Source: Synechococcus sp. A18-25c
GTDB taxonomy: Bacteria > Cyanobacteriota > Cyanobacteriia > PCC-6307 > Cyanobiaceae
DNA: 64,000 nt
Assembly (NCBI RefSeq): GCF_014280035.1
Contig: NZ_CP047957.1
Span: 1,302,001 to 1,366,000 of the forward strand
Reading direction: 5' to 3'
The stretch's first letter is position 1. Each line of letters opens with the position of its first letter. The notes under the pieces were generated by a model that saw only the letters and a list, made by a program, of their open reading frames with translations, did no database searches and was not told the origin of the DNA. Below, piece by piece: positions 1 to 64,000 of the stretch. Both the position numbers and the translations under genes were made by a program.

Positions 1-1028
1 CCGTCGGCGCCACCTTGGCCCTGGCGCTGGTGTTTCCGAGTTTGCGGCGCTGGCGCATTCCGGTGGTTGCGCTCCTACCGATCACGGGTGTGGCGGCGTA
101 TCTGATCGCCCCCCTCGGACATCGCATCGAGGATGGCTTCTACGGCGCCAGGGTGATTGAGCGCCATCAAACGCGTCATCAGCGGATCGTGATGACCCGA
201 CGTGGGGCGGATCTGCGCTTGTTTCTGGATGGGGACCTTCAGTTTTCCAGCTTGGACGAATACCGCTATCACGAAGCACTGGTGCATCCGGCGATGGCTG
301 CTCATGCAGCGCCGCGCCACGTGTTGCTGTTGGGGGCAGGTGACGGCTTGGCGTTGAGAGAAATCCTGCGCTGGCCCAGCGTTGAACGGGTCGACGTGGT
401 GGAGCTAGACCCTTTGGTCATTCGTCTGGCTAGACAACAACCCCAACTTCGACAGCTGAATCACGACAGTCTGGGAGACCCAAGAGTGACCGTGCACCTC
501 GGTGATGCCTACGCCGCCGTGCGCAACTTCCAGCGACGCTTCGATGTGGTGATCGCTGACTTCCCTGATCCAGATACGTTGCCGGTGGCGCGGCTGTACA
601 GCGTTGGTTTCTATGGCGCGGTGCGTGAGCGACTTAATCCAGGCGCCGTCATGGTCACCCAGGCCAGCGCACCATTTCTCACCCCCCGCGTTCTGGCCTC
701 GATTCAGGCGGGACTGCAGCAGGCAGGTCTGCAGACCCGTCCGTACAGCGTCACCATTCCCACGTTTGGCCCCTGGGGGTTTGTCATGGCCAGGTCTGGT
801 GCCTGGTCTCCGCAATTCCAGTCCATTCCATTTCCCACACGCTGGATCGATTCGGATCAGCTCGCGGCCTTGTTCGCATTCCCCAGAGACTTTCTGCCAA
901 GCGGCTCCGATACTGTGCAGCCCAACCGGATGACACAGCCGGTTCTTCTTGACTATCAACGCGGCGATCGTCGCCGGCGGCTGCTCCAGCCACTAGCGCC
1001 AATCCCTTCCAACCCGAATTCCTCATGA
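1..1028 (+). CDS. Membrane-anchored spermidine-synthase-like protein, 5' end outside window
   Basis: The frame is open to the left edge of the window, so the start lies upstream; only the last hydrophobic segment (about the first 30 visible residues) and the soluble domain are seen. The soluble part has the Rossmann glycine loop LLLGAGDGLALRE, then VELDPLVI (the acidic residue that contacts the donor) and VIADFPDPD, the polyamine-synthase pattern. The family transfers aminopropyl groups from decarboxylated SAM or similar donors; the substrate here is unknown. The stop overlaps the next start by four bases (ATGA), so it is co-translated with the DUF4178 gene, a pairing seen in polyamine-metabolism-like bacterial clusters. 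Function by family only. Confidence 0.8.
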   Translation, partial: VGATLALALVFPSLRRWRIPVVALLPITGVAAYLIAPLGHRIEDGFYGARVIERHQTRHQRIVMTRRGADLRLFLDGDLQFSSLDEYRYHEALVHPAMAAHAAPRHVLLLGAGDGLALREILRWPSVERVDVVELDPLVIRLARQQPQLRQLNHDSLGDPRVTVHLGDAYAAVRNFQRRFDVVIADFPDPDTLPVARLYSVGFYGAVRERLNPGAVMVTQASAPFLTPRVLASIQAGLQQAGLQTRPYSVTIPTFGPWGFVMARSGAWSPQFQSIPFPTRWIDSDQLAALFAFPRDFLPSGSDTVQPNRMTQPVLLDYQRGDRRRRLLQPLAPIPSNPNSS

Positions 1029-1624
1029 GCGGACTGCTTTTTCTGCTGCTTGCCGCAGTGCTGGTTTGGTGGCTGACCCGAAACAGCATGGACAGGCGCA
1101 AAAAGCCCCGTCAGGGCGTTAGTCCTGAACAACGCACCCTGTTCAATCTCCAGGTGGGGGATGTTGTTCAGCGTGATCTGCGCGACTGGATCGTGGAATC
1201 GATTCTTGAATTCAATCAATCCGGTTTCCAATGGCGTGAGTATTACCTCCGCGATGGAGAAGAAGGCATTTGGCTCGTGGTGGTTGACGACGATCGTCTC
1301 GAACTGTCCTGGATGCGTCAGGTTCCATCCCATGAGATCTCGATTAATTTCCCCCTACGCGATCGACTCGTTTACGAAGGCATCAGTTATCGCCTTGAGG
1401 AAAAGGGACTGGCGCAGTACAGACGCATTTCGCGCAACAGCAATCAAGGAGGACCGTGCCGTTTTCACGATTATGTCGCTGAGGGTGGCCGTTTGCTCAG
1501 CGTGGAGATCTATGTGCAGGATGCTTCGGTCGATACCGGTGAAATTGAACTGTGTCTTGGTGAGCGCATCATTCCAGAGTCACTCAGCATTCTTCCTGGA
1601 GATGGACGCAGTGTTTACGCCTGA
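1025..1624 (+). CDS. DUF4178 domain protein with N-terminal membrane anchor
   Basis: A 199-residue protein. The first 17 residues form one membrane segment, followed by a basic stretch. The rest matches the DUF4178 pattern: VGDVVQRDLRDWIVESIL, then an aromatic WREYYLRDGEEG repeat and a strand-rich C-terminal half. The biochemical role of DUF4178 is not established. The family recurs beside DUF350 proteins, SAM decarboxylase-like and spermidine-synthase-like genes, and the four-base overlap with the upstream speE-like gene fits that context. The anchor suggests action at a membrane surface. Family call from recognised sequence pattern, not from a search. Confidence 0.75.
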   Translation: MSGLLFLLLAAVLVWWLTRNSMDRRKKPRQGVSPEQRTLFNLQVGDVVQRDLRDWIVESILEFNQSGFQWREYYLRDGEEGIWLVVVDDDRLELSWMRQVPSHEISINFPLRDRLVYEGISYRLEEKGLAQYRRISRNSNQGGPCRFHDYVAEGGRLLSVEIYVQDASVDTGEIELCLGERIIPESLSILPGDGRSVYA

Positions 1625-1922
1625 GTTCATCGCGTGATCATGGTGATTGGCTCCTGCTCATTGCAGCCATGTGAAGGGAGCTCCACTGCGTTCTAGCCGT
1701 CAGCGGCTGTGTGGATGCTTCATGGCCAGGAGTGGTCAGACAGACGGGTCAAAGGATGGTTCCTATGGACCGAGACGGCGCTGCTGAATGAGGGTCTTCA
1801 GTGTAAGAACCCTGACTCCTCAGAGAAATCTCATCGATTTACTTGGTCTTTCGCAGACTGTTTCGATGTGGTTGAGAGCATCGTGGATACATCAACACAG
1901 GGCTTCAAAGCCTGGTTTAACG

Positions 1923-2546
1923 ATGTCACAAATTCCAGATGTATTGACAGGATTAGAGCGATATCTTGAGAGGGGGATTGGTGGCGGAGAGCTTGTTGAG
2001 TACAGCATCTACGGCAATGAGTTGGCTGCTGATAGTGTTTCAACTGAATTGGCGATTGGTTCCTATGGTCGCGTCGTTCATGCATGGAACCATAGTGATG
2101 AACAGAAAAGATTCATTCGCAGCGTCTTTGAAAGGCTTGATCCTTTGCTAGACCTAGACTTTGTTGAGTCGGCTCCATCCGGTGACTCGGATATCAACAT
2201 TTACCGATCATCGCGAAACAGTTATTGGGAGTCCAACGCTCTTTTTGATGTGCCGAGTGATTGGGTTGGTGGTGGGTCTGCACACTCGAATTATGATCGT
2301 TTCGATCTTTCCTGGAGGGATGTGGATGCGTTCGATGCATTTGCCGATGCTGAGAAAAGCTCGCTAGTCCACGAAATCGGTCATGCCCTTGGCTTGAGAG
2401 ATCTTGCTTATGACCCAAAGTGGACTCGCTACGACTCAATCATGTCGTACAACCACCCAAGTGATCGTCCCGTCAACACTTGGTTTTCTGAGGCTGATAT
2501 CCACGCTCTGCAGAGTGTTTGGGGGCTCGAGGATGATTCTTTCTAG
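1923..2546 (+). CDS. Small serralysin/matrixin-like zinc metalloprotease (unusual third ligand)
   Basis: A 207-residue protein from the ATG at 1923. An in-frame ATG at 1788 would add 45 residues that look unlike protein. The zinc site is HEIGHALGLRD and is followed about 20 residues later by SIMSYN, which resembles the Met-turn of metzincins, and by WFSEADIHALQSVWG, the usual ending of serralysin-like catalytic domains. Metzincins normally have HExxHxxGxxH; here the third position is Asp, as in snapalysin-type enzymes. There is no obvious signal peptide and no RTX repeats, so export (if any) would need a C-terminal or unconventional signal. The substrate is unknown. Confidence 0.65.
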   Translation: MSQIPDVLTGLERYLERGIGGGELVEYSIYGNELAADSVSTELAIGSYGRVVHAWNHSDEQKRFIRSVFERLDPLLDLDFVESAPSGDSDINIYRSSRNSYWESNALFDVPSDWVGGGSAHSNYDRFDLSWRDVDAFDAFADAEKSSLVHEIGHALGLRDLAYDPKWTRYDSIMSYNHPSDRPVNTWFSEADIHALQSVWGLEDDSF

Positions 2547-2679
2547 ATTTTGAAAGACCCTTTGATCTGCATCGGAATGATGACGTGACAATTGGGTTTG
2601 CAGTGAAATACTCGTTGTTTTCAATCTGATCTGTTTTCAGCAGGTTGGTGCTGAGGATCATCTGTGTGGTTCAAGTCAG

Positions 2680-4434
2680 TCACGCCGACCTGTTCGTGAC
2701 GCGCGCGCAGAGTTCTTTGGCTTCGCCAAGGGTGTTGGCACTGCTGGCGCTACGGTCCCGTCGCCAGCGCAGGATTCTGGGGAAGCGAACGGCGAGTCCG
2801 CATTTGTGTCGTTTGGACTCCTGGATGCCTTCAAAGCCAATTTCGAACACCAGCTCGGGATCGACCGATCGTGTTGGGCCAAACCGTTCACGGGTGTGGC
2901 GCCTGATCCAGCGGTCGAGTTCAAGGATTTCTGCGTCGTTGAGGCCGGAATAGGCTTTAGCAAATGTCACTAGCTGTGGCGCGTCGTCGTCATTGGATTG
3001 GTCATCCCAGAGCGCAAAGGTGTAGTCGGTGAACAAATTGGCCCGGCGCCCTCGGCCGGCTTGGGCGTAGATCAACACCGCATCCAACGTCATCGGATCG
3101 CGTTTGTGTTTCCACCAGTGTCCTCGTTTGCGTCCACTGAGGTAAGGCGAATGAAGGCGTTTGAGCATCACACCCTCCGCCCCCTGTTGTACGGCGGCTT
3201 GGCGCCGTTGGTCGAGTTCTGTCCAGTGGCCGAGCAAAGCGCCATGGCTGAGCCGGCAGCGCCACCCCTCGTTGCTGCTTCCGAAGCTTGCGTGCAGGTC
3301 GCCCAATGTGGCCAGCCGTAGTTTGAGCGGTTGCTCACGCAGATCCTGCGCGTTGTGTTCCAGGACGTCGTAGGCCACAAAGCTCACTGGGCAGTCATGG
3401 CGCAGTTTTCGACCCACCGTCTTGCGGCCGAGTCGGCGCTGCAGATCACTGAATGGTCGGGGGTCCGCTTCCGCTTCGGCCCAACAAATCACTTCTCCAT
3501 CGAGCACGGTGTCGTGGGGAAGTGCCGCGGCCATTTCGATGAGTTCGGGGAATTGGCTGTTGATCAGCTCCTCGCCTCGACTCCAGAGATACGTGCCGCT
3601 CTCCCGTTGGATCAGCTGGCCGCGGATGCCGTCCCATTTGGGCTCCACCCACCATTCCTTGGCTGCTGTCTCACCGAGGCTTGCGTGCTGAAGAGGGCTG
3701 GCTAGGAAGAAGGGATAGGGCACCGGCCCCCGGTTGCCCCGATCCGCCTTCGGGGGAGCCGTGAGTTGTTGGAACCAGGCCGAGGACGCCTCGACTGGCG
3801 CCATCAATCGTTCCAGCACCAGGGCTTCTTCGAGGGCGAACCCACTGGCGATCGCCTTCACCACCAGGCCACGGCCGACCCCGATGCGAAAGCCACCGGT
3901 GAGCAGTTTGTTGAACAGGAAAAGGCGTTCCGGTGGCAAGGCCTGCCAGATCGCTAGCACCGCCTGGCTTTGGACGGCAGGCTCCATTGCTGCCAGTGCC
4001 GGCAGCAGCATCTCCATCCACCACTGCATTGGCGGTGATGCATCGAGCTCGCGAATCCATGCCGACAGTGATGCATCGCAGCGGATGTCTGGAATGTCGT
4101 GGTGGATTTGAGGCCACAGCAACGACAACGTCTCGGCTGAATCGCCGACATGGCTTTGGCAATCATCAAAGAGCCAGTCGGGCATCGCACTGGCCTGTTG
4201 CAAGATGTCGCGCAAACGTCGACCCGTGATGAGCCGTTTGCGCCGTTCTTCGATCAGCAACATCACGCACCAGGCCGCGTCCTGGGCTGAAACCCTCTTC
4301 AGGTGATTGGCGATAAGTGCCACTTTGCGCCCCGTGGCGGTGCATTGATCGAGGCTGTCGATCAGTTCTGCCAGTGCATCCAGACCCTGAGGGTTGAAGG
4401 CCGGCGGATCAATAGCGGCGGAGATTGCCGTCAC
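2680..4434 (-). CDS. ATP-dependent DNA ligase (ligase-associated DNA damage response type)
   Basis: 584 residues from a GTG start. An N-terminal helical DNA-binding region (about residues 15-230) precedes the adenylation domain, with the nucleotidyl lysine in EPKWDGIRGQL (near residue 266), then LDGEVICW, VSFVAYDVLE, GAEGVMLKR and WWKHKRD. These are ligase motifs I, III, IIIa, IV and V. A C-terminal OB domain follows. It seals DNA nicks using ATP. In many bacteria this ligase type sits with an MBL exonuclease, an Lhr-like helicase and the PdeM phosphoesterase; here only the exonuclease is close (about 4.8-5.8 kb, same strand). The start overlaps the end of the small secreted gene upstream by 26 bases. 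Confidence 0.9.
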   Translation of the reverse strand: MTAISAAIDPPAFNPQGLDALAELIDSLDQCTATGRKVALIANHLKRVSAQDAAWCVMLLIEERRKRLITGRRLRDILQQASAMPDWLFDDCQSHVGDSAETLSLLWPQIHHDIPDIRCDASLSAWIRELDASPPMQWWMEMLLPALAAMEPAVQSQAVLAIWQALPPERLFLFNKLLTGGFRIGVGRGLVVKAIASGFALEEALVLERLMAPVEASSAWFQQLTAPPKADRGNRGPVPYPFFLASPLQHASLGETAAKEWWVEPKWDGIRGQLIQRESGTYLWSRGEELINSQFPELIEMAAALPHDTVLDGEVICWAEAEADPRPFSDLQRRLGRKTVGRKLRHDCPVSFVAYDVLEHNAQDLREQPLKLRLATLGDLHASFGSSNEGWRCRLSHGALLGHWTELDQRRQAAVQQGAEGVMLKRLHSPYLSGRKRGHWWKHKRDPMTLDAVLIYAQAGRGRRANLFTDYTFALWDDQSNDDDAPQLVTFAKAYSGLNDAEILELDRWIRRHTRERFGPTRSVDPELVFEIGFEGIQESKRHKCGLAVRFPRILRWRRDRSASSANTLGEAKELCARVTNRSA

Positions 4435-4759
4435 CTGGTGCGGTTACTTCGATGTTGCAGCCAGGGGTTCCATTGGCCACGTCGTTGAAGGCTTTCACGT
4501 AGTTAGCGGCCAATTCAGCATCACCCGATTCACGCACTGCTCCCTGAAGCCTTGCCAGGTCGCTACCCACCAGGTCACGGTTCAGCACTCCGCTGGCCAA
4601 ACCAGCACAGATGGCCCGCGCTGCAGCGCCACCGTCCGCTGGAAACACCACTGTGTCGATCTGCTCGATGGTGATCTCAACCTGCTGAGCGAAGCCTGCT
4701 CCTGGTGTTGAGATCAGCAAAGACGAGAGGCCAACGATGGCGGCACTGCGCATTGACAT
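4409..4759 (-). CDS. Small secreted protein of unknown function
   Basis: 116 residues. The first 25 residues are a signal peptide with a hydrophobic core ending at GAGFAQQ, so the mature protein is periplasmic or outside the cell and about 90 residues long. It contains two cysteines (in RAICAGL and GTPGCNIEV) that could form a disulphide. I do not recognise a family. It lies between the MBL exonuclease gene (31-base gap) and the ligase gene (26-base overlap), all on the minus strand, so it is probably co-transcribed with DNA-repair genes although an exported product has no obvious role there. Confidence 0.65.
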   Translation of the reverse strand: MSMRSAAIVGLSSLLISTPGAGFAQQVEITIEQIDTVVFPADGGAAARAICAGLASGVLNRDLVGSDLARLQGAVRESGDAELAANYVKAFNDVANGTPGCNIEVTAPGDGNLRRY

Positions 4760-4789
4760 TGGTTCGTCAACAGGGAAGTTGAGGCTAGG

Positions 4790-5767
4790 TCAGGCGAGCT
4801 GCTCGAGGGGTTTGGCCTCAATGCCATGACGTTCCCGCAGAAAGCGAGCCAGCACATCGCTTTGTCCATGCGTCACGTACACGGTGCGCGCGCCCGACTC
4901 GAGAACAGTGCGAATCAAGCCCTGCCAGTCGGCATGGTCACTGAGTACAAACCCCCGTTCGTATCCGCGGCGTCGGCGAGCCCCTCGCACCGCCATCCAG
5001 CCTGAGGCAAAGGCGGTTTGTGGAGCGCGGAAACGGCGCATCCAAGCCGAGCGATGGGCGGATGGAGGCGCCAGGATCAGGCGGCCCGCCAGCGGATCCT
5101 TTCGGGGTAACGCACTCACAGGGCGACTCGGTGTCATCGGCACGCCGGCTTCGCGGTAATGCCGGGTGACGGTTTCAACGGCGCCGTGCAGCAGCACTTC
5201 TTCGTCCACGCCGATCGCCTTGAGCTCTGCTAGGAGGCGCTGGGCTTTGCCGAAGGCATAGCAAAACAACAAGGAGGGGCGTTCGCGGTCCCCGTGCCAC
5301 CAGTCACGGATCTGTTCGGCGATCTGAGCTCCGCTGTCCCAGGCGTAGATCGGCAGCGCAAAGGTGGCTTCCGTGATCATCACGTCACACGGCACGGATT
5401 CAAAGGGCGCACAACTGGGATCTGCACAGCGTTTGTAATCCCCAGTGACCACCCATACGGCGTCATTCACCTTGAGGCGCACCTGCGCTGAGCCCAGCAC
5501 ATGTCCTGCGCTGTGAAAGGACAGGCAGGCTTGGTTGAGCCAGAACTCCTGCCCGTAGGCCATCGGATGCAGAGTGATGTCGCGACCGAGGCGTTGGCGC
5601 AACACCCCTTCACTCACATCCACAGCCCAATATTCACCGCATCCGGGCCGCGCATGGTCGGCATGGGCATGGGTGATCAGCGCCCTTGGCACCGGTCGGC
5701 TTGGATCAATCCAGGCATCCGCGGCCCGGCAATACAGACCGCTGTCAGTGGGCTCGAGCAGTTGCAT
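4790..5767 (-). CDS. Ligase-associated DNA damage response exonuclease (MBL/beta-CASP fold)
   Basis: 325 residues. The metallo-beta-lactamase metal motif ITHAHADHARPG is near residue 32, followed by SAGHVLGSAQ and VVTGDYKR (ligand Asp). The beta-CASP part ends with FVLSDHADW and VYVTHGQSD. Length and motifs match the enzyme annotated as ligase-associated exonuclease or mRNA 3'-end processing factor-like, related to Pso2/SNM1 repair nucleases. Its position upstream of the ATP-dependent ligase supports a joint role in DNA repair. It is the first gene of a minus-strand group with the small secreted gene and the ligase; nadA, also minus, lies 34 bases upstream. Confidence 0.85.
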   Translation of the reverse strand: MQLLEPTDSGLYCRAADAWIDPSRPVPRALITHAHADHARPGCGEYWAVDVSEGVLRQRLGRDITLHPMAYGQEFWLNQACLSFHSAGHVLGSAQVRLKVNDAVWVVTGDYKRCADPSCAPFESVPCDVMITEATFALPIYAWDSGAQIAEQIRDWWHGDRERPSLLFCYAFGKAQRLLAELKAIGVDEEVLLHGAVETVTRHYREAGVPMTPSRPVSALPRKDPLAGRLILAPPSAHRSAWMRRFRAPQTAFASGWMAVRGARRRRGYERGFVLSDHADWQGLIRTVLESGARTVYVTHGQSDVLARFLRERHGIEAKPLEQLA

Positions 5768-5801
5768 TCAACAACTCTGGCAAGTGTGTCGCTGGGCTGG
5801 G

Positions 5802-6734
5802 TTAGCGACTCATCTCGAGCATGCGTCGAATCGGGGCTTCCGCTTGGCTGCGCAAGTTTTCGTCCAGTGTGATTTCTGGCGAGAGGCTGTCCAGGCAGTC
5901 ACGCAGCTTCTCCAAGGTATTGAGGCGCATGTAGGGGCAGGCATTGCAGCTGCAGCCATCGAGGCCTGGCACGTCGATCAACGTTTTCTCGGGAACGCGT
6001 TGCTGCATCTGGTGCAGGATTCCAGGCTCTGTCAGCACGATGAACGTCTTGGCGTCACTGGTTTCTGCGTGGTTGAGCAGTTTGCTCGTGGAGCCGATGA
6101 AATCCGCCAGATCGAGGAGGGTTTCTTCGCATTCCGGGTGGGCGATCACTTCGGCATCGGGATGCTCAAGTTTGAGTTGGAGCAGCGCCTCTTCACTAAA
6201 GGCTTCGTGCACGAGGCAGCGACCGGGCCACAGGGTGAGGTCCCGACCGCTCTGGCGTTGAACCCATCGACCCAGGTTGCGGTCTGGCGCAAACAAAACG
6301 GGGCGATCATCCGGAAGCTGTTGCACCAGATCAACGGCATTGCTGCTGGTGCAAATCAAATCGCTTTGCGCTTTCACTGCCGCGGTGCAGTTGATGTAGC
6401 TCACGACGAAATGATCGGGATGCTGTTCTCGAAACCGTGCAAATTCATCCGCCGGGCAGTCATCCGCCAGTGAGCACCCCGCCTCCAAATCCGGCAGCAC
6501 CACAGTTTTTTCTGGGCTGAGGATCTTGGCTGTTTCGGCCATGAAATGGACACCGCAGAACACGATCACTTCGGCGTCGGTGTTCGCAGCCTTGCGTGAG
6601 AGCTCTAGGGAATCACCGATGAAATCAGCGATGTCTTGAATGTCTGGTTCCTGGTAGTAGTGCGCCAGGATCACGGCCTTCCGGTCCTTGCGGAGCTGGT
6701 TGATCGCCGCCACAACTGCGGTGTCAGAGCTCAT
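5802..6734 (-). CDS. nadA: Quinolinate synthase A
   Basis: 310 residues, the short NadA length. It condenses iminoaspartate with dihydroxyacetone phosphate to quinolinate in NAD synthesis, using a 4Fe-4S cluster. Visible family features are [19 protein letters not shown] at the start, the ligand cysteine in [16 protein letters not shown], a second in [18 protein letters not shown] in the middle and the [10 protein letters not shown] cysteine cluster near the end. The start ATG gives the usual N-terminus just ahead of the YYQ motif. It faces a divergent phosphoesterase gene with a short intergenic gap of some 40 bases. Confidence 0.95.
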
Positions 6735-6776
6735 TGGGACTTTCTGGGGCAGGATGGGCCTAGCCTAGAAGTCGTC

Positions 6777-7619
6777 CTGACACCTGTCCGACTTGCAATC
6801 GCCGGTGATCTCCACGGGGACTGGGGTGATCGAGATGCAGAGCTGGTGCATCATCTGCAACCCGACGCGCTGTTGTTCGTTGGTGATCTGAGCGATGGTG
6901 ATCTTCGCTTGGTGAAACGGATTACGCAGCTGGCGTTGCCTGTTGCCGTGCTTCTGGGAAACCACGACCGCGGTCGAGACCGAAGCGGTGCGTTGCTGCA
7001 ACAGCAAATCACGATGCTGGGTGAGCGGCACTGTCCCTGGAGTTTGCGCCAGTGGGAGAACCCCCATTTGGCTGTCGTCGGTGCCCGCCCCTGCAGTGCC
7101 GGTGGCGGTTTTCATCTTTCTCAAGCTGTTCAGGCCGTGTTTGGACCGGTCACCGAACAGGAATCAGCCGATCGCATCGTGTCTGCCGCTGCGCTGGCAC
7201 CTTCCGATTGGCCGCTCGTTGTGTTGGCCCATAGCGGACCTACAGGTCTTGGATCCGATGCGGAGAGTCCCTGCGGTCGGGATTGGAAGCATCCGCATAT
7301 CGATTGGGGTGATCGCGATCTCGCCTTGGCACTCGATCGCATGCAAACGCGCCGACGGGCTGACTTGGTGGTGTTCGGACACATGCACCATCAGCTCAAA
7401 GGGCGCCGCGGCGAACGAATCACATTTCATCGTGATCGCAGGGGCACGTGTTACGTGAATGCCGCCTGTGTTCCCCGCTCTGGATGCGATGACGACGGGA
7501 AACCACTGCATCACCTCACCTGGGTGGAATTCAATGCCATCGAACCCATCCTGATTAGTCACCGTTGGTATCGGCCCAGTGGGGATCTGGTGTATGAGCA
7601 AACCTTGTATCGATGCTGA
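6777..7619 (+). CDS. Calcineurin-like metallophosphoesterase, TIGR04168-type
   Basis: A calcineurin-fold phosphoesterase: AIAGDLHGDWGD, FVGDLSDGD, LLGNHDRG, LVVLAHSGP and VVFGHMHHQLKGR supply all five metal-binding motifs. The length (about 280 residues) fits a conserved cyanobacterial family of unknown substrate. The start is unclear: homology begins at position 6777-6795, where there is no ATG, GTG or TTG. The frame is open upstream to 6636, but that part is antisense to nadA and does not look like protein. A CTG at 6777 gives an N-terminus xTPVRLAIAGD and is my best guess. The 3' end overlaps the glycosyltransferase gene by seven bases. Confidence 0.85.
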   Translation: MTPVRLAIAGDLHGDWGDRDAELVHHLQPDALLFVGDLSDGDLRLVKRITQLALPVAVLLGNHDRGRDRSGALLQQQITMLGERHCPWSLRQWENPHLAVVGARPCSAGGGFHLSQAVQAVFGPVTEQESADRIVSAAALAPSDWPLVVLAHSGPTGLGSDAESPCGRDWKHPHIDWGDRDLALALDRMQTRRRADLVVFGHMHHQLKGRRGERITFHRDRRGTCYVNAACVPRSGCDDDGKPLHHLTWVEFNAIEPILISHRWYRPSGDLVYEQTLYRC

Positions 7620-8707
7620 TTTACGTCTGCTTGAGCAGCCATGGCTTCGGTCATGCGGCCCGCCAGGCCGCCATGCTTTGGCATTTGCATCGATTGCAAC
7701 CCACCTGGAGGCTGGTGGTCAGTTCGATGGTGGACTCAGCATTTTTCGCGTTGGTCCTGCGCGAGGTGCCAGTGCTTCGGCGAACTGTCCGCTGGGACGT
7801 GGGCATGCTCCAAGCCGATGCACTGGGAGCGGATCAGCCGGCAACCCTCCAGGCTCTTGAGCAGCTGCAAGCGGATCTGCCCAGACAGCTGGATGAGGAG
7901 GTGGCCTGGATCCGACGTCAGCACGATCAGGTGGCGGTGGTCGGCGACATCCCACCTGCCGCCGCCGATTTGGCCTCGCGACTGAATGCACCATTGATTT
8001 GGATGGGCAATTTCGGCTGGGATGACATTTATGAACCCTTGGGCGGATCTTTTCGTTTCTGGGCGCAACAGGCCAACGAGGCTTACCGCAAGGGATCAAT
8101 GCTGCTGCGCTGTCCGTTTTCGATGGCCATGAACTGGCAGCTCTCCGATGTGGCCTTGTCGCTGGTGACAGCAGAACCACGACCTCTTCCACCTGATTTC
8201 GGGGTGTCGCTCGCGCGTGATCCCCGCACCAAGGTGATGGTGGGGTTTGGCGGACTCGGACTTTCCTTGCCACCCGATCTCTTTCGACACTGGCCGGAGC
8301 AGCTGTTTTTGATCGCTCCCTCGCGCAAGTCCAACCAAGACGCTGAAGCGGAGCTGCCAGCGAATGTGATGGTGCTGCCTGAGCAGGTCAGGCCCTTGGA
8401 CGTGCTGCCCGTGTGTGAACGGCATCTGGGCAAACCGGGATTCAGCAGCTTCTGTGAGGCGATGTCCCAGAAGGTGGGGATGCATGTTGTGGAGCGGCAT
8501 GGTTTCGCCGAAGCGGAGGTGCTGATGAATGGTTTGCGTCGCCACGCGGACCACCACTGCCTCAGCCGTGAGGAACTTGAGTCTGGAGATTGGAAATTGG
8601 ATCAGCCGCTCATACCAGCTTGTGATGATGCGCTGGCGAGCGATGGCGCTCAGGTGGCTGCTGAAACGCTCCAGACCTGGTTGCGCACAACGATTAAGCA
8701 GAACTGA
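7613..8707 (+). CDS. Glycosyltransferase-like protein (MurG/GT28-like two-domain fold)
   Basis: 364 residues. The N-terminus CLSSHGFGHAARQAAML is the GHG-type loop typical of GT-B nucleotide-sugar transferases and of the sugar-binding domain found in L-arabinokinase. The second half has KVMVGFGGLGLSLPP and LGKPGFSSFCEAMSQKVGM, matching the C-terminal nucleotide-binding domain with its G(K/G)xGxxxxxE pattern. Donor and acceptor are unknown. It starts inside the end of the phosphoesterase gene, so the two are probably co-translated; whether they share a pathway is not shown. No signal peptide or membrane segment is evident. Confidence 0.75.
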   Translation: MLIYVCLSSHGFGHAARQAAMLWHLHRLQPTWRLVVSSMVDSAFFALVLREVPVLRRTVRWDVGMLQADALGADQPATLQALEQLQADLPRQLDEEVAWIRRQHDQVAVVGDIPPAAADLASRLNAPLIWMGNFGWDDIYEPLGGSFRFWAQQANEAYRKGSMLLRCPFSMAMNWQLSDVALSLVTAEPRPLPPDFGVSLARDPRTKVMVGFGGLGLSLPPDLFRHWPEQLFLIAPSRKSNQDAEAELPANVMVLPEQVRPLDVLPVCERHLGKPGFSSFCEAMSQKVGMHVVERHGFAEAEVLMNGLRRHADHHCLSREELESGDWKLDQPLIPACDDALASDGAQVAAETLQTWLRTTIKQN

Positions 8708-8955
8708 TTAGCTCTATTAACCAGGCTGATGAGCGTTGAAAGGTCTTGACGCGTCTTGGGTCTGAAAGAGAACAAAGCGTGATTAAGGCGAATGACGATT
8801 TTGCGTGTGTCACATCTCTTCTGGGATGCGCAGCCTCGGTTCGACACAGTTTGGCCGTGCTTTTTGCACATGGGATTCTCTGAGTCCATCAAATCACTAC
8901 CTAAAACCAACTGCTTGTTGCCAAAAGTGGTGATTTTGTTCTTCGTAAGCCTTTG

Positions 8956-9705
8956 ATGACTTCTCTTGCTTTGAATGCCTGTCGTTGCTTTGCAGGCGCC
9001 GTTGCAAGCGTTGTCCCATTCACCGCCTCCATCACCGCACCGGTGCATGCGGTTCTTCCCTCCATCGAATCTCGATCCAAGCTGGTTCAACTGGAAGAAG
9101 AGGCCCCAGTCTCTGCCCTTCCTTACATCATCACGCCCGAGCGTCGCGCGATGCTCAACACCATTCGGTTTGCCGAAGGCACTTGGAAAAACGGCCTTGA
9201 CGTGGGTTATCGGGTGATGTTCGGCGGTGGCCTCATGGCCAGCATGGACCGTCATCCCGATCGGGTGATTTATTCCTCGCGTTACGCGAGTGCTGCAGCG
9301 GGTGCCTATCAGTTCATGCCTTTTACCTGGGACTTGGTCAAGCGCAGCATTGGTGTCCGTGGCTTTGGACCTGAAGTGCAAGATCAGGGCGCACTGTTCC
9401 TGATTCAACGCCGCAAAGCCCTTGGCTTGACCGACACGGGTGTGATGACGCCGCAGTTGGCCGCGATGCTGGCTCCCGAATGGGCATCGTTCCCCACCCT
9501 GAGAGGGCGCAGTTATTACGGTCAACCCGTCAAGCGGTTCGACAGTCTGCGTGGTTTCTACAACCTCAACCTGGTGCAGCTGCGTCAGATCCGAGATCAG
9601 CGTCGTGCCGATCTTGCTGCAGCTAGAAACGGTGAGATGCCCGCCGATGGAGCGCCGAAGGCTCCCGTCTGCACCGTGCCAACCATTCTCTGCGGCATGC
9701 CCTGA
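8956..9705 (+). CDS. Secreted muramidase, lambda-endolysin-like (GH104)
   Basis: About 249 residues from the ATG at 8956 (a TTG precedes it). The first 35 residues look like a signal peptide ending near PVHAV. The catalytic domain resembles phage lambda R: a catalytic Glu in RFAEGTWKNG, then GYRVMFGGGLM, DRHPDRV, SAAAGAYQFMPFTW and GPEVQDQGALFLIQRR, in the same order and spacing as lambda endolysin. Such enzymes cleave peptidoglycan, lambda R leaving 1,6-anhydro-MurNAc ends. No other phage gene is nearby, so this looks like a resident cell-wall enzyme. About 250 bases of untranslated sequence precede it. Confidence 0.8.
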   Translation: MTSLALNACRCFAGAVASVVPFTASITAPVHAVLPSIESRSKLVQLEEEAPVSALPYIITPERRAMLNTIRFAEGTWKNGLDVGYRVMFGGGLMASMDRHPDRVIYSSRYASAAAGAYQFMPFTWDLVKRSIGVRGFGPEVQDQGALFLIQRRKALGLTDTGVMTPQLAAMLAPEWASFPTLRGRSYYGQPVKRFDSLRGFYNLNLVQLRQIRDQRRADLAAARNGEMPADGAPKAPVCTVPTILCGMP

Positions 9706-9711
9706 GCCACT

Positions 9712-9733
9712 CGGGACGCCCTATGGCATCCCG
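9712..9733. terminator. Hairpin in convergent intergenic gap
   Basis: CGGGACGCC at 9712-9720 and GGCATCCCG at 9725-9733 pair over nine positions with one C-A mismatch and a four-base loop. It lies between the convergent muramidase and TPM genes, where a shared terminator is expected, but there is no T-run, so an intrinsic terminator is not proven. Confidence 0.3.
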
Positions 9734-9753
9734 ACGTACGGGTGATCGTTGAA

Positions 9754-10566
9754 TCAGCTTTCGTTGGTTGATTCATTGAGCTTCCGCCCGACCGTGGCCT
9801 GCGCAATCAAATAGGCGGCAACACCGCCGGCTAGGAATCCCATGCCATTGCGGATCAGCGGAAGCAGCTCACTGGTGCGCGTCACGACCGGTGCGACGCC
9901 GAACACACCAAACAACATCACCCAGAGAGGAGACAGCAGCAGCACCCAGGCCCAGGCGATCTTTTCGCCTTCCTTGCGCGGATAGGCGGCGAAACCGGCG
10001 ATCAGACCTCCCAAGACCGATGTGGTGAGCGTCCAAAGCCATTGTTCGGTGGGCAGGCCAGGAACCACCTGGCATCCACCGCGGTCGAGACAGAGTTCCA
10101 CGGCATCCAGGGCCGCAAGGATGGCTCCGTCTTCACCGTGGTCCTTCACGTAGTACTGATTGCCGTAGCGCGTTTGCAGTTCGACCCACCACGTGCGTGG
10201 CATCAATGCGAAGAAGGCGTCTCCCACGTTGAAATTGAGCAGATTTCCACCCCGGGGATCAGCAACTAGCAGCAAACTGCGTTCATCTAATCCCCAAAAT
10301 TCCTTCACCGCTCTGCCAGGTGTGCGCTCGTACTGAGTCAAGACTCGCAGTTTCCAGCCACTGCGGTCCTCAAAGGCATCCAGCGATGTTTCTAGGGATT
10401 GACGCTGGTTGTCGCTGAGAGCTTTGGCTAGGTCAATGACTGGTGTGGCGTGATCCGGCAGCAATTCCGGATTGTCGATGGCCATGGCCGGTGCAGCGAG
10501 TAGCAGCAGCAGAACCGAAAGACTCAGCACAGCCTTCATGCCGCGAGAGATGGCTTGGAGACCCAT
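9754..10566 (-). CDS. TPM-domain protein, Psb32-like
   Basis: 270 residues; a second ATG ten codons in (10539) gives a cleaner signal peptide (hydrophobic run, then APAMAIDNPELLPD). The lumenal or periplasmic TPM domain spans about residues 40-180 (VIDLAKALSDNQRQSLETSLDAFEDRSGWKL). Two or three membrane segments follow near residues 190-260. TPM proteins include Psb32, linked to photosystem II repair and photoprotection in cyanobacteria and plants, and Arabidopsis TLP18.3. The two C-terminal membrane segments fit that group. It is divergent from the methyltransferase gene (32-base gap). Confidence 0.75.
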   Translation of the reverse strand: MGLQAISRGMKAVLSLSVLLLLLAAPAMAIDNPELLPDHATPVIDLAKALSDNQRQSLETSLDAFEDRSGWKLRVLTQYERTPGRAVKEFWGLDERSLLLVADPRGGNLLNFNVGDAFFALMPRTWWVELQTRYGNQYYVKDHGEDGAILAALDAVELCLDRGGCQVVPGLPTEQWLWTLTTSVLGGLIAGFAAYPRKEGEKIAWAWVLLLSPLWVMLFGVFGVAPVVTRTSELLPLIRNGMGFLAGGVAAYLIAQATVGRKLNESTNES

Positions 10567-10598
10567 GATCGTGTGCGAGTGCTCGCCATTCTCACCAC

Positions 10599-11807
10599 AT
10601 GAAGGCCTCCGATGTGCCCTGCCCCGATTGGATGCAGCAGAGGTTGAAGTTGCATGGCCATCAAGTTCCCTTTTCCACCTTCATGGAATGGGCACTTCAC
10701 GACCCTCAGCATGGGGCCTATGGAGCTGGCCATCTGCAGGTAGAAACGGATGGCGATTTCGTCACATCCCCTGCCCTTGGTGATGACTTCAGTGCCCTTC
10801 TGGCCCGTCAACTCATCGAGTGGCTGGAGGTGTTGGCGCGTCGTCATCCTGATCAGCCACTGGCTGTGGTGGATGTCGGCCCAGGTGAAGGGCATCTCAT
10901 GGACCAGCTGAGGCCTCATCTGTCTGTCCAAGCCCCCGATCTGATCGGCAGGCTGGAATGCGTGCTGGTGGAATTGAATCCCGGCATGGAAGCTCGCCAA
11001 CGCAACCGGCTGAGCAGTGACCACCCCATTCCCTGTCGCTGGAGTGCGTTGGAGGATCTTCATGCAGAGCCGTTGATTGGCATCCTCATTGCGCATGAGT
11101 TGCTGGATGCGTTTCCTGTCGAGCGGCTGATCGTTCGCGACGGGACCTTGCAGCGTCAACTGGTGCAACTGCAGCCGTCCGAGTTAGGCCAGGGATCGCT
11201 TGTGTGGGGCGAGGAACCCTTGCCGGAGGCGTTGGCCGCGCAGATTGCGCAGCAAGCGCAGCGGATTGGATTGCCACTCCCTCCGCTCGATGTTGAAGAC
11301 GGCTGGGCCACGGAGTGGCACCACGCTGTGGAGCCTTGGTTACGTCAGGCCAGCTATGCCATGCAAGACGGCATGCTGCTGGTGGTGGACTATGCGATGG
11401 AAGCAAGTCGTTATTACGCCGCCAGACGTCCAGACGGGACCCTGACGGCGTATCGCCAACAGCAAGCCTCAGGTGATGTGCTGCGCCATGCTGGCGAGCA
11501 GGACATCACGGCACATCTGTGCCTGGAGACCCTTCTGGACTCCGCGAAGGCAACGGGCTGGATCCCAGCAGGTCAATGCCGACAGGGAGAGGCTCTGCTG
11601 GCGCTCGGCCTGCCGGAGCGGTTCTCAGCGCTGCAGCAGTTACCTGGTCATCAGCTGGATGAGGCCTTGCACAGACGTGAGGCGCTCCTGCGTCTTGTGG
11701 ATCCCAGTTGTCTGGGGGAATTGCGTTGGCTGGCTTTTGAACGGTGCGCAGATCATGACGACCTGCCGATGCCGAATCCCAGCCGCTTTTTGCGGGAGCC
11801 TTCTTAA
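10599..11807 (+). CDS. SAM-dependent methyltransferase, MidA/NDUFAF7 family
   Basis: 402 residues. The N-terminus VPFSTFMEWALHDPQHGAYG and the SAM-binding AVVDVGPGEGHLMDQL are signatures of the former DUF185 family. ALEDLHAEPLIGILIAHELLDAFPVERL follows in the usual order. In mitochondria the family member NDUFAF7 methylates an arginine of the complex I subunit NDUFS2. Cyanobacteria carry it as a conserved single-copy gene, possibly acting on NDH-1 (inference). The stop is one base from the end of the convergent aroB gene. Confidence 0.85.
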   Translation: MKASDVPCPDWMQQRLKLHGHQVPFSTFMEWALHDPQHGAYGAGHLQVETDGDFVTSPALGDDFSALLARQLIEWLEVLARRHPDQPLAVVDVGPGEGHLMDQLRPHLSVQAPDLIGRLECVLVELNPGMEARQRNRLSSDHPIPCRWSALEDLHAEPLIGILIAHELLDAFPVERLIVRDGTLQRQLVQLQPSELGQGSLVWGEEPLPEALAAQIAQQAQRIGLPLPPLDVEDGWATEWHHAVEPWLRQASYAMQDGMLLVVDYAMEASRYYAARRPDGTLTAYRQQQASGDVLRHAGEQDITAHLCLETLLDSAKATGWIPAGQCRQGEALLALGLPERFSALQQLPGHQLDEALHRREALLRLVDPSCLGELRWLAFERCADHDDLPMPNPSRFLREPS

Positions 11808-12938
11808 CTAAGCCAGAGCAGCGAGGCATTCCCTCACATCGCTGTCGCAGATGTCGTCTCGGATCACCACCTCACCGATGCAGGTAGGCAGCACAAAACG
11901 CAGGCGTCCGTGACGGACTTTTTTGTCACCACGAAGGGTTGTCAGCACCGCATCCACATCAAGGTTGGGCCAGGTCGCGGGGAGCCCCGCCTTTTCGAGC
12001 AAATGCACCTGGCGCATCTGATCAGCTTCACCCCACAGTCCCTTCAAGACCGCCAAACGTCCTGCTGCCACCATGCCAATTGCCACGGCTTCCCCATGCA
12101 GCCAGGTGCCATACCCAGTCAGCGTTTCCACCACATGACCGAAGGTGTGGCCGTAATTGAGGATGGCTCGACGCCCTCCTTCCCGTTCATCCGCGGCCAC
12201 AACAGTGGCTTTGGCTTGGGCCGAGCGCACCAGGATGTCGTGAAGCATGGCCGCTGATATCGCAGCAGGATCCGACAAATTCACGGCTTTTTCCATGCGG
12301 GCGAACAGATCCGGGTCACCGATGACGCCGTACTTGATCACTTCAGCCATACCCGCCCTGAACTCACGCACCGGCAAGGTTTTCAGCGTGTTCGGATCAA
12401 TGGCCACCAGCCTTGGCTGATGGAAAGCTCCGATGAGATTTTTCCCTTTGGGGTGGTTGACGCCGGTTTTTCCACCGATTGAGGCATCCACCATGGCCAG
12501 CAGTGTGGTGGGCACCTGGATCACCCCCACACCGCGTAACCAGCAGGCAGCGGCAAAGCCTGTCATGTCGCCCACCACTCCTCCACCAAGGGCGAGCATC
12601 AGTGAGGTGCGTTCGAGACCCTGTTGCTGGGCTTGATCGAGGATTTGGCTCAGGGTCTGCAGCGTTTTGCCCTCTTCTCCAGCCTCGATCTGCAGCAGCA
12701 CAGGATCAAACCCTGACGTGCGCAGACTGTTCAGGCAGCTGTCTCCATAGGGGGCTGCAACATCGGGATTGCTAACCACGAGCACTTTGGTTCCCTTGCG
12801 GACGTCCATGGCAGCGAGCGACTTGCCAATGGCACTGACCATGCCCTCTCCGATCACGACCTCATAGGGGTTGCGCTCGAGTGGCACGTTAATGCGCGTG
12901 CACTCCTGCAATGCTATTCCCTCCGCTGTGGTGCTCAT
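11808..12938 (-). CDS. aroB: 3-dehydroquinate synthase
   Basis: 376 residues from the ATG at 12938 (a longer frame exists but overlaps the divergent permease leader). It converts DAHP to 3-dehydroquinate, the second shikimate-pathway step, using NAD and a divalent metal. Seen: [12 protein letters not shown], the NAD site [45 protein letters not shown], the metal-binding region [11 protein letters not shown] and the histidines in [11 protein letters not shown] and [11 protein letters not shown]. The length is normal. It is convergent with the methyltransferase gene and divergent from the sugar permease. Confidence 0.96.
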
Positions 12939-13015
12939 GGACCGTGGCTGCGGCTCAGTTCCGCAGTTGTTCTGATCGACTGACCCTATCCTCAGCCGCA
13001 AGTGTCCTGAGTCTG

Positions 13016-13912
13016 ATGAAGCCCATCTCCAGGCCTAATTCTCGCGCCAGTCTGACGGCCTGGGCTTTTCTCATACCGGCGTTGACTCTGCTCAGTCTGT
13101 CAGTGCTTATCCCCGCTGGCATGGCTCTGCTGATGAGCTTTACGCAGACGGGTCTCGATGTCTCAGAGCCGTTGCAGTTCATCGGTCTAGCCAACGTGCG
13201 GCGTCTGATCGGAGATCCGATGTTTTACCGCGTGCTGAGCACCACGCTGATCTACCTGGTTGGTGTGGTACCGCCAATTGTGCTCGGCGCGTTGGTGCTG
13301 GCTGTGCTGGTGAACCGAGTGCTGCCAGGAATTCACTGGCTCAGAGCCGCGTTTTACACCCCTGTGCTGGTGTCGATCGTGGTGGCGGCTATCGCCTTTC
13401 GTTGGCTTTATGCCGAAAACGGTCTAATCAATAGTTGGTTGGGCGCCCTGATTGGATCGGGATTTATGCCCATCGACTTTCTCACCAGTCCGTTGTTAGC
13501 CCTTCCTTCGGTGATGTTGGTGACTCTTTGGAAAGGACTTGGGTATTACATGGTGATTTTCCTGGGGGGCCTGCAAGGCATCCCCACAGAGCTTTACGAA
13601 GCGGCTGAACTTGATGGCAGCGAGGGATGGAGAAAACATGTCGACATCACGTTGCCGTTGTTGCGCCCCTACCTCATGCTTGTGGCGGTGATCTCCGCCA
13701 TTGCAGCCACCAAAGTGTTTGAGGAGGTGTTTCTGATGACGCAGGGAGGTCCTGCGGATTCCACGCGCACACTGGTGTACTACGTGTATGACCAGGCCTT
13801 CGCTGAGCTGGAAATTAGTTATGCCTGCACGGTGGGGTTAGCGCTGTTTCTGATCGTCTTGTTGCTGACGGCCATTCGCTACGGCCTCAGTGACGATCGA
13901 TCGCTGATTTGA
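13016..13912 (+). CDS. ABC transporter permease, MalF/UgpA-type sugar importer subunit, orphan
   Basis: About 298 residues from the ATG at 13016. Six membrane segments are apparent, and the cytoplasmic EAA loop [27 protein letters not shown] contacts the ATPase. It belongs to the CUT1 carbohydrate importer permeases. No partner permease, binding protein or ATPase is adjacent: aroB lies divergent on the left and purK follows 54 bases downstream on the right. It could work with an ATPase and second permease encoded elsewhere, for example ggtA, but that is only inference. Confidence applies to the family, not the substrate. Confidence 0.85.
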
Positions 13913-13966
13913 TTCCCGTTGACGCTGGCTGGATGGCAAGCTTCACGTTGAAGCAAATCCAAGGCG

Positions 13967-15133
13967 ATGCCGAATGATGCCGGCACAATCGGGGTCGTCG
14001 GGGGTGGTCAACTGGCCTTGATGCTCTGTGAGGCGGGTCAGGCCAGAGGAATTCCGGTTGTTGTTCAGAGTGCGTCGGATCAAGATCCCGCCGCGGCATC
14101 TGCGCAGCGTCAGGTGATCGGTACTCCCACCGATGCGGCAGCTACCGCATCACTGGCTGCTTGCTGCAATGGCATCACGTTCGAAAATGAATGGATTGCT
14201 GTTGAGGCCTTGCTGAGGCTTGAGCGCGACGGCGTGTCGTTTAGGCCATCCATTCAGAGCCTGAAGCCACTGGTGAACAAGCTGTCGCAGCGTCGCTTGC
14301 TGAATGAGCTTGCCCTGCCCAGTCCTGATTGGGTCGGCCTGGATGAGATTGACCGCAAAACGCTTGAACTGCCGGACGATTGGCGATTCCCTGTGATGGC
14401 CAAGGCAGCGCATGGCGGTTACGACGGCAAGGGCACCCGTGTGATCAAGGATCGTGTTGCCTTAAGCGAGCTGCTCAGCAGCGTTATGACCAAGGACTGG
14501 TTGCTGGAAGCCTGGGTGCCGTATGACCGTGAACTTGCTCTGGTGGTGAGCAGGGATCAGCAGGGTCGGATCCGTTCGTTTCCTTTGGTAGAAACACACC
14601 AGAGCAGTCAGGTCTGTGACTGGGTTCTGGCACCTGCACCGGCGGAGCAACTGCTGGAGGCAACGGCCTACAACATTGCAGCCTCTTTGCTCACGCATCT
14701 TAATTACGTGGGTGTGATGGCCCTGGAATTTTTCTATGGGCCGCAAGGCTTGATGGTGAATGAAGTCGCCCCTCGCACCCACAATTCCGGGCACTTCTCC
14801 ATCGAAGCTTGCAGCAGCAGTCAGTTCGATCAGCAGTTGTGCATTACTGCCGGTTTACCCGTGCCTTCCACGGAGTTGGTGGCTGCTGGTGCCCTGATGG
14901 TCAACCTGCTTGGTCTTGGACCTGATGCGGAGTTTTCACTTGATGAGCGTCTGTCGGCTTTGCAGGCCATCCCCGATGCGCATCTCCACTGGTATGGAAA
15001 GGAGGAAATGCCCGCGCGCAAGGTGGGGCATGTCACCGTTCTGCTTCAGCAACCCGACGCCGACGGCAGAGATGGCGAAGCAAGAGAAGTCTTGGAACGT
15101 ATTCGGTCGGTGTGGCCAAATCCATTAAATTGA
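13967..15133 (+). CDS. purK: N5-carboxyaminoimidazole ribonucleotide synthase
   Basis: 388 residues. The enzyme uses ATP and bicarbonate to carboxylate AIR in purine synthesis. The ATP-grasp features are IGVVGGGQLALMLCEAG at the start, VMAKAAHGGYDGKGTRVI (nucleotide loop), LLEAWVPYDRELALVVSRD and VNEVAPRTHNSGHFSIEAC (metal and substrate site). Length is normal. The 6S RNA candidate starts 34 bases after the stop, an arrangement I recall from other cyanobacteria, so read-through from purK may contribute to that RNA. Confidence 0.95.
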   Translation: MPNDAGTIGVVGGGQLALMLCEAGQARGIPVVVQSASDQDPAAASAQRQVIGTPTDAAATASLAACCNGITFENEWIAVEALLRLERDGVSFRPSIQSLKPLVNKLSQRRLLNELALPSPDWVGLDEIDRKTLELPDDWRFPVMAKAAHGGYDGKGTRVIKDRVALSELLSSVMTKDWLLEAWVPYDRELALVVSRDQQGRIRSFPLVETHQSSQVCDWVLAPAPAEQLLEATAYNIAASLLTHLNYVGVMALEFFYGPQGLMVNEVAPRTHNSGHFSIEACSSSQFDQQLCITAGLPVPSTELVAAGALMVNLLGLGPDAEFSLDERLSALQAIPDAHLHWYGKEEMPARKVGHVTVLLQQPDADGRDGEAREVLERIRSVWPNPLN

Positions 15134-15167
15134 CGAAGGACTCCCTGATTGGTGACAGCCTTTCTCT

Positions 15168-15341
15168 AGTGCTCTGATCTGACTCTCTTTCGACTTGGGG
15201 GGACTGTCGTGATGGTGCCGTAGACCGGCCTTGCAGCCGGAAACGAATCCCCACTTTGTCGCCCCTTCTGGTAACTCCAGGTCGAACACTGGGGCTCGCA
15301 CGGTCAGGTGGTCCACCTATTCAAAATCCTTGTCAGAGACT
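15168..15341 (+). ncRNA. ssrS: Candidate 6S RNA
   Basis: There is no protein frame here, but strong RNA structure. AGT-G-CTCTGAT (15168-15178) pairs with GTCAGAGACT (15332-15341) over ten pairs with one bulged G, closing a roughly 174-base element, which is the size of cyanobacterial 6S RNA. Inside are CCGGC-(6)-GCCGG at 15225-15240, CTGG-TAACT-CCAG at 15268-15280, and GCCCC/GGGGC at 15261/15291. Unpaired stretches just inside the closing stem could form the central bubble. The position right after purK fits the location known for the 6Sa gene in cyanobacteria. 6S RNA mimics an open promoter and binds RNA polymerase. Exact ends and the internal fold are not proven. Confidence 0.6.
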
Positions 15342-15685
15342 GGGATTAGAACAAATGGCAGATATCGGAGGAAGGGGGGATTGCCACTTAGTTGCCACAC
15401 GCTCAACCCGCTCCAAGCATCACGAGACCACGCTTCAGAAAGTCCACAGCGCTGGCGTCTGGGTTGGTGGATTGATAGGTCTGCAGGTTTCCACCAATGG
15501 CTCATCACATCACTGTGATCGACAACGCAAACGCTCTGGGTGAGTTGGCAAAGAGCCACTGGCGCATGGGTTGAATTTCAGAGCAGTGCACCCCAAGCAC
15601 GTCAGTCGCTTCCTCTTAAGAAGGTACTGATTCATCATCACCATCTTCGGCAGCGTTGCTAAGACAGCAGTAACGCAATCGCCGC
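15342..15685. other. Gap after the 6S candidate; one possible 25-codon gene
   Basis: About 340 bases with no long gene. Reading frames on both strands look unlike protein, except a 25-codon plus-strand frame at 15497-15574 (MAHHITVIDNANALGE...). It has a balanced residue composition, but no clear ribosome-binding site could be seen. No tRNA or clear terminator was found. Confidence 0.4.
15497..15574 (+). CDS. Possible 25-residue peptide
   Basis: The frame ATG to TGA encodes a 25-residue peptide beginning MAHHITVIDNANALGELAKS. Composition is that of a soluble amphipathic peptide with no rare residues. The region upstream (GCAGGTTTCCACCA) has only a weak purine stretch. Conservation in related genomes would decide; as a lone short frame it can be chance. 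Confidence 0.25.
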   Translation: MAHHITVIDNANALGELAKSHWRMG

Positions 15686-15973
15686 ATGAACAAATTAATA
15701 CTTTTAATCACTCTATTCATCACGTTGCCCGTTAAGGCGGAAATGTCGTTGCCTTATGGGCTTAATGGATATTCGGTTTGGTATGGCTACAGCTATGGAT
15801 CGGCGATGACGTTATGTTCATTAGTGTTTGGCAATCAACTTTCAGCCAAAGCAGCTCGGGACAATATGAATGAATTCATTGCTGGACTCGATCTTAAACA
15901 TAAGATTCCTGCCGAGGCTGGATTCTCTGCAGCCAGAAATGCACAAGAGTTTTGCAATCAATTATTTGATTGA
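15686..15973 (+). CDS. Small secreted protein of unknown function
   Basis: 95 residues. A clear signal peptide (Lys-containing start, then LILLITLFITLPVKAEM) implies export to the periplasm, with cleavage near VKA. The mature part is about 75 residues, Tyr- and Gly-rich at first (GLNGYSVWYGYSYGSAM) and helical afterwards, with two cysteines (TLCSLVF and EFCNQLF) that could pair. I do not recognise a family. It stands alone at the left edge of the AT-richer stretch. Confidence 0.65.
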   Translation: MNKLILLITLFITLPVKAEMSLPYGLNGYSVWYGYSYGSAMTLCSLVFGNQLSAKAARDNMNEFIAGLDLKHKIPAEAGFSAARNAQEFCNQLFD

Positions 15974-16618
15974 CTATCGAAGAGCCGCTTGTGCATGGGT
16001 TGCATGACAATGGTGAGCACAGGGTGCATCCACCTTTGCCATCCGAAATAGCAACAAGAAGGGCAACATCCAATTTCAAGTCATTGAACTCGTGATCGTC
16101 ATCCATTGGCCTGAGGATGCAACGCACCACATCTGAGGTCACTGACATCCATGGTTTTAAAAAAAAAGAGGACAACCGGAGTCATCTCGTGCTCTGCTGC
16201 ATCAACAGACAAGAGCCTATGAGTAGAGAAGGGTGTGTGATGTGACATTTTGAACCCAAGCTTCTGGAAGTGAATGTGGAGCCACATTTTCTAGACATAG
16301 CAAGAATCTCTTTATCTGTGTTTTTACTGCACTAGCGATAGCAGTGGTTCTGTATTGACTGACAATCATTTAAAATAGACGAGCTGTCGTCTTTTTGGGT
16401 GCTTTTCATATAGAAGAATTCTTTGTATCGCTGAGCGACGAGACCATCATGAAAAATCAGTTTGAAATTTTTATTGATCTTGGCAATTGGCGATGACTCA
16501 AACAATATTGTTGTTGATTAGTCCAATTAATTTCCAGTACCTCATCAGAATATTGAATACAGAAGTGATTTGAGGCTTAAAGATTCAGATGCAGGTCAGC
16601 CAAAGCGACCTTCGGCTT
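15974..16618. other. AT-rich stretch with no supported gene
   Basis: Some 650 bases, lower in GC by eye than the core genes. Frames longer than 60 codons occur only on the minus strand and are rich in His, Met and Phe without any family signal, so I reject them. A 15-codon frame at about 16449 (MKNQFEIFIDLGNWR) may be a remnant. A terminator-like hairpin lies at 16377-16396. Confidence 0.5.
16377..16396 (+). terminator. Terminator-like hairpin with T-run
   Basis: AGACGA (16377-16382), loop GCTG, TCGTCT (16387-16392), then five T including the last stem base. It has the form of an intrinsic terminator on the plus strand, although no gene ends directly before it; the 15686-15973 gene is 400 bases upstream. 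It could also be the 3' end of an unrecognised small RNA. Confidence 0.4.
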
Positions 16619-16738
16619 CTAGGCGATATCAGTGACTGATTTGATCCTCTCCTGTTGGCTGATACCGTCTTTGATCTTTGTCAGGAAAGCCTGGGCTTTC
16701 TTCTCTAACTTTGTGATGCTCAGAGTATTGTGAAACAC
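16619..16738 (-). pseudogene. Nif11-like leader peptide remnant
   Basis: The minus-strand frame from GTG at 16738 to TAG at 16619 encodes 39 residues including TKLEKKAQAFLTKIKDGISQ followed by QERIKSVTDIA. That closely follows the Nif11 pattern (FLxKVKxDxxLQEKLKxAxD...IA). Nif11 proteins normally continue with an AxxxGF motif and run 60-100 residues. Here the frame stops just at that point, while a +1 shift gives EAEGRFG and the original frame after the stop gives ALADL. A damaged Nif11 gene is therefore likely. The family supplies leader peptides of lanthipeptides and related products in marine picocyanobacteria; no modifying enzyme is nearby. Confidence 0.45.
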
Positions 16739-16981
16739 TTTGAAGCAAGGTCGCTTTAGTCATGATCTGGATGCGATCCCTTTCATGGAAGAAATGAACC
16801 TGACATTTCCCTGTTTCTTTGTTGTTTGTCTCGCATGAATCGTCTTCTTTCTTCGTTTCGAGCACCGCTCGCACTTTTCAGATTCTCTCTCGGAATGCTT
16901 GCATTGATACTTACTAGCTTTTCAGACATTAGGATCTCTAGAACACTCTCGTTCTAGCGACGATCGTGACTCAGAAGGAGA
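16739..16981. other. AT-rich stretch with no supported gene
   Basis: About 240 bases between the Nif11-like remnant and the next possible small gene. The minus frame through 16629-16874 overlaps the remnant in another phase and does not look like protein. Nothing else is recognised. Confidence 0.4.
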
Positions 16982-17128
16982 GTGGATTCACAAAGCTTCC
17001 TTAGGTATCTAACGATTGGTCCAGTCGCCCTGTCTGATTGCGGAAGCTATCTAGATCATAGTTGTTTAAATGTTGCTGAAAGACGCAAGCTGATGATTAG
17101 GGACTTCGATGGTGACTTACCGAGTTAA
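16982..17128 (+). CDS. Possible 48-residue small protein
   Basis: GTG at 16982 to TAA at 17128 encodes 48 residues including SFLRYLTIGPVALSD and a C-terminal acidic DFDGD stretch. AAGGAG sits just before the GTG but too close for a normal ribosome-binding site. The composition is protein-like but no family is recognised; it may be a remnant. It is convergent with the MBL-fold hydrolase gene. Confidence 0.25.
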   Translation: MDSQSFLRYLTIGPVALSDCGSYLDHSCLNVAERRKLMIRDFDGDLPS

Positions 17129-17172
17129 ATGTTTGAATTCGATCGTGCGTATCATGACGAGAATGGAATCAT

Positions 17173-18273
17173 TCAATCGGGTTCTGCAAAATCAAGCCGA
17201 TCGTCGCTAGAGCAAGAGGCAATCTTCTCTTGATTCCCCGCCAATGAATTGTAAATGAAGGATACAAAGTTTTCAGGGCAAATCAAGTTGTTATCCCATA
17301 CACCATCATATTCTTGAGTGGGTCTAATGTGAATGATGTCTTCCAAGCTTAGCCCAAGCTGCTTTAGCCGTTCCACTTCTGTTGTCACTGCGATCAGCAT
17401 GTCGCGATACTGAATTAAGTCCTTGCGTCTCGGTCCATCAATTGACCCATTTTCTTTTGTTCGAAGATTACCGTGGCCTGGGATAATCAAAGTGTTGTCT
17501 CCTGTAAGATTAATCATTGATGTCACTGCATTGATCAATCCCCAAATTGAACCAGTTCTTAGGTCGATTAATGGATATCCTTCGGTCATATAAGTATCGC
17601 CGGTGAACAGGATGTTGAGCTTTGGAATCCAGATGGCGATATCCCCATTTGTATGTCCTGAAGGAAGGTGCACTAGTCGTATAACGAGATCATCAACGGC
17701 TATATTCATTTCATCGTTAAAGGTAATATTAGGTAGACCCGACGGGTCAAAGTCTGCGAGTGAAGCCATTTCGTTTCTGGCATTGATGTGGGCAATAATC
17801 TCGGCCCCGGCATCGCGAAACTGTGAATTTCCCAGAATATGGTCGAAGTGAGCGTGAGTATTGATTAGATAAAATAATTTTCTGGGTATCTTAACGTCTT
17901 GATGGATATTCTGATTGGCATTTGGCGAACAACCACTATCGACTGCAATGGTATGCACTGCTGCATCAAGTTTTTTCGAGTCTGCTTCAGGAGTCTTAGG
18001 TTTTAGTTTCTCGAGCAACGTCGTATTGCCCGCATAAAAATTATTCGAATTTCTTAAAGTCAGCCTCCACGATCCAATCGTCGCAGTGAAGGTCTTGTCC
18101 CCATCATGATTATCTTTGAGGAATGAACACAACCCAATGTCTGATCTGTTGGAGGCATCTCTCGAATCGCTGGACTCAGCAATGCGGTTATGCGATCTCA
18201 GGGGCACTGGCGTAACGGCGAGAGCAGAAGCAAACAGTGCAATCGAAAGACGACCAAGCAGAGAATTGTTCAT
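17173..18273 (-). CDS. Secreted metallo-beta-lactamase-fold hydrolase
   Basis: 366 residues with an N-terminal signal peptide (LSIALFASALAVTPVPLRS). The metal motif NTHAHFDHILGN is followed by VHLPSGHTNGDIAIW, LNILFTGDTYM and LIIPGHG, giving the full HxHxDH...H...D...H ligand set of the superfamily. The spacing resembles the quinoprotein-relay/class B-like group of exported MBL hydrolases, whose substrates are mostly unknown. Two additional cysteines occur after the signal and two near the C-terminus. It stands alone in the AT-richer stretch with no operon partner, so context gives no substrate. Confidence 0.8.
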   Translation of the reverse strand: MNNSLLGRLSIALFASALAVTPVPLRSHNRIAESSDSRDASNRSDIGLCSFLKDNHDGDKTFTATIGSWRLTLRNSNNFYAGNTTLLEKLKPKTPEADSKKLDAAVHTIAVDSGCSPNANQNIHQDVKIPRKLFYLINTHAHFDHILGNSQFRDAGAEIIAHINARNEMASLADFDPSGLPNITFNDEMNIAVDDLVIRLVHLPSGHTNGDIAIWIPKLNILFTGDTYMTEGYPLIDLRTGSIWGLINAVTSMINLTGDNTLIIPGHGNLRTKENGSIDGPRRKDLIQYRDMLIAVTTEVERLKQLGLSLEDIIHIRPTQEYDGVWDNNLICPENFVSFIYNSLAGNQEKIASCSSDDRLDFAEPD

Positions 18274-18896
18274 TACTCACGAATTATGACCTTGATGGTG
18301 TCGGTCTGCATCATCAGCTTCAACCAACTCATGGGAAGCCGATCCCTGCAGTGCACATTTTCAGTAGCTCATCCCTAAAGAGGGATGCCACGGTTGGCCT
18401 GCTCAAGCAAGGGTGAGATGCCCTTTGATCATGGTGTGAGAAGACATCTCACCTCTTCATAGCAATGGCAGCGAGAGCGAGAGTATCGAGCTCAAAATCA
18501 TGCATCCCATCACTGCCATCCCCCTGCCTGAGAATCCTGCTTCTTTTGCACGCAATTGTGGCTGCTCATCCCGACCGTACTCATCGTGACCCGCGTGTTA
18601 GAGCCTGTCAGCTGTGATGCGATTGAATGATTTGATGTTATTGAGGGTGTCAGTCATTAACAGTTAAACCAATCATTTTCGACATTTGTTGATTGGCTTA
18701 AAATTGTAATTCCCTTGGAGTGAACTGACTTTAATCTTAAGACAATGGGTTGCCTTTTTAAAAATCACCTTTCTTGCATGGTAGTTCGGATTCAAGTGTT
18801 TGCGGGTGCTGATTAATTCTTCGTGAGTTTGGGCAAGGCGATCGACTTGTCAGTTGCTGTCTTTGAGATTAAAGTTGGTGCCTTAAGGAATTTTAG
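18274..18896. other. Gap with inverted repeats, no supported gene
   Basis: About 620 bases. Two inverted repeats are seen (18370-18387 and 18412-18453, listed separately). A 50-codon plus frame from ATG 18466 to about 18618 is Arg/Ser/Pro/Leu-rich at first and ends HPDRTHRDPRVRACQL. I cannot support it as a gene. The rest is AT-rich. Confidence 0.4.
18370..18453. repeat. Pair of inverted repeats, possible structured RNA
   Basis: CATCCCT-AAAG-AGGGATG at 18370-18387 is a perfect seven-pair hairpin. GGTGAGATG (18412-18420) and CATCTCACC (18445-18453) form a second perfect nine-base inverted repeat with a 24-base spacer. Both lie in the leader region upstream of the MBL hydrolase start. They may form a small RNA or a binding site; no T-run follows. 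Confidence 0.35.
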
Positions 18897-19316
18897 ATGA
18901 ACAGTCGTTATGTGCTTGGAATTGATGAAGAGGAGCTTTGGTGCGCTTATGTGAATGGATCACCAGGTCAATTTAGTATCTGGTGGTCGCTGATAACTTT
19001 CGGCTTGCAGCGTAAGGAGCTGCATTCAGGTTGGCTGATTTTTACAAATCAGCGAATTGTTTTTTGCAAGCGTCATTGGTTAAAGCAGGCTTTGTTGGAT
19101 GTTTTTCAGCCTTTGATTCGTAGCAAAAGGATTCTCTGGGAAGTTGCCCTCGAAGATGTTGATTACATTCAAGCACGTAAATGTCTTGCAATTTATCCTT
19201 TTCATCGTGTTCAGGCGAAGCGTCTCGACGCCGGATTCTATGATTTTGGTTGTAGGGAGAAAAAAATTAAACCTCTCTGTGAGCGGCTGTCGCTCGACTA
19301 CCGATTACCGCTTTAA
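18897..19316 (+). CDS. Small protein with PH-like (GRAM/bPH) fold
   Basis: 139 residues. LHSGWLIFTNQRIVFCKRHW has the strand-turn-strand pattern (LTNxRLIF) of bacterial PH/GRAM-like domains. The residues around it (GEEELWCAYVNGS-like start, then a linker and a WEVALEDVDYIQA strand) fit one such domain filling the protein. No signal peptide is seen; one hydrophobic Trp/Phe-rich segment (about 27-40) may touch a membrane. No function is known. It sits alone at the right side of the AT-richer stretch. Confidence 0.55.
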   Translation: MNSRYVLGIDEEELWCAYVNGSPGQFSIWWSLITFGLQRKELHSGWLIFTNQRIVFCKRHWLKQALLDVFQPLIRSKRILWEVALEDVDYIQARKCLAIYPFHRVQAKRLDAGFYDFGCREKKIKPLCERLSLDYRLPL

Positions 19317-19398
19317 GTTGTTCAGACCATTGCCGTTTCTGCTTCCGAGTCTGTGCCAGCAATTTTTATGCCTTGATTGACGCTTAGTCCACCAGAAA

Positions 19399-19602
19399 TC
19401 ATGGGATTGGAGCCTCCGTGGTTGTGATTTGGCTGTTCGCTTCCTTGATTTCTATGGTCATCTCATGGGTGTGGTGGCTGATGAGCAGTCCACTGACAGC
19501 AATCACCACCAGTGATGCAGTCTTGACTAGGTCCAGCACTATCGGCAGATGAGCTCGTACCATCTCGCGTGGCGAAAGCTTCTGTTCTTGATGATCATCC
19601 AT
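19399..19602 (-). CDS. Small single-span membrane protein
   Basis: 67 residues. A charged, basic N-terminal part (DDHQEQKLSPREMVRAH) is followed by one membrane segment (IVLDLVKTASLVVIAVSGLLI) and a polar C-terminal tail with acidic residues and Thr/Pro. The clean segmentation makes it a likely gene despite its length. No family is recognised. Confidence 0.5.
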   Translation of the reverse strand: MDDHQEQKLSPREMVRAHLPIVLDLVKTASLVVIAVSGLLISHHTHEMTIEIKEANSQITTTEAPIP

Positions 19603-19799
19603 TGTTGGTCCGGCGATTGTTTTTTTGGTAGCAGACGTTCAGTTTTAAAGACGTGACTGTGACGTGAAATTAAAGTGTTCCTGTCAGCTGCTGTTGATCA
19701 GGATTCGATACGCACTCCTCTGCTCGAATGGTTGGTGTCAATTGCCTTGAAAGTCGTTGTTTCCGTGAATATGGCGATTTGGCAAGCATGTTCGGGTTC

Positions 19800-19997
19800 C
19801 TACGCGGCTTTTGAATCGCTGTTCGCTGCTGCCGGACCTGTTTCATGGAATGCTAGATCCTTGAAATCTTCACCCTGTTCGATGGCTTGTAGCTTGTAAA
19901 GAGCCATCGCGGCTTCATTCCACCGCGCGAGCTCAGTGGCCTCGAGCCATTGCTGAAAAAACATCACGCTCAGCACGTCCAGATCGACAGATTCCAA
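19800..19997 (-). CDS. Small helical protein of unknown function
   Basis: 65 residues, predicted largely helical, with FFQQWLEATELARWNEAAMA followed by ALYKLQAIEQGEDFKDLAFHE and an Ala/Ser/Lys tail. Balanced charge and amphipathic spacing support a real soluble protein. No family is recognised and no partner is evident. Confidence 0.5.
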   Translation of the reverse strand: MESVDLDVLSVMFFQQWLEATELARWNEAAMALYKLQAIEQGEDFKDLAFHETGPAAANSDSKAA

Positions 19998-20123
19998 CCA
20001 AACTCCGCGGCTTCTTGAAACTTATCCAGCCCTGCATTCGCAGCTAGAGGTCAAAACTGAAGAATCGAGAAAACTTTGCCGCCAAGTGCAGGCCGAATGG
20101 GTTGGTCGAGAGGCTTGATTCGA

Positions 20124-20399
20124 CTAAGGGCTGCAATGGTCAATTCTTTTGAGCAGTTCCTCTCGCTCCAATTGCGTGACCACGAACACTTCTTGTGCGG
20201 TCGTTCCACGCCGAGCCATGACCTTGTATCCACCACATACGGGAGTGGAGACACGCAGTTGAAGACCCGAACATCGTCCGCGGACCCGTGAAATCACCCC
20301 GGGTGTGATGGTCTGAATCTCAGGGTCTTTGGCGAGAACCTTCAGCCAAGGGATTAAGCCCTCCACATAGGTGCTGTGCGTGATGACCAGACGACCCAC
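20124..20399 (-). CDS. DUF2103 family protein
   Basis: 91 residues matching the conserved cyanobacterial DUF2103 family throughout: MGRLVITHSTYVEGLIPWLK, TPGVISRVRG and a basic LQLRVSTPVCGGYKVMARRG stretch. The family is described as a predicted metal-binding protein; the two cysteines (RGRCSG and TPVCGG) are candidate ligands. The Arg/Lys content suggests nucleic-acid contact (inference). It is divergent from the small gene at 20441 with a 41-base gap. Confidence 0.8.
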   Translation of the reverse strand: MGRLVITHSTYVEGLIPWLKVLAKDPEIQTITPGVISRVRGRCSGLQLRVSTPVCGGYKVMARRGTTAQEVFVVTQLEREELLKRIDHCSP

Positions 20400-20440
20400 G
20401 AGGTTCTAAAGACCTTCTAAACAAACATTGGACGAAGCTA

Positions 20441-20707
20441 GTGGATTTGGCTACAGAGAAGAGAGCGATCACATCGCCCATGCTTCGATCTGTTGACAAG
20501 CTTTGCCGCGAGGTGATCGGTCCGTTGCAGGAACGGTGCGGACCTCAGGCCAGGGTGTTGACGGCTGAAGTTCATGGCCATGAGGTGCGCGGGTTGGCTT
20601 TCTGTCCTGGAAAGGTGTTGCGCTATGTGCTCGAAGCCGAAGGCCGCCGTCTGAAAACCCGATCTCTGCTGCGATTGGCCCGTAGCAGCCGTCAACCAGC
20701 GGCTTGA
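20441..20707 (+). CDS. Small conserved-looking protein of unknown function
   Basis: 88 residues from GTG (an ATG 13 codons later is an alternative). It contains LRSVDKLCREVIGPLQERCG, then VLTAEVHGHEVRGLAFCPGK and a basic C-terminal tail RRLKTRSLLRLARSSRQ. Balanced composition and its place between two recognised genes support it as real. No family is recognised. It is convergent with the PucC-type transporter gene, 22 bases away. Confidence 0.6.
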   Translation: MDLATEKRAITSPMLRSVDKLCREVIGPLQERCGPQARVLTAEVHGHEVRGLAFCPGKVLRYVLEAEGRRLKTRSLLRLARSSRQPAA

Positions 20708-20729
20708 ACAACAGCGAACGCGTCAGCGT

Positions 20730-22118
20730 TCAATCCAGTTCACTCGCCAGGATGGAGCCGAGGGCTTGTTCAACCTTGCGCTGGAACAGCTTGGTGTCCA
20801 CGCGCAGCAACAACACGCCTGCCACCAGCAAACCGATGGCTTGAATGATGAACACGCCGGCGTAGGCAGCGAAGCTGTTTTGAGATCCCGTCAGGGTTCC
20901 AAACCCACTCAGAAGGGCGCCACCACTGATTGTGGCCAATCCCCGTGCATAGGCCTGAGCCAATCCCCAGACGCCAATGAAGGTTCCTGCCATCAGCGGT
21001 GATGTGAGCCCCAGCATCAGGGTGAGGCTCGCATTGGTACTGATCCCCGCTGCTGCACCAAACAGAAACAGCGCTGCTCGGAAGAGTGATTCGGAGCCCA
21101 GCGAACCGGCCACCACCATCAACACCACGAAGCAAGCTGATGACAATCCACCTGCCAAGGCTGTGCGTTGCGCGCCCAGGCGCGGTGTCAGGAGAAACCC
21201 GGTGCTGGCAATCCCCAGCAAGGTGCCTACTCCCCAAATGGCATTCAGTCGTGTCGTTGTGCACACGTCCATGCCAAATACGGCACCGCCATAGGGTTCC
21301 AGCACCGCTTCCTGCAAAAACAGTGAGAAGGTGAACAACGAGAGCACGCCGAAGAAATACCCCACCTGTGGTGATGAGCGCAGCACCTGCCAGGCCGCGC
21401 TCAGTGAGATCTCCTGTTCGGTGCTGGCCGCTGTTCCGGCGCTCTTCAATTGGGTGCTTACTCGGGGTTCCACTCCTGCGATGGACACCAACACCAGGGC
21501 GAAGATCACCCAAGGGGCAATGCTCACGAGTCGATCAACGCCGTTGATCACGGCTTCAATGCCGGCGCTTGCGCATGACGAACCCAGAAAGGCACTCAAC
21601 ACAATGGCCCCCGCCACGATACCTACCATCAACATCGACCAGACCACGGACACCAGGGCTGGTCGTTGCTTTTCAGTGGTCACATCCACCAGGAGTGCTG
21701 CGAAGGGCGTGGAACTGGCTGAAATCGCGAGGCCATAAAAGAGGAACACCACTGCGAGCACTACCCCCCGCAGAAACACACTGCTGCTGTCGCCCTCTTG
21801 TGAGGCTTCGGCGATCCACAACACGGTGCGCCCTGCCACCCAAGTGAGTGTGCAGAAGGCCGCTGCTCCACCAATGATGAATGGTGTCCGGCGAAGTCCT
21901 TTCCACCGGCAGCGGTCCGATCGTTGTCCAAACCAAACGCGTGTAAACGCCACGAGCTGCTGACTGCCGAGGGCCAGTGCCGTCAACGCGGCAGGGACCT
22001 CAAACTCGTCGATCAGCAATCGATTGAAAATGCCCAGGGTGAGAACGGACAGGGCACCTAGACAGGCCTGAAACAGACCCAGGCGTAGGGAGAGAGCGAC
22101 GAAGCGAGCAGATCCCAC
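20730..22118 (-). CDS. PucC/LhaA-type major facilitator protein (BCD family)
   Basis: 462 residues from GTG. About twelve membrane segments span the protein. The start (LSLRLGLFQACLGALSVLTLGIFNRLLIDEF) and FTRVWFGQRSDRCRWKGLRRTPFIIGG after segment 2 are characteristic of the bacteriochlorophyll delivery family (PucC, LhaA). In purple bacteria these help assemble light-harvesting complexes. Cyanobacterial relatives are presumed to handle chlorophyll or chlorophyll-protein assembly in the thylakoid or plasma membrane. It starts 39 bases after the end of clpS on the same strand. Confidence 0.88.
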   Translation of the reverse strand: MGSARFVALSLRLGLFQACLGALSVLTLGIFNRLLIDEFEVPAALTALALGSQQLVAFTRVWFGQRSDRCRWKGLRRTPFIIGGAAAFCTLTWVAGRTVLWIAEASQEGDSSSVFLRGVVLAVVFLFYGLAISASSTPFAALLVDVTTEKQRPALVSVVWSMLMVGIVAGAIVLSAFLGSSCASAGIEAVINGVDRLVSIAPWVIFALVLVSIAGVEPRVSTQLKSAGTAASTEQEISLSAAWQVLRSSPQVGYFFGVLSLFTFSLFLQEAVLEPYGGAVFGMDVCTTTRLNAIWGVGTLLGIASTGFLLTPRLGAQRTALAGGLSSACFVVLMVVAGSLGSESLFRAALFLFGAAAGISTNASLTLMLGLTSPLMAGTFIGVWGLAQAYARGLATISGGALLSGFGTLTGSQNSFAAYAGVFIIQAIGLLVAGVLLLRVDTKLFQRKVEQALGSILASELD

Positions 22119-22156
22119 GGAACGGTCGGAAGCGTCGCCCGACCCTAGGGGCTAGA

Positions 22157-22453
22157 TCAACACCGTTCGACTGGAGCCATCGTCAACCCTTGGGCGCCCA
22201 ATTGTTGGTGGTAAAGCTCTGCCTGTTCGAGTGGGCCACACCACACTTCAGCTGATCCCTCTCCGTCAATGCGCCGCGCCAAAGCCCAGGCACGGTCAGT
22301 GTTCATCCCGGGCACGATCTTGCAGAGGCACTCCACCACATGCTCGAAGGTGTTGACGTCATCGTCGAGGACGATGACCCGCGCTTGTGGGTAGCGCAGG
22401 GTTGAACGTTCACGTTCGAGAACCGTGGCGGTCCCGCTTGATGACGAAGTCAT
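22157..22453 (-). CDS. clpS: ATP-dependent Clp protease adaptor ClpS
   Basis: 98 residues. The ClpS core is seen: ARVIVLDDDVNTFEHVVECL (the DDxNTF motif contacts N-degron substrates), then NTDRAWALARRIDGEGSAEV and GPLEQAELYHQQL. It hands N-end-rule substrates to ClpC/ClpA. Cyanobacteria carry one or two copies; this has the canonical Asp-Asn pair. It is divergent from petN, with a promoter region of about 70 bases between them. Confidence 0.92.
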   Translation of the reverse strand: MTSSSSGTATVLERERSTLRYPQARVIVLDDDVNTFEHVVECLCKIVPGMNTDRAWALARRIDGEGSAEVWCGPLEQAELYHQQLGAQGLTMAPVERC

Positions 22454-22526
22454 GAGATCTCGTGAACGAACAGCAAGTGTTGGCCTTGAACCTTAGGTAA
22501 AGTTCCCATACCGCAATGACACTTCA

Positions 22527-22628
22527 ATGCTTTTCACCCTCGGATGGGCTGCTTTGGCTGCATGTTTCAGCTTCTCGATCGCCATGGTGGTTTGGGGACG
22601 CAACGGTGACGGCACGCTGAATTTCTGA
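22527..22628 (+). CDS. petN: Cytochrome b6-f complex subunit 8
   Basis: 33 residues (ATG 22527 to TGA 22628): [20 protein letters not shown] followed by [13 protein letters not shown]. It is almost identical to known cyanobacterial PetN, with one transmembrane helix and the conserved VWGRNG(D)G ending. PetN is a small structural subunit of the thylakoid cytochrome b6-f complex. It is too short for ordinary ORF cut-offs. A 50-codon small membrane gene begins one base after its stop. Confidence 0.93.
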
Positions 22629-22629
22629 C

Positions 22630-22782
22630 GTGGCTGAGACCCTTCAGTCTCCTCTCTTCAATCAGGTCTTAGCCATTGCTGCTGCATCGTTGCTTGTGTT
22701 TGTCAGTGGTGCAGTGATCTATCTCTCGACCGTGGAGTGGAGAGACCGACGACGTCGCCGTTCCACCAGTGGACGCAGCTGA
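22630..22782 (+). CDS. Small single-span membrane protein after petN
   Basis: 50 residues from GTG at 22630 to TGA at 22782. An N-terminal polar part (AETLQSPLFNQV) is followed by one membrane segment (LAIAAASLLVFVSGAVIYLS) and a strongly basic C-terminal tail (WRDRRRRRSTSGRS). It begins one base after the petN stop and overlaps the start of the DUF3352 gene, so it is probably translated from the same message. No family is recognised; the topology suggests a small thylakoid protein (inference). Confidence 0.6.
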   Translation: MAETLQSPLFNQVLAIAAASLLVFVSGAVIYLSTVEWRDRRRRRSTSGRS

Positions 22783-24184
22783 GCTACGGCGTCATTGCTT
22801 TGTTTGGTTTCGGTTCGCTGCCCAGAGATCCGGCTTGACAGCCCTGGGCATCGGTTTGCTGCTTGCTGTTGGCGGTTTGGGTTTGCAGCTCACCTCCGCT
22901 CAGCGTTTCCTCGGCGAGACACCGGTCGCTGCTCTGGCGCGGTTGTCCCGGGTTCTGATCATGATTCAGAGTTTCAAGGGTGAGCCCACACGGACTCCTC
23001 CGCGTCTCTGGAGCGATCGTCTCGGGGTTCAACCAGCGAGGGAGCTGTGGCGTCGTTATAGTCGCGCCGTTTGGTGGCAAGCCTGGTCTCAAGATGGTGA
23101 GGCCTACCTGGTGCTGCCAGCATCAGCATTGCCAACCGATCTCAAAGGTCTGCATCAGCACCGGGTCGGGGCACTCATGGTGTTGGGATCAGATGCTCTG
23201 CATCGACAGCAACTGGAACGGGTCTTATCCGCAGATCCGCCCGTACAACCTGTTGTTGAACCTCACACGTTGTTGGCGTCGTGTCTGACCAGCCTTGATC
23301 GTGGTCCGGCCGTGTATTGGCAGTCTGACGCGGTGGCTTCTCTCAGTGGAACGTTGGCGCCACTGCTTCAGCAGGGTCGTGAGGGATGTGTTCAGCTCCA
23401 GCTGACATCCGATCGTCTTCGTTGGGATGGTGTCATCGGTGAACGTTCACTGACCGCATCCAGCCAGCGAGTGTCCATCACAGAGCGCAGCGCCGTGCCG
23501 GTCACCAGCCCAGCTTCAGAGGCACCCTCCTCTTTGCTGAGCGTTCAAGGTCGCCGCCTGGATCTCATTCTTGGAACATTGTTCTCCCGCCAGATCATTC
23601 AGACCCCTTTGGAGACGCATTACGGCTTGAACGTGAAAATGCGCACGCTCCTTGCGGATCGACCCTTCGCCTTGCGACTTCTGCAACGCGATACTAGCGG
23701 CTATCGAGCCGGTCTTCAGGTTCAGCTGCAACTGAACGGAGATCGCCAGGCTTGGCAATCTGTTCTTCAGGCCATCGCTGATCGCCTGCAAGACAAGGGT
23801 TTTGAGCGTTTGTCCTCAACAGGCCCAACGACATCTGCAGCGGATCCAAAGCTTTGGCGCCGTCGTAACGACAAGGACCAAGCCCTCGTGGGTGGTTGGC
23901 AGTGGTTGCCCGAAAGCAAGTTCAACGTGCTCAGCATTGGTTTTGGTATTGAACCAGCCAACGACGCGTTTCTTCCCTTTGCTGGCCTTGATGGCGAGTC
24001 AGACCTGACGGTGCAGGTTCTGCCGGAGCAGCTCAATCAGCTCGGACTTCTCAGTGGACGCTGGCCGAAGCCCGTCGAACGCGCTTCGGTTTTGCGTTTC
24101 CGTCTTCGCTCCCTTCAAAACCAGTCAACCCAGAGGCCTTGGTGGCGTATGAACGGAGAGCTGCAATTGACACCTCAGCCTTGA
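22769..24184 (+). CDS. DUF3352 family protein, membrane-anchored
   Basis: 471 residues from GTG at 22769 (upstream limits are not certain). A membrane segment at about residues 22-42 (LTALGIGLLLAVGGLGLQLT) is followed by a long soluble domain assigned to the DUF3352 family, conserved in cyanobacteria. PVQPVVEPHTLLASCLT and SAVWWQAWSQDGEAYLVLP-like strands mark the repeated fold. The function is unknown. It overlaps the small gene before it and is convergent with thf1, with a ten-base overlap of the two ends. Confidence 0.6.
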   Translation: MDAAELRRHCFVWFRFAAQRSGLTALGIGLLLAVGGLGLQLTSAQRFLGETPVAALARLSRVLIMIQSFKGEPTRTPPRLWSDRLGVQPARELWRRYSRAVWWQAWSQDGEAYLVLPASALPTDLKGLHQHRVGALMVLGSDALHRQQLERVLSADPPVQPVVEPHTLLASCLTSLDRGPAVYWQSDAVASLSGTLAPLLQQGREGCVQLQLTSDRLRWDGVIGERSLTASSQRVSITERSAVPVTSPASEAPSSLLSVQGRRLDLILGTLFSRQIIQTPLETHYGLNVKMRTLLADRPFALRLLQRDTSGYRAGLQVQLQLNGDRQAWQSVLQAIADRLQDKGFERLSSTGPTTSAADPKLWRRRNDKDQALVGGWQWLPESKFNVLSIGFGIEPANDAFLPFAGLDGESDLTVQVLPEQLNQLGLLSGRWPKPVERASVLRFRLRSLQNQSTQRPWWRMNGELQLTPQP

Positions 24185-24888
24185 GCAACCTTTTCCGCTT
24201 GCTGACGCTCCCGCTTGCGACGTTCAGCTGCCAGGGTTTCTTCCATCAACTCGACGGCTTGGGCCATCTTTTCCAAGTTGCTGCGATAGAGCGTGAGGTC
24301 CTTTTCAAGACGGGGGCGTGACAGACCGATTTGTTCACCGAGGGCATGAGCTGTTGCACTCAATGCCTCAGGGTCTTCGCTTTCGCTTCCCTGCGCTGCT
24401 GAGAGAAGACTGAAGAGGCCCACAGCCATCAGTCGTGAATAGTGAAAACTCTCTCCACCGAGCGCTGCCAAGCCTGTCGCCAGGGGCTCAGGTGCCTTGT
24501 CACCCTTGGCAGTGAGCCATGCCTGGACGTCCTCAACACTGTGACCTTGCACCGCTTTGGTGCTTCCCTCAGCCAGCGCTTTTAGCTTCTCTGCGTTGAA
24601 GCCGTTGCAGCTGCAAAGAGCAGCAAACATGGGTTCGATCTGTTCTTCTGGCCGGTATCCCTTGGTGAAAGCGTGAAACACCTGGCGTAGGCCAACGGCA
24701 AAGAGTGCATTCACCTGGAAATTGGTCTGATGACTGAGCAAGTGCAGCTCTACCAGCAGTTCATCAGCAGTCCGTCTGTACAGCGATGGAATCACATACG
24801 GGAAGGCAGTGTGAAACGCTTTCTTGCTGTCAGAGATTGTCGGAAACCCAGTCAACGTCTTGGTCTGCTGTGTCGAAGTGAAAACCAT
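24175..24888 (-). CDS. thf1: Thylakoid formation protein Thf1 (Psb29)
   Basis: 237 residues. The start [21 protein letters not shown]-like segment and [22 protein letters not shown], then [16 protein letters not shown], are family signatures. The C-terminal coiled-coil ([19 protein letters not shown] to the end, [12 protein letters not shown]) is present and intact. Thf1/Psb29 takes part in photosystem II repair and interacts with FtsH proteases. ftsH and clpP nearby fit a photosystem-quality-control neighbourhood, though they are separate transcription units. Confidence 0.95.
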
Positions 24889-24936
24889 AGCGCCGCTCTT
24901 GCCGCCGTTAGGATTCCGCCAGTGAGGAGGTTCAGC

Positions 24937-25527
24937 ATGATCCCCATCGTGATCGAGGAATCCGGGCGCGGGGAAAGGGCGTTTGATATCTACTCACGCC
25001 TGCTGCGCGAGCGGATCATTTTTCTCGGCGAAGCCGTCACCAGTGAGTCGGCCAACAGGATCGTTGCGCAGCTTCTTTTCCTAGAGGCCGAGGATCCTGA
25101 GAAGGACATTTACCTCTACATCAATTCACCCGGTGGTTCGGTGTATGACGGCCTGGGGATCTTCGACACCATGCAGCACATCAAACCCGATGTGCACACG
25201 GTGTGTGTCGGTCTTGCCGCCAGCATGGGAGCTTTCCTGTTGTGCGCGGGGACCAAAGGAAAGCGGAGCAGCCTGCAGCATTCCAGAATCATGATTCACC
25301 AGCCACTGGGTGGTGCACGAGGCCAAGCCAGCGACATTCGCATTCAGGCCGATGAGATTCTTTTTCTAAAAGACCGCCTCAACTGCGAATTAGCTGACCG
25401 TACCGGTCAGCCTCTCGACAAGATTCAGCTCGATACGGACCGCGACTTTTTTATGTCTCCGACAGAAGCCAAAGAGTATGGTTTGATTGACAGCGTGATT
25501 GACAAGCGTCCGGTGCATTCCGTCTGA
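24937..25527 (+). CDS. clpP: ATP-dependent Clp protease proteolytic subunit
   Basis: 196 residues from the ATG at 24937. The serine-protease triad is Ser96 in [10 protein letters not shown], His121 in IMIHQPLGG and Asp170 in TDRDFFMS, so it is a catalytic ClpP and not the inactive Clp[17 protein letters not shown] is the conserved strand region. The paralogue number cannot be read from sequence; cyanobacteria carry several. It is followed by a strong terminator at 25559 and faces ftsH. Confidence 0.95.
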
Positions 25528-25558
25528 CGCGCCGATTACAAACGACGCTTTTGCCAAT

Positions 25559-25586
25559 CCTCCCACAACGAAGTGGGAGGTTTTTT
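25559..25586 (+). terminator. Intrinsic terminator of clpP
   Basis: CCTCCCAC (25559-25566), loop AACGAA, GTGGGAGG (25573-25580), then six T. A perfect eight-pair stem with T-run, 30 bases after the clpP stop. Confidence 0.9.
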
Positions 25587-25590
25587 CATG

Positions 25591-25616
25591 AAAAAAGGCC
25601 AGCAATGTTGCTGGCC
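25591..25616 (-). terminator. Intrinsic terminator of ftsH
   Basis: Read on the minus strand, GGCCAGCAA (complement of 25608-25616) pairs with TTGCTGGCC (complement of 25597-25605), followed by six T (25591-25596). It lies 26 bases after the ftsH stop and is immediately beside the clpP terminator. Confidence 0.9.
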
Positions 25617-25641
25617 TGATGATCACTTGATTTTGAATCGT

Positions 25642-27555
25642 TTAGTTCAAGACAGGGACAAAACGTTCCTTTTCGGGAACAGAGGTGAAGGTTGAGAGTA
25701 CTTCGCGGAATTCATCACCATCCATGGTCTCCTTTTCGATGAGAAGCTCAACCAATTGATCCATGGCTTCGCGTTGTCCCTGCACTATGGCGAGCGTCTC
25801 TTCGTAGCACTGCATCACGATGGCTCTCACCTGCTCATCGATTTGCTTGGAGATGGACTCCGAAACTTCGCTGCGGTTCATCAAATCGCGACCCAGGAAA
25901 ACTTCCTGGCCACCACCCTCCAGTGACATTTGTCCCAGATTGCTCATGCCGAAACGTGTGACCATCTGGCGAGCGATGGACGCGACCTGCTGAATGTCAC
26001 CCCCAGCACCAGTGGTGACCTCGGCGCGACCGAAGACCACATCTTCAGCAGCTCGACCACCGAGGGCACCCATGATGCGCGCTTTAAGTTGGGCGCGTGA
26101 CACGAGCATCTGCTCTTCATCGGGTGAGAACCAAGTGAGCCCCTGAGCTTGTCCACGGGGGATCAGGGTGACCTTCTGCACAGGGTCATGATCTTTGACC
26201 AGTGATCCCACCAGAGCGTGGCCGACTTCGTGATAAGCAATCAGTCGCTTGCTGCGACCATCGGTCAGTGGCTGTCCTTCGAGACCGGCAATGATGCGAT
26301 CAACAGCATCATCGATTTCAGCAAGGCTGATGGTGTCCTTGCGGCGACGCGCTGTGAGGATGGCTGCTTCGTTGAGCAGATTGGCCAGATCAGCGCCTGT
26401 AAAACCAGGGGTCCGACGAGCAATGCTGTCGAGGGACAGCTCAGGCGCGAGTTTCTTGTTTCGCGCATGCACCTCAAGAATGGACAAACGTCCCTTGATA
26501 TCGGGGGCATCGACCGTGACCTGACGATCAAATCGTCCTGGGCGCATCAGGGCTGAGTCGAGAACGTCCGGGCGGTTGGTTGCAGCGATGATGATGATGC
26601 CACTGTTGCCCTCAAAGCCATCCATCTCGGTGAGCAGCTGATTCAGGGTCTGTTCACGCTCATCGTTGCCGCCACCGATGCCCGCACCGCGCTGACGACC
26701 AACAGCATCAATCTCGTCGATAAAGATCAAGCAGGGGCTATTTTCCTTGGCTTTCTTGAACAGATCGCGCACGCGGCTGGCACCAACGCCCACAAACATC
26801 TCCACAAATTCCGATCCGGAGAGAGAGAAAAAGGGCACTCCGGCTTCGCCAGCAATGGCTTTGGCAAGGAGTGTTTTTCCTGTGCCGGGTGGGCCAACGA
26901 GAAGAACGCCTTTGGGAATCTGCGCACCCACGGACGTGAACTTCTCAGGTTGCTTCAGGAAGGTGACCACTTCCTGTAGATCCTGTTTGGCCTCATTCAC
27001 ACCGGCGACATCGTCAAACATCACACCGGTTTCGGCTTCCATCGCGAAACGGGCTTTGGTTTTGCCAAATTGCATGGCCTGGCCAGGACCGCCTGGCATG
27101 TTGTTGGAGCGACGTGCCAGAAAGATCAAAGAGCCGATCAGCAGCAGAGGAAACAACAAGTTTCCAAGAATGCCCAGTGCCGGCGGCGCTGTTTTTGGTG
27201 GGTGGATGTCAAAGCTGATTCCTTCAGACTTCAGGGTGTTGATCAGCTCGGGAGCCAGTCCCGGGAGATCGACACGCAGGCGCTGAACCCGGTTATCGAG
27301 ATCGGGATCCACCGCTTCCACCACAGCATCCCGTCCACCGTCGTAGATATCCACAGCGGTCACCCGACCGGCTTCCACATAATCAAGGAAGCGGCCATAG
27401 CTCATGCGCGCGACGGCAGTGTTGCGGGGAGCAACGGTGGGGCCACCGGGCTTGAGGTTGTTGACACCGCCTGAACCCAAGACTTGCCACGCCAGCAGCA
27501 ATGCAACTGTGATCGGGAGTCCCCAGAGAAGAATCTGCCGCCAGCGTTGATTCAT
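25642..27555 (-). CDS. ftsH: ATP-dependent zinc metalloprotease FtsH
   Basis: 637 residues. Two membrane segments (about 8-26 and 126-146) flank a periplasmic or lumenal domain. The AAA+ module has Walker A GPPGTGKT (221-228), Walker [12 protein letters not shown] and the second region of homology [19 protein letters not shown]. The protease site is HEVGH near residue 445. It extracts and degrades damaged membrane proteins such as photosystem II D1. The sequence resembles the cyanobacterial FtsH2/FtsH3 group that works with Thf1; which paralogue is not decided. A terminator follows at 25591. Confidence 0.95.
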
Positions 27556-27616
27556 GGCATCAAAGAAGATTCGACGAATCTAAGAGCTCGAGTGAAGAAC
27601 TGTGCCTATGTCAGCC

Positions 27617-28846
27617 CTAGAGACTGCGAAGTGCCGTGATCGGATCTAATTGCGCGGCGCGGCGCGCCGGCACGACTCCAAAAAACAAACCAATCGAGCC
27701 TGAAAGACCAACCGTCACCAGCACGGTGGTGACACCAATCGCAGCAGGAAGTGGAGTGAACATGGCAACAGCCGCGATGGCGCCGTAGCCAGCTGCAGTG
27801 CCGATGACCCCGCCGAGACTGGCCAACACAAGCGATTCGACAAGAAACTGTCGCAACACGTCGGAGCTGCGGGCTCCCAGGGCTTTTCTCAGCCCGATTT
27901 CTTCCGTTCGTTCACTGACAGACACCAGCATGATGTTCATGATTCCGATGCCGCCGACTAACAACGACACACCGCCGATGGCGCCCAGCATGAGCGTGAG
28001 TCCGCCGGTGATTGTGCCGACGATCGTCAGGGCATCTTGCTGTGAACGCACAGCAAAATCATCTTCGCGAAGAATGCGGTGCCGTTGTCGAAGCAGATTG
28101 GAAATCTGAAACTTGGCTGCGCTTGTGCTGTTTTCATCCTTAGCTTCAGCGCTGATGAAACTCAGACTGATGCCGTAAGTGGGATCTCTGCCGGTGAGAC
28201 GACTCACCATCGTGCTGATCGGGATGTAAGCGTTTTCGTCTTGATTGGAGCCAAAGACTGCACCTTTGGGTGCGAGAACGCCGACCACACTGAAACTTTG
28301 GTCGCGGATGCGCAGCGAACTGCCGATCGCGCCTCCATTGGGGAAGAGTTTGTCGCGCAAATCAGGACCGATCACCACCACCGTGCGCGCCGCCTGCACG
28401 TCCTGTTCAGTGATGAATCGTCCGCGAGCGACCTCAAAACTTCTCACCGGAAGGAATTCCGGCGTCACGCCGAAAATGGGTGAAGTGCTGCTGCGAGCCC
28501 CCGCCTGCACCACCTCGTTGGCGTTGATCTGCGGTGCCACGCGCTTCACGCTCGGCACCTGTTCGGCGATCGCCTCCGCGTCCTCCAAAACAAGGGTGCG
28601 AGGAAACGCGACCCCCTGACGCCGTGTGTCGTTGCTGCCAGGTACAACGAACAGAACGTTGGCGCCCAGATTGCTGAGTTGATTTTCAGCCAGGTTTTGA
28701 GCACCGCGTCCGACGCCAACCAGAGTGATCACCGACGCATTGCCGATCACGATCCCCAGCATCGTGAGCAGGCTTCGCAAGCGATTGGCTTTCAGCGTGT
28801 TGAGAGCCATGCCGACGGTTTCGGCAAGTGGCAGATTGCTGGCCAT
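27617..28846 (-). CDS. MacB/FtsX-type ABC transporter permease
   Basis: 409 residues. An N-terminal membrane segment near TLKANRLRSLLTMLGIVIGN is followed by a long extracytoplasmic MacB periplasmic core domain (about 45-270) and three C-terminal segments, with IGIMNIMLVSVSERTEEIGLRKALG as the FtsX domain signature. These permeases act with a MacB-like or LolD-like ATPase in mechanotransmission or lipoprotein-like export. No ATPase gene is adjacent, so the partner must be elsewhere. It starts 16 bases after the pyk stop on the same strand, so co-transcription is likely. Confidence 0.88.
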   Translation of the reverse strand: MASNLPLAETVGMALNTLKANRLRSLLTMLGIVIGNASVITLVGVGRGAQNLAENQLSNLGANVLFVVPGSNDTRRQGVAFPRTLVLEDAEAIAEQVPSVKRVAPQINANEVVQAGARSSTSPIFGVTPEFLPVRSFEVARGRFITEQDVQAARTVVVIGPDLRDKLFPNGGAIGSSLRIRDQSFSVVGVLAPKGAVFGSNQDENAYIPISTMVSRLTGRDPTYGISLSFISAEAKDENSTSAAKFQISNLLRQRHRILREDDFAVRSQQDALTIVGTITGGLTLMLGAIGGVSLLVGGIGIMNIMLVSVSERTEEIGLRKALGARSSDVLRQFLVESLVLASLGGVIGTAAGYGAIAAVAMFTPLPAAIGVTTVLVTVGLSGSIGLFFGVVPARRAAQLDPITALRSL

Positions 28847-28862
28847 GGTCTGAAGCTCTGAA

Positions 28863-30647
28863 TCAGAGCATCGTGTCGAGTTTCATCGCCGTGTTGCTGC
28901 CGGTGCCGCGGTGGACGGCTCCGTCTTTCACGTTGAGGGTGACCACTTCCCCTTCCAGGAGGTCTCGGGTGGCGTTCGCGACGCCGGCAATCACAGGAAT
29001 TCCAAGCCTCTGGGCGATGACAGCGGCATGGGAGGTCTCTGCAGGCGTTTCCGTGATGACGGCCGCAGCATCACGAATGGCGTCGAGGTAATCGGCATTG
29101 GTGTCATTGGCCACCAACACTTCACCAGGTTCCAGCCGTGCGCAGTCGCTTGCCGATGTGGCGATCCGGACCTTGCCGCTAACGGACCCGGTGCCGAATC
29201 CTGTTCCCCGGCCCAGCACTGCACTCACGATGCCCACCTTGATGAGATCGGTGGAACCGCTTACACCTGCCAGCGTTCCAGCGGTTTGAACACAAAGGTC
29301 ACCATCCTTGAGAACACCCATCTCCTGAGCCACGCCCATGGCCAGGGTGAAGGTGGCAGTGGTGCTCTTCTGTGTTTCGATCAACAACGGCGTGACGCCC
29401 CAGACCAACTGGAGTTTCCGGGCAACACCCACTTCCGATGTGATCGCGAGGATCGGCGTGGAGGGACGGAACTTGCTCACGTTGTGGGCCGTTGCTCCGC
29501 TTTTGGTGAGCGGAAGTATCGCTGCAGCATTCAGCTGTCGCGCAATGCTGCTCACGGCACCACTAATGGCGTTAGGAATTGTGCTGGGCAGATGAGTGTC
29601 GGTGGGACGCTGGGGGTAATCGCGCTCGATCCGACGGGCAATGGTGGCCATGGTTTCGACTGCTTCCACCGGGTAGTCACCCACAGCGGTCTCATTGGAC
29701 AGCATCACCGCATCGGTTCCATCCAGAATCGCGTTGGCCACATCGCTGACTTCTGCGCGCGTGGGGCGAGGACTGGAGGCCATTGAATCGAGCATTTGGG
29801 TGGCCGTGATGATCGGAATTCCCAAGCTGTTGGCCTTGTGGATCAGATCCTTCTGCAGCAGAGGAACCTCTTCGGCGGGCATCTCCACGCCGAGATCGCC
29901 GCGGGCCACCATCACGCCATCACAGAGGGGCAAGATCGCGTCAATCTGGTCGATGGCTTCAAATTTCTCGATCTTGGCCACCACCGGTGTGGAAAAGCCA
30001 TGCTTGCGGATCAGTTCGCGGATCTCCTGCATGTCGGAGGGATTGCGCACGAAGCTCAGGGCAACCCAATCGACTCCTTGCTGGAGTCCGAAAGCCAGAT
30101 CCTGACGATCCTTGGTGGTGAGTGCACGCACTGACAGCTGGACGTCCGGGAAGTTCACTCCTTTGTTGTTGGAGAGAACGCCACCCACGGTCACGATGCA
30201 ATGAAGGGTCTGATCGACCTCATCGACGCGGTCAACCTTCATTTCGACACGGCCGTCATCCAGGAGAATCCGGCTTCCCGCAGTGACCTCTTCTGCAAGT
30301 CTTTCGTAAGTGACTGTCGCCACGGTCTGGTTGCACCGCACTTGCTTGGAGGTCAGCGCAAAGAGGTCGCCTTTGCGGAGCGTGATCGGACCTTCTTCAA
30401 AGCGGCCCAGGCGGATCTTCGGTCCCTGAAGATCTTGGAGAATTCCGATGTGCACACCCAGCTCGTGAGCCACCTGCCGGATCGTGGCGATACGCGTGGC
30501 GTGTTCGCTGTGATCTCCGTGAGAAAAATTCAGTCGGAACGTTGTCGCTCCTGCCTGAATCAGTTCCCGAATGCGCTCGGGACTTTCGGTGGCTGGGCCG
30601 ATCGTGGCGACGATCTTGGTTCTGCGGGTCAGATCGAACTCGGCCAT
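28863..30647 (-). CDS. pyk: Pyruvate kinase with extra C-terminal phosphohistidine-like domain
   Basis: 594 residues, longer than the 470-residue minimal enzyme. The barrel has TRRTKIVATIGPATESPERI, LNFSHGDHSEHATRI and the active-site lysine in VVAKIEKFEAIDQIDAI. GVMVARGDLGVEMPAEEVP and ITATQMLDSMASSPRPTRAE are conserved too. An additional C-terminal domain near residue 505-590 has ETPAETSHAAVIAQRLGIP, the swivelling His domain of PEP-utilising enzymes (TSHAA), as in Bacillus-type pyruvate kinases. It produces pyruvate and ATP from PEP and ADP. It is divergent from the mazG-like gene (58-base gap). Confidence 0.95.
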   Translation of the reverse strand: MAEFDLTRRTKIVATIGPATESPERIRELIQAGATTFRLNFSHGDHSEHATRIATIRQVAHELGVHIGILQDLQGPKIRLGRFEEGPITLRKGDLFALTSKQVRCNQTVATVTYERLAEEVTAGSRILLDDGRVEMKVDRVDEVDQTLHCIVTVGGVLSNNKGVNFPDVQLSVRALTTKDRQDLAFGLQQGVDWVALSFVRNPSDMQEIRELIRKHGFSTPVVAKIEKFEAIDQIDAILPLCDGVMVARGDLGVEMPAEEVPLLQKDLIHKANSLGIPIITATQMLDSMASSPRPTRAEVSDVANAILDGTDAVMLSNETAVGDYPVEAVETMATIARRIERDYPQRPTDTHLPSTIPNAISGAVSSIARQLNAAAILPLTKSGATAHNVSKFRPSTPILAITSEVGVARKLQLVWGVTPLLIETQKSTTATFTLAMGVAQEMGVLKDGDLCVQTAGTLAGVSGSTDLIKVGIVSAVLGRGTGFGTGSVSGKVRIATSASDCARLEPGEVLVANDTNADYLDAIRDAAAVITETPAETSHAAVIAQRLGIPVIAGVANATRDLLEGEVVTLNVKDGAVHRGTGSNTAMKLDTML

Positions 30648-30705
30648 CCTTGGCGCCGGAAACTTGCGGAATCTACCGTCATGACCTCAACCCACTCCTA
30701 ACGCC

Positions 30706-31035
30706 GTGCAGCTGAACGACTACCAGCAGAGATCCCGCAGCACCGCTCGTTATCCCGATGCTGGACGAAATTTGATCTATCCAACTTTAGGTCTCACGGG
30801 GGAGGCTGGTGAGGTGGCGGACAAGGTCAAAAAACTGATTCGGGATCGAGGTGGTGTGGTGGATGACCAATTCACCGCTGACATCGCACTAGAACTAGGC
30901 GATGTGCTCTGGTATCTCGCTCAGTTGTCCACCGAGCTTGGTCTCGATCTTGACGCGGTGGCCGAAGGCAATCTGCGCAAACTGGCAAGTCGGGCTCAGC
31001 GAGGGACGCTCCAGGGCGAGGGTGATCACCGCTGA
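30706..31035 (+). CDS. MazG-like nucleotide pyrophosphohydrolase
   Basis: 109 residues from GTG. The family pattern TLGLTGEAGEVADKVKKLIRD then ALELGDVLWYLAQLSTELGLDL (EExxE, ExxD metal-binding helices) is present in a single short domain. The MazG superfamily hydrolyses nucleoside triphosphates, usually non-canonical ones, to monophosphates; the exact substrate is unknown. It is convergent with the YggT gene, about a dozen bases apart. Confidence 0.85.
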   Translation: MQLNDYQQRSRSTARYPDAGRNLIYPTLGLTGEAGEVADKVKKLIRDRGGVVDDQFTADIALELGDVLWYLAQLSTELGLDLDAVAEGNLRKLASRAQRGTLQGEGDHR

Positions 31036-31047
31036 TCGAGGCTTGTA

Positions 31048-31350
31048 TCAGCCGTAGACGCCGAAGCCACCGGCAAAAGAAATGGAGGCAGATACCAGCA
31101 GCTGCTGCATCAGGTTCAAGGCGACGAAAGCGAGGATTGCGGAGAGATCAAGCCCACCCAACGGCGGAATCAGACCTCGGAAGGCATTGAGATACGGATC
31201 GGTGATTGAACTGACTGTGCTCAAAACCGGATTGCTCCAGTCGAGGTTGGGGAACCAGCTCAGCAGCACACGAACGATCAGAACTAGCGAGTAGATCTGC
31301 AGTGTCTGAGCCAGCACTTGAAGAACGGTGGACACAAGCTCGATGGCCAT
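31048..31350 (-). CDS. YggT family membrane protein
   Basis: 100 residues with two membrane segments. The first is around LQIYSLVLIVRVLLSWFPNL and the second is at the end (LSAILAFVALNLMQQLLVSA); NAFRGLIPPLGGLDLSAI lies between them. This is the standard YggT shape. Cyanobacterial and plastid YggT proteins (CCB3) are needed for cytochrome b6 maturation or thylakoid biogenesis. scpB and ilvA follow upstream on the same strand. Confidence 0.88.
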   Translation of the reverse strand: MAIELVSTVLQVLAQTLQIYSLVLIVRVLLSWFPNLDWSNPVLSTVSSITDPYLNAFRGLIPPLGGLDLSAILAFVALNLMQQLLVSASISFAGGFGVYG

Positions 31351-31374
31351 GGAAACCGTGGAATTATCCGAACT

Positions 31375-31947
31375 CTATGCAGCCTGAGACGGTTCGGAGC
31401 TTCCACCAAGTTCTGGAAGCACAGAAAAGGTGCGATGAAACTTTTCGGAGAGGGTGATCCAGTACGAACGTCCTTCGCTTTGACGCTTGCGTTCAATAAA
31501 GTTCTGATTCACGAGCTCCTTGATGTGGTCGTAAGCACCGGAGCCGCGCAGGTCCACCAGATCGGACTGCAGGATGCGCTTTTTCAGGGCAATGGTGGCC
31601 AACGTCCGCAATGTTGCCGTGGAGAGATTGACGGGCAGCAGATCGCGCACTAATTCCCCCAGTCCTGCTCGCAGCTGCAGGCTGTAGCGCCCGTTGCTCT
31701 CATGAATTTCAAGTGCTGTGTCCCGCTGGGCATAGCCGGCGATCAGGATGAGCATTCCTTGTTCCGTGTCGGGCTCCGATTCATTCACCAGCCCTGAGAG
31801 TTCCTTGAGCGACATCGGACGCCCCTTGAGGTAGAGAATCGCCTCCAAGCGTGCTGGAAGCGACACGGACGGCTCCAGCAGGCTCAGGCGCTGATCCTGC
31901 TGGTCTTCAGGTTGTTCACTCACCGCCAGCACCCCTCGATCCGACAT
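31375..31947 (-). CDS. scpB: Segregation and condensation protein B
   Basis: 190 residues from the ATG at 31947. The fold is two winged helices with LPARLEAILYLKGRPMSLKE (first) and LREL/LSTATLRTLATIALKKRILQS (second), and the family motif LVDLRGSGAYDHIKELVNQN near the middle of the second. ScpB dimers regulate the SMC-ScpA complex that organises the chromosome. It lies 31 bases after the ilvA stop on the same strand; yggT follows 24 bases after its stop. Confidence 0.9.
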   Translation of the reverse strand: MSDRGVLAVSEQPEDQQDQRLSLLEPSVSLPARLEAILYLKGRPMSLKELSGLVNESEPDTEQGMLILIAGYAQRDTALEIHESNGRYSLQLRAGLGELVRDLLPVNLSTATLRTLATIALKKRILQSDLVDLRGSGAYDHIKELVNQNFIERKRQSEGRSYWITLSEKFHRTFSVLPELGGSSEPSQAA

Positions 31948-31978
31948 GCCAACGTAACGCTCATCGGCGTTGGCACCA

Positions 31979-33511
31979 TCAGGAACCCAGAAAGATCCGA
32001 TAGGCGGGATTGGAGGTTTCTTCCCAGCTGGGGTACCCCAGATCCCGAAGGACGGCTTGCCATGACTCCAGATCATCCGGACTGACCAGAACGCCCACCA
32101 CGATTCGACCGACGTCGGCTCCGTGATTCCGGTAGTGAAAAATGCTGATGCTCCAGTTGGAGTGCAAGGCATTCACGAAGCGCATCAGCGCACCTGGCCT
32201 CTCGGGGAACTCAAAGCGGTACAGCAGTTCCTGCCTCGATGGTTCTGAAGCCTTGTTTTGCTGCGGAAGCCTCCCTCCCACCATGTGCCTGAGATGCACC
32301 TTGGAGAGCTCGTCGTCACTGAGATCAAGGCACTCGTATCCATTGCTGCGCAGCGAGGCCAGAAGGTCAGCGCGATCCTGCTGATCTCTGATCTGCACCC
32401 CCATAAAGATGTGGGCCCGATCGCTTGCTCTCATGCGGTAACTGAATTCAGTGAGGCTGCGTTTCTCAAGCAGCTCACAGAGCTGTCGCAGGCTGCCTGG
32501 CTGTTCAGGAATCTCAACGGCCAGCATCGCTTCACGCTCTTCACCCAACTCGGCACGTTCGGCGACAAAACGCAGGCGATTGAAATTCATGTTGGCGCCA
32601 CAAGCCACGGCCACCAGCTGACGACCCTGTAACTGGCGTTTGGAAACGTCGGCCTTGAGTCCTGCAATGGCAAGAGCACCGGCCGGCTCAAGGATGGACC
32701 GCGTGTCTTCAAAGACATCTTTGATCGCGGCACAGATCTCGTCAGTGCTCACGGTGACGATCGAATCGACATAACGCTGGGCTAAGCGGAAGGTGTTCTC
32801 TCCGACTTCCCGCACCGCGACACCATCAGCAAACAATCCCACCTGCGGCAGTCGGATCCGCTCGCCAGCCTCGAGCGACAGCGTCATGGCAGCGGCGTCA
32901 TGGGGTTCAACGCCGATCACCTCCACGCCGGGCCAAAGGCTCTTCACATAGGCAGCGATCCCTCCGATCAGTCCACCACCACCAATCGCCACATAGATCG
33001 CGTCAGGGGGTTCCTGGCATTGGCGCAGGATCTCCATCCCCACCGTCCCTTGTCCAGCAATCACCTCAGGGTCGTCAAAGGGATGGATGAAACAAAGGCC
33101 CTCGTCTGCACTGCGACGGATGGCTTCGGCGCAGGCCTCGTCGTAGGTCTCTCCATGCAGCACCACCTCTCCGCCGAGCTGGCGCACGGCATCGACCTTC
33201 ACGCTTGGAGTGGTCATCGGCATCACAATCACAGCGCGACACTGCAGATGGGATGCGCTGAGGGCTACCCCCTGGGCATGATTCCCGGCACTCGCTGCAA
33301 TCACACCGCGCTCGCGCTCCTGCTCGGAGAGCTGGACCATGCGGTTGTATGCACCACGCAGCTTGAAGGAGAAGACCGGTTGGAGGTCTTCCCGCTTGAG
33401 CCAGACGTCATTGTTCAGCCGACGGCTGAGATTGATGGCTGGTTCAAGCGGGCTTTCACGGGCAACGTCGTAAACCCTCGCGCGAAGGATCCTGGGCAGG
33501 TAATCGTCCAT
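31979..33511 (-). CDS. ilvA: Threonine ammonia-lyase (biosynthetic)
   Basis: 510 residues. The PLP-dependent domain has the lysine in PVFSFKLRGAYNRM (K50), ASAGNHAQGVALSA (cofactor phosphate loop) and VAIGGGGLIGGIAAYVK. The C-terminal half carries two ACT-like regulatory domains (about 325-505), each with an EFPERPGAL or EIPEQPGSL start, which bind isoleucine and valine in the E. coli enzyme. It deaminates threonine to 2-oxobutanoate, the first isoleucine-specific step. It is divergent from dxs with a 76-base gap. Confidence 0.96.
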   Translation of the reverse strand: MDDYLPRILRARVYDVARESPLEPAINLSRRLNNDVWLKREDLQPVFSFKLRGAYNRMVQLSEQERERGVIAASAGNHAQGVALSASHLQCRAVIVMPMTTPSVKVDAVRQLGGEVVLHGETYDEACAEAIRRSADEGLCFIHPFDDPEVIAGQGTVGMEILRQCQEPPDAIYVAIGGGGLIGGIAAYVKSLWPGVEVIGVEPHDAAAMTLSLEAGERIRLPQVGLFADGVAVREVGENTFRLAQRYVDSIVTVSTDEICAAIKDVFEDTRSILEPAGALAIAGLKADVSKRQLQGRQLVAVACGANMNFNRLRFVAERAELGEEREAMLAVEIPEQPGSLRQLCELLEKRSLTEFSYRMRASDRAHIFMGVQIRDQQDRADLLASLRSNGYECLDLSDDELSKVHLRHMVGGRLPQQNKASEPSRQELLYRFEFPERPGALMRFVNALHSNWSISIFHYRNHGADVGRIVVGVLVSPDDLESWQAVLRDLGYPSWEETSNPAYRIFLGS

Positions 33512-33587
33512 CAGTTCAGTTTGACAACCGAACGCTGCCGCGGACGGCAGGTAAGGCCCGTAGATTGCCTAAATCCGTCGAGGGACC

Positions 33588-35531
33588 ATGCACCTGCGCG
33601 ATCTGTCGCATCCCAACCAGCTGCATGGTCTCAGCACGAGCGAGCTTGAGGAGGTCGCGGCGCAGATTCGACAGCGTCATCTCGAGGTGGTGTCCAACAG
33701 CGGAGGTCATCTCGGACCGGGTCTTGGTGTGGTTGAGCTCACGCTGGCTCTCTACCAGACGCTCGATCTTGACCGTGATCGTGTCGTCTGGGATGTGGGA
33801 CATCAGGCCTATCCCCACAAATTGATCACCGGTCGTTACAGCAATTTTGATTCCCTAAGACAGAAAGGTGGAGTTGCCGGTTATTTAAAGCGTTGCGAAA
33901 GCAGCTTTGACCATTTCGGTGCAGGTCATGCCAGCACCTCCATCTCAGCGGCACTGGGCATGGCCATGGCCCGTGACCAGCAAGGAGAGAACTACAAGTG
34001 TGTTGCGGTGATCGGTGATGGCGCGCTCACCGGGGGCATGGCCTTAGAGGCAATCAACCATGCCGGCCACATGCCGGAAACGCCATTGCTGGTGGTGCTC
34101 AACGACAACGACATGTCGATCTCACCTCCGGTGGGCGCCCTTTCGAGTCACTTAAACCGCATGCGGCTGAGTCCGCCGATGCAATTTCTCTCAGGCAGCG
34201 TGGAAGAGAGCATGCGTCATCTCCCCTTCATGGGCGGTGATCTTCCCGCCGAGTTAAACCGACTCAAGGGCAGCATGCGCCGTTTGGCTGTCCCCAAGGT
34301 TGGTGCGGTGTTCGAAGAACTGGGCTTTACCTACATGGGCCCGATCGACGGCCATGACATCGCCGAGATGACCCGCACTTTTCAGGCGGCCCATCGCGTG
34401 GGGGGACCTGTTCTGGTGCACGTGATCACCACCAAGGGCAAGGGCTACCCCTATGCCGAAGCTGATCAAGTCGGCTACCACGCACAATCAGCCTTTGATT
34501 TAGGCACCGGCAAGGCCCGCCCTAGCAAGACACCTAAGCCACCCAGCTACAGCAAGGTTTTCGGGCAGACGCTTGTCAAAATCTGTGAGCAGGATCCGAA
34601 AGTGATCGGCATCACTGCGGCGATGGCCACGGGCACCGGTCTTGACCTGCTGCAGAAGTCCCTCCCGAATCAATACGTGGATGTGGGAATCGCTGAGCAG
34701 CATGCCGTCACCCTGGCTGCAGGCATGGCCTGTGATGGTTTGCGTCCCGTGGTGGCGATCTACAGCACCTTCCTGCAACGGGCTTTCGATCAGCTCATCC
34801 ACGATGTCGGCATCCAGAAGTTGCCGGTCACCTTTGTGCTCGATCGAGCAGGCATTGTCGGTGCCGATGGCCCTACTCATCAGGGTCAATACGACATCAG
34901 CTACATGCGAGCCATTCCGAATTTCACGGTGATGGCTCCCAAGGATGAAGCGGAACTGCAACGCATGTTGGTGAGTTCACTTCAGCACGATGGTCCCTGC
35001 GCCATCCGCATTCCTCGCGGTCCTGGTGAAGGGATGCCGTTAATGGAGGAGGGCTGGGAACCCCTCCCCATTGGTTGCGGTGAAGTGCTCCGCACCGGGG
35101 ATGATCTTTTGATCGTGGCCTACGGCGCCATGAATTCCAAAGCGTTGGCAACGGCCGAACTTCTGCAGCAGCAGGGCATCCACTGCACGGTGGTGAATGC
35201 TCGCTTCCTGCGTCCGCTCGATACCGCCCTGATTCATCCACTGGCGCAGCGCATCGGCCGTGTTGTGACCATGGAAGAGGGAACGATTCAAGGGGGCTTC
35301 GGTTCGGCTGTTCTTGAATCTCTGCAGGATGCTGATCTGCAGCTGCCTGTGATGCGGATTGGCATTCCCGACGTCATGGTCGACCACGCCACGCCCCAAC
35401 AGAGTTTTGAGACTCTCGGTCTCTTGCCGGATCAGATGGCTGAACGCATCAAACTCCGCTTCAAACTTGCCGTATCCGCGCTCCAGGACACAGCCGACTC
35501 CACGTCGCAAGTGTCGTCCGTCGTCCCCTGA
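33588..35531 (+). CDS. dxs: 1-deoxy-D-xylulose-5-phosphate synthase
   Basis: 647 residues. Thiamine-diphosphate features are [48 protein letters not shown] and [18 protein letters not shown] (cofactor-binding). [15 protein letters not shown] and [20 protein letters not shown] are the second and third domains. It makes DXP from pyruvate and glyceraldehyde 3-phosphate, the first step of the MEP route to isoprenoids, which supplies chlorophyll phytol and carotenoids. Length is normal and no irregularity is seen. Confidence 0.97.
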
Positions 35532-35539
35532 AAGACATG

Positions 35540-35566
35540 AAAAAAGGAGTGGTAGTGCCACTCCTT
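35540..35566 (-). terminator. Terminator between dxs and psaK
   Basis: GGAGTGG (35546-35552) pairs with CCACTCC (35558-35564) around a five-base loop, extended by A-T pairs. On the minus strand a run of six T (35540-35545) follows, so it terminates psaK; on the plus strand the run after the stem is weak but it may serve dxs too. Confidence 0.75.
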
Positions 35567-35587
35567 GCTGATCATCGTTTCAAATGA

Positions 35588-35845
35588 TCAGAGCACACCG
35601 CGGGTTGCGAGTCCAAGGATGGCTCCGATGCCAATCATGTGACCAAGGCTCGTTGTGGCCAGCAGTGATGCGTGGCTCATGCCCCCGAAAAAGGCGTCGT
35701 TTGGAAGCTTGGCGCCAACACTCGGATGTTTGATCGTGGCCTTGCCAATACCGATGGCAATCACGTTGCAGGCAATCATCACAAGGCCCACTTTCGGAGA
35801 CCAAGAAACCGTGGCAGGCGCGATGGCCAAGAGAGGAGTGAGCAT
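35588..35845 (-). CDS. psaK: Photosystem I reaction centre subunit PsaK
   Basis: 85 residues from the ATG at 35845; a TTG at 35860 would add five residues. Two membrane segments and TPLLAIAPATVSWSPKVGLV at the start, then GKATIKHPSVGAKLPNDAFF and the ending GHMIGIGAILGLATRGVL, are the PsaK pattern. The subunit lies at the edge of photosystem I and binds chlorophyll and carotenoid. A strong terminator follows at 35540. Confidence 0.9.
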   Translation of the reverse strand: MLTPLLAIAPATVSWSPKVGLVMIACNVIAIGIGKATIKHPSVGAKLPNDAFFGGMSHASLLATTSLGHMIGIGAILGLATRGVL

Positions 35846-35915
35846 GAAAATCAGAGGCAACGATCCATTTTCCGTCGCTCAAGAACCCAGGCCCACCTGT
35901 CGTAAAGGATGTTCA

Positions 35916-36203
35916 TCACTGCACCTTTTGAGGTTTGATCAGGCCGGCGACTATCACGGCATTGCTGAGGGTGAGGAAGGCCTCGGCACCTCCATGCAGT
36001 GGATCAATCGCCACCAGTTCGGCGTCAAAGCGAAGATCAGCAATCACGGCAGCCACGATGGTGACTCCAACAAACAGCAGTGTCAGTTGGAAACCGCGAC
36101 GGGCAAGTGCTGGAAGCAAACGTTTTTTTCCTAGGTGATAGAGAAAGAACAAATAAGGAAAGAGAGACAGGGCGAATAACGGAGAGGGATCAAAGTCCGG
36201 CAT
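35916..36203 (-). CDS. DUF3593 membrane protein
   Basis: 95 residues, about three membrane segments (LFALSLFPYLFFLYHL, GFQLTLLFVGVTIVAAVIA, GAEAFLTLSNAVIVAGLI), with the DPLHGGAEAFLTLSN motif of the DUF3593 family. Members occur in cyanobacteria and plastids, usually directly after a DUF2499 gene, as here (one-base overlap). Their job is unknown; joint conservation suggests they act together in the thylakoid or plasma membrane. Confidence 0.8.
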   Translation of the reverse strand: MPDFDPSPLFALSLFPYLFFLYHLGKKRLLPALARRGFQLTLLFVGVTIVAAVIADLRFDAELVAIDPLHGGAEAFLTLSNAVIVAGLIKPQKVQ

Positions 36204-36511
36204 CAGCGCTGCTCCTCACTGACTAAAGGAGCCGGAAGAGACCAGGCAGCCCAAGCCAGCAACACGTTCCCCAGCAGAGTGCATGAAGCTTGCAGTGTCA
36301 CGAGCCAGCGAAGGCTTTCACTGTTGTCGTAAAGATGCCAGGTGCAGGCCGCCATCGCGCTGATCAACGCCGGCAGCATGGCCCAGGCGATGCGACGTGT
36401 TGAGGTTCCAGTTGTTTCAGATCGAAAGCGTTGGATCAACACGATGGCCACAAGCCATTCAGCCACTGAGGCCCAGTGAATCCACCAGGTGCCCAGCGAG
36501 AGCGCGTGCAT
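36203..36511 (-). CDS. DUF2499 membrane protein
   Basis: 102 residues with about three membrane segments. HALSLGTWWIHWASVAEWLV and MAACTWHLYDNSESLRWLV are signatures of the DUF2499 family, conserved in cyanobacteria and plants. It overlaps the DUF3593 gene by one base. It is divergent from csaB with about 70 bases between them. Function unknown. Confidence 0.8.
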   Translation of the reverse strand: MHALSLGTWWIHWASVAEWLVAIVLIQRFRSETTGTSTRRIAWAMLPALISAMAACTWHLYDNSESLRWLVTLQASCTLLGNVLLAWAAWSLPAPLVSEEQR

Positions 36512-36582
36512 GTCAATCCAGTGGGGACTTCACCGTAACCGGTGAACACTTGGATAATGGGTCGAATCGCTGTTGATGACTG

Positions 36583-37671
36583 GTGGTAGCGCTTCGCGAT
36601 GCAGAAAAGGCGAAGGTGCTGTTGTGTGGTTATTACGGTGAGCACAACCTCGGTGATGATGCGCTGTTGCAGGTGCTCATTTCCCAGCTTCCAAACGCAT
36701 GGGATCCGCTGATCACAGCCAGAGATCATCAGGCTGCCGCTGAGTTGGCTCCAGGTGCGTCCTTCGTCGATCGTCGCTCCCTGTCTGAAACACTTCGTGC
36801 TCTCAAGCAGGTGAATGCGCTCGTGCTGGGAGGCGGAAGTTTGCTGCAGGACGGCACCAGTTTCAAAAGCCTCCTCTACTACTTGATCGTGCTGTGGTGC
36901 GCGCGCTGGAACCGCATTCCGATCATTCTTTGGGGGCAAGGACTGGGCCCTCTTCAACGCAAGTGGAGCCGTTGGTGTGTTCAAGCAACATTGAGCGGAA
37001 TTCGAGCGGTTTCCTGGAGAGATCCTGTCTCGTTCCATCAGGCCCAGCGATGGCGATTAAGCATGCCGATGGTGATGGGTCCGGATCCGGTCTGGTGCCA
37101 TCCCGCACCGCGTTGGTCCGGTGGTCAAGACCTGATTCTTTGCCTCAGACCCACACCGCTGCTGAACACTCAGGGTTGGCAGACGTTGTTGCGAGCCTTG
37201 GAGCACTTCAGTGCCCAATCAGGGTCCAAAGTCATTTGGCTTGCCTTTCATGGTGATCAAGATGCTGCGTTGTGGAATGACCTCGATCAACAACGACTTA
37301 TTCCAGCCGGTCTTCGAGAACGCTCGCTGCAAAGGCGCGCTGAATCTCTCGAGCAGGTTCACGGTCTCTTTGGCAAAGCATCCCTCGTGATTGCCATGCG
37401 ATTGCATGCGTTGATTCTTGCAGCCACAACGGGATGCCCAACGGCTGCACTCAGTTATGACCCAAAAGTGAAGGCCGCCGCTCAATTGGCCAATTTGCCC
37501 TGGTTAAACCTAGAGCATCCTCTTGCGATTCAAGAGATGACGTCTCAATGGCATGAAGCCAGAAGACATCCAGCGTCATCGTCCAGCATTCAACAGCTCC
37601 GCGATTCAGCGGATGTGCACCGCACACTGCTCCAGGAACACCTCCAAGCCATCCATCAACGCTTGGCTTGA
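36583..37671 (+). CDS. csaB: Polysaccharide pyruvyl transferase CsaB-like
   Basis: 362 residues from GTG. The pattern KVLLCGYYGEHNLGDDALLQ, VLGGGSLLQDGTSFKSLLYY and IILWGQGLGPLQRKWSR, followed by VIAMRLHALILAATTGCP, is that of the pyruvyltransferase family. CsaB adds pyruvate ketal to cell-wall-linked polysaccharides, which in other bacteria anchors SLH-domain surface proteins. In cyanobacteria a similar anchoring role is inferred. It is convergent with ggtA, 19 bases apart. Confidence 0.85.
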   Translation: MVALRDAEKAKVLLCGYYGEHNLGDDALLQVLISQLPNAWDPLITARDHQAAAELAPGASFVDRRSLSETLRALKQVNALVLGGGSLLQDGTSFKSLLYYLIVLWCARWNRIPIILWGQGLGPLQRKWSRWCVQATLSGIRAVSWRDPVSFHQAQRWRLSMPMVMGPDPVWCHPAPRWSGGQDLILCLRPTPLLNTQGWQTLLRALEHFSAQSGSKVIWLAFHGDQDAALWNDLDQQRLIPAGLRERSLQRRAESLEQVHGLFGKASLVIAMRLHALILAATTGCPTAALSYDPKVKAAAQLANLPWLNLEHPLAIQEMTSQWHEARRHPASSSSIQQLRDSADVHRTLLQEHLQAIHQRLA

Positions 37672-37690
37672 GACCATCCCTGCAAGAACT

Positions 37691-38686
37691 TCAAGAGACG
37701 GTTGGTTCGCTCTTGGAAACCAATCTTGCGCCAGAAGTTGCATCGAAGTGCAATTCATCACTTGAATCCCAGCTGATCCAACCACTGTCGGGAATGGATG
37801 CATCGGGATGCGTCAACATGCGCACGATGCCTTCTTCACTGTCGAGAAACAACAACTGCGAATTGCCCAACCATTCTCTTGATTGCAGCTTGCAGCGAAG
37901 ACCTGACGAGCTGAAGCGAACATGCTCAGGTCTGATGGTACGCACACGCCCTTGATGTGGACGCAAACAATTGATCTGAGGCCTTCCGATAAACCGTGCC
38001 ACAAACAAGGTGGAGGGGTTGGTGTAAAGGTTGTATGGTGTATCGATTTGTTCAATATGGCCTTGATTCAGCACCGCGATTTTCTGTGCCATGGCCATGG
38101 CTTCATGTTGATCATGGGTGACGTAGATCGTCGGTTTCTGTTGCTCAAGAACCAGCCGTCTTAATTCAGGCCGAATGTCTTCTCGGAGTTGAGCATCGAG
38201 ATTGCTCATCGGTTCATCGAGAAGATAAATTTCTGGATCCCGTAGCAAAGCCCGCGCGAGTGCGACACGCTGTCGCTGTCCTCCTGACAACTGGGCAGGT
38301 CGATGTGATGCGCGGTCAGAAAGTTGCACGAGATCGAGAATTGTTTGAATTTTGATTGAGCGATCTCTGGGCTGAACTTTGCGAATTTTCAGCCCAAGTT
38401 CAAGGTTTTCAAAAACGGTTAGGTGAGGCAGAAGTGCATAACTTTGGAACACCATGCCAATGCTTCGCTCGGCGGGCGAGAGCTGTGTGACATCTTGACC
38501 GCTGATTGCAATGAGACCCTCGCTGACGGGGTCTAGACCGGCAATTAAGCGCAATGTTGTGCTTTTTCCGCATCCGCTTGGGCCGACAAGTGCCAGGCAT
38601 TCATCGTTACCGATCTGAAAGGAAAGATGTCTGACAATCCATTGATTGCTGATGCATCGTCCAACGTTTTGGAGATCAAGTGTCAT
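37691..38686 (-). CDS. ggtA: Glucosylglycerol ABC transporter, ATP-binding protein
   Basis: 331 residues. CUT1-type ATPase: Walker [20 protein letters not shown], signature LSGGQRQRVALARALL, Walker B EIYLLDEPMSNLDAQLRE, switch VTHDQHEAMAM, and a C-terminal TOBE-like regulatory region. It is the last gene of the leftward ggpS-ggtBCDA run and overlaps ggtD by four bases. In Synechocystis ggtA is separate from ggtBCD; here all four are together. The ATPase may serve other CUT1 permeases too (inference). Confidence 0.88.
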   Translation of the reverse strand: MTLDLQNVGRCISNQWIVRHLSFQIGNDECLALVGPSGCGKSTTLRLIAGLDPVSEGLIAISGQDVTQLSPAERSIGMVFQSYALLPHLTVFENLELGLKIRKVQPRDRSIKIQTILDLVQLSDRASHRPAQLSGGQRQRVALARALLRDPEIYLLDEPMSNLDAQLREDIRPELRRLVLEQQKPTIYVTHDQHEAMAMAQKIAVLNQGHIEQIDTPYNLYTNPSTLFVARFIGRPQINCLRPHQGRVRTIRPEHVRFSSSGLRCKLQSREWLGNSQLLFLDSEEGIVRMLTHPDASIPDSGWISWDSSDELHFDATSGARLVSKSEPTVS

Positions 38687-39498
38687 CCCTTCACAGCTCC
38701 ACTGGTTAAACCCGAAACGATTGGTTTCTGAAATGCCATCACCAGCAGAATCAGAGGTATTGAACCCAGCACTGTAGCGGCAGCGAAGGGACCGTAGGGA
38801 ACCGAATGAATTGAGGAGCCTGCAATCCTTGCCATGGCCACCGGCAATGTCAATTTGCTGGCATCACTAATCCAGGTGAGTGCAATTGGGTATTCATTCC
38901 ACGAAAATAGAAATACAAGAATGGAGGTGCTGGCGATGGCTGGCGCAATCAGTGGCAGAAGAATCCAGCGAAATCTTTGTAGCAACGATAAACCCTCTAC
39001 TCTGGCGGCATCCTCAAGCTCAGTGGGTAGATCAGCGAAGGCATTGGTGAGAAGCAAAACAGCCAAAGGTTGCGATAGTGCGGCATAGGGAATGGCCAGG
39101 GCAATGAGGCTGTTGCCCAATTGAAGGAACCGGGCAACCTCTAACAAAGCTAGAAAAAGCAACACGTATGGGAACAACGCACAGCCAACTAACAAGCCCC
39201 TTATCAAGTTGGCAGTCTGCTTGTTGAGCTTGCTGAGACTGTAACTCGCTGGCAATGCCAGAATTAACGTCAACAGTGTGGAAAGCACGCCTGTAAACAA
39301 ACTGTTGAACAGGTATTTCAGGAACGGTGGATCACTGTGAAGCACACTTTGGTAGTGAGCCAGCGTCCATCGTTGCGCATGCTCAGCGAACGGTGTGACC
39401 AAGGCTTGATCGGTGCAGAATGATGTGTAGACCTGCCAAATCAGTGGCGCCAGGGACCAGATGCCGAGCAACAAGATCAAAGTCCGATTAACTCTCAT
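38683..39498 (-). CDS. ggtD: Glucosylglycerol ABC transporter permease GgtD
   Basis: 271 residues from the ATG at 39498, with six membrane segments. The EAA loop LEDAARVEGLSLLQRFRWILLP faces the ATPase. It is a MalG-type CUT1 permease. It overlaps ggtC by four bases (ATGA) on one side and ggtA by four on the other. Assignment to glucosylglycerol follows from the linked ggpS gene; sequence alone only shows a sugar permease. Confidence 0.85.
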   Translation of the reverse strand: MRVNRTLILLLGIWSLAPLIWQVYTSFCTDQALVTPFAEHAQRWTLAHYQSVLHSDPPFLKYLFNSLFTGVLSTLLTLILALPASYSLSKLNKQTANLIRGLLVGCALFPYVLLFLALLEVARFLQLGNSLIALAIPYAALSQPLAVLLLTNAFADLPTELEDAARVEGLSLLQRFRWILLPLIAPAIASTSILVFLFSWNEYPIALTWISDASKLTLPVAMARIAGSSIHSVPYGPFAAATVLGSIPLILLVMAFQKPIVSGLTSGAVKG

Positions 39499-40373
39499 GA
39501 CGGTGCTCCCATGGCTGTTCGGCGTCGTGCTGTCGTGATCACCATCCAGGCAATCGCCACCATCGTGGTCAGAATGATGAAGCTGCCAATCATGATTGTT
39601 GCGCTGTAGCCGAAATCGAGGAATCTCAGAGCATTCCAATAGGCATAGAGAGCAATGCTTTCGGTGCTGCTGGCCGGTCCACCGCCGGTCATAACCTGAA
39701 TGAGATCAAACACTCCGAAAGCTTGCGCCAAGCGAAACATCAACGCGAGACCGAGATAAGGGAGCAGCAACGGAAGCGTGATTCGTTTCAGACAGGTCCA
39801 GACCCCGGCCCCTTCCAAACGAGCAGCTTCGTAGAGATCGGCAGGAATGGTCTGGAGCCCTGCCAACAGAATGAGCGCAACAAATGGGGTTGTTTTCCAT
39901 ACATCGGCATACACCGTGGTGATCCAGGCCAGCGATGGTTCACCCAAAGCATTCAGTGACTGTCCAAACGTGCTTTCAAACAAACGATTCACTGGGCCAT
40001 ACGGCGTGTTGAAGATCCAACGCCAGCCCAACGCCATCACTGTGGTGGGAAGCGCCCAGGGAATCAGAGCTGTGGTTCGAATCAAGGCTCGACCACGCAG
40101 AGGCTGGTTGAGCATCAGCGCGATCGCGAATCCAACCAGCAACTCTAGAGTGACCGAGGCCAAAGCAAAGCGCAGGGTCTGCCCAAGGTCTTGCCAGAAA
40201 CGAAGGTCTTGAAAAAACCGTTGCCAGTTGGCTGCATCGTTGGGGATCGCGACCAAACCGGTCATCACCGAATCGGCGTGAAAACTCAACCACAGATATC
40301 GAACGAGGGGTAACGCGAACACTCCAGCTAGGAACAGCAACGACGGCAGAAGCAGGAGCAGAAGACTGGTCAT
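39495..40373 (-). CDS. ggtC: Glucosylglycerol ABC transporter permease GgtC
   Basis: 292 residues, MalF-type CUT1 permease, six membrane segments, EAA loop ADLYEAARLEGAGVWTCLKR. It overlaps ggtB by one base at 40373 and ggtD by four. Import of leaked glucosylglycerol keeps the compatible solute inside cells at high salt. The pairing of a MalF- and MalG-type permease and one ATPase is a complete importer core. Confidence 0.85.
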   Translation of the reverse strand: MTSLLLLLLPSLLFLAGVFALPLVRYLWLSFHADSVMTGLVAIPNDAANWQRFFQDLRFWQDLGQTLRFALASVTLELLVGFAIALMLNQPLRGRALIRTTALIPWALPTTVMALGWRWIFNTPYGPVNRLFESTFGQSLNALGEPSLAWITTVYADVWKTTPFVALILLAGLQTIPADLYEAARLEGAGVWTCLKRITLPLLLPYLGLALMFRLAQAFGVFDLIQVMTGGGPASSTESIALYAYWNALRFLDFGYSATIMIGSFIILTTMVAIAWMVITTARRRTAMGAPS

Positions 40374-41641
40374 CAGGGGGTTGCCCCCGCTGCGATGAGC
40401 ACTTGCTCCGTGGATTGCTGCGCTTGGTCCATGGCTGCAGATGACGGTGTCACCCCGGTGAGGGCGCTACTGAGATTCCGTTGCAGGACATCACTCATTT
40501 GGGCGTACAACGGGGTTTGAGGACGTGCTCGTGCAAAGGGCAGCGCCTCACCAATGGCAACCAAGGATGGGTGCGTGCGGGTCAGTTGTTCGTCGTTAAA
40601 TAAGGCCGCCTGTGTGGGTGTGTAGCCAAAATTGGTGTATAGATATCGCTGTGATTGTTCATTGGTGAGATATTTAATTGCTTCAATCGTGGATTGAGGA
40701 TGTTCTGAACCCTTCAGAAGGCTTAAACCCCAGCTTCCGATGGTCGCCGCAGGGCGTTGGTTGGATTCGGCCACCATGGTGGTGATGCCAACCTTCCCTT
40801 TGACTGGGCTGTCATCTTTCTGCAATTCAGCCCAGGCGTAAGGCCAGTTGCGCATAAAGGCTGACTCACCTGACTTGAAGCTTTGCAGAGATTCCGATTC
40901 GGCATAGTTCGTCACCGCCCTGGGACTGATGCCTGACTCGATCAGATGTTGCAGCCACGTTGCAGCGGCAGTCCCTGCAGGCTCATCGAGACCGATTGCA
41001 CTGGTTTGTGGTGCATACCACTCCCCACCGAAGCCATCCATGATTTCTAAGAACACGCAGCTCAACCCTTCGTATTGACGCCCTTGCCAGACGTAGCCAA
41101 ACGGGACTTGTCCACTGGCTTGCAGGGTTCTGCTGATGGTTTCAAGGTCCTGCGGGGTGCGTGGTGGTTCATCCATTAAGTCCGTCCGCCAATACAGCAA
41201 GCCGATGTCTGACGTAAGCGGCCAGCGCTGCAAAGCACCTTCTGCATGATTGCCTTCGCTGGCCCCAGGGGCGAGAGCGGCGATGTCTTGATCTGTGAAG
41301 TAATCGTCCAATGGAGACAGCCACCCCGCCTTGGCGTATTTCGAAACCCAGGTGACGTCCATCAAAAGGCCATCAAACGGTGTGTCTCCCAGCAACAAAC
41401 TGCTGACCGCGAGATCGGAGATGGATTCAGTTTCGAGCGGGCCTCGGATCACATTCAAGTGGATGCGCCCCTCATGCTCTTTGTTGAACGTACGAACGAG
41501 TTCAGCGGTGGCATCGGCAAAGGGAGCTGGCATCAGGATCGAGACACTGTCGGCTTGACGCGCCAGGGTTGAAACCCCGAGAAGCGTTGAAACAGTGAAG
41601 GTGATCACCACCAGGATCAATTGGCCGCTTGTGCGTTTCAT
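40373..41641 (-). CDS. ggtB: Glucosylglycerol ABC transporter, substrate-binding protein
   Basis: About 422 residues from the ATG at 41641. The N-terminal hydrophobic stretch (LILVVITFTVSTLLGVSTLA) is a signal peptide or anchor; no lipobox cysteine is present, so it is probably not a lipoprotein. The mature part is a family 1 extracellular solute-binding protein (ADATAELVRTFNKEHEGRIH and WPLTSDIGLLYWRTDLMDEP). It captures the solute for GgtCD. It begins 14 bases after the ggpS stop. Confidence 0.86.
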   Translation of the reverse strand: MKRTSGQLILVVITFTVSTLLGVSTLARQADSVSILMPAPFADATAELVRTFNKEHEGRIHLNVIRGPLETESISDLAVSSLLLGDTPFDGLLMDVTWVSKYAKAGWLSPLDDYFTDQDIAALAPGASEGNHAEGALQRWPLTSDIGLLYWRTDLMDEPPRTPQDLETISRTLQASGQVPFGYVWQGRQYEGLSCVFLEIMDGFGGEWYAPQTSAIGLDEPAGTAAATWLQHLIESGISPRAVTNYAESESLQSFKSGESAFMRNWPYAWAELQKDDSPVKGKVGITTMVAESNQRPAATIGSWGLSLLKGSEHPQSTIEAIKYLTNEQSQRYLYTNFGYTPTQAALFNDEQLTRTHPSLVAIGEALPFARARPQTPLYAQMSDVLQRNLSSALTGVTPSSAAMDQAQQSTEQVLIAAGATP

Positions 41642-41654
41642 CCAACCCATTGGA

Positions 41655-43145
41655 TTATTCCGGTGTTTCCAGCGCATCCATCTGTTCAGCGGCCCAATCA
41701 GACACTGTGAACGTTTCCACTGCAGAACTCATGCGTGCCATCCGCTCCAATTGCTCTGAACTGGGCATGTCGATAGCAGCATCAATGGCATTGTCCATCT
41801 GCTTATGGGAATAGGGATTGGTCAGCACGGCCCCATCCAGAACCACGGACGCGCCAGTGAATTCAGACAGGACGAGCACGCCATCACGGCCTTTTCTTGC
41901 CGCTGCATACTCTTTGGCTACCAGATTGAGACCATCCCTTAGGGGTGTAATCCAGCAGATGTCTGCCTGGGAGAACCAAGCCACCATTTCTTCATAGGGA
42001 ATTCTGCGCGTTGAGAATCGAATTGGCACCCAGTCAATCTGACTGAATCGTCCATTGATGCGTCCGATCGTTTCTTCGATCAGTCGTTGAGTATCTTCAT
42101 AGATTTTCATCCCTGATGCTGCAGCAACGCAGGCAAGCATCAAAACAATGTTCCCGTGTAGGTCTGGCCTTCGTTCCAGCAAGCGCTCGAAGGCCAGCAG
42201 AAGCTCTTCGTTGCCCTTCGTGTAGTCGACGCGGCTAGCAGACAGAATCAGTTTGCGGCCCTTTTTGGTGTCCTCGTCAATCCGTTCGGCGAGATGGCAG
42301 ACGTGTGTGTCCTCGGCAAGAGACTGAATCACATCCGGTGATGTGCCGACGGGGGATGACAGCAATTGCACCCTGCGCCCTCGGTAGTTCAACCAGGGTG
42401 TCTCCGAGGGTTCCGTCAGGGCAGAGCCGCAAGCAAGAAAACGCAAGTTGGTGGGTGTTTTGGGGCCTTTCTCCACACCCAGAAGGCAGTTCGCTGCGCG
42501 CGCAAAATTTTCTGTGTAGCGGGGAATGTGAAATCCAACGACATCACAACTTAGAAGACTTTCAACAATTTGTTTTCGCCAGGGCAAGATTGAAAAAACA
42601 TCACTTCCTGGGAACGGTGTGTGATGGAAAAAAGCAATTTTCAGGTCTTTGCGTTTATCTCGGATGTACCCAGGTGCGAGCCATAGGTTGTAATCGTGAA
42701 TCCAAACTGTCGCCCCTGGTGCTGCTTCAGCACAGGCTGCATCAGCAAAGCGCTGATTAACTTCTTCGAAAATGCTCCAATTGGCGTTGTTGATATCAAA
42801 ATAATTTGGAAAAGTGTGAAGAATAGGCCAGAACGATTCCTTTGAAGTGACGTGATAGAAGCTTGATATTTGCTCTTGCTCGAGTGGAATTCTTCTCAAA
42901 GTGAAATCTGCAGGCTCGCGCATTGCAATGCGCTCATCTTCTGCGCCAACTAAATCGTCGACCTGTCTCCAGGCAATCCAGGTGCCATTTTTTCGATCCC
43001 TGAAGAGATTTCTCAGAGTCGGAATAATGCCATTCGGACTCTTCTGATCTTGCCAGACTCTGGCTCCTGAAGCATCACGTGCTTCGTCGAATGGAGTGCG
43101 ATGGTAGAGAATAATGAAATGACTTCCGCCTTCTCTACCATCCAT
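41655..43145 (-). CDS. ggpS: Glucosylglycerol-phosphate synthase
   Basis: 496 residues from the ATG at 43145; a TTG at 43184 would add 13 residues. It transfers glucose from ADP-glucose to glycerol 3-phosphate, the committed step of the compatible solute glucosylglycerol. The GT20-like (trehalose-phosphate-synthase) fold is seen from IILYHRTPFDEARD, GATVWIHDYNLWLAPGYIRD and FFHHTPFPGSDVFSILPWR to VDYTKGNEELLLAFERLL and RDGLNLVAKEYAAAR. The ggtB gene follows 14 bases on. prxQ is just upstream on the same strand, so the operon may be longer. Salt regulation is known for the family but not visible here. Confidence 0.92.
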   Translation of the reverse strand: MDGREGGSHFIILYHRTPFDEARDASGARVWQDQKSPNGIIPTLRNLFRDRKNGTWIAWRQVDDLVGAEDERIAMREPADFTLRRIPLEQEQISSFYHVTSKESFWPILHTFPNYFDINNANWSIFEEVNQRFADAACAEAAPGATVWIHDYNLWLAPGYIRDKRKDLKIAFFHHTPFPGSDVFSILPWRKQIVESLLSCDVVGFHIPRYTENFARAANCLLGVEKGPKTPTNLRFLACGSALTEPSETPWLNYRGRRVQLLSSPVGTSPDVIQSLAEDTHVCHLAERIDEDTKKGRKLILSASRVDYTKGNEELLLAFERLLERRPDLHGNIVLMLACVAAASGMKIYEDTQRLIEETIGRINGRFSQIDWVPIRFSTRRIPYEEMVAWFSQADICWITPLRDGLNLVAKEYAAARKGRDGVLVLSEFTGASVVLDGAVLTNPYSHKQMDNAIDAAIDMPSSEQLERMARMSSAVETFTVSDWAAEQMDALETPE

Positions 43146-43200
43146 TCCAGTTTTGTCCCGGTGTGTCTCCACACCACCATTCAACAGATCATTCCATCTG

Positions 43201-43773
43201 TCAAACCGCTCCGCTGGTTTGCTCTGTGATCAGCGTGCTGAGCACTTCCTGTGCGTGACCAACGGGTCTGACACCGGTCCAACGTGCCCGCAGAAGACCA
43301 TCAGGATCGATCAGGAAGGTATGGCGCAGCGAATAAGGTGCCATCCAAGATCCGTAGTCTCGACTAACAGCACCGTCTGGATCGGAAAGAAGCGTGAAGC
43401 CAAGTCCCTCACTTGTGCAGAAGGATTCATGGTCATCAACACTGTCTGCACTGATTGCCGCAATCTCGCAGTTGTGACTTTTGAAGTCAGACAGGGCATC
43501 CTGGAAGCCGTGGGCCTCAATCGTGCATCCTGACGTGAAATCCCTCGGATAAAAATAAAGAACTAACCATTGTCCCCTCCACGACTTCAATGAAAGGTTC
43601 GGCTTGGTGGTACCTGCGATGGTGCCTGGGAGATTGAAATCCGGTGCGGCAATTCCGAGCTCGGGGAGCTTTCCGCCCAGTGCTTTGGCCATTGTTGGCT
43701 TCCAGAGCCAAGCCAAAGACCCAGCCAGTGAGATCCCAAGAAAGTCTCGACGATTCACTGTAATGCGGGGCAT
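43201..43773 (-). CDS. Peroxiredoxin Q-like protein with Tat-type signal, resolving Cys missing at +5
   Basis: 190 residues. NRRDFLGISLAGSLAWLWKP is a twin-arginine type signal (R8-R9), so export to the lumen or periplasm is likely. The thioredoxin-fold domain has FYPRDFTSGCTIEAHGFQDAL with the peroxidatic Cys in SGCTIE. Typical PrxQ has a second Cys five residues later; here that position is His. Other cysteines (SHNCEIAAI, SFCTSEGLGF) might resolve. It lies between rpmB (10 bases before) and ggpS. Confidence 0.85.
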   Translation of the reverse strand: MPRITVNRRDFLGISLAGSLAWLWKPTMAKALGGKLPELGIAAPDFNLPGTIAGTTKPNLSLKSWRGQWLVLYFYPRDFTSGCTIEAHGFQDALSDFKSHNCEIAAISADSVDDHESFCTSEGLGFTLLSDPDGAVSRDYGSWMAPYSLRHTFLIDPDGLLRARWTGVRPVGHAQEVLSTLITEQTSGAV

Positions 43774-43782
43774 TGAACGATT

Positions 43783-44019
43783 TCAGACCTTGGCCAGATC
43801 GATGCCAAGTGACTTGGCGTAGGCACCCAGACCTTTCTTTTGAATGGTCTTGAGCGCGCGCGTAGTGATGCGCAGATTGACCCAACGGTTTCCTTCTGCC
43901 CACCACAGACGACGCTGCTGCAGATTGGCCTGCTGAAGCTTCTTGGTGCGGATATGGGAGTGGCTCACTGCCATTCCGTTATTGGCACGTGTTCCGGTGA
44001 GCTGACACACCCGAGACAT
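43783..44019 (-). CDS. rpmB: 50S ribosomal protein L28
   Basis: 78 residues. [20 protein letters not shown] and [20 protein letters not shown] are the conserved L28 features; length is normal. It is a basic protein of the large ribosomal subunit. Unusually it heads a leftward run with prxQ and the ggpS/ggt genes, with only short gaps; the L28 promoter may therefore feed into them (inference). Confidence 0.96.
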
Positions 44020-44080
44020 GATGTCGATCCTCTAAATCACTGGCCATCGGCCAAGAAGCCAATTTAGCAAATCAAGTGAC

Positions 44081-45982
44081 TCACTGACCTCTGGCCACGA
44101 GTTCAGACATCAGTTTGGAACTACGTGTTTGAAAGCCAGCCAGTTCATTGGGTTCCAGTCCGCCGACACCCAGTCGGGCCAAGTCATAGAGATGACGGGC
44201 GAGGTCACTGGCTAGGGCTTTGCTGGGTGACGCTTGTGCAGTGCCGATGAGCACACTGCCAGCTGAAAGCTTCTGCAGGCCATCCACCAGTGGATGACTG
44301 CGGTTGATGAGCAGAACGTGGTGGTCGGGCAGGCCAGGCAAGCGCTGATCCATCAGTGCGCCGATGTCGTTCATTCGACGCATCTGCTCGGGCAGAAGAA
44401 TCATGGCGGCCGGGGCCTCTTCGCCACCCTTTAGGGCCTGAACCTGAACCGTGACCTTGTCGTTATCGAGGGCTTCTTTGATGAGGGATCGGATGGCTTC
44501 GCTTTGGGTTTCACCATCCTGATCGCTGATTTCGGGTTGTTCGTCCCGCAGGCTTTCGTCGAGCTCAGCATCCACGCGCTGGAACTGATAGTGGTCATTG
44601 TTGGACTCCAGCCAAGGAATAAATTGGCTGTCAATCACGGTTTCTGCGAACAGGATCTCAGCTCCCTGGCTTTTCCAGAGTGATAAGGCACCTGCCTGGG
44701 CAACCTCATCGGTGCAGTAAAGAATTCGCTTCGATTGTGGGTCGGCCTGTCGCGACTGATAGGAGGCAATGGTTGTGTAAGAACGCTCGCCCGCGCTGAT
44801 GGGGCCATCGTCACCATCCACTGGATCAGCGGTTGTTGCGAACAAGATCAGATCGGAGACCTGTTCGGCAAATTTCTCGTCTTCCATGGCGCCGATCTTC
44901 ACGAACGGTGCTAGCGCTTCCCATGCTTTCGCATAGTTCTCCGGCTCATCACGTTGAAGGCTTTTCAAGCGATCAGCAACCTTCTTGGCAACAAAGTTGC
45001 CGATGGAACGCACCTTGCGATCGGTCTGAAGTGCACTTCGGCTCACATTCAAGGGAATGTCAGGTGAATCGATCACCCCCCTCAAGGGCAGCAAGTAGCG
45101 GGGGACGATTTCCTTGATTGAATCACTGACATACACCTGGTTGCAGTACAAGCGGATATCACCCTTTTCCCAGTCGGCTCGACCGAGGGCTTGCGGGAAA
45201 TAAAGAATCCCTTGAAGGGTGTAGGGATAGTCCGTGTTGAGGTGCACCCAAAGCAACGGATCGCCCTGAAATGGATAAAGGTATCGGTACAGATCGATAT
45301 AGTCCTGATCCGTCATGTCGCGAGGACTTTTGCGCCATGCAGGGTCTCGTTTATTGACGCTTTCCCCTTCGAGTTGGACATCAACGGGCATGAAATCGCA
45401 GTACTGCGTGATCAGCGTGCGAATTCGTGCCGGTTCCAGATACTCCAGCTCTTCCTCCATCAGATGCAAAATCACATCCGTGCCGGGTTCCTGGCGTTCA
45501 TAACTTTCAAGTTTGAATGCGGGAGATCCATCGCATACCCAGCGCACAGCAGATTCATCTGGTCGGGCTGATCGCGTGATCAGCTCAACTTCTTTCGCCA
45601 CCATGAAGCTGGAGTAAAAACCCAGACCAAAATGACCAATGATTGCGTCTGACTCTTGTTTGTATTTCTCTAGAAAATCCTCTGCACTGGAAAATGCAAC
45701 CTGATTGATATACCGCTTCACCTCGTCGGCCGTCATGCCGATCCCGTTGTCACTGATGGTGAGTGTTTTGGCTTCCCTGTTCACGGTGATGTTGATGCGT
45801 CCATCATCACCTTCCAGGCAGTCGCCAGCCATCGCTGCCATTCGGCGCTTGCTGATGGCATCGGTGCCATTGCTAACGAGTTCGCGAAGGAAAACTTCGT
45901 GACCGGAGTAAACGGCCTTCTTGATGATCGGGAAAATATTTTCCGTGTGGATCTGAATCTGACCCTGTTCGAGCACCGACAT
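44081..45982 (-). CDS. htpG: Chaperone HtpG (Hsp90)
   Basis: 633 residues from the ATG at 45982. The GHKL ATP-binding N-terminal domain has FPIIKKAVYSGHEVFLRELVSNGTDA, ISDNGIGMTADEV and IGHFGLGFYSSFMVA. The middle domain includes RGVIDSPDIPLNVSRSALQ. The C-terminal domain lacks the MEEVD tail of eukaryotic Hsp90, as bacterial HtpG does. Cyanobacterial HtpG stabilises phycobilisome proteins under heat and oxidative stress. It is separate from the rpmB run by about 60 bases. Confidence 0.96.
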   Translation of the reverse strand: MSVLEQGQIQIHTENIFPIIKKAVYSGHEVFLRELVSNGTDAISKRRMAAMAGDCLEGDDGRINITVNREAKTLTISDNGIGMTADEVKRYINQVAFSSAEDFLEKYKQESDAIIGHFGLGFYSSFMVAKEVELITRSARPDESAVRWVCDGSPAFKLESYERQEPGTDVILHLMEEELEYLEPARIRTLITQYCDFMPVDVQLEGESVNKRDPAWRKSPRDMTDQDYIDLYRYLYPFQGDPLLWVHLNTDYPYTLQGILYFPQALGRADWEKGDIRLYCNQVYVSDSIKEIVPRYLLPLRGVIDSPDIPLNVSRSALQTDRKVRSIGNFVAKKVADRLKSLQRDEPENYAKAWEALAPFVKIGAMEDEKFAEQVSDLILFATTADPVDGDDGPISAGERSYTTIASYQSRQADPQSKRILYCTDEVAQAGALSLWKSQGAEILFAETVIDSQFIPWLESNNDHYQFQRVDAELDESLRDEQPEISDQDGETQSEAIRSLIKEALDNDKVTVQVQALKGGEEAPAAMILLPEQMRRMNDIGALMDQRLPGLPDHHVLLINRSHPLVDGLQKLSAGSVLIGTAQASPSKALASDLARHLYDLARLGVGGLEPNELAGFQTRSSKLMSELVARGQ

Positions 45983-46068
45983 CAGCAAGCTTGAGCTTGT
46001 TGAAAATTAGTCAGCGCTTGTTCCCTGCATCAAGAGCTTGCCTGGAGAGTTTCCCGAACGTTCGTCGC

Positions 46069-46290
46069 TCAGCTGCGCTGTAGATCTGCGCGCTCTTCAG
46101 GCAGGATGGCTCCATCCACAGGGCACACCTGAAGACAAATGCCGCAGTCGATGCAGGTGTCAAAGTCGATCCAGAAAAATTCGGTGCCCTTCTTGTTCTT
46201 GCCTTTGCCGGGGTTGATGCATGCCACAGGGCAGGCATCGACGCAGTCGGAGACTCCTTCGCAGACGTCCGTGACGATGGTGTGAGCCAT
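46069..46290 (-). CDS. Bacterial-type 2-cluster ferredoxin
   Basis: 73 residues. The first cysteine set is Cx5Cx3Cx3C (VCEGVSDCVDACPVACI) and the second CxxCxxCxxxC (TCIDCGICLQVCPV). This is the bacterial 7Fe or 8Fe type; the unusual spacing in the first set suggests one 3Fe-4S and one 4Fe-4S cluster (inference). It is a soluble electron carrier. The gene starts 24 bases after the hisZ stop on the same strand. Confidence 0.88.
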   Translation of the reverse strand: MAHTIVTDVCEGVSDCVDACPVACINPGKGKNKKGTEFFWIDFDTCIDCGICLQVCPVDGAILPEERADLQRS

Positions 46291-46314
46291 AACTCCGATC
46301 TAATTCGGGCGATC

Positions 46315-47493
46315 TTAGTCACCGATCCATTCCAGGGTCTCGCATCCTGAATGGGCCAGTCGACGTTCGGCTTCAATCCGGTTTTGGCATGGTCTGTGAT
46401 CGAGGCAGGACACCCTGCCTGCTGCATGCAAGCTCGCCTGATGGATTAACGCCTTTTCCAGGCACTGCTCGTTGTTGAAACAGATCAGCGCCGACGATTC
46501 TTCAACAACCGTTCTTGTTGTGTCGCCAGGCAGATTGCGGATGTGGTCCACGCAGTAACTGAATCCCATGCCTGTTGCATCGGTTCCTTGGCCACCCAGA
46601 CGCCGGACCAGAGTGTCGTAGCGACCACCCCGCGCAATCACCACCGGTGCGGAGGTTCCTTGACAGACCAGTTGAAGCACGATGCCGTCATACAACTCAT
46701 AGAGCGGTTGGAAGGTGGGATCCAATTGGATCTGTACGCCTGAGGCATTCGCCAGTGGAATCAAATGATCGATCAGGCGTTGCAGTCGATTCAACACGGC
46801 TTGATCGGGGTAGTCATGCTGAAGCTTGGCCAGGATGTCTTGCGCTGTTCCACGGCGGTCAAGCCACGAACACAGGGCGTTGAGTTCCTTGGTGTCGGTT
46901 ACCAGATCGCGCAACCCCAAGCGGTCGTATTGGCTGAGGCACCCTCTGATCCGATCGCGAAGCGAGCCGTCAAACGGTTTCAACAGCAGGTTCAACAGAT
47001 CGGTGTGACCGATCAGCAGCTTGGGCTGATGACGAGGTTGGAGTTGCAAGGCGCGCATCGACGCCATCAACAGACTGAACAATTCCAGTTCTGCTTCAAC
47101 GCCAAATCCGCCAAAGAGTTCAACGCCGCAATGGAGGATTTCCTCGATGCACTGGCCACCTTCATCGGCCACTCTTGACTCAAAGACAGTGCCGCAACTC
47201 CAGAGTCTTAAGGGTCGTTGGCGTTGCTGTAAGCGCGTGCAGGCGGCCCTGGCGATCGATGCCGTCAATTCCGGACGCAACCCCAGCGGTTCATCCGACA
47301 CCAGTCGAACAATGTCCCTGCTGTCAATCGCACCTCCGGCCTTGAGTGTGTCCATCCGCTCGATCCGCGGTGGGGTGACTTCTTCAAAGCCCCAAAGTCT
47401 GAAGACGCCAGCCAATGTTTCTCTCAGTTCCTGGTTGCGCTGCACCTGCTGAGGATTGAGATCTCTCACGCCAGAGGCAGGTTGCAGGGCCAT
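46315..47493 (-). CDS. hisZ: ATP phosphoribosyltransferase regulatory subunit
   Basis: 392 residues from the ATG at 47493 (a GTG precedes it by one codon). It resembles histidyl-tRNA synthetase without the anticodon-binding domain: GVRDLNPQQVQRNQELRETL, EEVTPPRIERMDTLKAGG, LRPELTASIARAACTRL and VIARGGRYDTLVRRLG, with class II motifs degenerate. HisZ activates the short form of HisG in histidine synthesis. The ferredoxin gene follows on the same strand. Confidence 0.9.
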   Translation of the reverse strand: MALQPASGVRDLNPQQVQRNQELRETLAGVFRLWGFEEVTPPRIERMDTLKAGGAIDSRDIVRLVSDEPLGLRPELTASIARAACTRLQQRQRPLRLWSCGTVFESRVADEGGQCIEEILHCGVELFGGFGVEAELELFSLLMASMRALQLQPRHQPKLLIGHTDLLNLLLKPFDGSLRDRIRGCLSQYDRLGLRDLVTDTKELNALCSWLDRRGTAQDILAKLQHDYPDQAVLNRLQRLIDHLIPLANASGVQIQLDPTFQPLYELYDGIVLQLVCQGTSAPVVIARGGRYDTLVRRLGGQGTDATGMGFSYCVDHIRNLPGDTTRTVVEESSALICFNNEQCLEKALIHQASLHAAGRVSCLDHRPCQNRIEAERRLAHSGCETLEWIGD

Positions 47494-47535
47494 CACGCAC
47501 GTCGCTAATTCGATCAGGATCCCACGGCCTGGGGT

Positions 47536-48405
47536 TCATCCGGCATAGAGATGCTCCGGCAGCGGCTGGATGGTGTCGAGCTCCGCTTGAAGTTGTCCAT
47601 GCAGTGCTGGTCCTGTCGCCAGGATTCGACCAGTGCCGACGGAGTACGCCGGCGCCTTGTAGTCGCTGACGCGGCCCCCCGCCATGACAACAAGCGCAGC
47701 ACCTGCGGTTAAGTCCCATGGCGATAACCCTCGTTCCCAATACCCATCAAGACGACCGGCAGCGACGTAGGCCAGGTCCACCGCAGCCGCTCCACCCCTT
47801 CGCACGCCATGGGTGTGGTGGGTCAGCCGGCAGAACTCGGCGTAGTTGTTGTCTTCAAGCTCCCGTCGGTCGTAGGCGAACCCTGTCACCAGGAGGCTGT
47901 CTTCCAATGTTTTGCAATCGGAGACGGTGATGCGTTGGTTATGCAGATAGGCGCCGACGCCAGGGCAGCACCAGAACAACTCCTTCAGGAAGGGGACTGC
48001 GATGGCACCGAGAATGGGCTGATCCCGCCAGAGCAGTCCCACTGAGGTGGCGAAAAAGGGATAACCGTGAGCAAAGTTCGTGGTGCCATCCAAGGGATCC
48101 ACACACCAGCACAGACCGGTCGTGTCTCCGCTGGAGCCTGATTCCTCGGCCAAAACTGGGATGTTTGATGTGGCTGCCTGCAGCGATTCGAGCACTGCCG
48201 CTTCGGCGGCCAGATCCGCGTTGGTGACCAGGTCGCCTGCACGTGACTTCTGCTGGATGCTGTCCAGGCGTCCGTAGTTCTGCATCAACACCGTCCCTCC
48301 CAGCTCGGCTGCCGTACGCGCCACCTGACTCAGTTCTTCGAGTCTTGAAGAGTTGAGTCCCGCCTCGCTGGCCGCAGCGAAACAATCGAGTGGAGCGTGC
48401 ATCAT
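47536..48405 (-). CDS. Inositol monophosphatase family protein
   Basis: 289 residues. Metal sites are LAEESGSSGD, WCVDPLDGTTNFAHGYPFF (DPxDGT) and RGLSPWDLTAGAALV (WD...G). It belongs to the IMPase superfamily (SuhB, CysQ, HisN, FBPase); the substrate cannot be read, but cyanobacterial members of this length include histidinol-phosphate phosphatase-like and IMPase enzymes. Its ATG overlaps the stop of the 2Fe-2S ferredoxin gene (four bases), so the two are co-translated. Confidence 0.85.
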   Translation of the reverse strand: MMHAPLDCFAAASEAGLNSSRLEELSQVARTAAELGGTVLMQNYGRLDSIQQKSRAGDLVTNADLAAEAAVLESLQAATSNIPVLAEESGSSGDTTGLCWCVDPLDGTTNFAHGYPFFATSVGLLWRDQPILGAIAVPFLKELFWCCPGVGAYLHNQRITVSDCKTLEDSLLVTGFAYDRRELEDNNYAEFCRLTHHTHGVRRGGAAAVDLAYVAAGRLDGYWERGLSPWDLTAGAALVVMAGGRVSDYKAPAYSVGTGRILATGPALHGQLQAELDTIQPLPEHLYAG

Positions 48406-48770
48406 TCTTCGTCCAGTGGAAGGCCTGCCGTCACCTGTCCACGACCAAAGTGACGTCCGAACTGCAATTCATAGACCTCGTCTTCATCTTGGGTTTCCGC
48501 CACCAAAGGACCGATGGCTCGGGCGACGCACAACAGTCCGTAACCCTTCTCTCGCAGGTCCTTCGAGAGCCCCATCGCCTCCCGTTGATCCAGTTCCCCC
48601 TCTTGGACGCGCACAGCACAGCTGGTGCAACAGCCGTTCCGGCAGGAAAAGGGCAGGGGATCGCCCTGCTGTTCAAAGCTCTGCAGGATGTAATCCCCTT
48701 CGGGCACCTCATGGGAGATCACCCGACCCTCCTGGCGCCAGTGAATGGTGACCCGATGACTCGGCCTCAT
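48402..48770 (-). CDS. 2Fe-2S plant-type ferredoxin
   Basis: 122 residues. The cluster motif is [15 protein letters not shown] (Cx4Cx2C) and a fourth cysteine lies in [10 protein letters not shown]. The spacing is standard plant-type, though the position before the second ligand is Cys, which leaves an extra free thiol. Compared with PetF it is longer by about 20 residues, with a basic N-terminus, and probably serves a specialised electron-transfer partner. It overlaps the IMPase-family gene by four bases. Confidence 0.88.
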
Positions 48771-48824
48771 GCAGTGCTTGTGAAACGCCCTGCTACATTC
48801 TCACCCGTGCCCCACGATGCCCCT

Positions 48825-48913
48825 GGAGAGGTGGCCGAGTGGTCGAAGGCGCAGCACTGGAAATGCTGTATAGGGGCAACTCTATCGAGGGTTCGAATCC
48901 CTCCCTCTCCGTT
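48825..48913 (+). tRNA. tRNA-Ser (anticodon GGA)
   Basis: The acceptor stem GGAGAGG/CCTCTCC is complete with discriminator G at 48913. The anticodon arm is CAGCA-CTGGAAA-TGCTG with anticodon GGA, and a long variable arm typical of class II tRNA precedes the T arm GAGGGTTCGAATCCCTC. No CCA is encoded. It reads UCC and UCU serine codons. A strong terminator follows. Confidence 0.97.
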
Positions 48914-48919
48914 CCATAC

Positions 48920-48942
48920 CGGCCTTCAGGCCGGTTTTTTAT
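48920..48942 (+). terminator. Intrinsic terminator of tRNA-Ser
   Basis: ACCGGCC (48920-48926), loop TTCA, GGCCGGT (48931-48937), then a run of T to 48942. A perfect GC-rich seven-pair stem directly after the tRNA. Confidence 0.92.
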
Positions 48943-48991
48943 TGCTGAATCGAAGCAGATTCTTCGACTGATTTATTTGACAATCTGACAA

Positions 48992-49807
48992 TTAACCGAA
49001 ACGGCCGGAGACATAGTCCTGTGTCATTTGTTGCGTCGGCGAATTGAAAATGGTCTCTGTTTCGTTGAACTCAACCAGATAACCAACTTTCCCTGAGCCG
49101 CCTTCGACTGCCTCGGCATTGAAAAATGCCGTCATGTCACTGACACGAACAGCCTGTTGCATGTTGTGTGTGACGATCACAATGGTGAAACTCTTTTTGA
49201 GCTCATGCATCGTTTCTTCAATTTTAAGCGTTGATATCGGATCCAATGCTGAACAGGGTTCATCCATCAGGATGACCTCGGGTTGAATGGCGATGGTTCG
49301 TGCAATACAAAGACGCTGTTGTTGACCACCAGACAATGTATAACCACTTTCATTCAGTTTATCTTTGCATTCATCCCAGACAGCCGCCTGCCGAAGAGAG
49401 CGCTCCACGAGTTCATCCATATCTCCTTTGTATCCGTTAATGCGAGCGCCAAAGGCAATATTTTCGTAAATGCTTTTTGGGAAAGGGTTGGGTTGTTGAA
49501 ACACCATGCCAATGCGGCGCCTCACCTCGACAGGATCAACATTCGGCGCATAAAGATCAATTCCGTCGAACAATACACGTCCTTTGAGCGAGCAGCTTTC
49601 AATTAAATCATTCATGCGATTTAAGGCTCTCAACACTGTTGATTTGCCGCATCCGGACGGGCCAATGAATGCTGTAACTTTTCCTCGAGGAATGTCACAG
49701 TAGACGTTCTTCACCGCTTCATAGTTGCCATAGCTGATGGTGGCGTTCTGAATCGAGATGCAGGTTTCTGTTGAAATGTCAGAAAGCGTTTGGCTAGAGA
49801 ACGTCAT
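48992..49807 (-). CDS. pstB: Phosphate ABC transporter ATP-binding protein PstB
   Basis: 271 residues. ATPase features: Walker [21 protein letters not shown] (the NRMNDL pattern is specific for PstB), signature [15 protein letters not shown], Walker [17 protein letters not shown], and [13 protein letters not shown]. It energises high-affinity phosphate uptake. It lies after pstA on the same strand, 45 bases away. Confidence 0.96.
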
Positions 49808-49852
49808 GGCTGAGGATAAAACAAGTGAAGTTGAAGGAAATGATCAGGACTC

Positions 49853-50794
49853 TTAGATTGAATTTGTTGCAAACCGTCCCAGCCAGCGTGCGAGCAGGTT
49901 GATCACCAAAATGAACATCAAAAGCACAAAAGATGCAGCCCAGGCCAGTTCAATCTGCGGTTCATAGGGAAGCTGCGCGAAGTTATAGATGAGCACCGAT
50001 AGGGTTGAAATGGGGTTGAGGATCGGATTGTTCTTCGTCCAGAAGTTAGAGAACAGGTCCTGAGGCCAGAAGTTATTGTTCAATGCGGTGAAAATGAGAG
50101 GAGCTGTCTCTCCAGCGGCCCTTGCGATGGACAGCACCACTCCCGTTGCAATCGGCATGAACGCTGATGGCAGCGTGATTCGAACAATCGTGACAAATTG
50201 AGAGGCTCCAACCCCCAGTGCTGCCCGCCGCAGGTCATTGGGAACCAGCTTCAATCCTTCGTCGGTGGTTTTGATCACGGTGGGAAGCATCAACACAGAA
50301 AGCGCAACCCCACCGGCGAGCGCGCTGTAGGAATTGCCGAAGAACAACCGCGTGGCGACAATCGTGGCATACACAAACACACCCGCGATGATTGAAGGAA
50401 CACCCGACAGCACATTGGTGCCGAAGCGGATGAACTGAGCGAATGTTCCACCCCTGGAGTATTCAGCGACGTAGATCCCTCCTCCAACTCCCACTGGAAT
50501 GGCGATCAAAGCGGCAATCACGGTCACGAGGATGCTGCCGAGAATGGCATTGCCAATCCCCCCACCCGATAGACCTGGAGCGGGAGGTAACTCTGTGAAC
50601 AACCTTGGGCTGATCATGCTGCCGCCTTTGATCAAAACGTAGGCCAACACGGCAACCAAAGGCAGCACGGCAATCACCGAAAACAAGGCTGCAAGGATGC
50701 TCAGGAACCGACTGATCAGGTTTCTCCTGGATCCATACCGGTAGGACAAATCCGGCATGCCATTGATCGATGTAGACGATGTGGGATAAGTCAT
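49853..50794 (-). CDS. pstA: Phosphate ABC transporter permease PstA
   Basis: 313 residues from the ATG at 50794; longer upstream frames overlap pstC. Six membrane segments, the loop TDEGLKLVPNDLRRAALGVG (EAA-type) and GGIYVAEYSRGGTFAQFIRF are seen. With PstC it forms the membrane channel. The gap to pstC is only two bases, so they are co-translated. Confidence 0.95.
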   Translation of the reverse strand: MTYPTSSTSINGMPDLSYRYGSRRNLISRFLSILAALFSVIAVLPLVAVLAYVLIKGGSMISPRLFTELPPAPGLSGGGIGNAILGSILVTVIAALIAIPVGVGGGIYVAEYSRGGTFAQFIRFGTNVLSGVPSIIAGVFVYATIVATRLFFGNSYSALAGGVALSVLMLPTVIKTTDEGLKLVPNDLRRAALGVGASQFVTIVRITLPSAFMPIATGVVLSIARAAGETAPLIFTALNNNFWPQDLFSNFWTKNNPILNPISTLSVLIYNFAQLPYEPQIELAWAASFVLLMFILVINLLARWLGRFATNSI

Positions 50795-50796
50795 GA

Positions 50797-51744
50797 TCAG
50801 TATTTCAGGCTCAGTCGTTTCACCAGCCATTGAGCCAGAATATTCACTGCCAACGTGAGCAGCATTAACACAAAAGCTGCATACATCAGCGATGACACCT
50901 GACTGCCATCGGCTTCGCCGAACTGATTGGCGAGCATGGCTGAAATTGTGTTTCCAGGTGCAAGCAGCGACCAACTAAAGGTGTTGGAGTTGCCAATAAT
51001 CAAGGTGACGGCAAGCGTTTCACCCATCGCACGCCCTAAAGCCAGCATCACACCTCCCACGATGCCTGAAATCGCCGCTGGCAAGATCACATTCAAGATC
51101 GCTCCCCATCGTGTCGTTCCCACTCCATAGGCCGCCTGCCTCAGTTTGATCGGCACCTGATTGAGGGCATCTCGGGAAATGGCCGTGATGATCGGCAGGA
51201 TCATGACGACAAGAATCAGCACCGCAGGAGCGATGCCAGGACCCTGCGGCGGTGTGGAGAAGAAAGGAAGCCATCCCAGAACCGCATGCAGAAACTCCAA
51301 GCCTGGGCGAATGAATGGCTCCATGACGAAAATCGCCCACAGCCCCAGTACCACCGAAGGAATCGCAGCCAGAAGTTCCACCATCAATCCAATCAGCGAT
51401 CGGATCGGGCGAGGAATGATGTTTTCCGTGATGAAGATGGCTGTTCCCACCCCCAGAGGAACCGCAATCAACAGTGAAAGAAGTGAGGTGATCAGTGTTC
51501 CGTAGATGGCGGTGAAGGCTCCGTATTCATCCTTCACCGGGTTCCAGTTGGAGGTCACCAGAAACCTCCAGCCGTAGCGGCCCATCGAATCGAGTGCTCC
51601 TGTGAACACCACGTAGAGGATGAACAACAGCACCAAGGCCACAACGATGGCCAGCAGTGCTGATGTCAACTTGAAACCAGCGTCGATCGTCTTCTCTACC
51701 GCTGGACGGCGCCGCAATCGATATAGGTCTTCGAGGCTGGCCAT
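50797..51744 (-). CDS. pstC: Phosphate ABC transporter permease PstC
   Basis: 315 residues from the ATG at 51744. Six membrane segments. GVGTAIFITENIIPRPIRSL, IPSVVLGLWAIFV and the cytoplasmic loop DALNQVPIKLRQAAYGVGTT are PstC features. It is the first gene of pstC-pstA-pstB; no pstS or phoU is linked, so the binding protein is encoded elsewhere, as often in marine Synechococcus. Possible PHO-box-like repeats precede it (51782-51811). Confidence 0.95.
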   Translation of the reverse strand: MASLEDLYRLRRRPAVEKTIDAGFKLTSALLAIVVALVLLFILYVVFTGALDSMGRYGWRFLVTSNWNPVKDEYGAFTAIYGTLITSLLSLLIAVPLGVGTAIFITENIIPRPIRSLIGLMVELLAAIPSVVLGLWAIFVMEPFIRPGLEFLHAVLGWLPFFSTPPQGPGIAPAVLILVVMILPIITAISRDALNQVPIKLRQAAYGVGTTRWGAILNVILPAAISGIVGGVMLALGRAMGETLAVTLIIGNSNTFSWSLLAPGNTISAMLANQFGEADGSQVSSLMYAAFVLMLLTLAVNILAQWLVKRLSLKY

Positions 51745-51781
51745 TCCAAACGGGTAGTCCTTTGAAACGTACCGGCCGACC

Positions 51782-51811
51782 GGTAACTGAATCACTAAGA
51801 AGGCTTTAAAG
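51782..51811 (-). promoter_or_regulatory. Possible PHO box upstream of pstC
   Basis: On the minus strand, CTTTAAAG (51804-51811), CTTAGTGA (51792-51799) and AGTTACC (51782-51788) recur at about 11-base steps, 40-70 bases ahead of the pstC start. Cyanobacterial PhoB (SphR) sites are direct repeats of a CTTAACCT-like octamer at 11-base spacing. The match is partial (the second and third units are degenerate), so this is a weak candidate. Confidence 0.3.
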
Positions 51812-51893
51812 ACTCTTTCATCGGCCCGTGAGAGCCGGTGGGACTGGGAGAGACGGGTTTTGGCCGTTACCGTGGGAGTCCCCACAGGCGTTT

Positions 51894-53888
51894 ATGGGCC
51901 GGATCGTCGGAATCGACCTGGGTACCACCAATTCCGTCGTGGCTGTACTTGAGGCCGGGCGGCCGGTGGTCATTGCCAATGCCGAAGGCACGCGCACCAC
52001 GCCGTCGGTGCTGGGGTACACCAAAGACAATGAGCTTCTGGTGGGTCAGCCGGCGCGACGCCAATTGGTTCTCAACCCCAGAAATACCTTTTCCAATCTC
52101 AAGCGCTTCGTTGGGCGCGCCTGGGATGAGCTTGATGACGGTTCGCTCACAGTGCCCTACACGGTGCGCGCCAACAATCAGGGCAACGTTCGGGTCGCTT
52201 GCCCGCAGACCGAACGGGAGTACGCCCCAGAGGAACTGATCGCCAGCATCCTGCGCAAGTTGATCGATGACGCCTCCACCTACCTAGGCGAAGAGGTGGA
52301 AGCCGCGGTGATCACCGTTCCGGCCTACTTCAACGACGCTCAGCGTCAGGCCACCCGGGATGCCGGTCGCCTCGCTGGCATCAGCGTTGAACGAATTCTC
52401 AATGAGCCCACCGCTGCGGCACTGGCCTATGGCTTTGATCGCAGTGCAGTGCGCCGTGCCCTGGTCTTCGATCTCGGTGGCGGCACCTTCGATGTGTCGT
52501 TGCTGCGGATCGCAAATGGTGTGTTTGATGTCAAAGCCACCAATGGAGATACGCAACTCGGGGGCAACGATTTCGACCAACGCATTGTTGATTGGCTGGC
52601 GGAAGCCTTCCTGAAGGAACACGCCATCGATCTGCGTCGAGACCGACAAGCGCTCCAGCGCCTGACCGAAGCAGCGGAAAAGGCCAAGCAAGAACTCTCT
52701 GGCGTCACCACCACTCCGGTGTCTCTCCCCTTCATCGCGACCGGTACCGATGGCCCTCTGCACATCGAAACAACCCTCGACCGGGAGACTTTCGAAGGAC
52801 TTTGTCCGGATCTCCTTGATCGCTTGCTCGTTCCAGTTCAGTCAGCCCTGCGTGATTCCGGCTGGACTGCCGAAGATATTGATGATGTGGTGCTGGTGGG
52901 TGGCAGCACTCGAATGCCGATGGTGCAGCAATTGGTGCGCACCCTGATCCCGAATGACCCCTGCCAGTCGGTCAATCCCGACGAAGTGGTGGCTGTCGGT
53001 GCTGCCGTTCAGGCCGGAATCATCACCGGTGAACTGAGGGATCTGCTGCTGAACGATGTCACTCCGCTGTCCCTTGGACTTGAAACCATCGGTGGGTTGA
53101 TGAAGGTGCTGATCCCACGCAACACCCAGATTCCGGTGCGTCAGTCTGACGTGTTCAGCACCTCGGAACCCAATCAGTCCTCGGTTGAAATCCACGTCTG
53201 GCAAGGGGAGCGCCAGATGGCCGCCGACAACAAATCCCTGGGTCGTTTCCGCCTTTCAGGCATCCCTCCCGCCCCCCGTGGTGTACCCCAAATCCAGGTG
53301 GCCTTCGACATCGATGCCAACGGGATCCTTCAGGTCAGTGCCACCGATCGCACGACCGGTCGCAAGCAGTCGGTGACCATCCAGGGTGGTTCAACTCTCA
53401 GTGAAGACGAAATCCAAAGTCTGTTGGCAGAAGCCGAGGCCCGTGCCGATGAAGATCGGCGTAAACGGGCCTCTATCGAGCGGCGCAACTCGGCCATGAC
53501 GCTGGTGGCACAGGCTGAGCGGCGTTTGCGTGATGCGGCCCTCGAGCTCGGTCCTTACGGCGCTGAACGCCAGCAACGTGCTGTTGAGATGTGCGTGCGT
53601 GATGTTCAGGATCTTCTTGCCCAGGATGATCTCCAAGAGCTTGAGCTGGCCGTCAGTGGCCTCCAGGAAGCGCTGTTCGGCCTCAATCGGCGTCTCACCG
53701 CTGAACGCCAAGTTGAAGCTGGACCCTTGCAAGGCCTCAAGAGCACTCTCGGCACCTTGAAAGATGAGCTTTTCGCTGAGGACGATTGGGATGATGACCC
53801 CTGGGCATCACCGCAATCGCGTTACGACCAGCCCGTGAGAAGCAGCCGACGCGGGATGGATCCCTGGGACGATGACAACTTCCGCTGA
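51894..53888 (+). CDS. dnaK: Chaperone DnaK (Hsp70)
   Basis: 664 residues from the ATG at 51894. The nucleotide-binding domain has [47 protein letters not shown] and [14 protein letters not shown]. The substrate-binding domain includes [20 protein letters not shown]. The C-terminal tail is long and acidic (DDDPWASPQ to the end, [10 protein letters not shown]), typical of the cyanobacterial DnaK1 or DnaK3 kind and not of DnaK2, though I cannot decide between them. It overlaps a dnaJ-like gene (17 bases), which is a co-chaperone pair. Confidence 0.96.
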
Positions 53889-54789
53889 ACCGGATTATTG
53901 GTCGTTGCTGGGGTTGGATCCTGACGCTGATCCAGAGGCCCTCAAACGTGCTTTCCGGCGCGAGGCACGCCGTTGGCATCCTGATCTGAATGGCAACGAC
54001 AGCCATGCGGAAGAGCGGTTCAAGCTCGTTAACGAGGCTTACGCCGTTCTCAGCAATCCCGATCGCCGCAAGGAGTGGCAGTCGGGACGGCAGGGTTCCA
54101 CGGTCTCTGCTGATCCCTTCAGTTCTGGCTTTCCCGCCTTTGAGGATTATCTGGCGGTGGTCTTGGGTCTGGAACGGGAACCAATTCGAGGCTCCTCTTT
54201 TCACGACGACGATCCTGCACCCGATGCTGCTGCGGCCGAATCCCACTGGCCTGAGGCAGCGCCACCACCACCACCACCGGTGCGCACGGAAGATGATTTG
54301 GAGACGGTGGTTGCGCTGACTCCTGATCAAGCGCTTCACGGAACCACGGTTGAGCTTGAACTGGGCGATGGCACCCTGGTTGAAGTGGGCACACCTCCTC
54401 GTGCCGGTGATGGCTGGCGGTTGCGGCTTGAAGGCGTGGCTCCTGGTGGCAAGGACCACTTCCTTCACTTGCGGGTCATCACCGACGACGGTCTTCGCAT
54501 CGATGGTCTTCGCGTGCACTACCGGCTGGAATTGCTTCCTCCCGATGCAGCCCTCGGTTGTGCTGTGGATGTGCCAACCCTGAGCGGCCCAGTCACGCTT
54601 CAGGTTCCGCCTGGATCATCGAGTGGACGGTTATTGCGCCTAAGGGGGCGTGGTCTCCAACTCGACGATGACCGCGGCGATCAGCTGGTGGAAATTGTGA
54701 TCGTCATTCCAGCGGAGTTGGCCGACGATGAGCGCGCTCTCTACCAACGCCTTCAGGAGCTCAGTCTCGAACGGGCTGGTGGTTACTGA
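53872..54789 (+). CDS. DnaJ-like co-chaperone without zinc-finger domain
   Basis: 305 residues. The J domain spans about residues 8-70 with HPD at 36-38 (RRWHPDLNG). The canonical Gly/Phe region is replaced by an acidic, Pro-rich linker (about 100-140, including a run of seven prolines). The zinc-finger cysteines are absent. The C-terminal peptide-binding domain remains (LEGVAPGGKDHFLHLRVI, SSGRLLRLRGRGL). This type B/CbpA-like J-protein stimulates the ATPase of the DnaK encoded just upstream. The overlap with dnaK supports the pairing. Confidence 0.9.
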   Translation: MTTSAEPDYWSLLGLDPDADPEALKRAFRREARRWHPDLNGNDSHAEERFKLVNEAYAVLSNPDRRKEWQSGRQGSTVSADPFSSGFPAFEDYLAVVLGLEREPIRGSSFHDDDPAPDAAAAESHWPEAAPPPPPPVRTEDDLETVVALTPDQALHGTTVELELGDGTLVEVGTPPRAGDGWRLRLEGVAPGGKDHFLHLRVITDDGLRIDGLRVHYRLELLPPDAALGCAVDVPTLSGPVTLQVPPGSSSGRLLRLRGRGLQLDDDRGDQLVEIVIVIPAELADDERALYQRLQELSLERAGGY

Positions 54790-54831
54790 ACGCTTCAGAC
54801 GATGAGAGACTGATATCGGCGATTGATCAGC

Positions 54832-55251
54832 ATGTTGGTTCACGTGCTCCTGTATGACGCAGGACAGGACAGCGAAGGCATCCACTCCCTGGAACTTGCC
54901 GGGCAAACCGTGGTGCTGATGTTCGAAAACCGCGATGACGCGGACCGTTATGCAGGTCTCCTGGAAGCCCAGGATTTTCCGACCCCGTCTGTTGAGGAGC
55001 TAGACCGCGAAGAAATTGAACTGTTCTGCCGTGAGGCGGGATATGAAGCGCGATTTGTGTCCAGGGACTTCGTCCCCAAAAGCGACGATGAGCGTCTGAT
55101 GCTGGCGCCCCCTCGCGCCAATCAGGATGTGTCCAACTGGCAAGACCAGGAGATGCCTCAAACGCCCAGCGAGAGGGCCAAAGACAACGACGCTGGTGAT
55201 TCCATCCCGGATCTCGATGACGTGCGTCGCCGTCTCGAAGGACTGCTCTGA
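54832..55251 (+). CDS. DUF3110 family protein
   Basis: 139 residues from the ATG at 54832. MLVHVLLYDAGQDSEGIHSL and VVLMFENRDDADRYAGLLEAQDF are the DUF3110 features, conserved in cyanobacteria and plastids. The tail after residue 90 is polar and acidic. No function is known. It lies in the dnaK-dnaJ-DUF3110-murQ run with short gaps (42 and two bases), so it is probably co-transcribed. Confidence 0.85.
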   Translation: MLVHVLLYDAGQDSEGIHSLELAGQTVVLMFENRDDADRYAGLLEAQDFPTPSVEELDREEIELFCREAGYEARFVSRDFVPKSDDERLMLAPPRANQDVSNWQDQEMPQTPSERAKDNDAGDSIPDLDDVRRRLEGLL

Positions 55252-55253
55252 CC

Positions 55254-56213
55254 ATGGTGGATCTGGTGACACCCTCCGATGACCGCGGTCATCTCTTGAC
55301 GGAACAGGTCAATCCCGCAAGCCGAACGCTTGATCAGCTCCCCACCTCGGACCTTGTGGATCTGTTCATTGAGGAAGATCGACGCCCCCAGCTGGCAGTG
55401 CATGGAGCGCGTGAGGATCTTGCTCAGGCTGTGGATGCCATCGCCAAGCGCCTTCGAGATGGAGGACGTCTGTTTTATCTCGGTGCCGGGACGTCAGGAC
55501 GTCTGGGAGTTCTGGATGCCGCTGAATGTCCGCCGACCTTCTGCAGCCCCCCCGAGCTGGTGCAAGGCGTTCTCGCCGGTGGTGCGCCGGCCCTGTTGCG
55601 TAGTTCCGAGGGATTAGAGGACTTGGAGGAGGCAGCCGTCACCGATCTCAAGGCTCGCCAGTTCAGTGCCAACGATTGCCTCGTCGGTATTGCAGCCGGC
55701 GGTACGACGCCATATGTGCGAGGAGGGCTGGCTTGGGCTGAGCAATTGGGGGCTTTGGCCATCGCCATGGCCTGCGTTCCTGCTGATCAGGCACCACTCC
55801 CGTGCAGCATTGATATCCGTTTGCTCACAGGTCCTGAATTGCTGACCGGTTCAACCCGTCTCAAGGCCGGTACTGCCACCAAAATGGCGCTCAACATCCT
55901 CTCCACCGGAGTGATGGTGCGTTTGGGCAAGGTCTACGGAAACCGCATGGTGGATGTGGCTGCCAGCAACAGCAAGCTCGTGGATCGCTCGATGCGCATC
56001 CTGCAGGATTTGCTGAGCCTGGATCGTGAGCCAGCTCTTGTTCTGCTGGAACAGGCCGGAGGGTCGGTCAAGCGTGCTTTGTTAATGGGCAGCTGTGGGC
56101 TGCAGACTGCTGAGGCCGATGCCGTCCTGGAGGCCCACGGAGCCGATCTGCGGGCGGCGCTCAACACCTATGGGCTTTCCTTGCCGAATCAGGCTTCGGA
56201 AGGTCCCCAATAG
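55254..56213 (+). CDS. murQ: N-acetylmuramic acid 6-phosphate etherase
   Basis: 319 residues. The SIS-domain pattern includes GGRLFYLGAGTSGRLGVLDAAECPPTF-like sequence, VGIAAGGTTPYVRGGLAWA and LTGSTRLKAGTATKMALNILST near the middle. It splits MurNAc 6-phosphate into GlcNAc 6-phosphate and lactate in cell-wall recycling. It follows DUF3110 by two bases, and ends inside the convergent mtnP gene (25-base overlap). Confidence 0.93.
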   Translation: MVDLVTPSDDRGHLLTEQVNPASRTLDQLPTSDLVDLFIEEDRRPQLAVHGAREDLAQAVDAIAKRLRDGGRLFYLGAGTSGRLGVLDAAECPPTFCSPPELVQGVLAGGAPALLRSSEGLEDLEEAAVTDLKARQFSANDCLVGIAAGGTTPYVRGGLAWAEQLGALAIAMACVPADQAPLPCSIDIRLLTGPELLTGSTRLKAGTATKMALNILSTGVMVRLGKVYGNRMVDVAASNSKLVDRSMRILQDLLSLDREPALVLLEQAGGSVKRALLMGSCGLQTAEADAVLEAHGADLRAALNTYGLSLPNQASEGPQ

Positions 56214-57103
56214 GGACTGGTGAACAAATCCAGTTTTTGACGAGTCTTCGCTGGCACGGCCTCCTTCGGTGTCATCAGAGCATCGGCAAGAGCACTGTGG
56301 GCGCTTGACATGGGCCGTTCGGTTATGAACGTCTCCATCAGGCCCTCCAGGATGGGGCCCGTCGCTGCAGCGTTGGCCTTCAGATTGCCGATCACCATGT
56401 CCACCGTGACCGCATCGTGATCGTTATGCCAGCAATCGAAGTCGGTGACCATGCTCAGGGAGGCGTAGGCAATTTCCGCTTCCCTGGCCAGGCGAGCTTC
56501 GCTGTGATTGGTCATGCCAATGACGTCACAACCCCAGTGCCGGTAGAGCTCGCTTTCGGCGCGCGTTGAGAAGGCAGGACCTTCCATGCAGAGATACGTG
56601 CCGCCTCGGTGCAGATGGTGGCCGATAGGCATTGCCGCTGCTGCCGACGCTGCAAGCCGTTCACTCAAGATGTTGCAAAACGGATCCGCCAGGCTGACGT
56701 GGGCCACACAGCCTTCACCAAAGAATGTGATGGGTCGCTGCGTGGTGCGATCAACGAATTGATCGGGAACCACCATGTCGCGGGGGCGAAGATGTTCCTG
56801 CAGGGAGCCCACGGCTGATACGGAGATCAACCAGCGCACCCCCAGGGAACGCATGGCCCAGATGTTGGCGCGATAGGGCACTTCAGAGGGCAGCAGGTGA
56901 TGCTGGCGCCCGTGCCGTGCCAGAAAAACCACCTCCACTCCATTGAGTCGGCCGATGCGGAATGCGTCCGACGGCGTTCCGTAGGGAGTCTCCAGACTGA
57001 CTTCTTCGATCGTTTCCAGGTTGTCAATGGCGTAGAGCCCGCTCCCTCCAATCACTCCGACACGGGCCGTGTCCAGATCAGGAATGGGTGGTGTCTGGCT
57101 CAT
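56189..57103 (-). CDS. mtnP: S-methyl-5'-thioadenosine phosphorylase
   Basis: 304 residues from the ATG at 57103. [59 protein letters not shown] and [20 protein letters not shown], then [20 protein letters not shown], are the MTAP features of the purine nucleoside phosphorylase family. It breaks 5'-methylthioadenosine (a by-product of polyamine and other SAM-dependent synthesis) into adenine and methylthioribose 1-phosphate. It overlaps murQ by 25 bases, end to end. Confidence 0.94.
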
Positions 57104-57164
57104 GGATGCAGTGAAGTCGGCCGCTGATGGCACTTGCCTAGCATGGTGTTTTGGAATTGACGCC

Positions 57165-57608
57165 TTGACGACCGTTCTCATGTCCACGGACGCCGGCGAC
57201 ATCACATTGGAGATGTTCGATCAGGACGCTCCCAACACCGTGGCCAACTTCGTCAAGCTGGCAAAAGATGGTTTTTATGACGGACTTGCCTTTCACCGTG
57301 TGATCGACGGTTTCATGGCCCAAGGGGGATGCCCCAACAGCCGCGAAGGATCCCGTGGCATGCCCGGAACCGGCGGCCCCGGCTACATGATCGACTGTGA
57401 AATCAACAGCAAAAAGCACGTCCCTGGTGCCCTGTCGATGGCGCACGCTGGAAAGAACACGGGTGGCAGTCAGTTCTTCATCGTGCATGAAGCTCAGCCC
57501 CATCTCGATGGCGTCCACACCGTGTTCGGTTTGACCGGGAACATGGACGTCGTCTTGGCCCTCAAAAACGGATCCCGCATTAACAAGGTCACCGTTCAAG
57601 ACCAGTGA
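57165..57608 (+). CDS. Cyclophilin-type peptidyl-prolyl cis-trans isomerase
   Basis: 147 residues from TTG at 57165; the ATG at 57180 would be five codons shorter. Family N-termini of this type begin with a few residues before LM(S/E)TDAG, so TTG is preferred. The fold is visible in [41 protein letters not shown]-like sequence and [20 protein letters not shown]. It is a small cytoplasmic single-domain cyclophilin. It overlaps the convergent ribBA gene by 13 bases. Confidence 0.9.
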
Positions 57609-59278
57609 ATCAAGGCGGGCTGGTCTCCTTTGGGAAACCAGTCCCAGCCTTGCTGGTTGTTCCCTAGCGTTGAAAGCCTCAGATCCTTGCGCTCCAATGT
57701 TTGCGGTGGATGGGCAATCTGATCCGGATTAACGGAATGGAGCAGTCCCAACCGTGACGTGTCGGCCCAACTGGCCATGGTCGCCAGCAACCTTTTGATT
57801 GCGACAGGCTCAGGTTCAGCCCCCTGGAGCGACCAGACGAATCTGGGGCGTTCCCACAGCGCCAGCAATCGCGGCGCCTGCTCCGCCTGAAGCTGAAGTC
57901 CGTTCTCTTGACTCAGGGTTTCGACACGATGCAACAGCCTTGACAGCTCCCCATCGTCCGTGGAGGCACTGTCGAGGCAAATCACCCAATGGGACTGCCG
58001 GTCCTGCTCCTCCATCAGATGTCCCAGCTTGTCGCGTTTGGTAGCGAGGTAGTCGGCATTGAAGTCACCGAGCGCTGGTTTCATCGGCACCCGGCTCACC
58101 ACTTCAAGGCCGTAACCGCCCAACCCTGCAATTTTTCTTGGGTTGTTGGTCAGCAGATTCAAGCGGTGAATGCCGAGATCGCTGAGAATCTGCGCACCGA
58201 CGCCGTAATTGCGCAGATCAGGAGCAAATCCCAGCTTTTCGTTGGCTTCAACGGTGTCCAGACCTCCCTCCTGGAGGCTGTAGGCCTTGAACTTGTTGAT
58301 CAGCCCGATCCCGCGGCCTTCCTGGCGTAAATACACCACAACCCCTTCTCCTTCCGCTTCGATGTGCTTGAGAGCACTGTGCAACTGCGCACGGCAATCG
58401 CAGCGCAGTGAGCCAAAGGCATCACCGGTGAGGCATTCGGAATGCATCCGCACCAACACCGGTTCGTGCAGATTGCTGGGGTCCCCTTTGACCAGAGCCA
58501 CGTGCTCGCTGCCATCGATCTGGTTGGAGTACCCGATCGCTTGAAAGGAACCGAATTCAGTGGGAAGGGAGCATTGGGCGGCACGCACCACAAAGCGTTC
58601 GTTCTCCAGTCGGTAGCGGATCAGATCCGCGATGCTGATCAGCTTGAGCCCCTTTGCTTTGGCGTAGACCTGCAGTTCCGGAAGCCTGGCCATGGAGCCG
58701 TCAGGATTCTGGATCTCACAGATCACGCCCGAGGGGTACAGTCCCGACATCTGGGCAAGATCAACGGCGGCTTCGGTATGCCCTGCGCGTTTGAGGACGC
58801 CACCAGGACGAGCCCGCAACGGAAAAATATGGCCCGGACGGCGCAGATCAGCCGGTTTGGCGCCGGGTTGGATCGCCACCTGGATTGTGCGCGATCGGTC
58901 ATCGGCCGAGATTCCCGTGGAAACGCCATGCTCCGGGCCAGCATCGATGCTCACCGTGAACGCGGTCTGATTGGCATCGGTATTGCGATCCACCATCAAC
59001 GGAAGATCCAGCGCATCCAGCCTTGATCCCTCCATGGCCAGACAGATCAGCCCCCTTGCTTCGGTGGCCATGAAATTGATCTGTTCCGGTGTGGCGAACT
59101 GCGCAGCACAGATCAGATCTCCTTCATTTTCCCGGCGTTCATCGTCAACCACCACCACACACTCGCCGTTGCGGATGGCTGCCAGGGCGTCTGGAATGGA
59201 ATCGAAGAGCGTCGATATCCTCTCGGATTGGGCAACGGATTCAGACAGCGGTCTCGACGTCGTGCAAGCTTTCACCAT
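57596..59278 (-). CDS. ribBA: Bifunctional riboflavin enzyme RibBA (DHBP synthase / GTP cyclohydrolase II)
   Basis: 560 residues from the ATG at 59278. The N-terminal domain has [19 protein letters not shown] and the acid-rich [19 protein letters not shown] of 3,4-dihydroxy-2-butanone 4-phosphate synthase. The second domain has the zinc cysteines of [20 protein letters not shown] and [20 protein letters not shown] of GTP cyclohydrolase II. Both initial reactions of riboflavin synthesis are supplied. A C-terminal extension of about 140 residues, from [20 protein letters not shown] on, is not needed for either activity. Confidence 0.94.
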
Positions 59279-59318
59279 TATCGACGTCGGTACGATCAGG
59301 TGATGTGCCATCGCGAGA

Positions 59319-60383
59319 ATGGGGAATCAACGGGTCGCAGTGGTGGGTGCCTCCGGGTATGGAGGACTGCAGACGCTTCGCCTGTTGAACGCCCACTCGA
59401 CGCTCGAAGTCAGCTTTCTTGGCGGTGAGCGTTCGGCGGGTCGGGCCTGGAGCGAACTCTGTCCGTTCCTGCCCCTAAAACAAGACCTTGTTGTTGAAAG
59501 TCCTGATCCAGATCGCATTGCTGATCAGGCTGATCTCGCGGTGTTAAGCCTTCCCAATGGCCTAGCGAGTGAACTCGTTCCTCCATTGCTGGAGCGAGGA
59601 GTCAGGGTGGTGGATCTTTCGGCGGACTATCGCTACCGCAGCCTTGAGCAATGGGCGTCGGTGTACGTCCACGAAGCCAGAACCCGAAAGCGTGCCGATG
59701 CTGATCTGTGTGAGGAGGCGGTCTACGGACTCGCGGAGTGGCACGCTGATGCCATCGCCAAGGCCAGGCTTGTGGCGGCGCCAGGCTGTTTCCCCACCAC
59801 CAGTCTCTTGCCGCTGCTTCCGTTTCTCAAGCAAGGCTTGATTGAAACCGAGGGGTTAATCATTGATGCCAAAACGGGAACCTCCGGTGGAGGGCGAGCC
59901 GCAAAAGAGAATTTGTTGCTGGCTGAAGCATCGGAATCCATCGCTCCCTATGGCGTTGTGGGGCATCGCCACACCTCGGAAATTGAACAGCTGGCCAGCG
60001 CAGTCGCGGGTTGTCCAATCCAGCTGCAGTTCACGCCACACCTCGTTCCGATGGTGCGTGGTCTGTTATCCACGGTGTATGCGCGTCTGCGCGATCCAGG
60101 GTTGACTGCGGAGGACTGCACCACGGTGTTGGAGACGGTGTATCGCCATCACCCCTGTGTGCGTGTGCTGCCAGTGGGAACCTACCCAGCGACCAAATGG
60201 GCCAAGCACACCAACCAGGCACTGATGTCGGTTCAGGTTGACGGACGCACGGGTCAGCTCGTGTTGATGAGTGCGGTGGACAACCTGATGAAAGGCCAGG
60301 CCGGTCAGGGCGTGCAGTGCCTGAACCTCATGGCAGGTCTGCCGATTGCTGAAGGATTGCCACTCGAACCCTTTTATCCCTAA
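59319..60383 (+). CDS. argC: N-acetyl-gamma-glutamyl-phosphate reductase
   Basis: 354 residues. The NADP loop [19 protein letters not shown], catalytic cysteine in [18 protein letters not shown], and [20 protein letters not shown] are the expected features. It reduces N-acetylglutamyl phosphate in arginine synthesis. It faces purN, with a four-base overlap of the ends. Confidence 0.96.
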
Positions 60384-61060
60384 TCACAAGCGACCGATCG
60401 CCAGCGTTGACCTGCCAAAGCCGTCGCCCAGGGAAGCAGCCGGTGCTCCTCGCTTTGAATGCGTGCGGCCAGAGAATCACGATCATCTCCCGACAAGATC
60501 GGGACCGCTGCCTGGGCCAGGATCGGTCCGGCATCAACATCCTTCAGCACTTGATGCACGGTGCATCCGGCAAGGCACACCCCTGCCTCCAGTGATTGAC
60601 CCACCGCATCCATGCCTTTGAAAGACGGCAGTAACGAGGGGTGGATATTGATCAGTTTTCCAGGAAAGGCATCAATGAGAACCGGGGTCACAATTCGCAT
60701 CCAGCCCGCCATCACCACCGCTTCCACACCCGCCGATTGGAAGGTGCGAACCAGTTCATGATCCAGGGCTTCTCGGCTTGCGAATCGACGATGATCACGG
60801 AGCTCACAAGCAATGCCGAGGCGTTTTGCTCTTGCCATGGCTCCGCATCCAGGATTGTTAACCACCAAAAGTCGCAGTTCGGCATCCAAATCGCCTGCGC
60901 TGATCGATGCCTGCAGAGCCTCAAAGTTTGTACCCGATCCTGACGCCATCACACCGAGGCGAAGGGGGCTCTGAAATTTTGGCCATGGCCCGATGGTGGG
61001 AACCGTGAGCGTGGGATAGCGCTCGCCATTGATCTGGCTAGTGTCTGTGGGCGCGGGCAT
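60380..61060 (-). CDS. purN: Phosphoribosylglycinamide formyltransferase
   Basis: 226 residues from the ATG at 61060 (another four codons upstream at 61072 overlaps the divergent DUF1257 start). LGVMASGSGTNFEALQASIS, VVMAGWMRIVTPVLIDAFPG and KLINIHPSLLPSFKGMDAVG with HQVLKDVDAGPILAQAAVP are the formyltransferase signature. It transfers a formyl group from 10-formyl-tetrahydrofolate to GAR in purine synthesis. Confidence 0.95.
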   Translation of the reverse strand: MPAPTDTSQINGERYPTLTVPTIGPWPKFQSPLRLGVMASGSGTNFEALQASISAGDLDAELRLLVVNNPGCGAMARAKRLGIACELRDHRRFASREALDHELVRTFQSAGVEAVVMAGWMRIVTPVLIDAFPGKLINIHPSLLPSFKGMDAVGQSLEAGVCLAGCTVHQVLKDVDAGPILAQAAVPILSGDDRDSLAARIQSEEHRLLPWATALAGQRWRSVACD

Positions 61061-61070
61061 TCCGGATTTC

Positions 61071-61412
61071 ATGTCCCATCTCTCCATCCTGCCCACACTG
61101 GTGACGGATCTCGCTTTGCTCGAGATCGCCCTTCGTGCTGAGGGCTTTCGTGTGCAGTGCGGAGGCATCGTTTCGTCGTTCGATCGTCATCAGGCTGTCG
61201 ACTTGGCTGCTTATCACCCATCCGGCTTGCAGCTGGGTTGGAGACGACGTGACGACCACGTCGCGCTAGATCTTGTTGCTGATCTCTCAGCACCGCAAGG
61301 GTCCGGTCGCACCGAATCTGCTCTGCGCCGAGTACTCAGGCGCTACGCCCTCAACACAGCCCTGCATGAGGCTGACCAGCTGGACGCCGAAACGGTCACC
61401 GGCGCTGTCTGA
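61071..61412 (+). CDS. DUF1257 (Ycf35-like) protein
   Basis: 113 residues from the ATG at 61071. MSHLSILPTLVTDLALLEIA, GIVSSFDRHQAVDLAAYHPS and LRRVLRRYALNTALHEADQL are the features of the DUF1257 family, found in cyanobacteria and as plastid Ycf35. The family's function is unknown. The end overlaps the M61 peptidase start (TGATG), and the start is close to the divergent purN. Confidence 0.85.
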   Translation: MSHLSILPTLVTDLALLEIALRAEGFRVQCGGIVSSFDRHQAVDLAAYHPSGLQLGWRRRDDHVALDLVADLSAPQGSGRTESALRRVLRRYALNTALHEADQLDAETVTGAV

Positions 61413-63109
61413 TGCCCGAGGTGCATGTTGTTCTCGACCTCGGATGCCCTGCTTCGCAGACGCTTTGGGTTGAGATTCGCTGGCTGCCTCAACAGCCAGT
61501 GCAACGTTGGACTTTGCCGGTCTGGACTCCTGGCTCCTACACGGTTCGAGATCCATCGCAGCACCTGCACAGCCTCAGCCTTGAACAGGCAGGCCAAGCC
61601 CTTACACCGACCCGTCGCTCTCCCTCGAGCTGGCAGGTGGACTGCGAGTGCAATCAGCCACTGATCCTGCGTTACGCCCTGGAAGCAAGACAACTCACCG
61701 TCCGCACCAATCTGCTCGATCCATCCTTCTCCTCCCTGTGCCTTTCGGCTGTGGTGATGCTGGTGGAGGGCCAACGTTGGACGCCACATCTGCTGAAGGT
61801 GGTGACCCCGTCCCACTGGTCCGTGGCCTGTCCACTTGCGCAACAAGATGGCGACTTCGTCGCTGAGGACTTCGACCATCTCGTCGATGCTCCAGTGCAC
61901 GCCGGTGTCATGGACACCCTTTCCCTGACAGTGCGAGAACAACCCCACGAGTTGGTGTTAATCGGTGCGCCACCCTCTGGCTGGTCGAAGGATCTCCCAG
62001 GGCAGATTGAATTGATCTGTGAAGCTGTCTGCGATCTGCTGCAGTCGGATCCTCGATCACGGGTGCCGTATCAGCTAGTTCTGCAACTTTTGGATCAGGG
62101 GTACGGCGGGCTGGAGCACGACAATGCATCAGTGATGCAATTTCCCTGGACCCGGCTGCAGGAGCAGGGTGGGATGCGAAGCCTTCTGCAGCTCATTGGC
62201 CACGAGTATTTGCATCAATGGAATGTGCGTCGGCTCAGGCCGGTGGACTACGTGCCCTATCGCTACGACAAGCCGATCGTCAGTGATGGTCTCTGGTTCG
62301 CCGAAGGGGTCACTAGTTATTTCGACCTCTTCCTTCCGTTGCTCTCGGGGTACTCCAGTCGTCTCGATTTGCTGGAGGATCTGGCGGCCGATCTCTCCCA
62401 TGTGTTGTTGAACCCGGGAACGCAACTTCAGTCACTTGCGGACAGCTCGCGCGAAGCGTGGGTGCGCCTTTACAAACAGACTCCCGCCAACGCGCGAAGC
62501 CAGGTCAGTTACTACCGCCTTGGCACAGCGCTGGCGTTCTGTCTTGATGTGGGTCTTCGTCAGGTCGGTGGTTCCCTAGCCGCCACCCTGCGTCTGCTCT
62601 GGGGACGGTTGGGCCGCCACGGTCGCGGGTATGGCCGTCAGGACCTTATGGCAGCGATTGCAGACGTCTCCCCTCCACTGGCGGACCAATTGCCTGGATG
62701 GCTTGATGGCCGTGGTGTGTTGCCCATCGACAGGTCACTGGAAACCATCGGGTTGTTGCTGGATCCAGTGATGGAAACGCAGGCCAACGCCGGTTGGACG
62801 CTGCGTGAAGGAGACGGCACCGTCTGGATTGACCGCACCTTGGCAGGTGGAGCTGCTGAACGTGCCGGCTTGGTTCCTGGTGATGAACTCGTTGCTTTGC
62901 GCGATTGGCGTTGCCGCACACTCAAGCGAACGCAACAGTTGCTCGATGGTCCTGAGCAATGTCAGGTGACCTACAGCCGCCGTGGCCTGATCGGCCACAC
63001 GCAGCTAGTCCTGGAGAAACCCGGGGTTGATCGTTACCGACTGATCTGGGACCCTGGTGCATCCAGGGAGGCTCGCTTGCTCCGAGATCAATGGTTTCAG
63101 GTCGTCTGA
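61412..63109 (+). CDS. M61 family metallopeptidase with PDZ domain
   Basis: 565 residues. The zinc-binding motif is GHEYLHQWNVRRLRPVDYVP (HExxH) and WFAEGVTSYFDLFLPLLSGY contains the third, downstream Glu, together the glycyl aminopeptidase-like M61 pattern. A PDZ domain occupies about residues 460-560 (WTLREGDGTVWIDRTLAGGA and AERAGLVPGDELVALRDWR). No signal peptide is apparent. Peptide specificity is unknown. It overlaps DUF1257 by one base and the next gene by 19. Confidence 0.85.
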   Translation: MPEVHVVLDLGCPASQTLWVEIRWLPQQPVQRWTLPVWTPGSYTVRDPSQHLHSLSLEQAGQALTPTRRSPSSWQVDCECNQPLILRYALEARQLTVRTNLLDPSFSSLCLSAVVMLVEGQRWTPHLLKVVTPSHWSVACPLAQQDGDFVAEDFDHLVDAPVHAGVMDTLSLTVREQPHELVLIGAPPSGWSKDLPGQIELICEAVCDLLQSDPRSRVPYQLVLQLLDQGYGGLEHDNASVMQFPWTRLQEQGGMRSLLQLIGHEYLHQWNVRRLRPVDYVPYRYDKPIVSDGLWFAEGVTSYFDLFLPLLSGYSSRLDLLEDLAADLSHVLLNPGTQLQSLADSSREAWVRLYKQTPANARSQVSYYRLGTALAFCLDVGLRQVGGSLAATLRLLWGRLGRHGRGYGRQDLMAAIADVSPPLADQLPGWLDGRGVLPIDRSLETIGLLLDPVMETQANAGWTLREGDGTVWIDRTLAGGAAERAGLVPGDELVALRDWRCRTLKRTQQLLDGPEQCQVTYSRRGLIGHTQLVLEKPGVDRYRLIWDPGASREARLLRDQWFQVV

Positions 63110-64000
63110 ACCGTCTGCTATCGAAGGTCTCAAGCTCGACCCGTCTCTCCCGCACGGGGCATCTGTTGGTGGGTACGTCCACCCTTGCTGTCGTGCTCGC
63201 TCTCGTTGGCTTCACCCAGGACAAAACTAACGAGCCGCCCGCACCTCAACCCTCTTTCTTGGATCGCTTTGAGGAAATAGGTCGTGATCGACCACAATCC
63301 ACACTCCTTCAGGGTGATGCACCCCAACCACCCCAAGCGTCGGCTTGGGTCTCCCCCTTAAAACGCCAATGTTCCAACATTGATGCGTCGGTGCAGCAGA
63401 GACTGCAATCGCAACGGAACCAGCTCGCTGAATTACGGACATCGGTTCCCGCAGATGACAGCAATTACGGTGATCGTTGGCGCAGCAATCCCTGGGGAGA
63501 GACGTTGAATCCGGTGCCAAGGGTTGTCGTTTTGCATGAAACCGTTTACTCCCTGGATTCAGCATTAAATACCTTCCTTACTCCTCATCCCTACGATGAA
63601 GATCAGGTGAGTTATCACACCCTGATTGGCCTTGATGGCTCAATCGTGGATGTGGTTGATCCGCTGAAGCGTGCCTACGGTGCCGGTTATTCAGCCTTTC
63701 ATGGTGAATGGGCTGTGACCAATCCTGATTTTCAGGGATCGGTGAATAATTTTGCGCTGCATCTCAGCCTCGAGACACCTTGGGATGGTCAGGACAGTGC
63801 GGATCGCCACAGTGGCTATACGCCCCGTCAATATGACGCGTTGGCATTGGTGCTTGATAACTGGCTCGAGCGCTTTCAGTTCCCAGCTTCTGCCATTACC
63901 ACCCATCGCCATGTGGATCTCGGTGGTGAACGGGGCGACCCACGCAGCTTTTCTTGGGATGAACTTCAGATCCGCCTTGCTGCACTGGGAAGGCTTTGTG
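63091..64000 (+). CDS. N-acetylmuramoyl-L-alanine amidase (AmpD/Amidase_2), 3' end outside window
   Basis: The frame is open from the ATG at 63091 to the window edge, with more than 300 codons seen. An N-terminal signal or anchor (about 25-45, HLLVGTSTLAVVLALVGFTQ) precedes a Pro/Gln-rich linker. The amidase domain starts near VPRVVVLHETVYSLDSALNT. HTLIGLDGSIVDVVDPLKRA, GYSAFHGEWAV and TTHRHVDLGGERGDP contain the zinc ligands His, His and the His/Asp end. It cleaves the MurNAc-L-Ala bond of cell-wall peptidoglycan in the periplasm. It starts within the end of the M61 gene (19-base overlap). Confidence 0.88.
   Translation, partial: MVSGRLNRLLSKVSSSTRLSRTGHLLVGTSTLAVVLALVGFTQDKTNEPPAPQPSFLDRFEEIGRDRPQSTLLQGDAPQPPQASAWVSPLKRQCSNIDASVQQRLQSQRNQLAELRTSVPADDSNYGDRWRSNPWGETLNPVPRVVVLHETVYSLDSALNTFLTPHPYDEDQVSYHTLIGLDGSIVDVVDPLKRAYGAGYSAFHGEWAVTNPDFQGSVNNFALHLSLETPWDGQDSADRHSGYTPRQYDALALVLDNWLERFQFPASAITTHRHVDLGGERGDPRSFSWDELQIRLAALGRLC

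Follow-up and report, generated by a model that had tools for sequence, protein, structure and literature searches.

Work on E. coli has established that 6S RNA acts as a polymerase mimic and involves a product RNA (summarized in PMC5721685), and in Synechocystis deletion of the 6S gene is reported to slow both recovery from nitrogen starvation and recruitment of SigA (PMC5721685). For marine Synechococcus, a transcript of 175–185 nt encoded behind purK and named Yfr7 was published in 2005 (PMC1242208). That report gives Northern signals of 175–185 nt in four marine Synechococcus strains, WH 7803 included, and mapped transcription starts for MED4 and SS120 (PMC1242208); Yfr7 has since been termed homologous to 6S RNA (PMC2518516). 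A single start site, lying in purK, is described for Nodularia, and two start sites for other cyanobacteria (PMC3610870). Here, we analyze a 64,000-nt stretch of the genome of Synechococcus sp. A18-25c (hereafter the window) and find that an element directly behind purK is almost certainly the single 6S RNA gene of a marine Synechococcus-type cyanobacterium, an ortholog of Yfr7/SsaA that would work by the mechanism set out below. By the account in PMC1242208, the gene, its site behind purK and its transcript size in marine Synechococcus have been known since 2005.

The element matches the Rfam covariance model for 6S RNA over its full length. A scan of the window with Rfam 15 returned two matches above threshold, a 6S RNA and one tRNA (48825–48911). 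The 6S RNA gene (Yfr7/SsaA/6Sa) occupies 15135–15318 on the plus strand, where RF00013 scores 81.3 bits (cut-off 46.4; E = 1.9e-14) and is covered from model position 1 to 187 of 187. A first-pass annotation of this DNA had named a 6S RNA candidate and proposed a scan with this model as the check, and the full-length match, well over the cut-off, bears the identification out. It had also expected gene callers to miss the RNA, which can hold for callers of protein genes only, as a routine Rfam scan finds it. Searches of 60 genomes, including that of A18-25c itself, gave an RF00013 match in every one (59/60 above the cut-off), as against 5/14 control genomes (4 over the cut-off); E. coli was also matched. 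The A18-25c genome holds one RF00013 copy, and its 81.3 bits is the second lowest score among the 31 genomes of its own genus. The analysis shows membership in the family by the covariance-model match, together with a conserved outer fold carrying compensatory changes, the synteny and the single copy.

Conservation among relatives sets the probable ends of the RNA. All structure counts reported here come from an alignment (A1) of 37 of the 60 genomes, which constitute the family of the window, with the 23 more distant genomes left out. In this alignment conservation begins at the fourth base of the match and falls off at ~15318: column identity is 0.82–0.89 in the two bins spanning 15298–15317 and 0.38–0.47 from 15318 on. 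The mature RNA thus probably runs from ~15138 to 15314–15318 (177–181 nt). The first-pass annotation had recognized a structured noncoding element after purK, which is indeed present, yet its extent of 15168–15341 starts 33 bases too late and ends 23 bases too far relative to 15135–15318, and the stem that it drew across those ends fares no better (below). Folded as a single sequence, 15137–15318 reaches −71.6 kcal/mol (z = −2.14; 4/200 shuffles as good), only moderately better than shuffled sequences.

The outer fold is supported by compensatory changes. Bases 15138–15151 (plus strand) form the 5′ arm of a 14-pair closing stem and pair with the 3′ arm at 15301–15314 (plus strand). Among the 37 family sequences 98.3% of 518 cells in this stem are paired, and sliding the partner arm by one to three columns lowers pairing to 31.7–55.4%. 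Double changes occur in 6/14 pairs and occupy 67 cells, where shuffles average 20.5 and 0/500 are as high, although six such pairs also occur in 15/500 shuffles and as many pair types in 7/500, and the 37 genomes behind these statistics are related. A further 7/14 pairs are invariant and therefore uninformative. The copy in the window has one C-U mismatch among the 14 pairs, and 8/36 other family sequences likewise have one mismatch each, at pairs other than that of the window. When the Rfam structure is mapped onto the alignment, 82.9% of cells are paired, 14 pairs show double changes, and the structure exceeds all 500 shuffles on each of five measures. Seven of its 50 pairs are nonstandard in most of the 37 sequences (columns 2-189, 17-175, 38-158, 72-128, 75-126, 79-118 and 80-117; pair 3-188 is nonstandard in 18/37). 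The apical hairpin (helix 6; 15225–15240, plus strand), with five pairs CCGGC/GCCGG, is paired in 100% of cells and has double changes in 2/5 pairs. Pairing in the other inner helices is 100% for helix 5, 73.5% for helix 3 and 68.7% for helix 4. An unguided RNAalifold prediction agrees on the outer stem and on the apical hairpin.

The most conserved part of the RNA belongs to its central region. On the 5′ side of that region, 15168–15185 (plus strand; alignment columns 34–51) forms the block of highest column identity, in which 16/18 columns are invariant in 37 sequences and the other two are at least 90% identical; mean column identity is 0.98 over columns 31–40 and 1.00 over columns 41–50. 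The bubble expected of a 6S RNA is placed here by the Rfam model, RNAalifold draws a different pairing, and invariant columns cannot decide between the two. From its position in the Rfam model and the E. coli geometry, this block is likely the template side for the product RNA.

Synteny with purK is close within the family and loosens outside it. In the window, purK (13967–15133, plus strand), encoding 5-(carboxyamino)imidazole ribonucleotide synthase, is an open frame that matches NCBIfam models TIGR01161 (353.3 bits, cut-off 318.4) and NF004679 (437.7 bits, cut-off 326), and its product matches the Pfam domains ATP-grasp and PurK_C. With the purK stop at 15133 and the RNA match starting at 15135, the RNA begins within a few bases of the stop, in agreement with the earlier placement of the element directly after purK. 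That 6S genes adjoin purK in known cyanobacterial strains, also claimed in the first pass, is borne out in the family: 36/37 family genomes have purK upstream in the same orientation, and the contig of the 37th (G002) starts only 56 bases ahead of the RNA, so that its locus contains no purK. In the 23 more distant genomes, purK is upstream on the same strand in seven, at gaps of 22–151 bases, and downstream in one, and in the remaining 15 no purK turned up in the flank searched, which reached at most 1.5 kb (less on the upstream side of G044). PurK also led to a second set of 47 named loci, drawn from Synechococcus, Prochlorococcus, Cyanobium and unclassified relatives; 46/47 have the invariant core CTGATCTGAC after purK, and the sequence of the 47th breaks off where purK ends. 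The two sets of loci are partly overlapping and not independent, with at least 12/47 apparently in common with the first.

Other features of these loci and of the window were observed in passing. In G035 (L046) the PurK match ends at query residue 346 and the reading frame continues into the 6S gene, a departure from most family genomes that may reflect either another PurK tail or a change of frame. A 95-residue open frame further downstream in the window (15686–15973), past the 6S gene, has a start that by eye resembles a signal peptide; it matched nothing in Pfam or NCBIfam up to E 0.1. The tRNA returned by the Rfam scan is a tRNA-Ser (anticodon GGA, 48824–48912), the sole other above-threshold match and the sole tRNA found in the window.

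The promoter of the 6S gene is probably embedded in the end of purK. A probable −10 box, TAAATT (15126–15131, plus strand), overlaps the purK codons TTA and AAT as well as the T of the TGA stop, and ends six bases ahead of where the closing stem starts. In 37/37 family genomes a TANNNT motif has its end 6 or 7 nt upstream of that stem (30 at six), against 8/1853 upstream control positions, and in the genus of the window it overlaps the end of the purK coding sequence. Against a promoter here, a general sigma-70 scan of 15000–15700 found none (0.3 expected), presumably because a −35 box is wanting, and a terminator scan of the same interval found a single terminator-like site, inside purK (0.7 expected).

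Codon usage at the end of purK is consistent with selection on this box. The leucine codon within the PurK tail is TTA (14) or CTA (14) in 28/28 genomes sharing the tail, that is, a PurK ending in Pro-Leu-Asn/Asp/His with or without a following Trp or Trp-Ser. At other leucine codons of the same purK genes TTA or CTA is used in 106/1395 cases, and within the 40 codons preceding the tail leucine in 1/114. These 28 of the 37 genomes exclude G002, which has no purK in its locus, and G014, G018 and G031–G036, whose PurK tail differs. Because the genomes are related, neither the motif counts nor the codon counts represent independent events. The purK frame of G014 and G018, both of the genus of the window, ends earlier, and there the box is kept and is opened by a TAA stop; the purK stop likewise opens the box in G032, G034 and G036, from three other genera of the family, and in G031 and G033 the TANNNT motif lies beyond purK. 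We consider it likely that in the genus of the window the end of purK serves two uses, with selection for 6S transcription fixing both a rare leucine codon (TTA/CTA) and the C-terminal tail of PurK. We found no description of a −10 box within purK codons in the literature consulted, although a 2007 paper on two Prochlorococcus 6S types may contain one. The overlap is a small and testable point; if true, mutations in this part of purK, silent ones included, could have unnoticed effects on the 6S RNA.

We weighed three other accounts of the region against a 6S RNA gene at 15135–15318. One retains a 6S RNA but gives it the first-pass ends, 15168–15341, closed by a ten-pair stem between 15168–15178 and 15332–15341. 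This stem can be drawn, with nine Watson–Crick pairs, one T-G pair and G15171 bulged; the minimum-energy fold of 15168–15341 contains all ten pairs, and they are also possible in G021, which is closest to the window in PurK identity (90%). As a closing stem it is not conserved. Only the window and G021 form all ten pairs (G035 forms eight), each of the ten fails in 10–32 of the 37 sequences, and covariation in relatives, which the first pass had named as a way to refute its stem, is lacking: 44.6% of 370 cells are paired, against 44.7% in shuffles, with 0 double changes. The 3′ arm falls outside the conserved RNA, while the 5′ arm is part of the invariant central block and lies within the Rfam match. 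Nor is 15168–15341 as strongly structured as had been claimed, since its fold (−59.1 kcal/mol, z = −0.75) is equaled or bettered by 46/200 shuffles. With pairing at shuffle level in 37 sequences we rejected this closing stem, and we regard these ends for the RNA as extremely improbable.

Two further accounts deny the region a 6S gene altogether. The region might instead encode protein, as three open frames do exist (15125–15316 and 15033–15254 on the minus strand and 15231–15518 on the plus strand) and frames on the complementary strand have been annotated in WH 8102 and MIT 9313 (PMC1242208). Yet Pfam and NCBIfam searches up to E 0.1 gave no match for any of these frames, on which basis coding on either strand was rejected; conservation tracks base pairs with compensatory changes, and PMC1242208 reports strong RNA signals but no detected expression of those frames. 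A protein-coding reading of the region has next to no probability in our estimate. We give slightly more room, though still very little, to the idea that the segment is a structured 3′ UTR or processed tail of purK, without a promoter of its own and without function as a 6S RNA. Such a reading would fit an RNA that probably starts about four bases past the purK stop and a stretch, 15000–15700, in which the simple sigma-70 scan returned no promoter. Against it, the RF00013 match spans the full model, TANNNT stands at a near-fixed distance in 37/37 genomes, the RNA occurs in 15/23 more distant genomes whose fetched flank yielded no purK, and the transcription starts in MED4 and SS120 were mapped (PMC1242208).

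For the preferred reading, a 6S RNA gene with its own promoter, we propose the following mechanism. An RNA of ~177–185 nt would be made from this promoter, with a −10 box probably situated within the final codons of purK, and would fold into the 6S shape of long closing stem, central region and apical hairpin. As a mimic of an open promoter, it would bind RNA polymerase carrying the housekeeping sigma factor (SigA) when nutrients run short, and it would be released once the polymerase has used the central region as template for a short product RNA. Family membership leads us to expect transcription, polymerase binding and the product RNA in this strain. The analysis confirms a standard global regulator in the genome of Synechococcus sp. 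A18-25c, and the corrected 6S coordinates matter for annotation and for the design of probes or deletions.

Comparison with described 6S RNAs places the gene closest to those of marine picocyanobacteria. The Yfr7 genes of marine Synechococcus and Prochlorococcus (WH 7803, WH 8102 and MIT 9313), as described in PMC1242208, share with it the site, strand, size class and outer fold. One of the genomes in our set (G009) is Synechococcus WH 7803, identical over 2995/2995 bases compared, and its 6S RNA, from the same genus as the window, is 89% identical to that of the window, with some substitutions; the C-U mismatch of the closing stem falls at different pairs in the two. The cyanobacterial 6S RNA of a 1997 report and the one studied by deletion are also located directly downstream of purK, according to PMC1242208. 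Outside the family of the window, in the 23 more distant genomes examined, the tie to purK is weaker or missing. At greater distance, the RNA matches the full length of the family model that includes E. coli 6S/SsrS (RF00013), whereas several consensus pairs of that model are absent from the family of the window. The gene neighboring E. coli SsrS is a different one from the purK found here.
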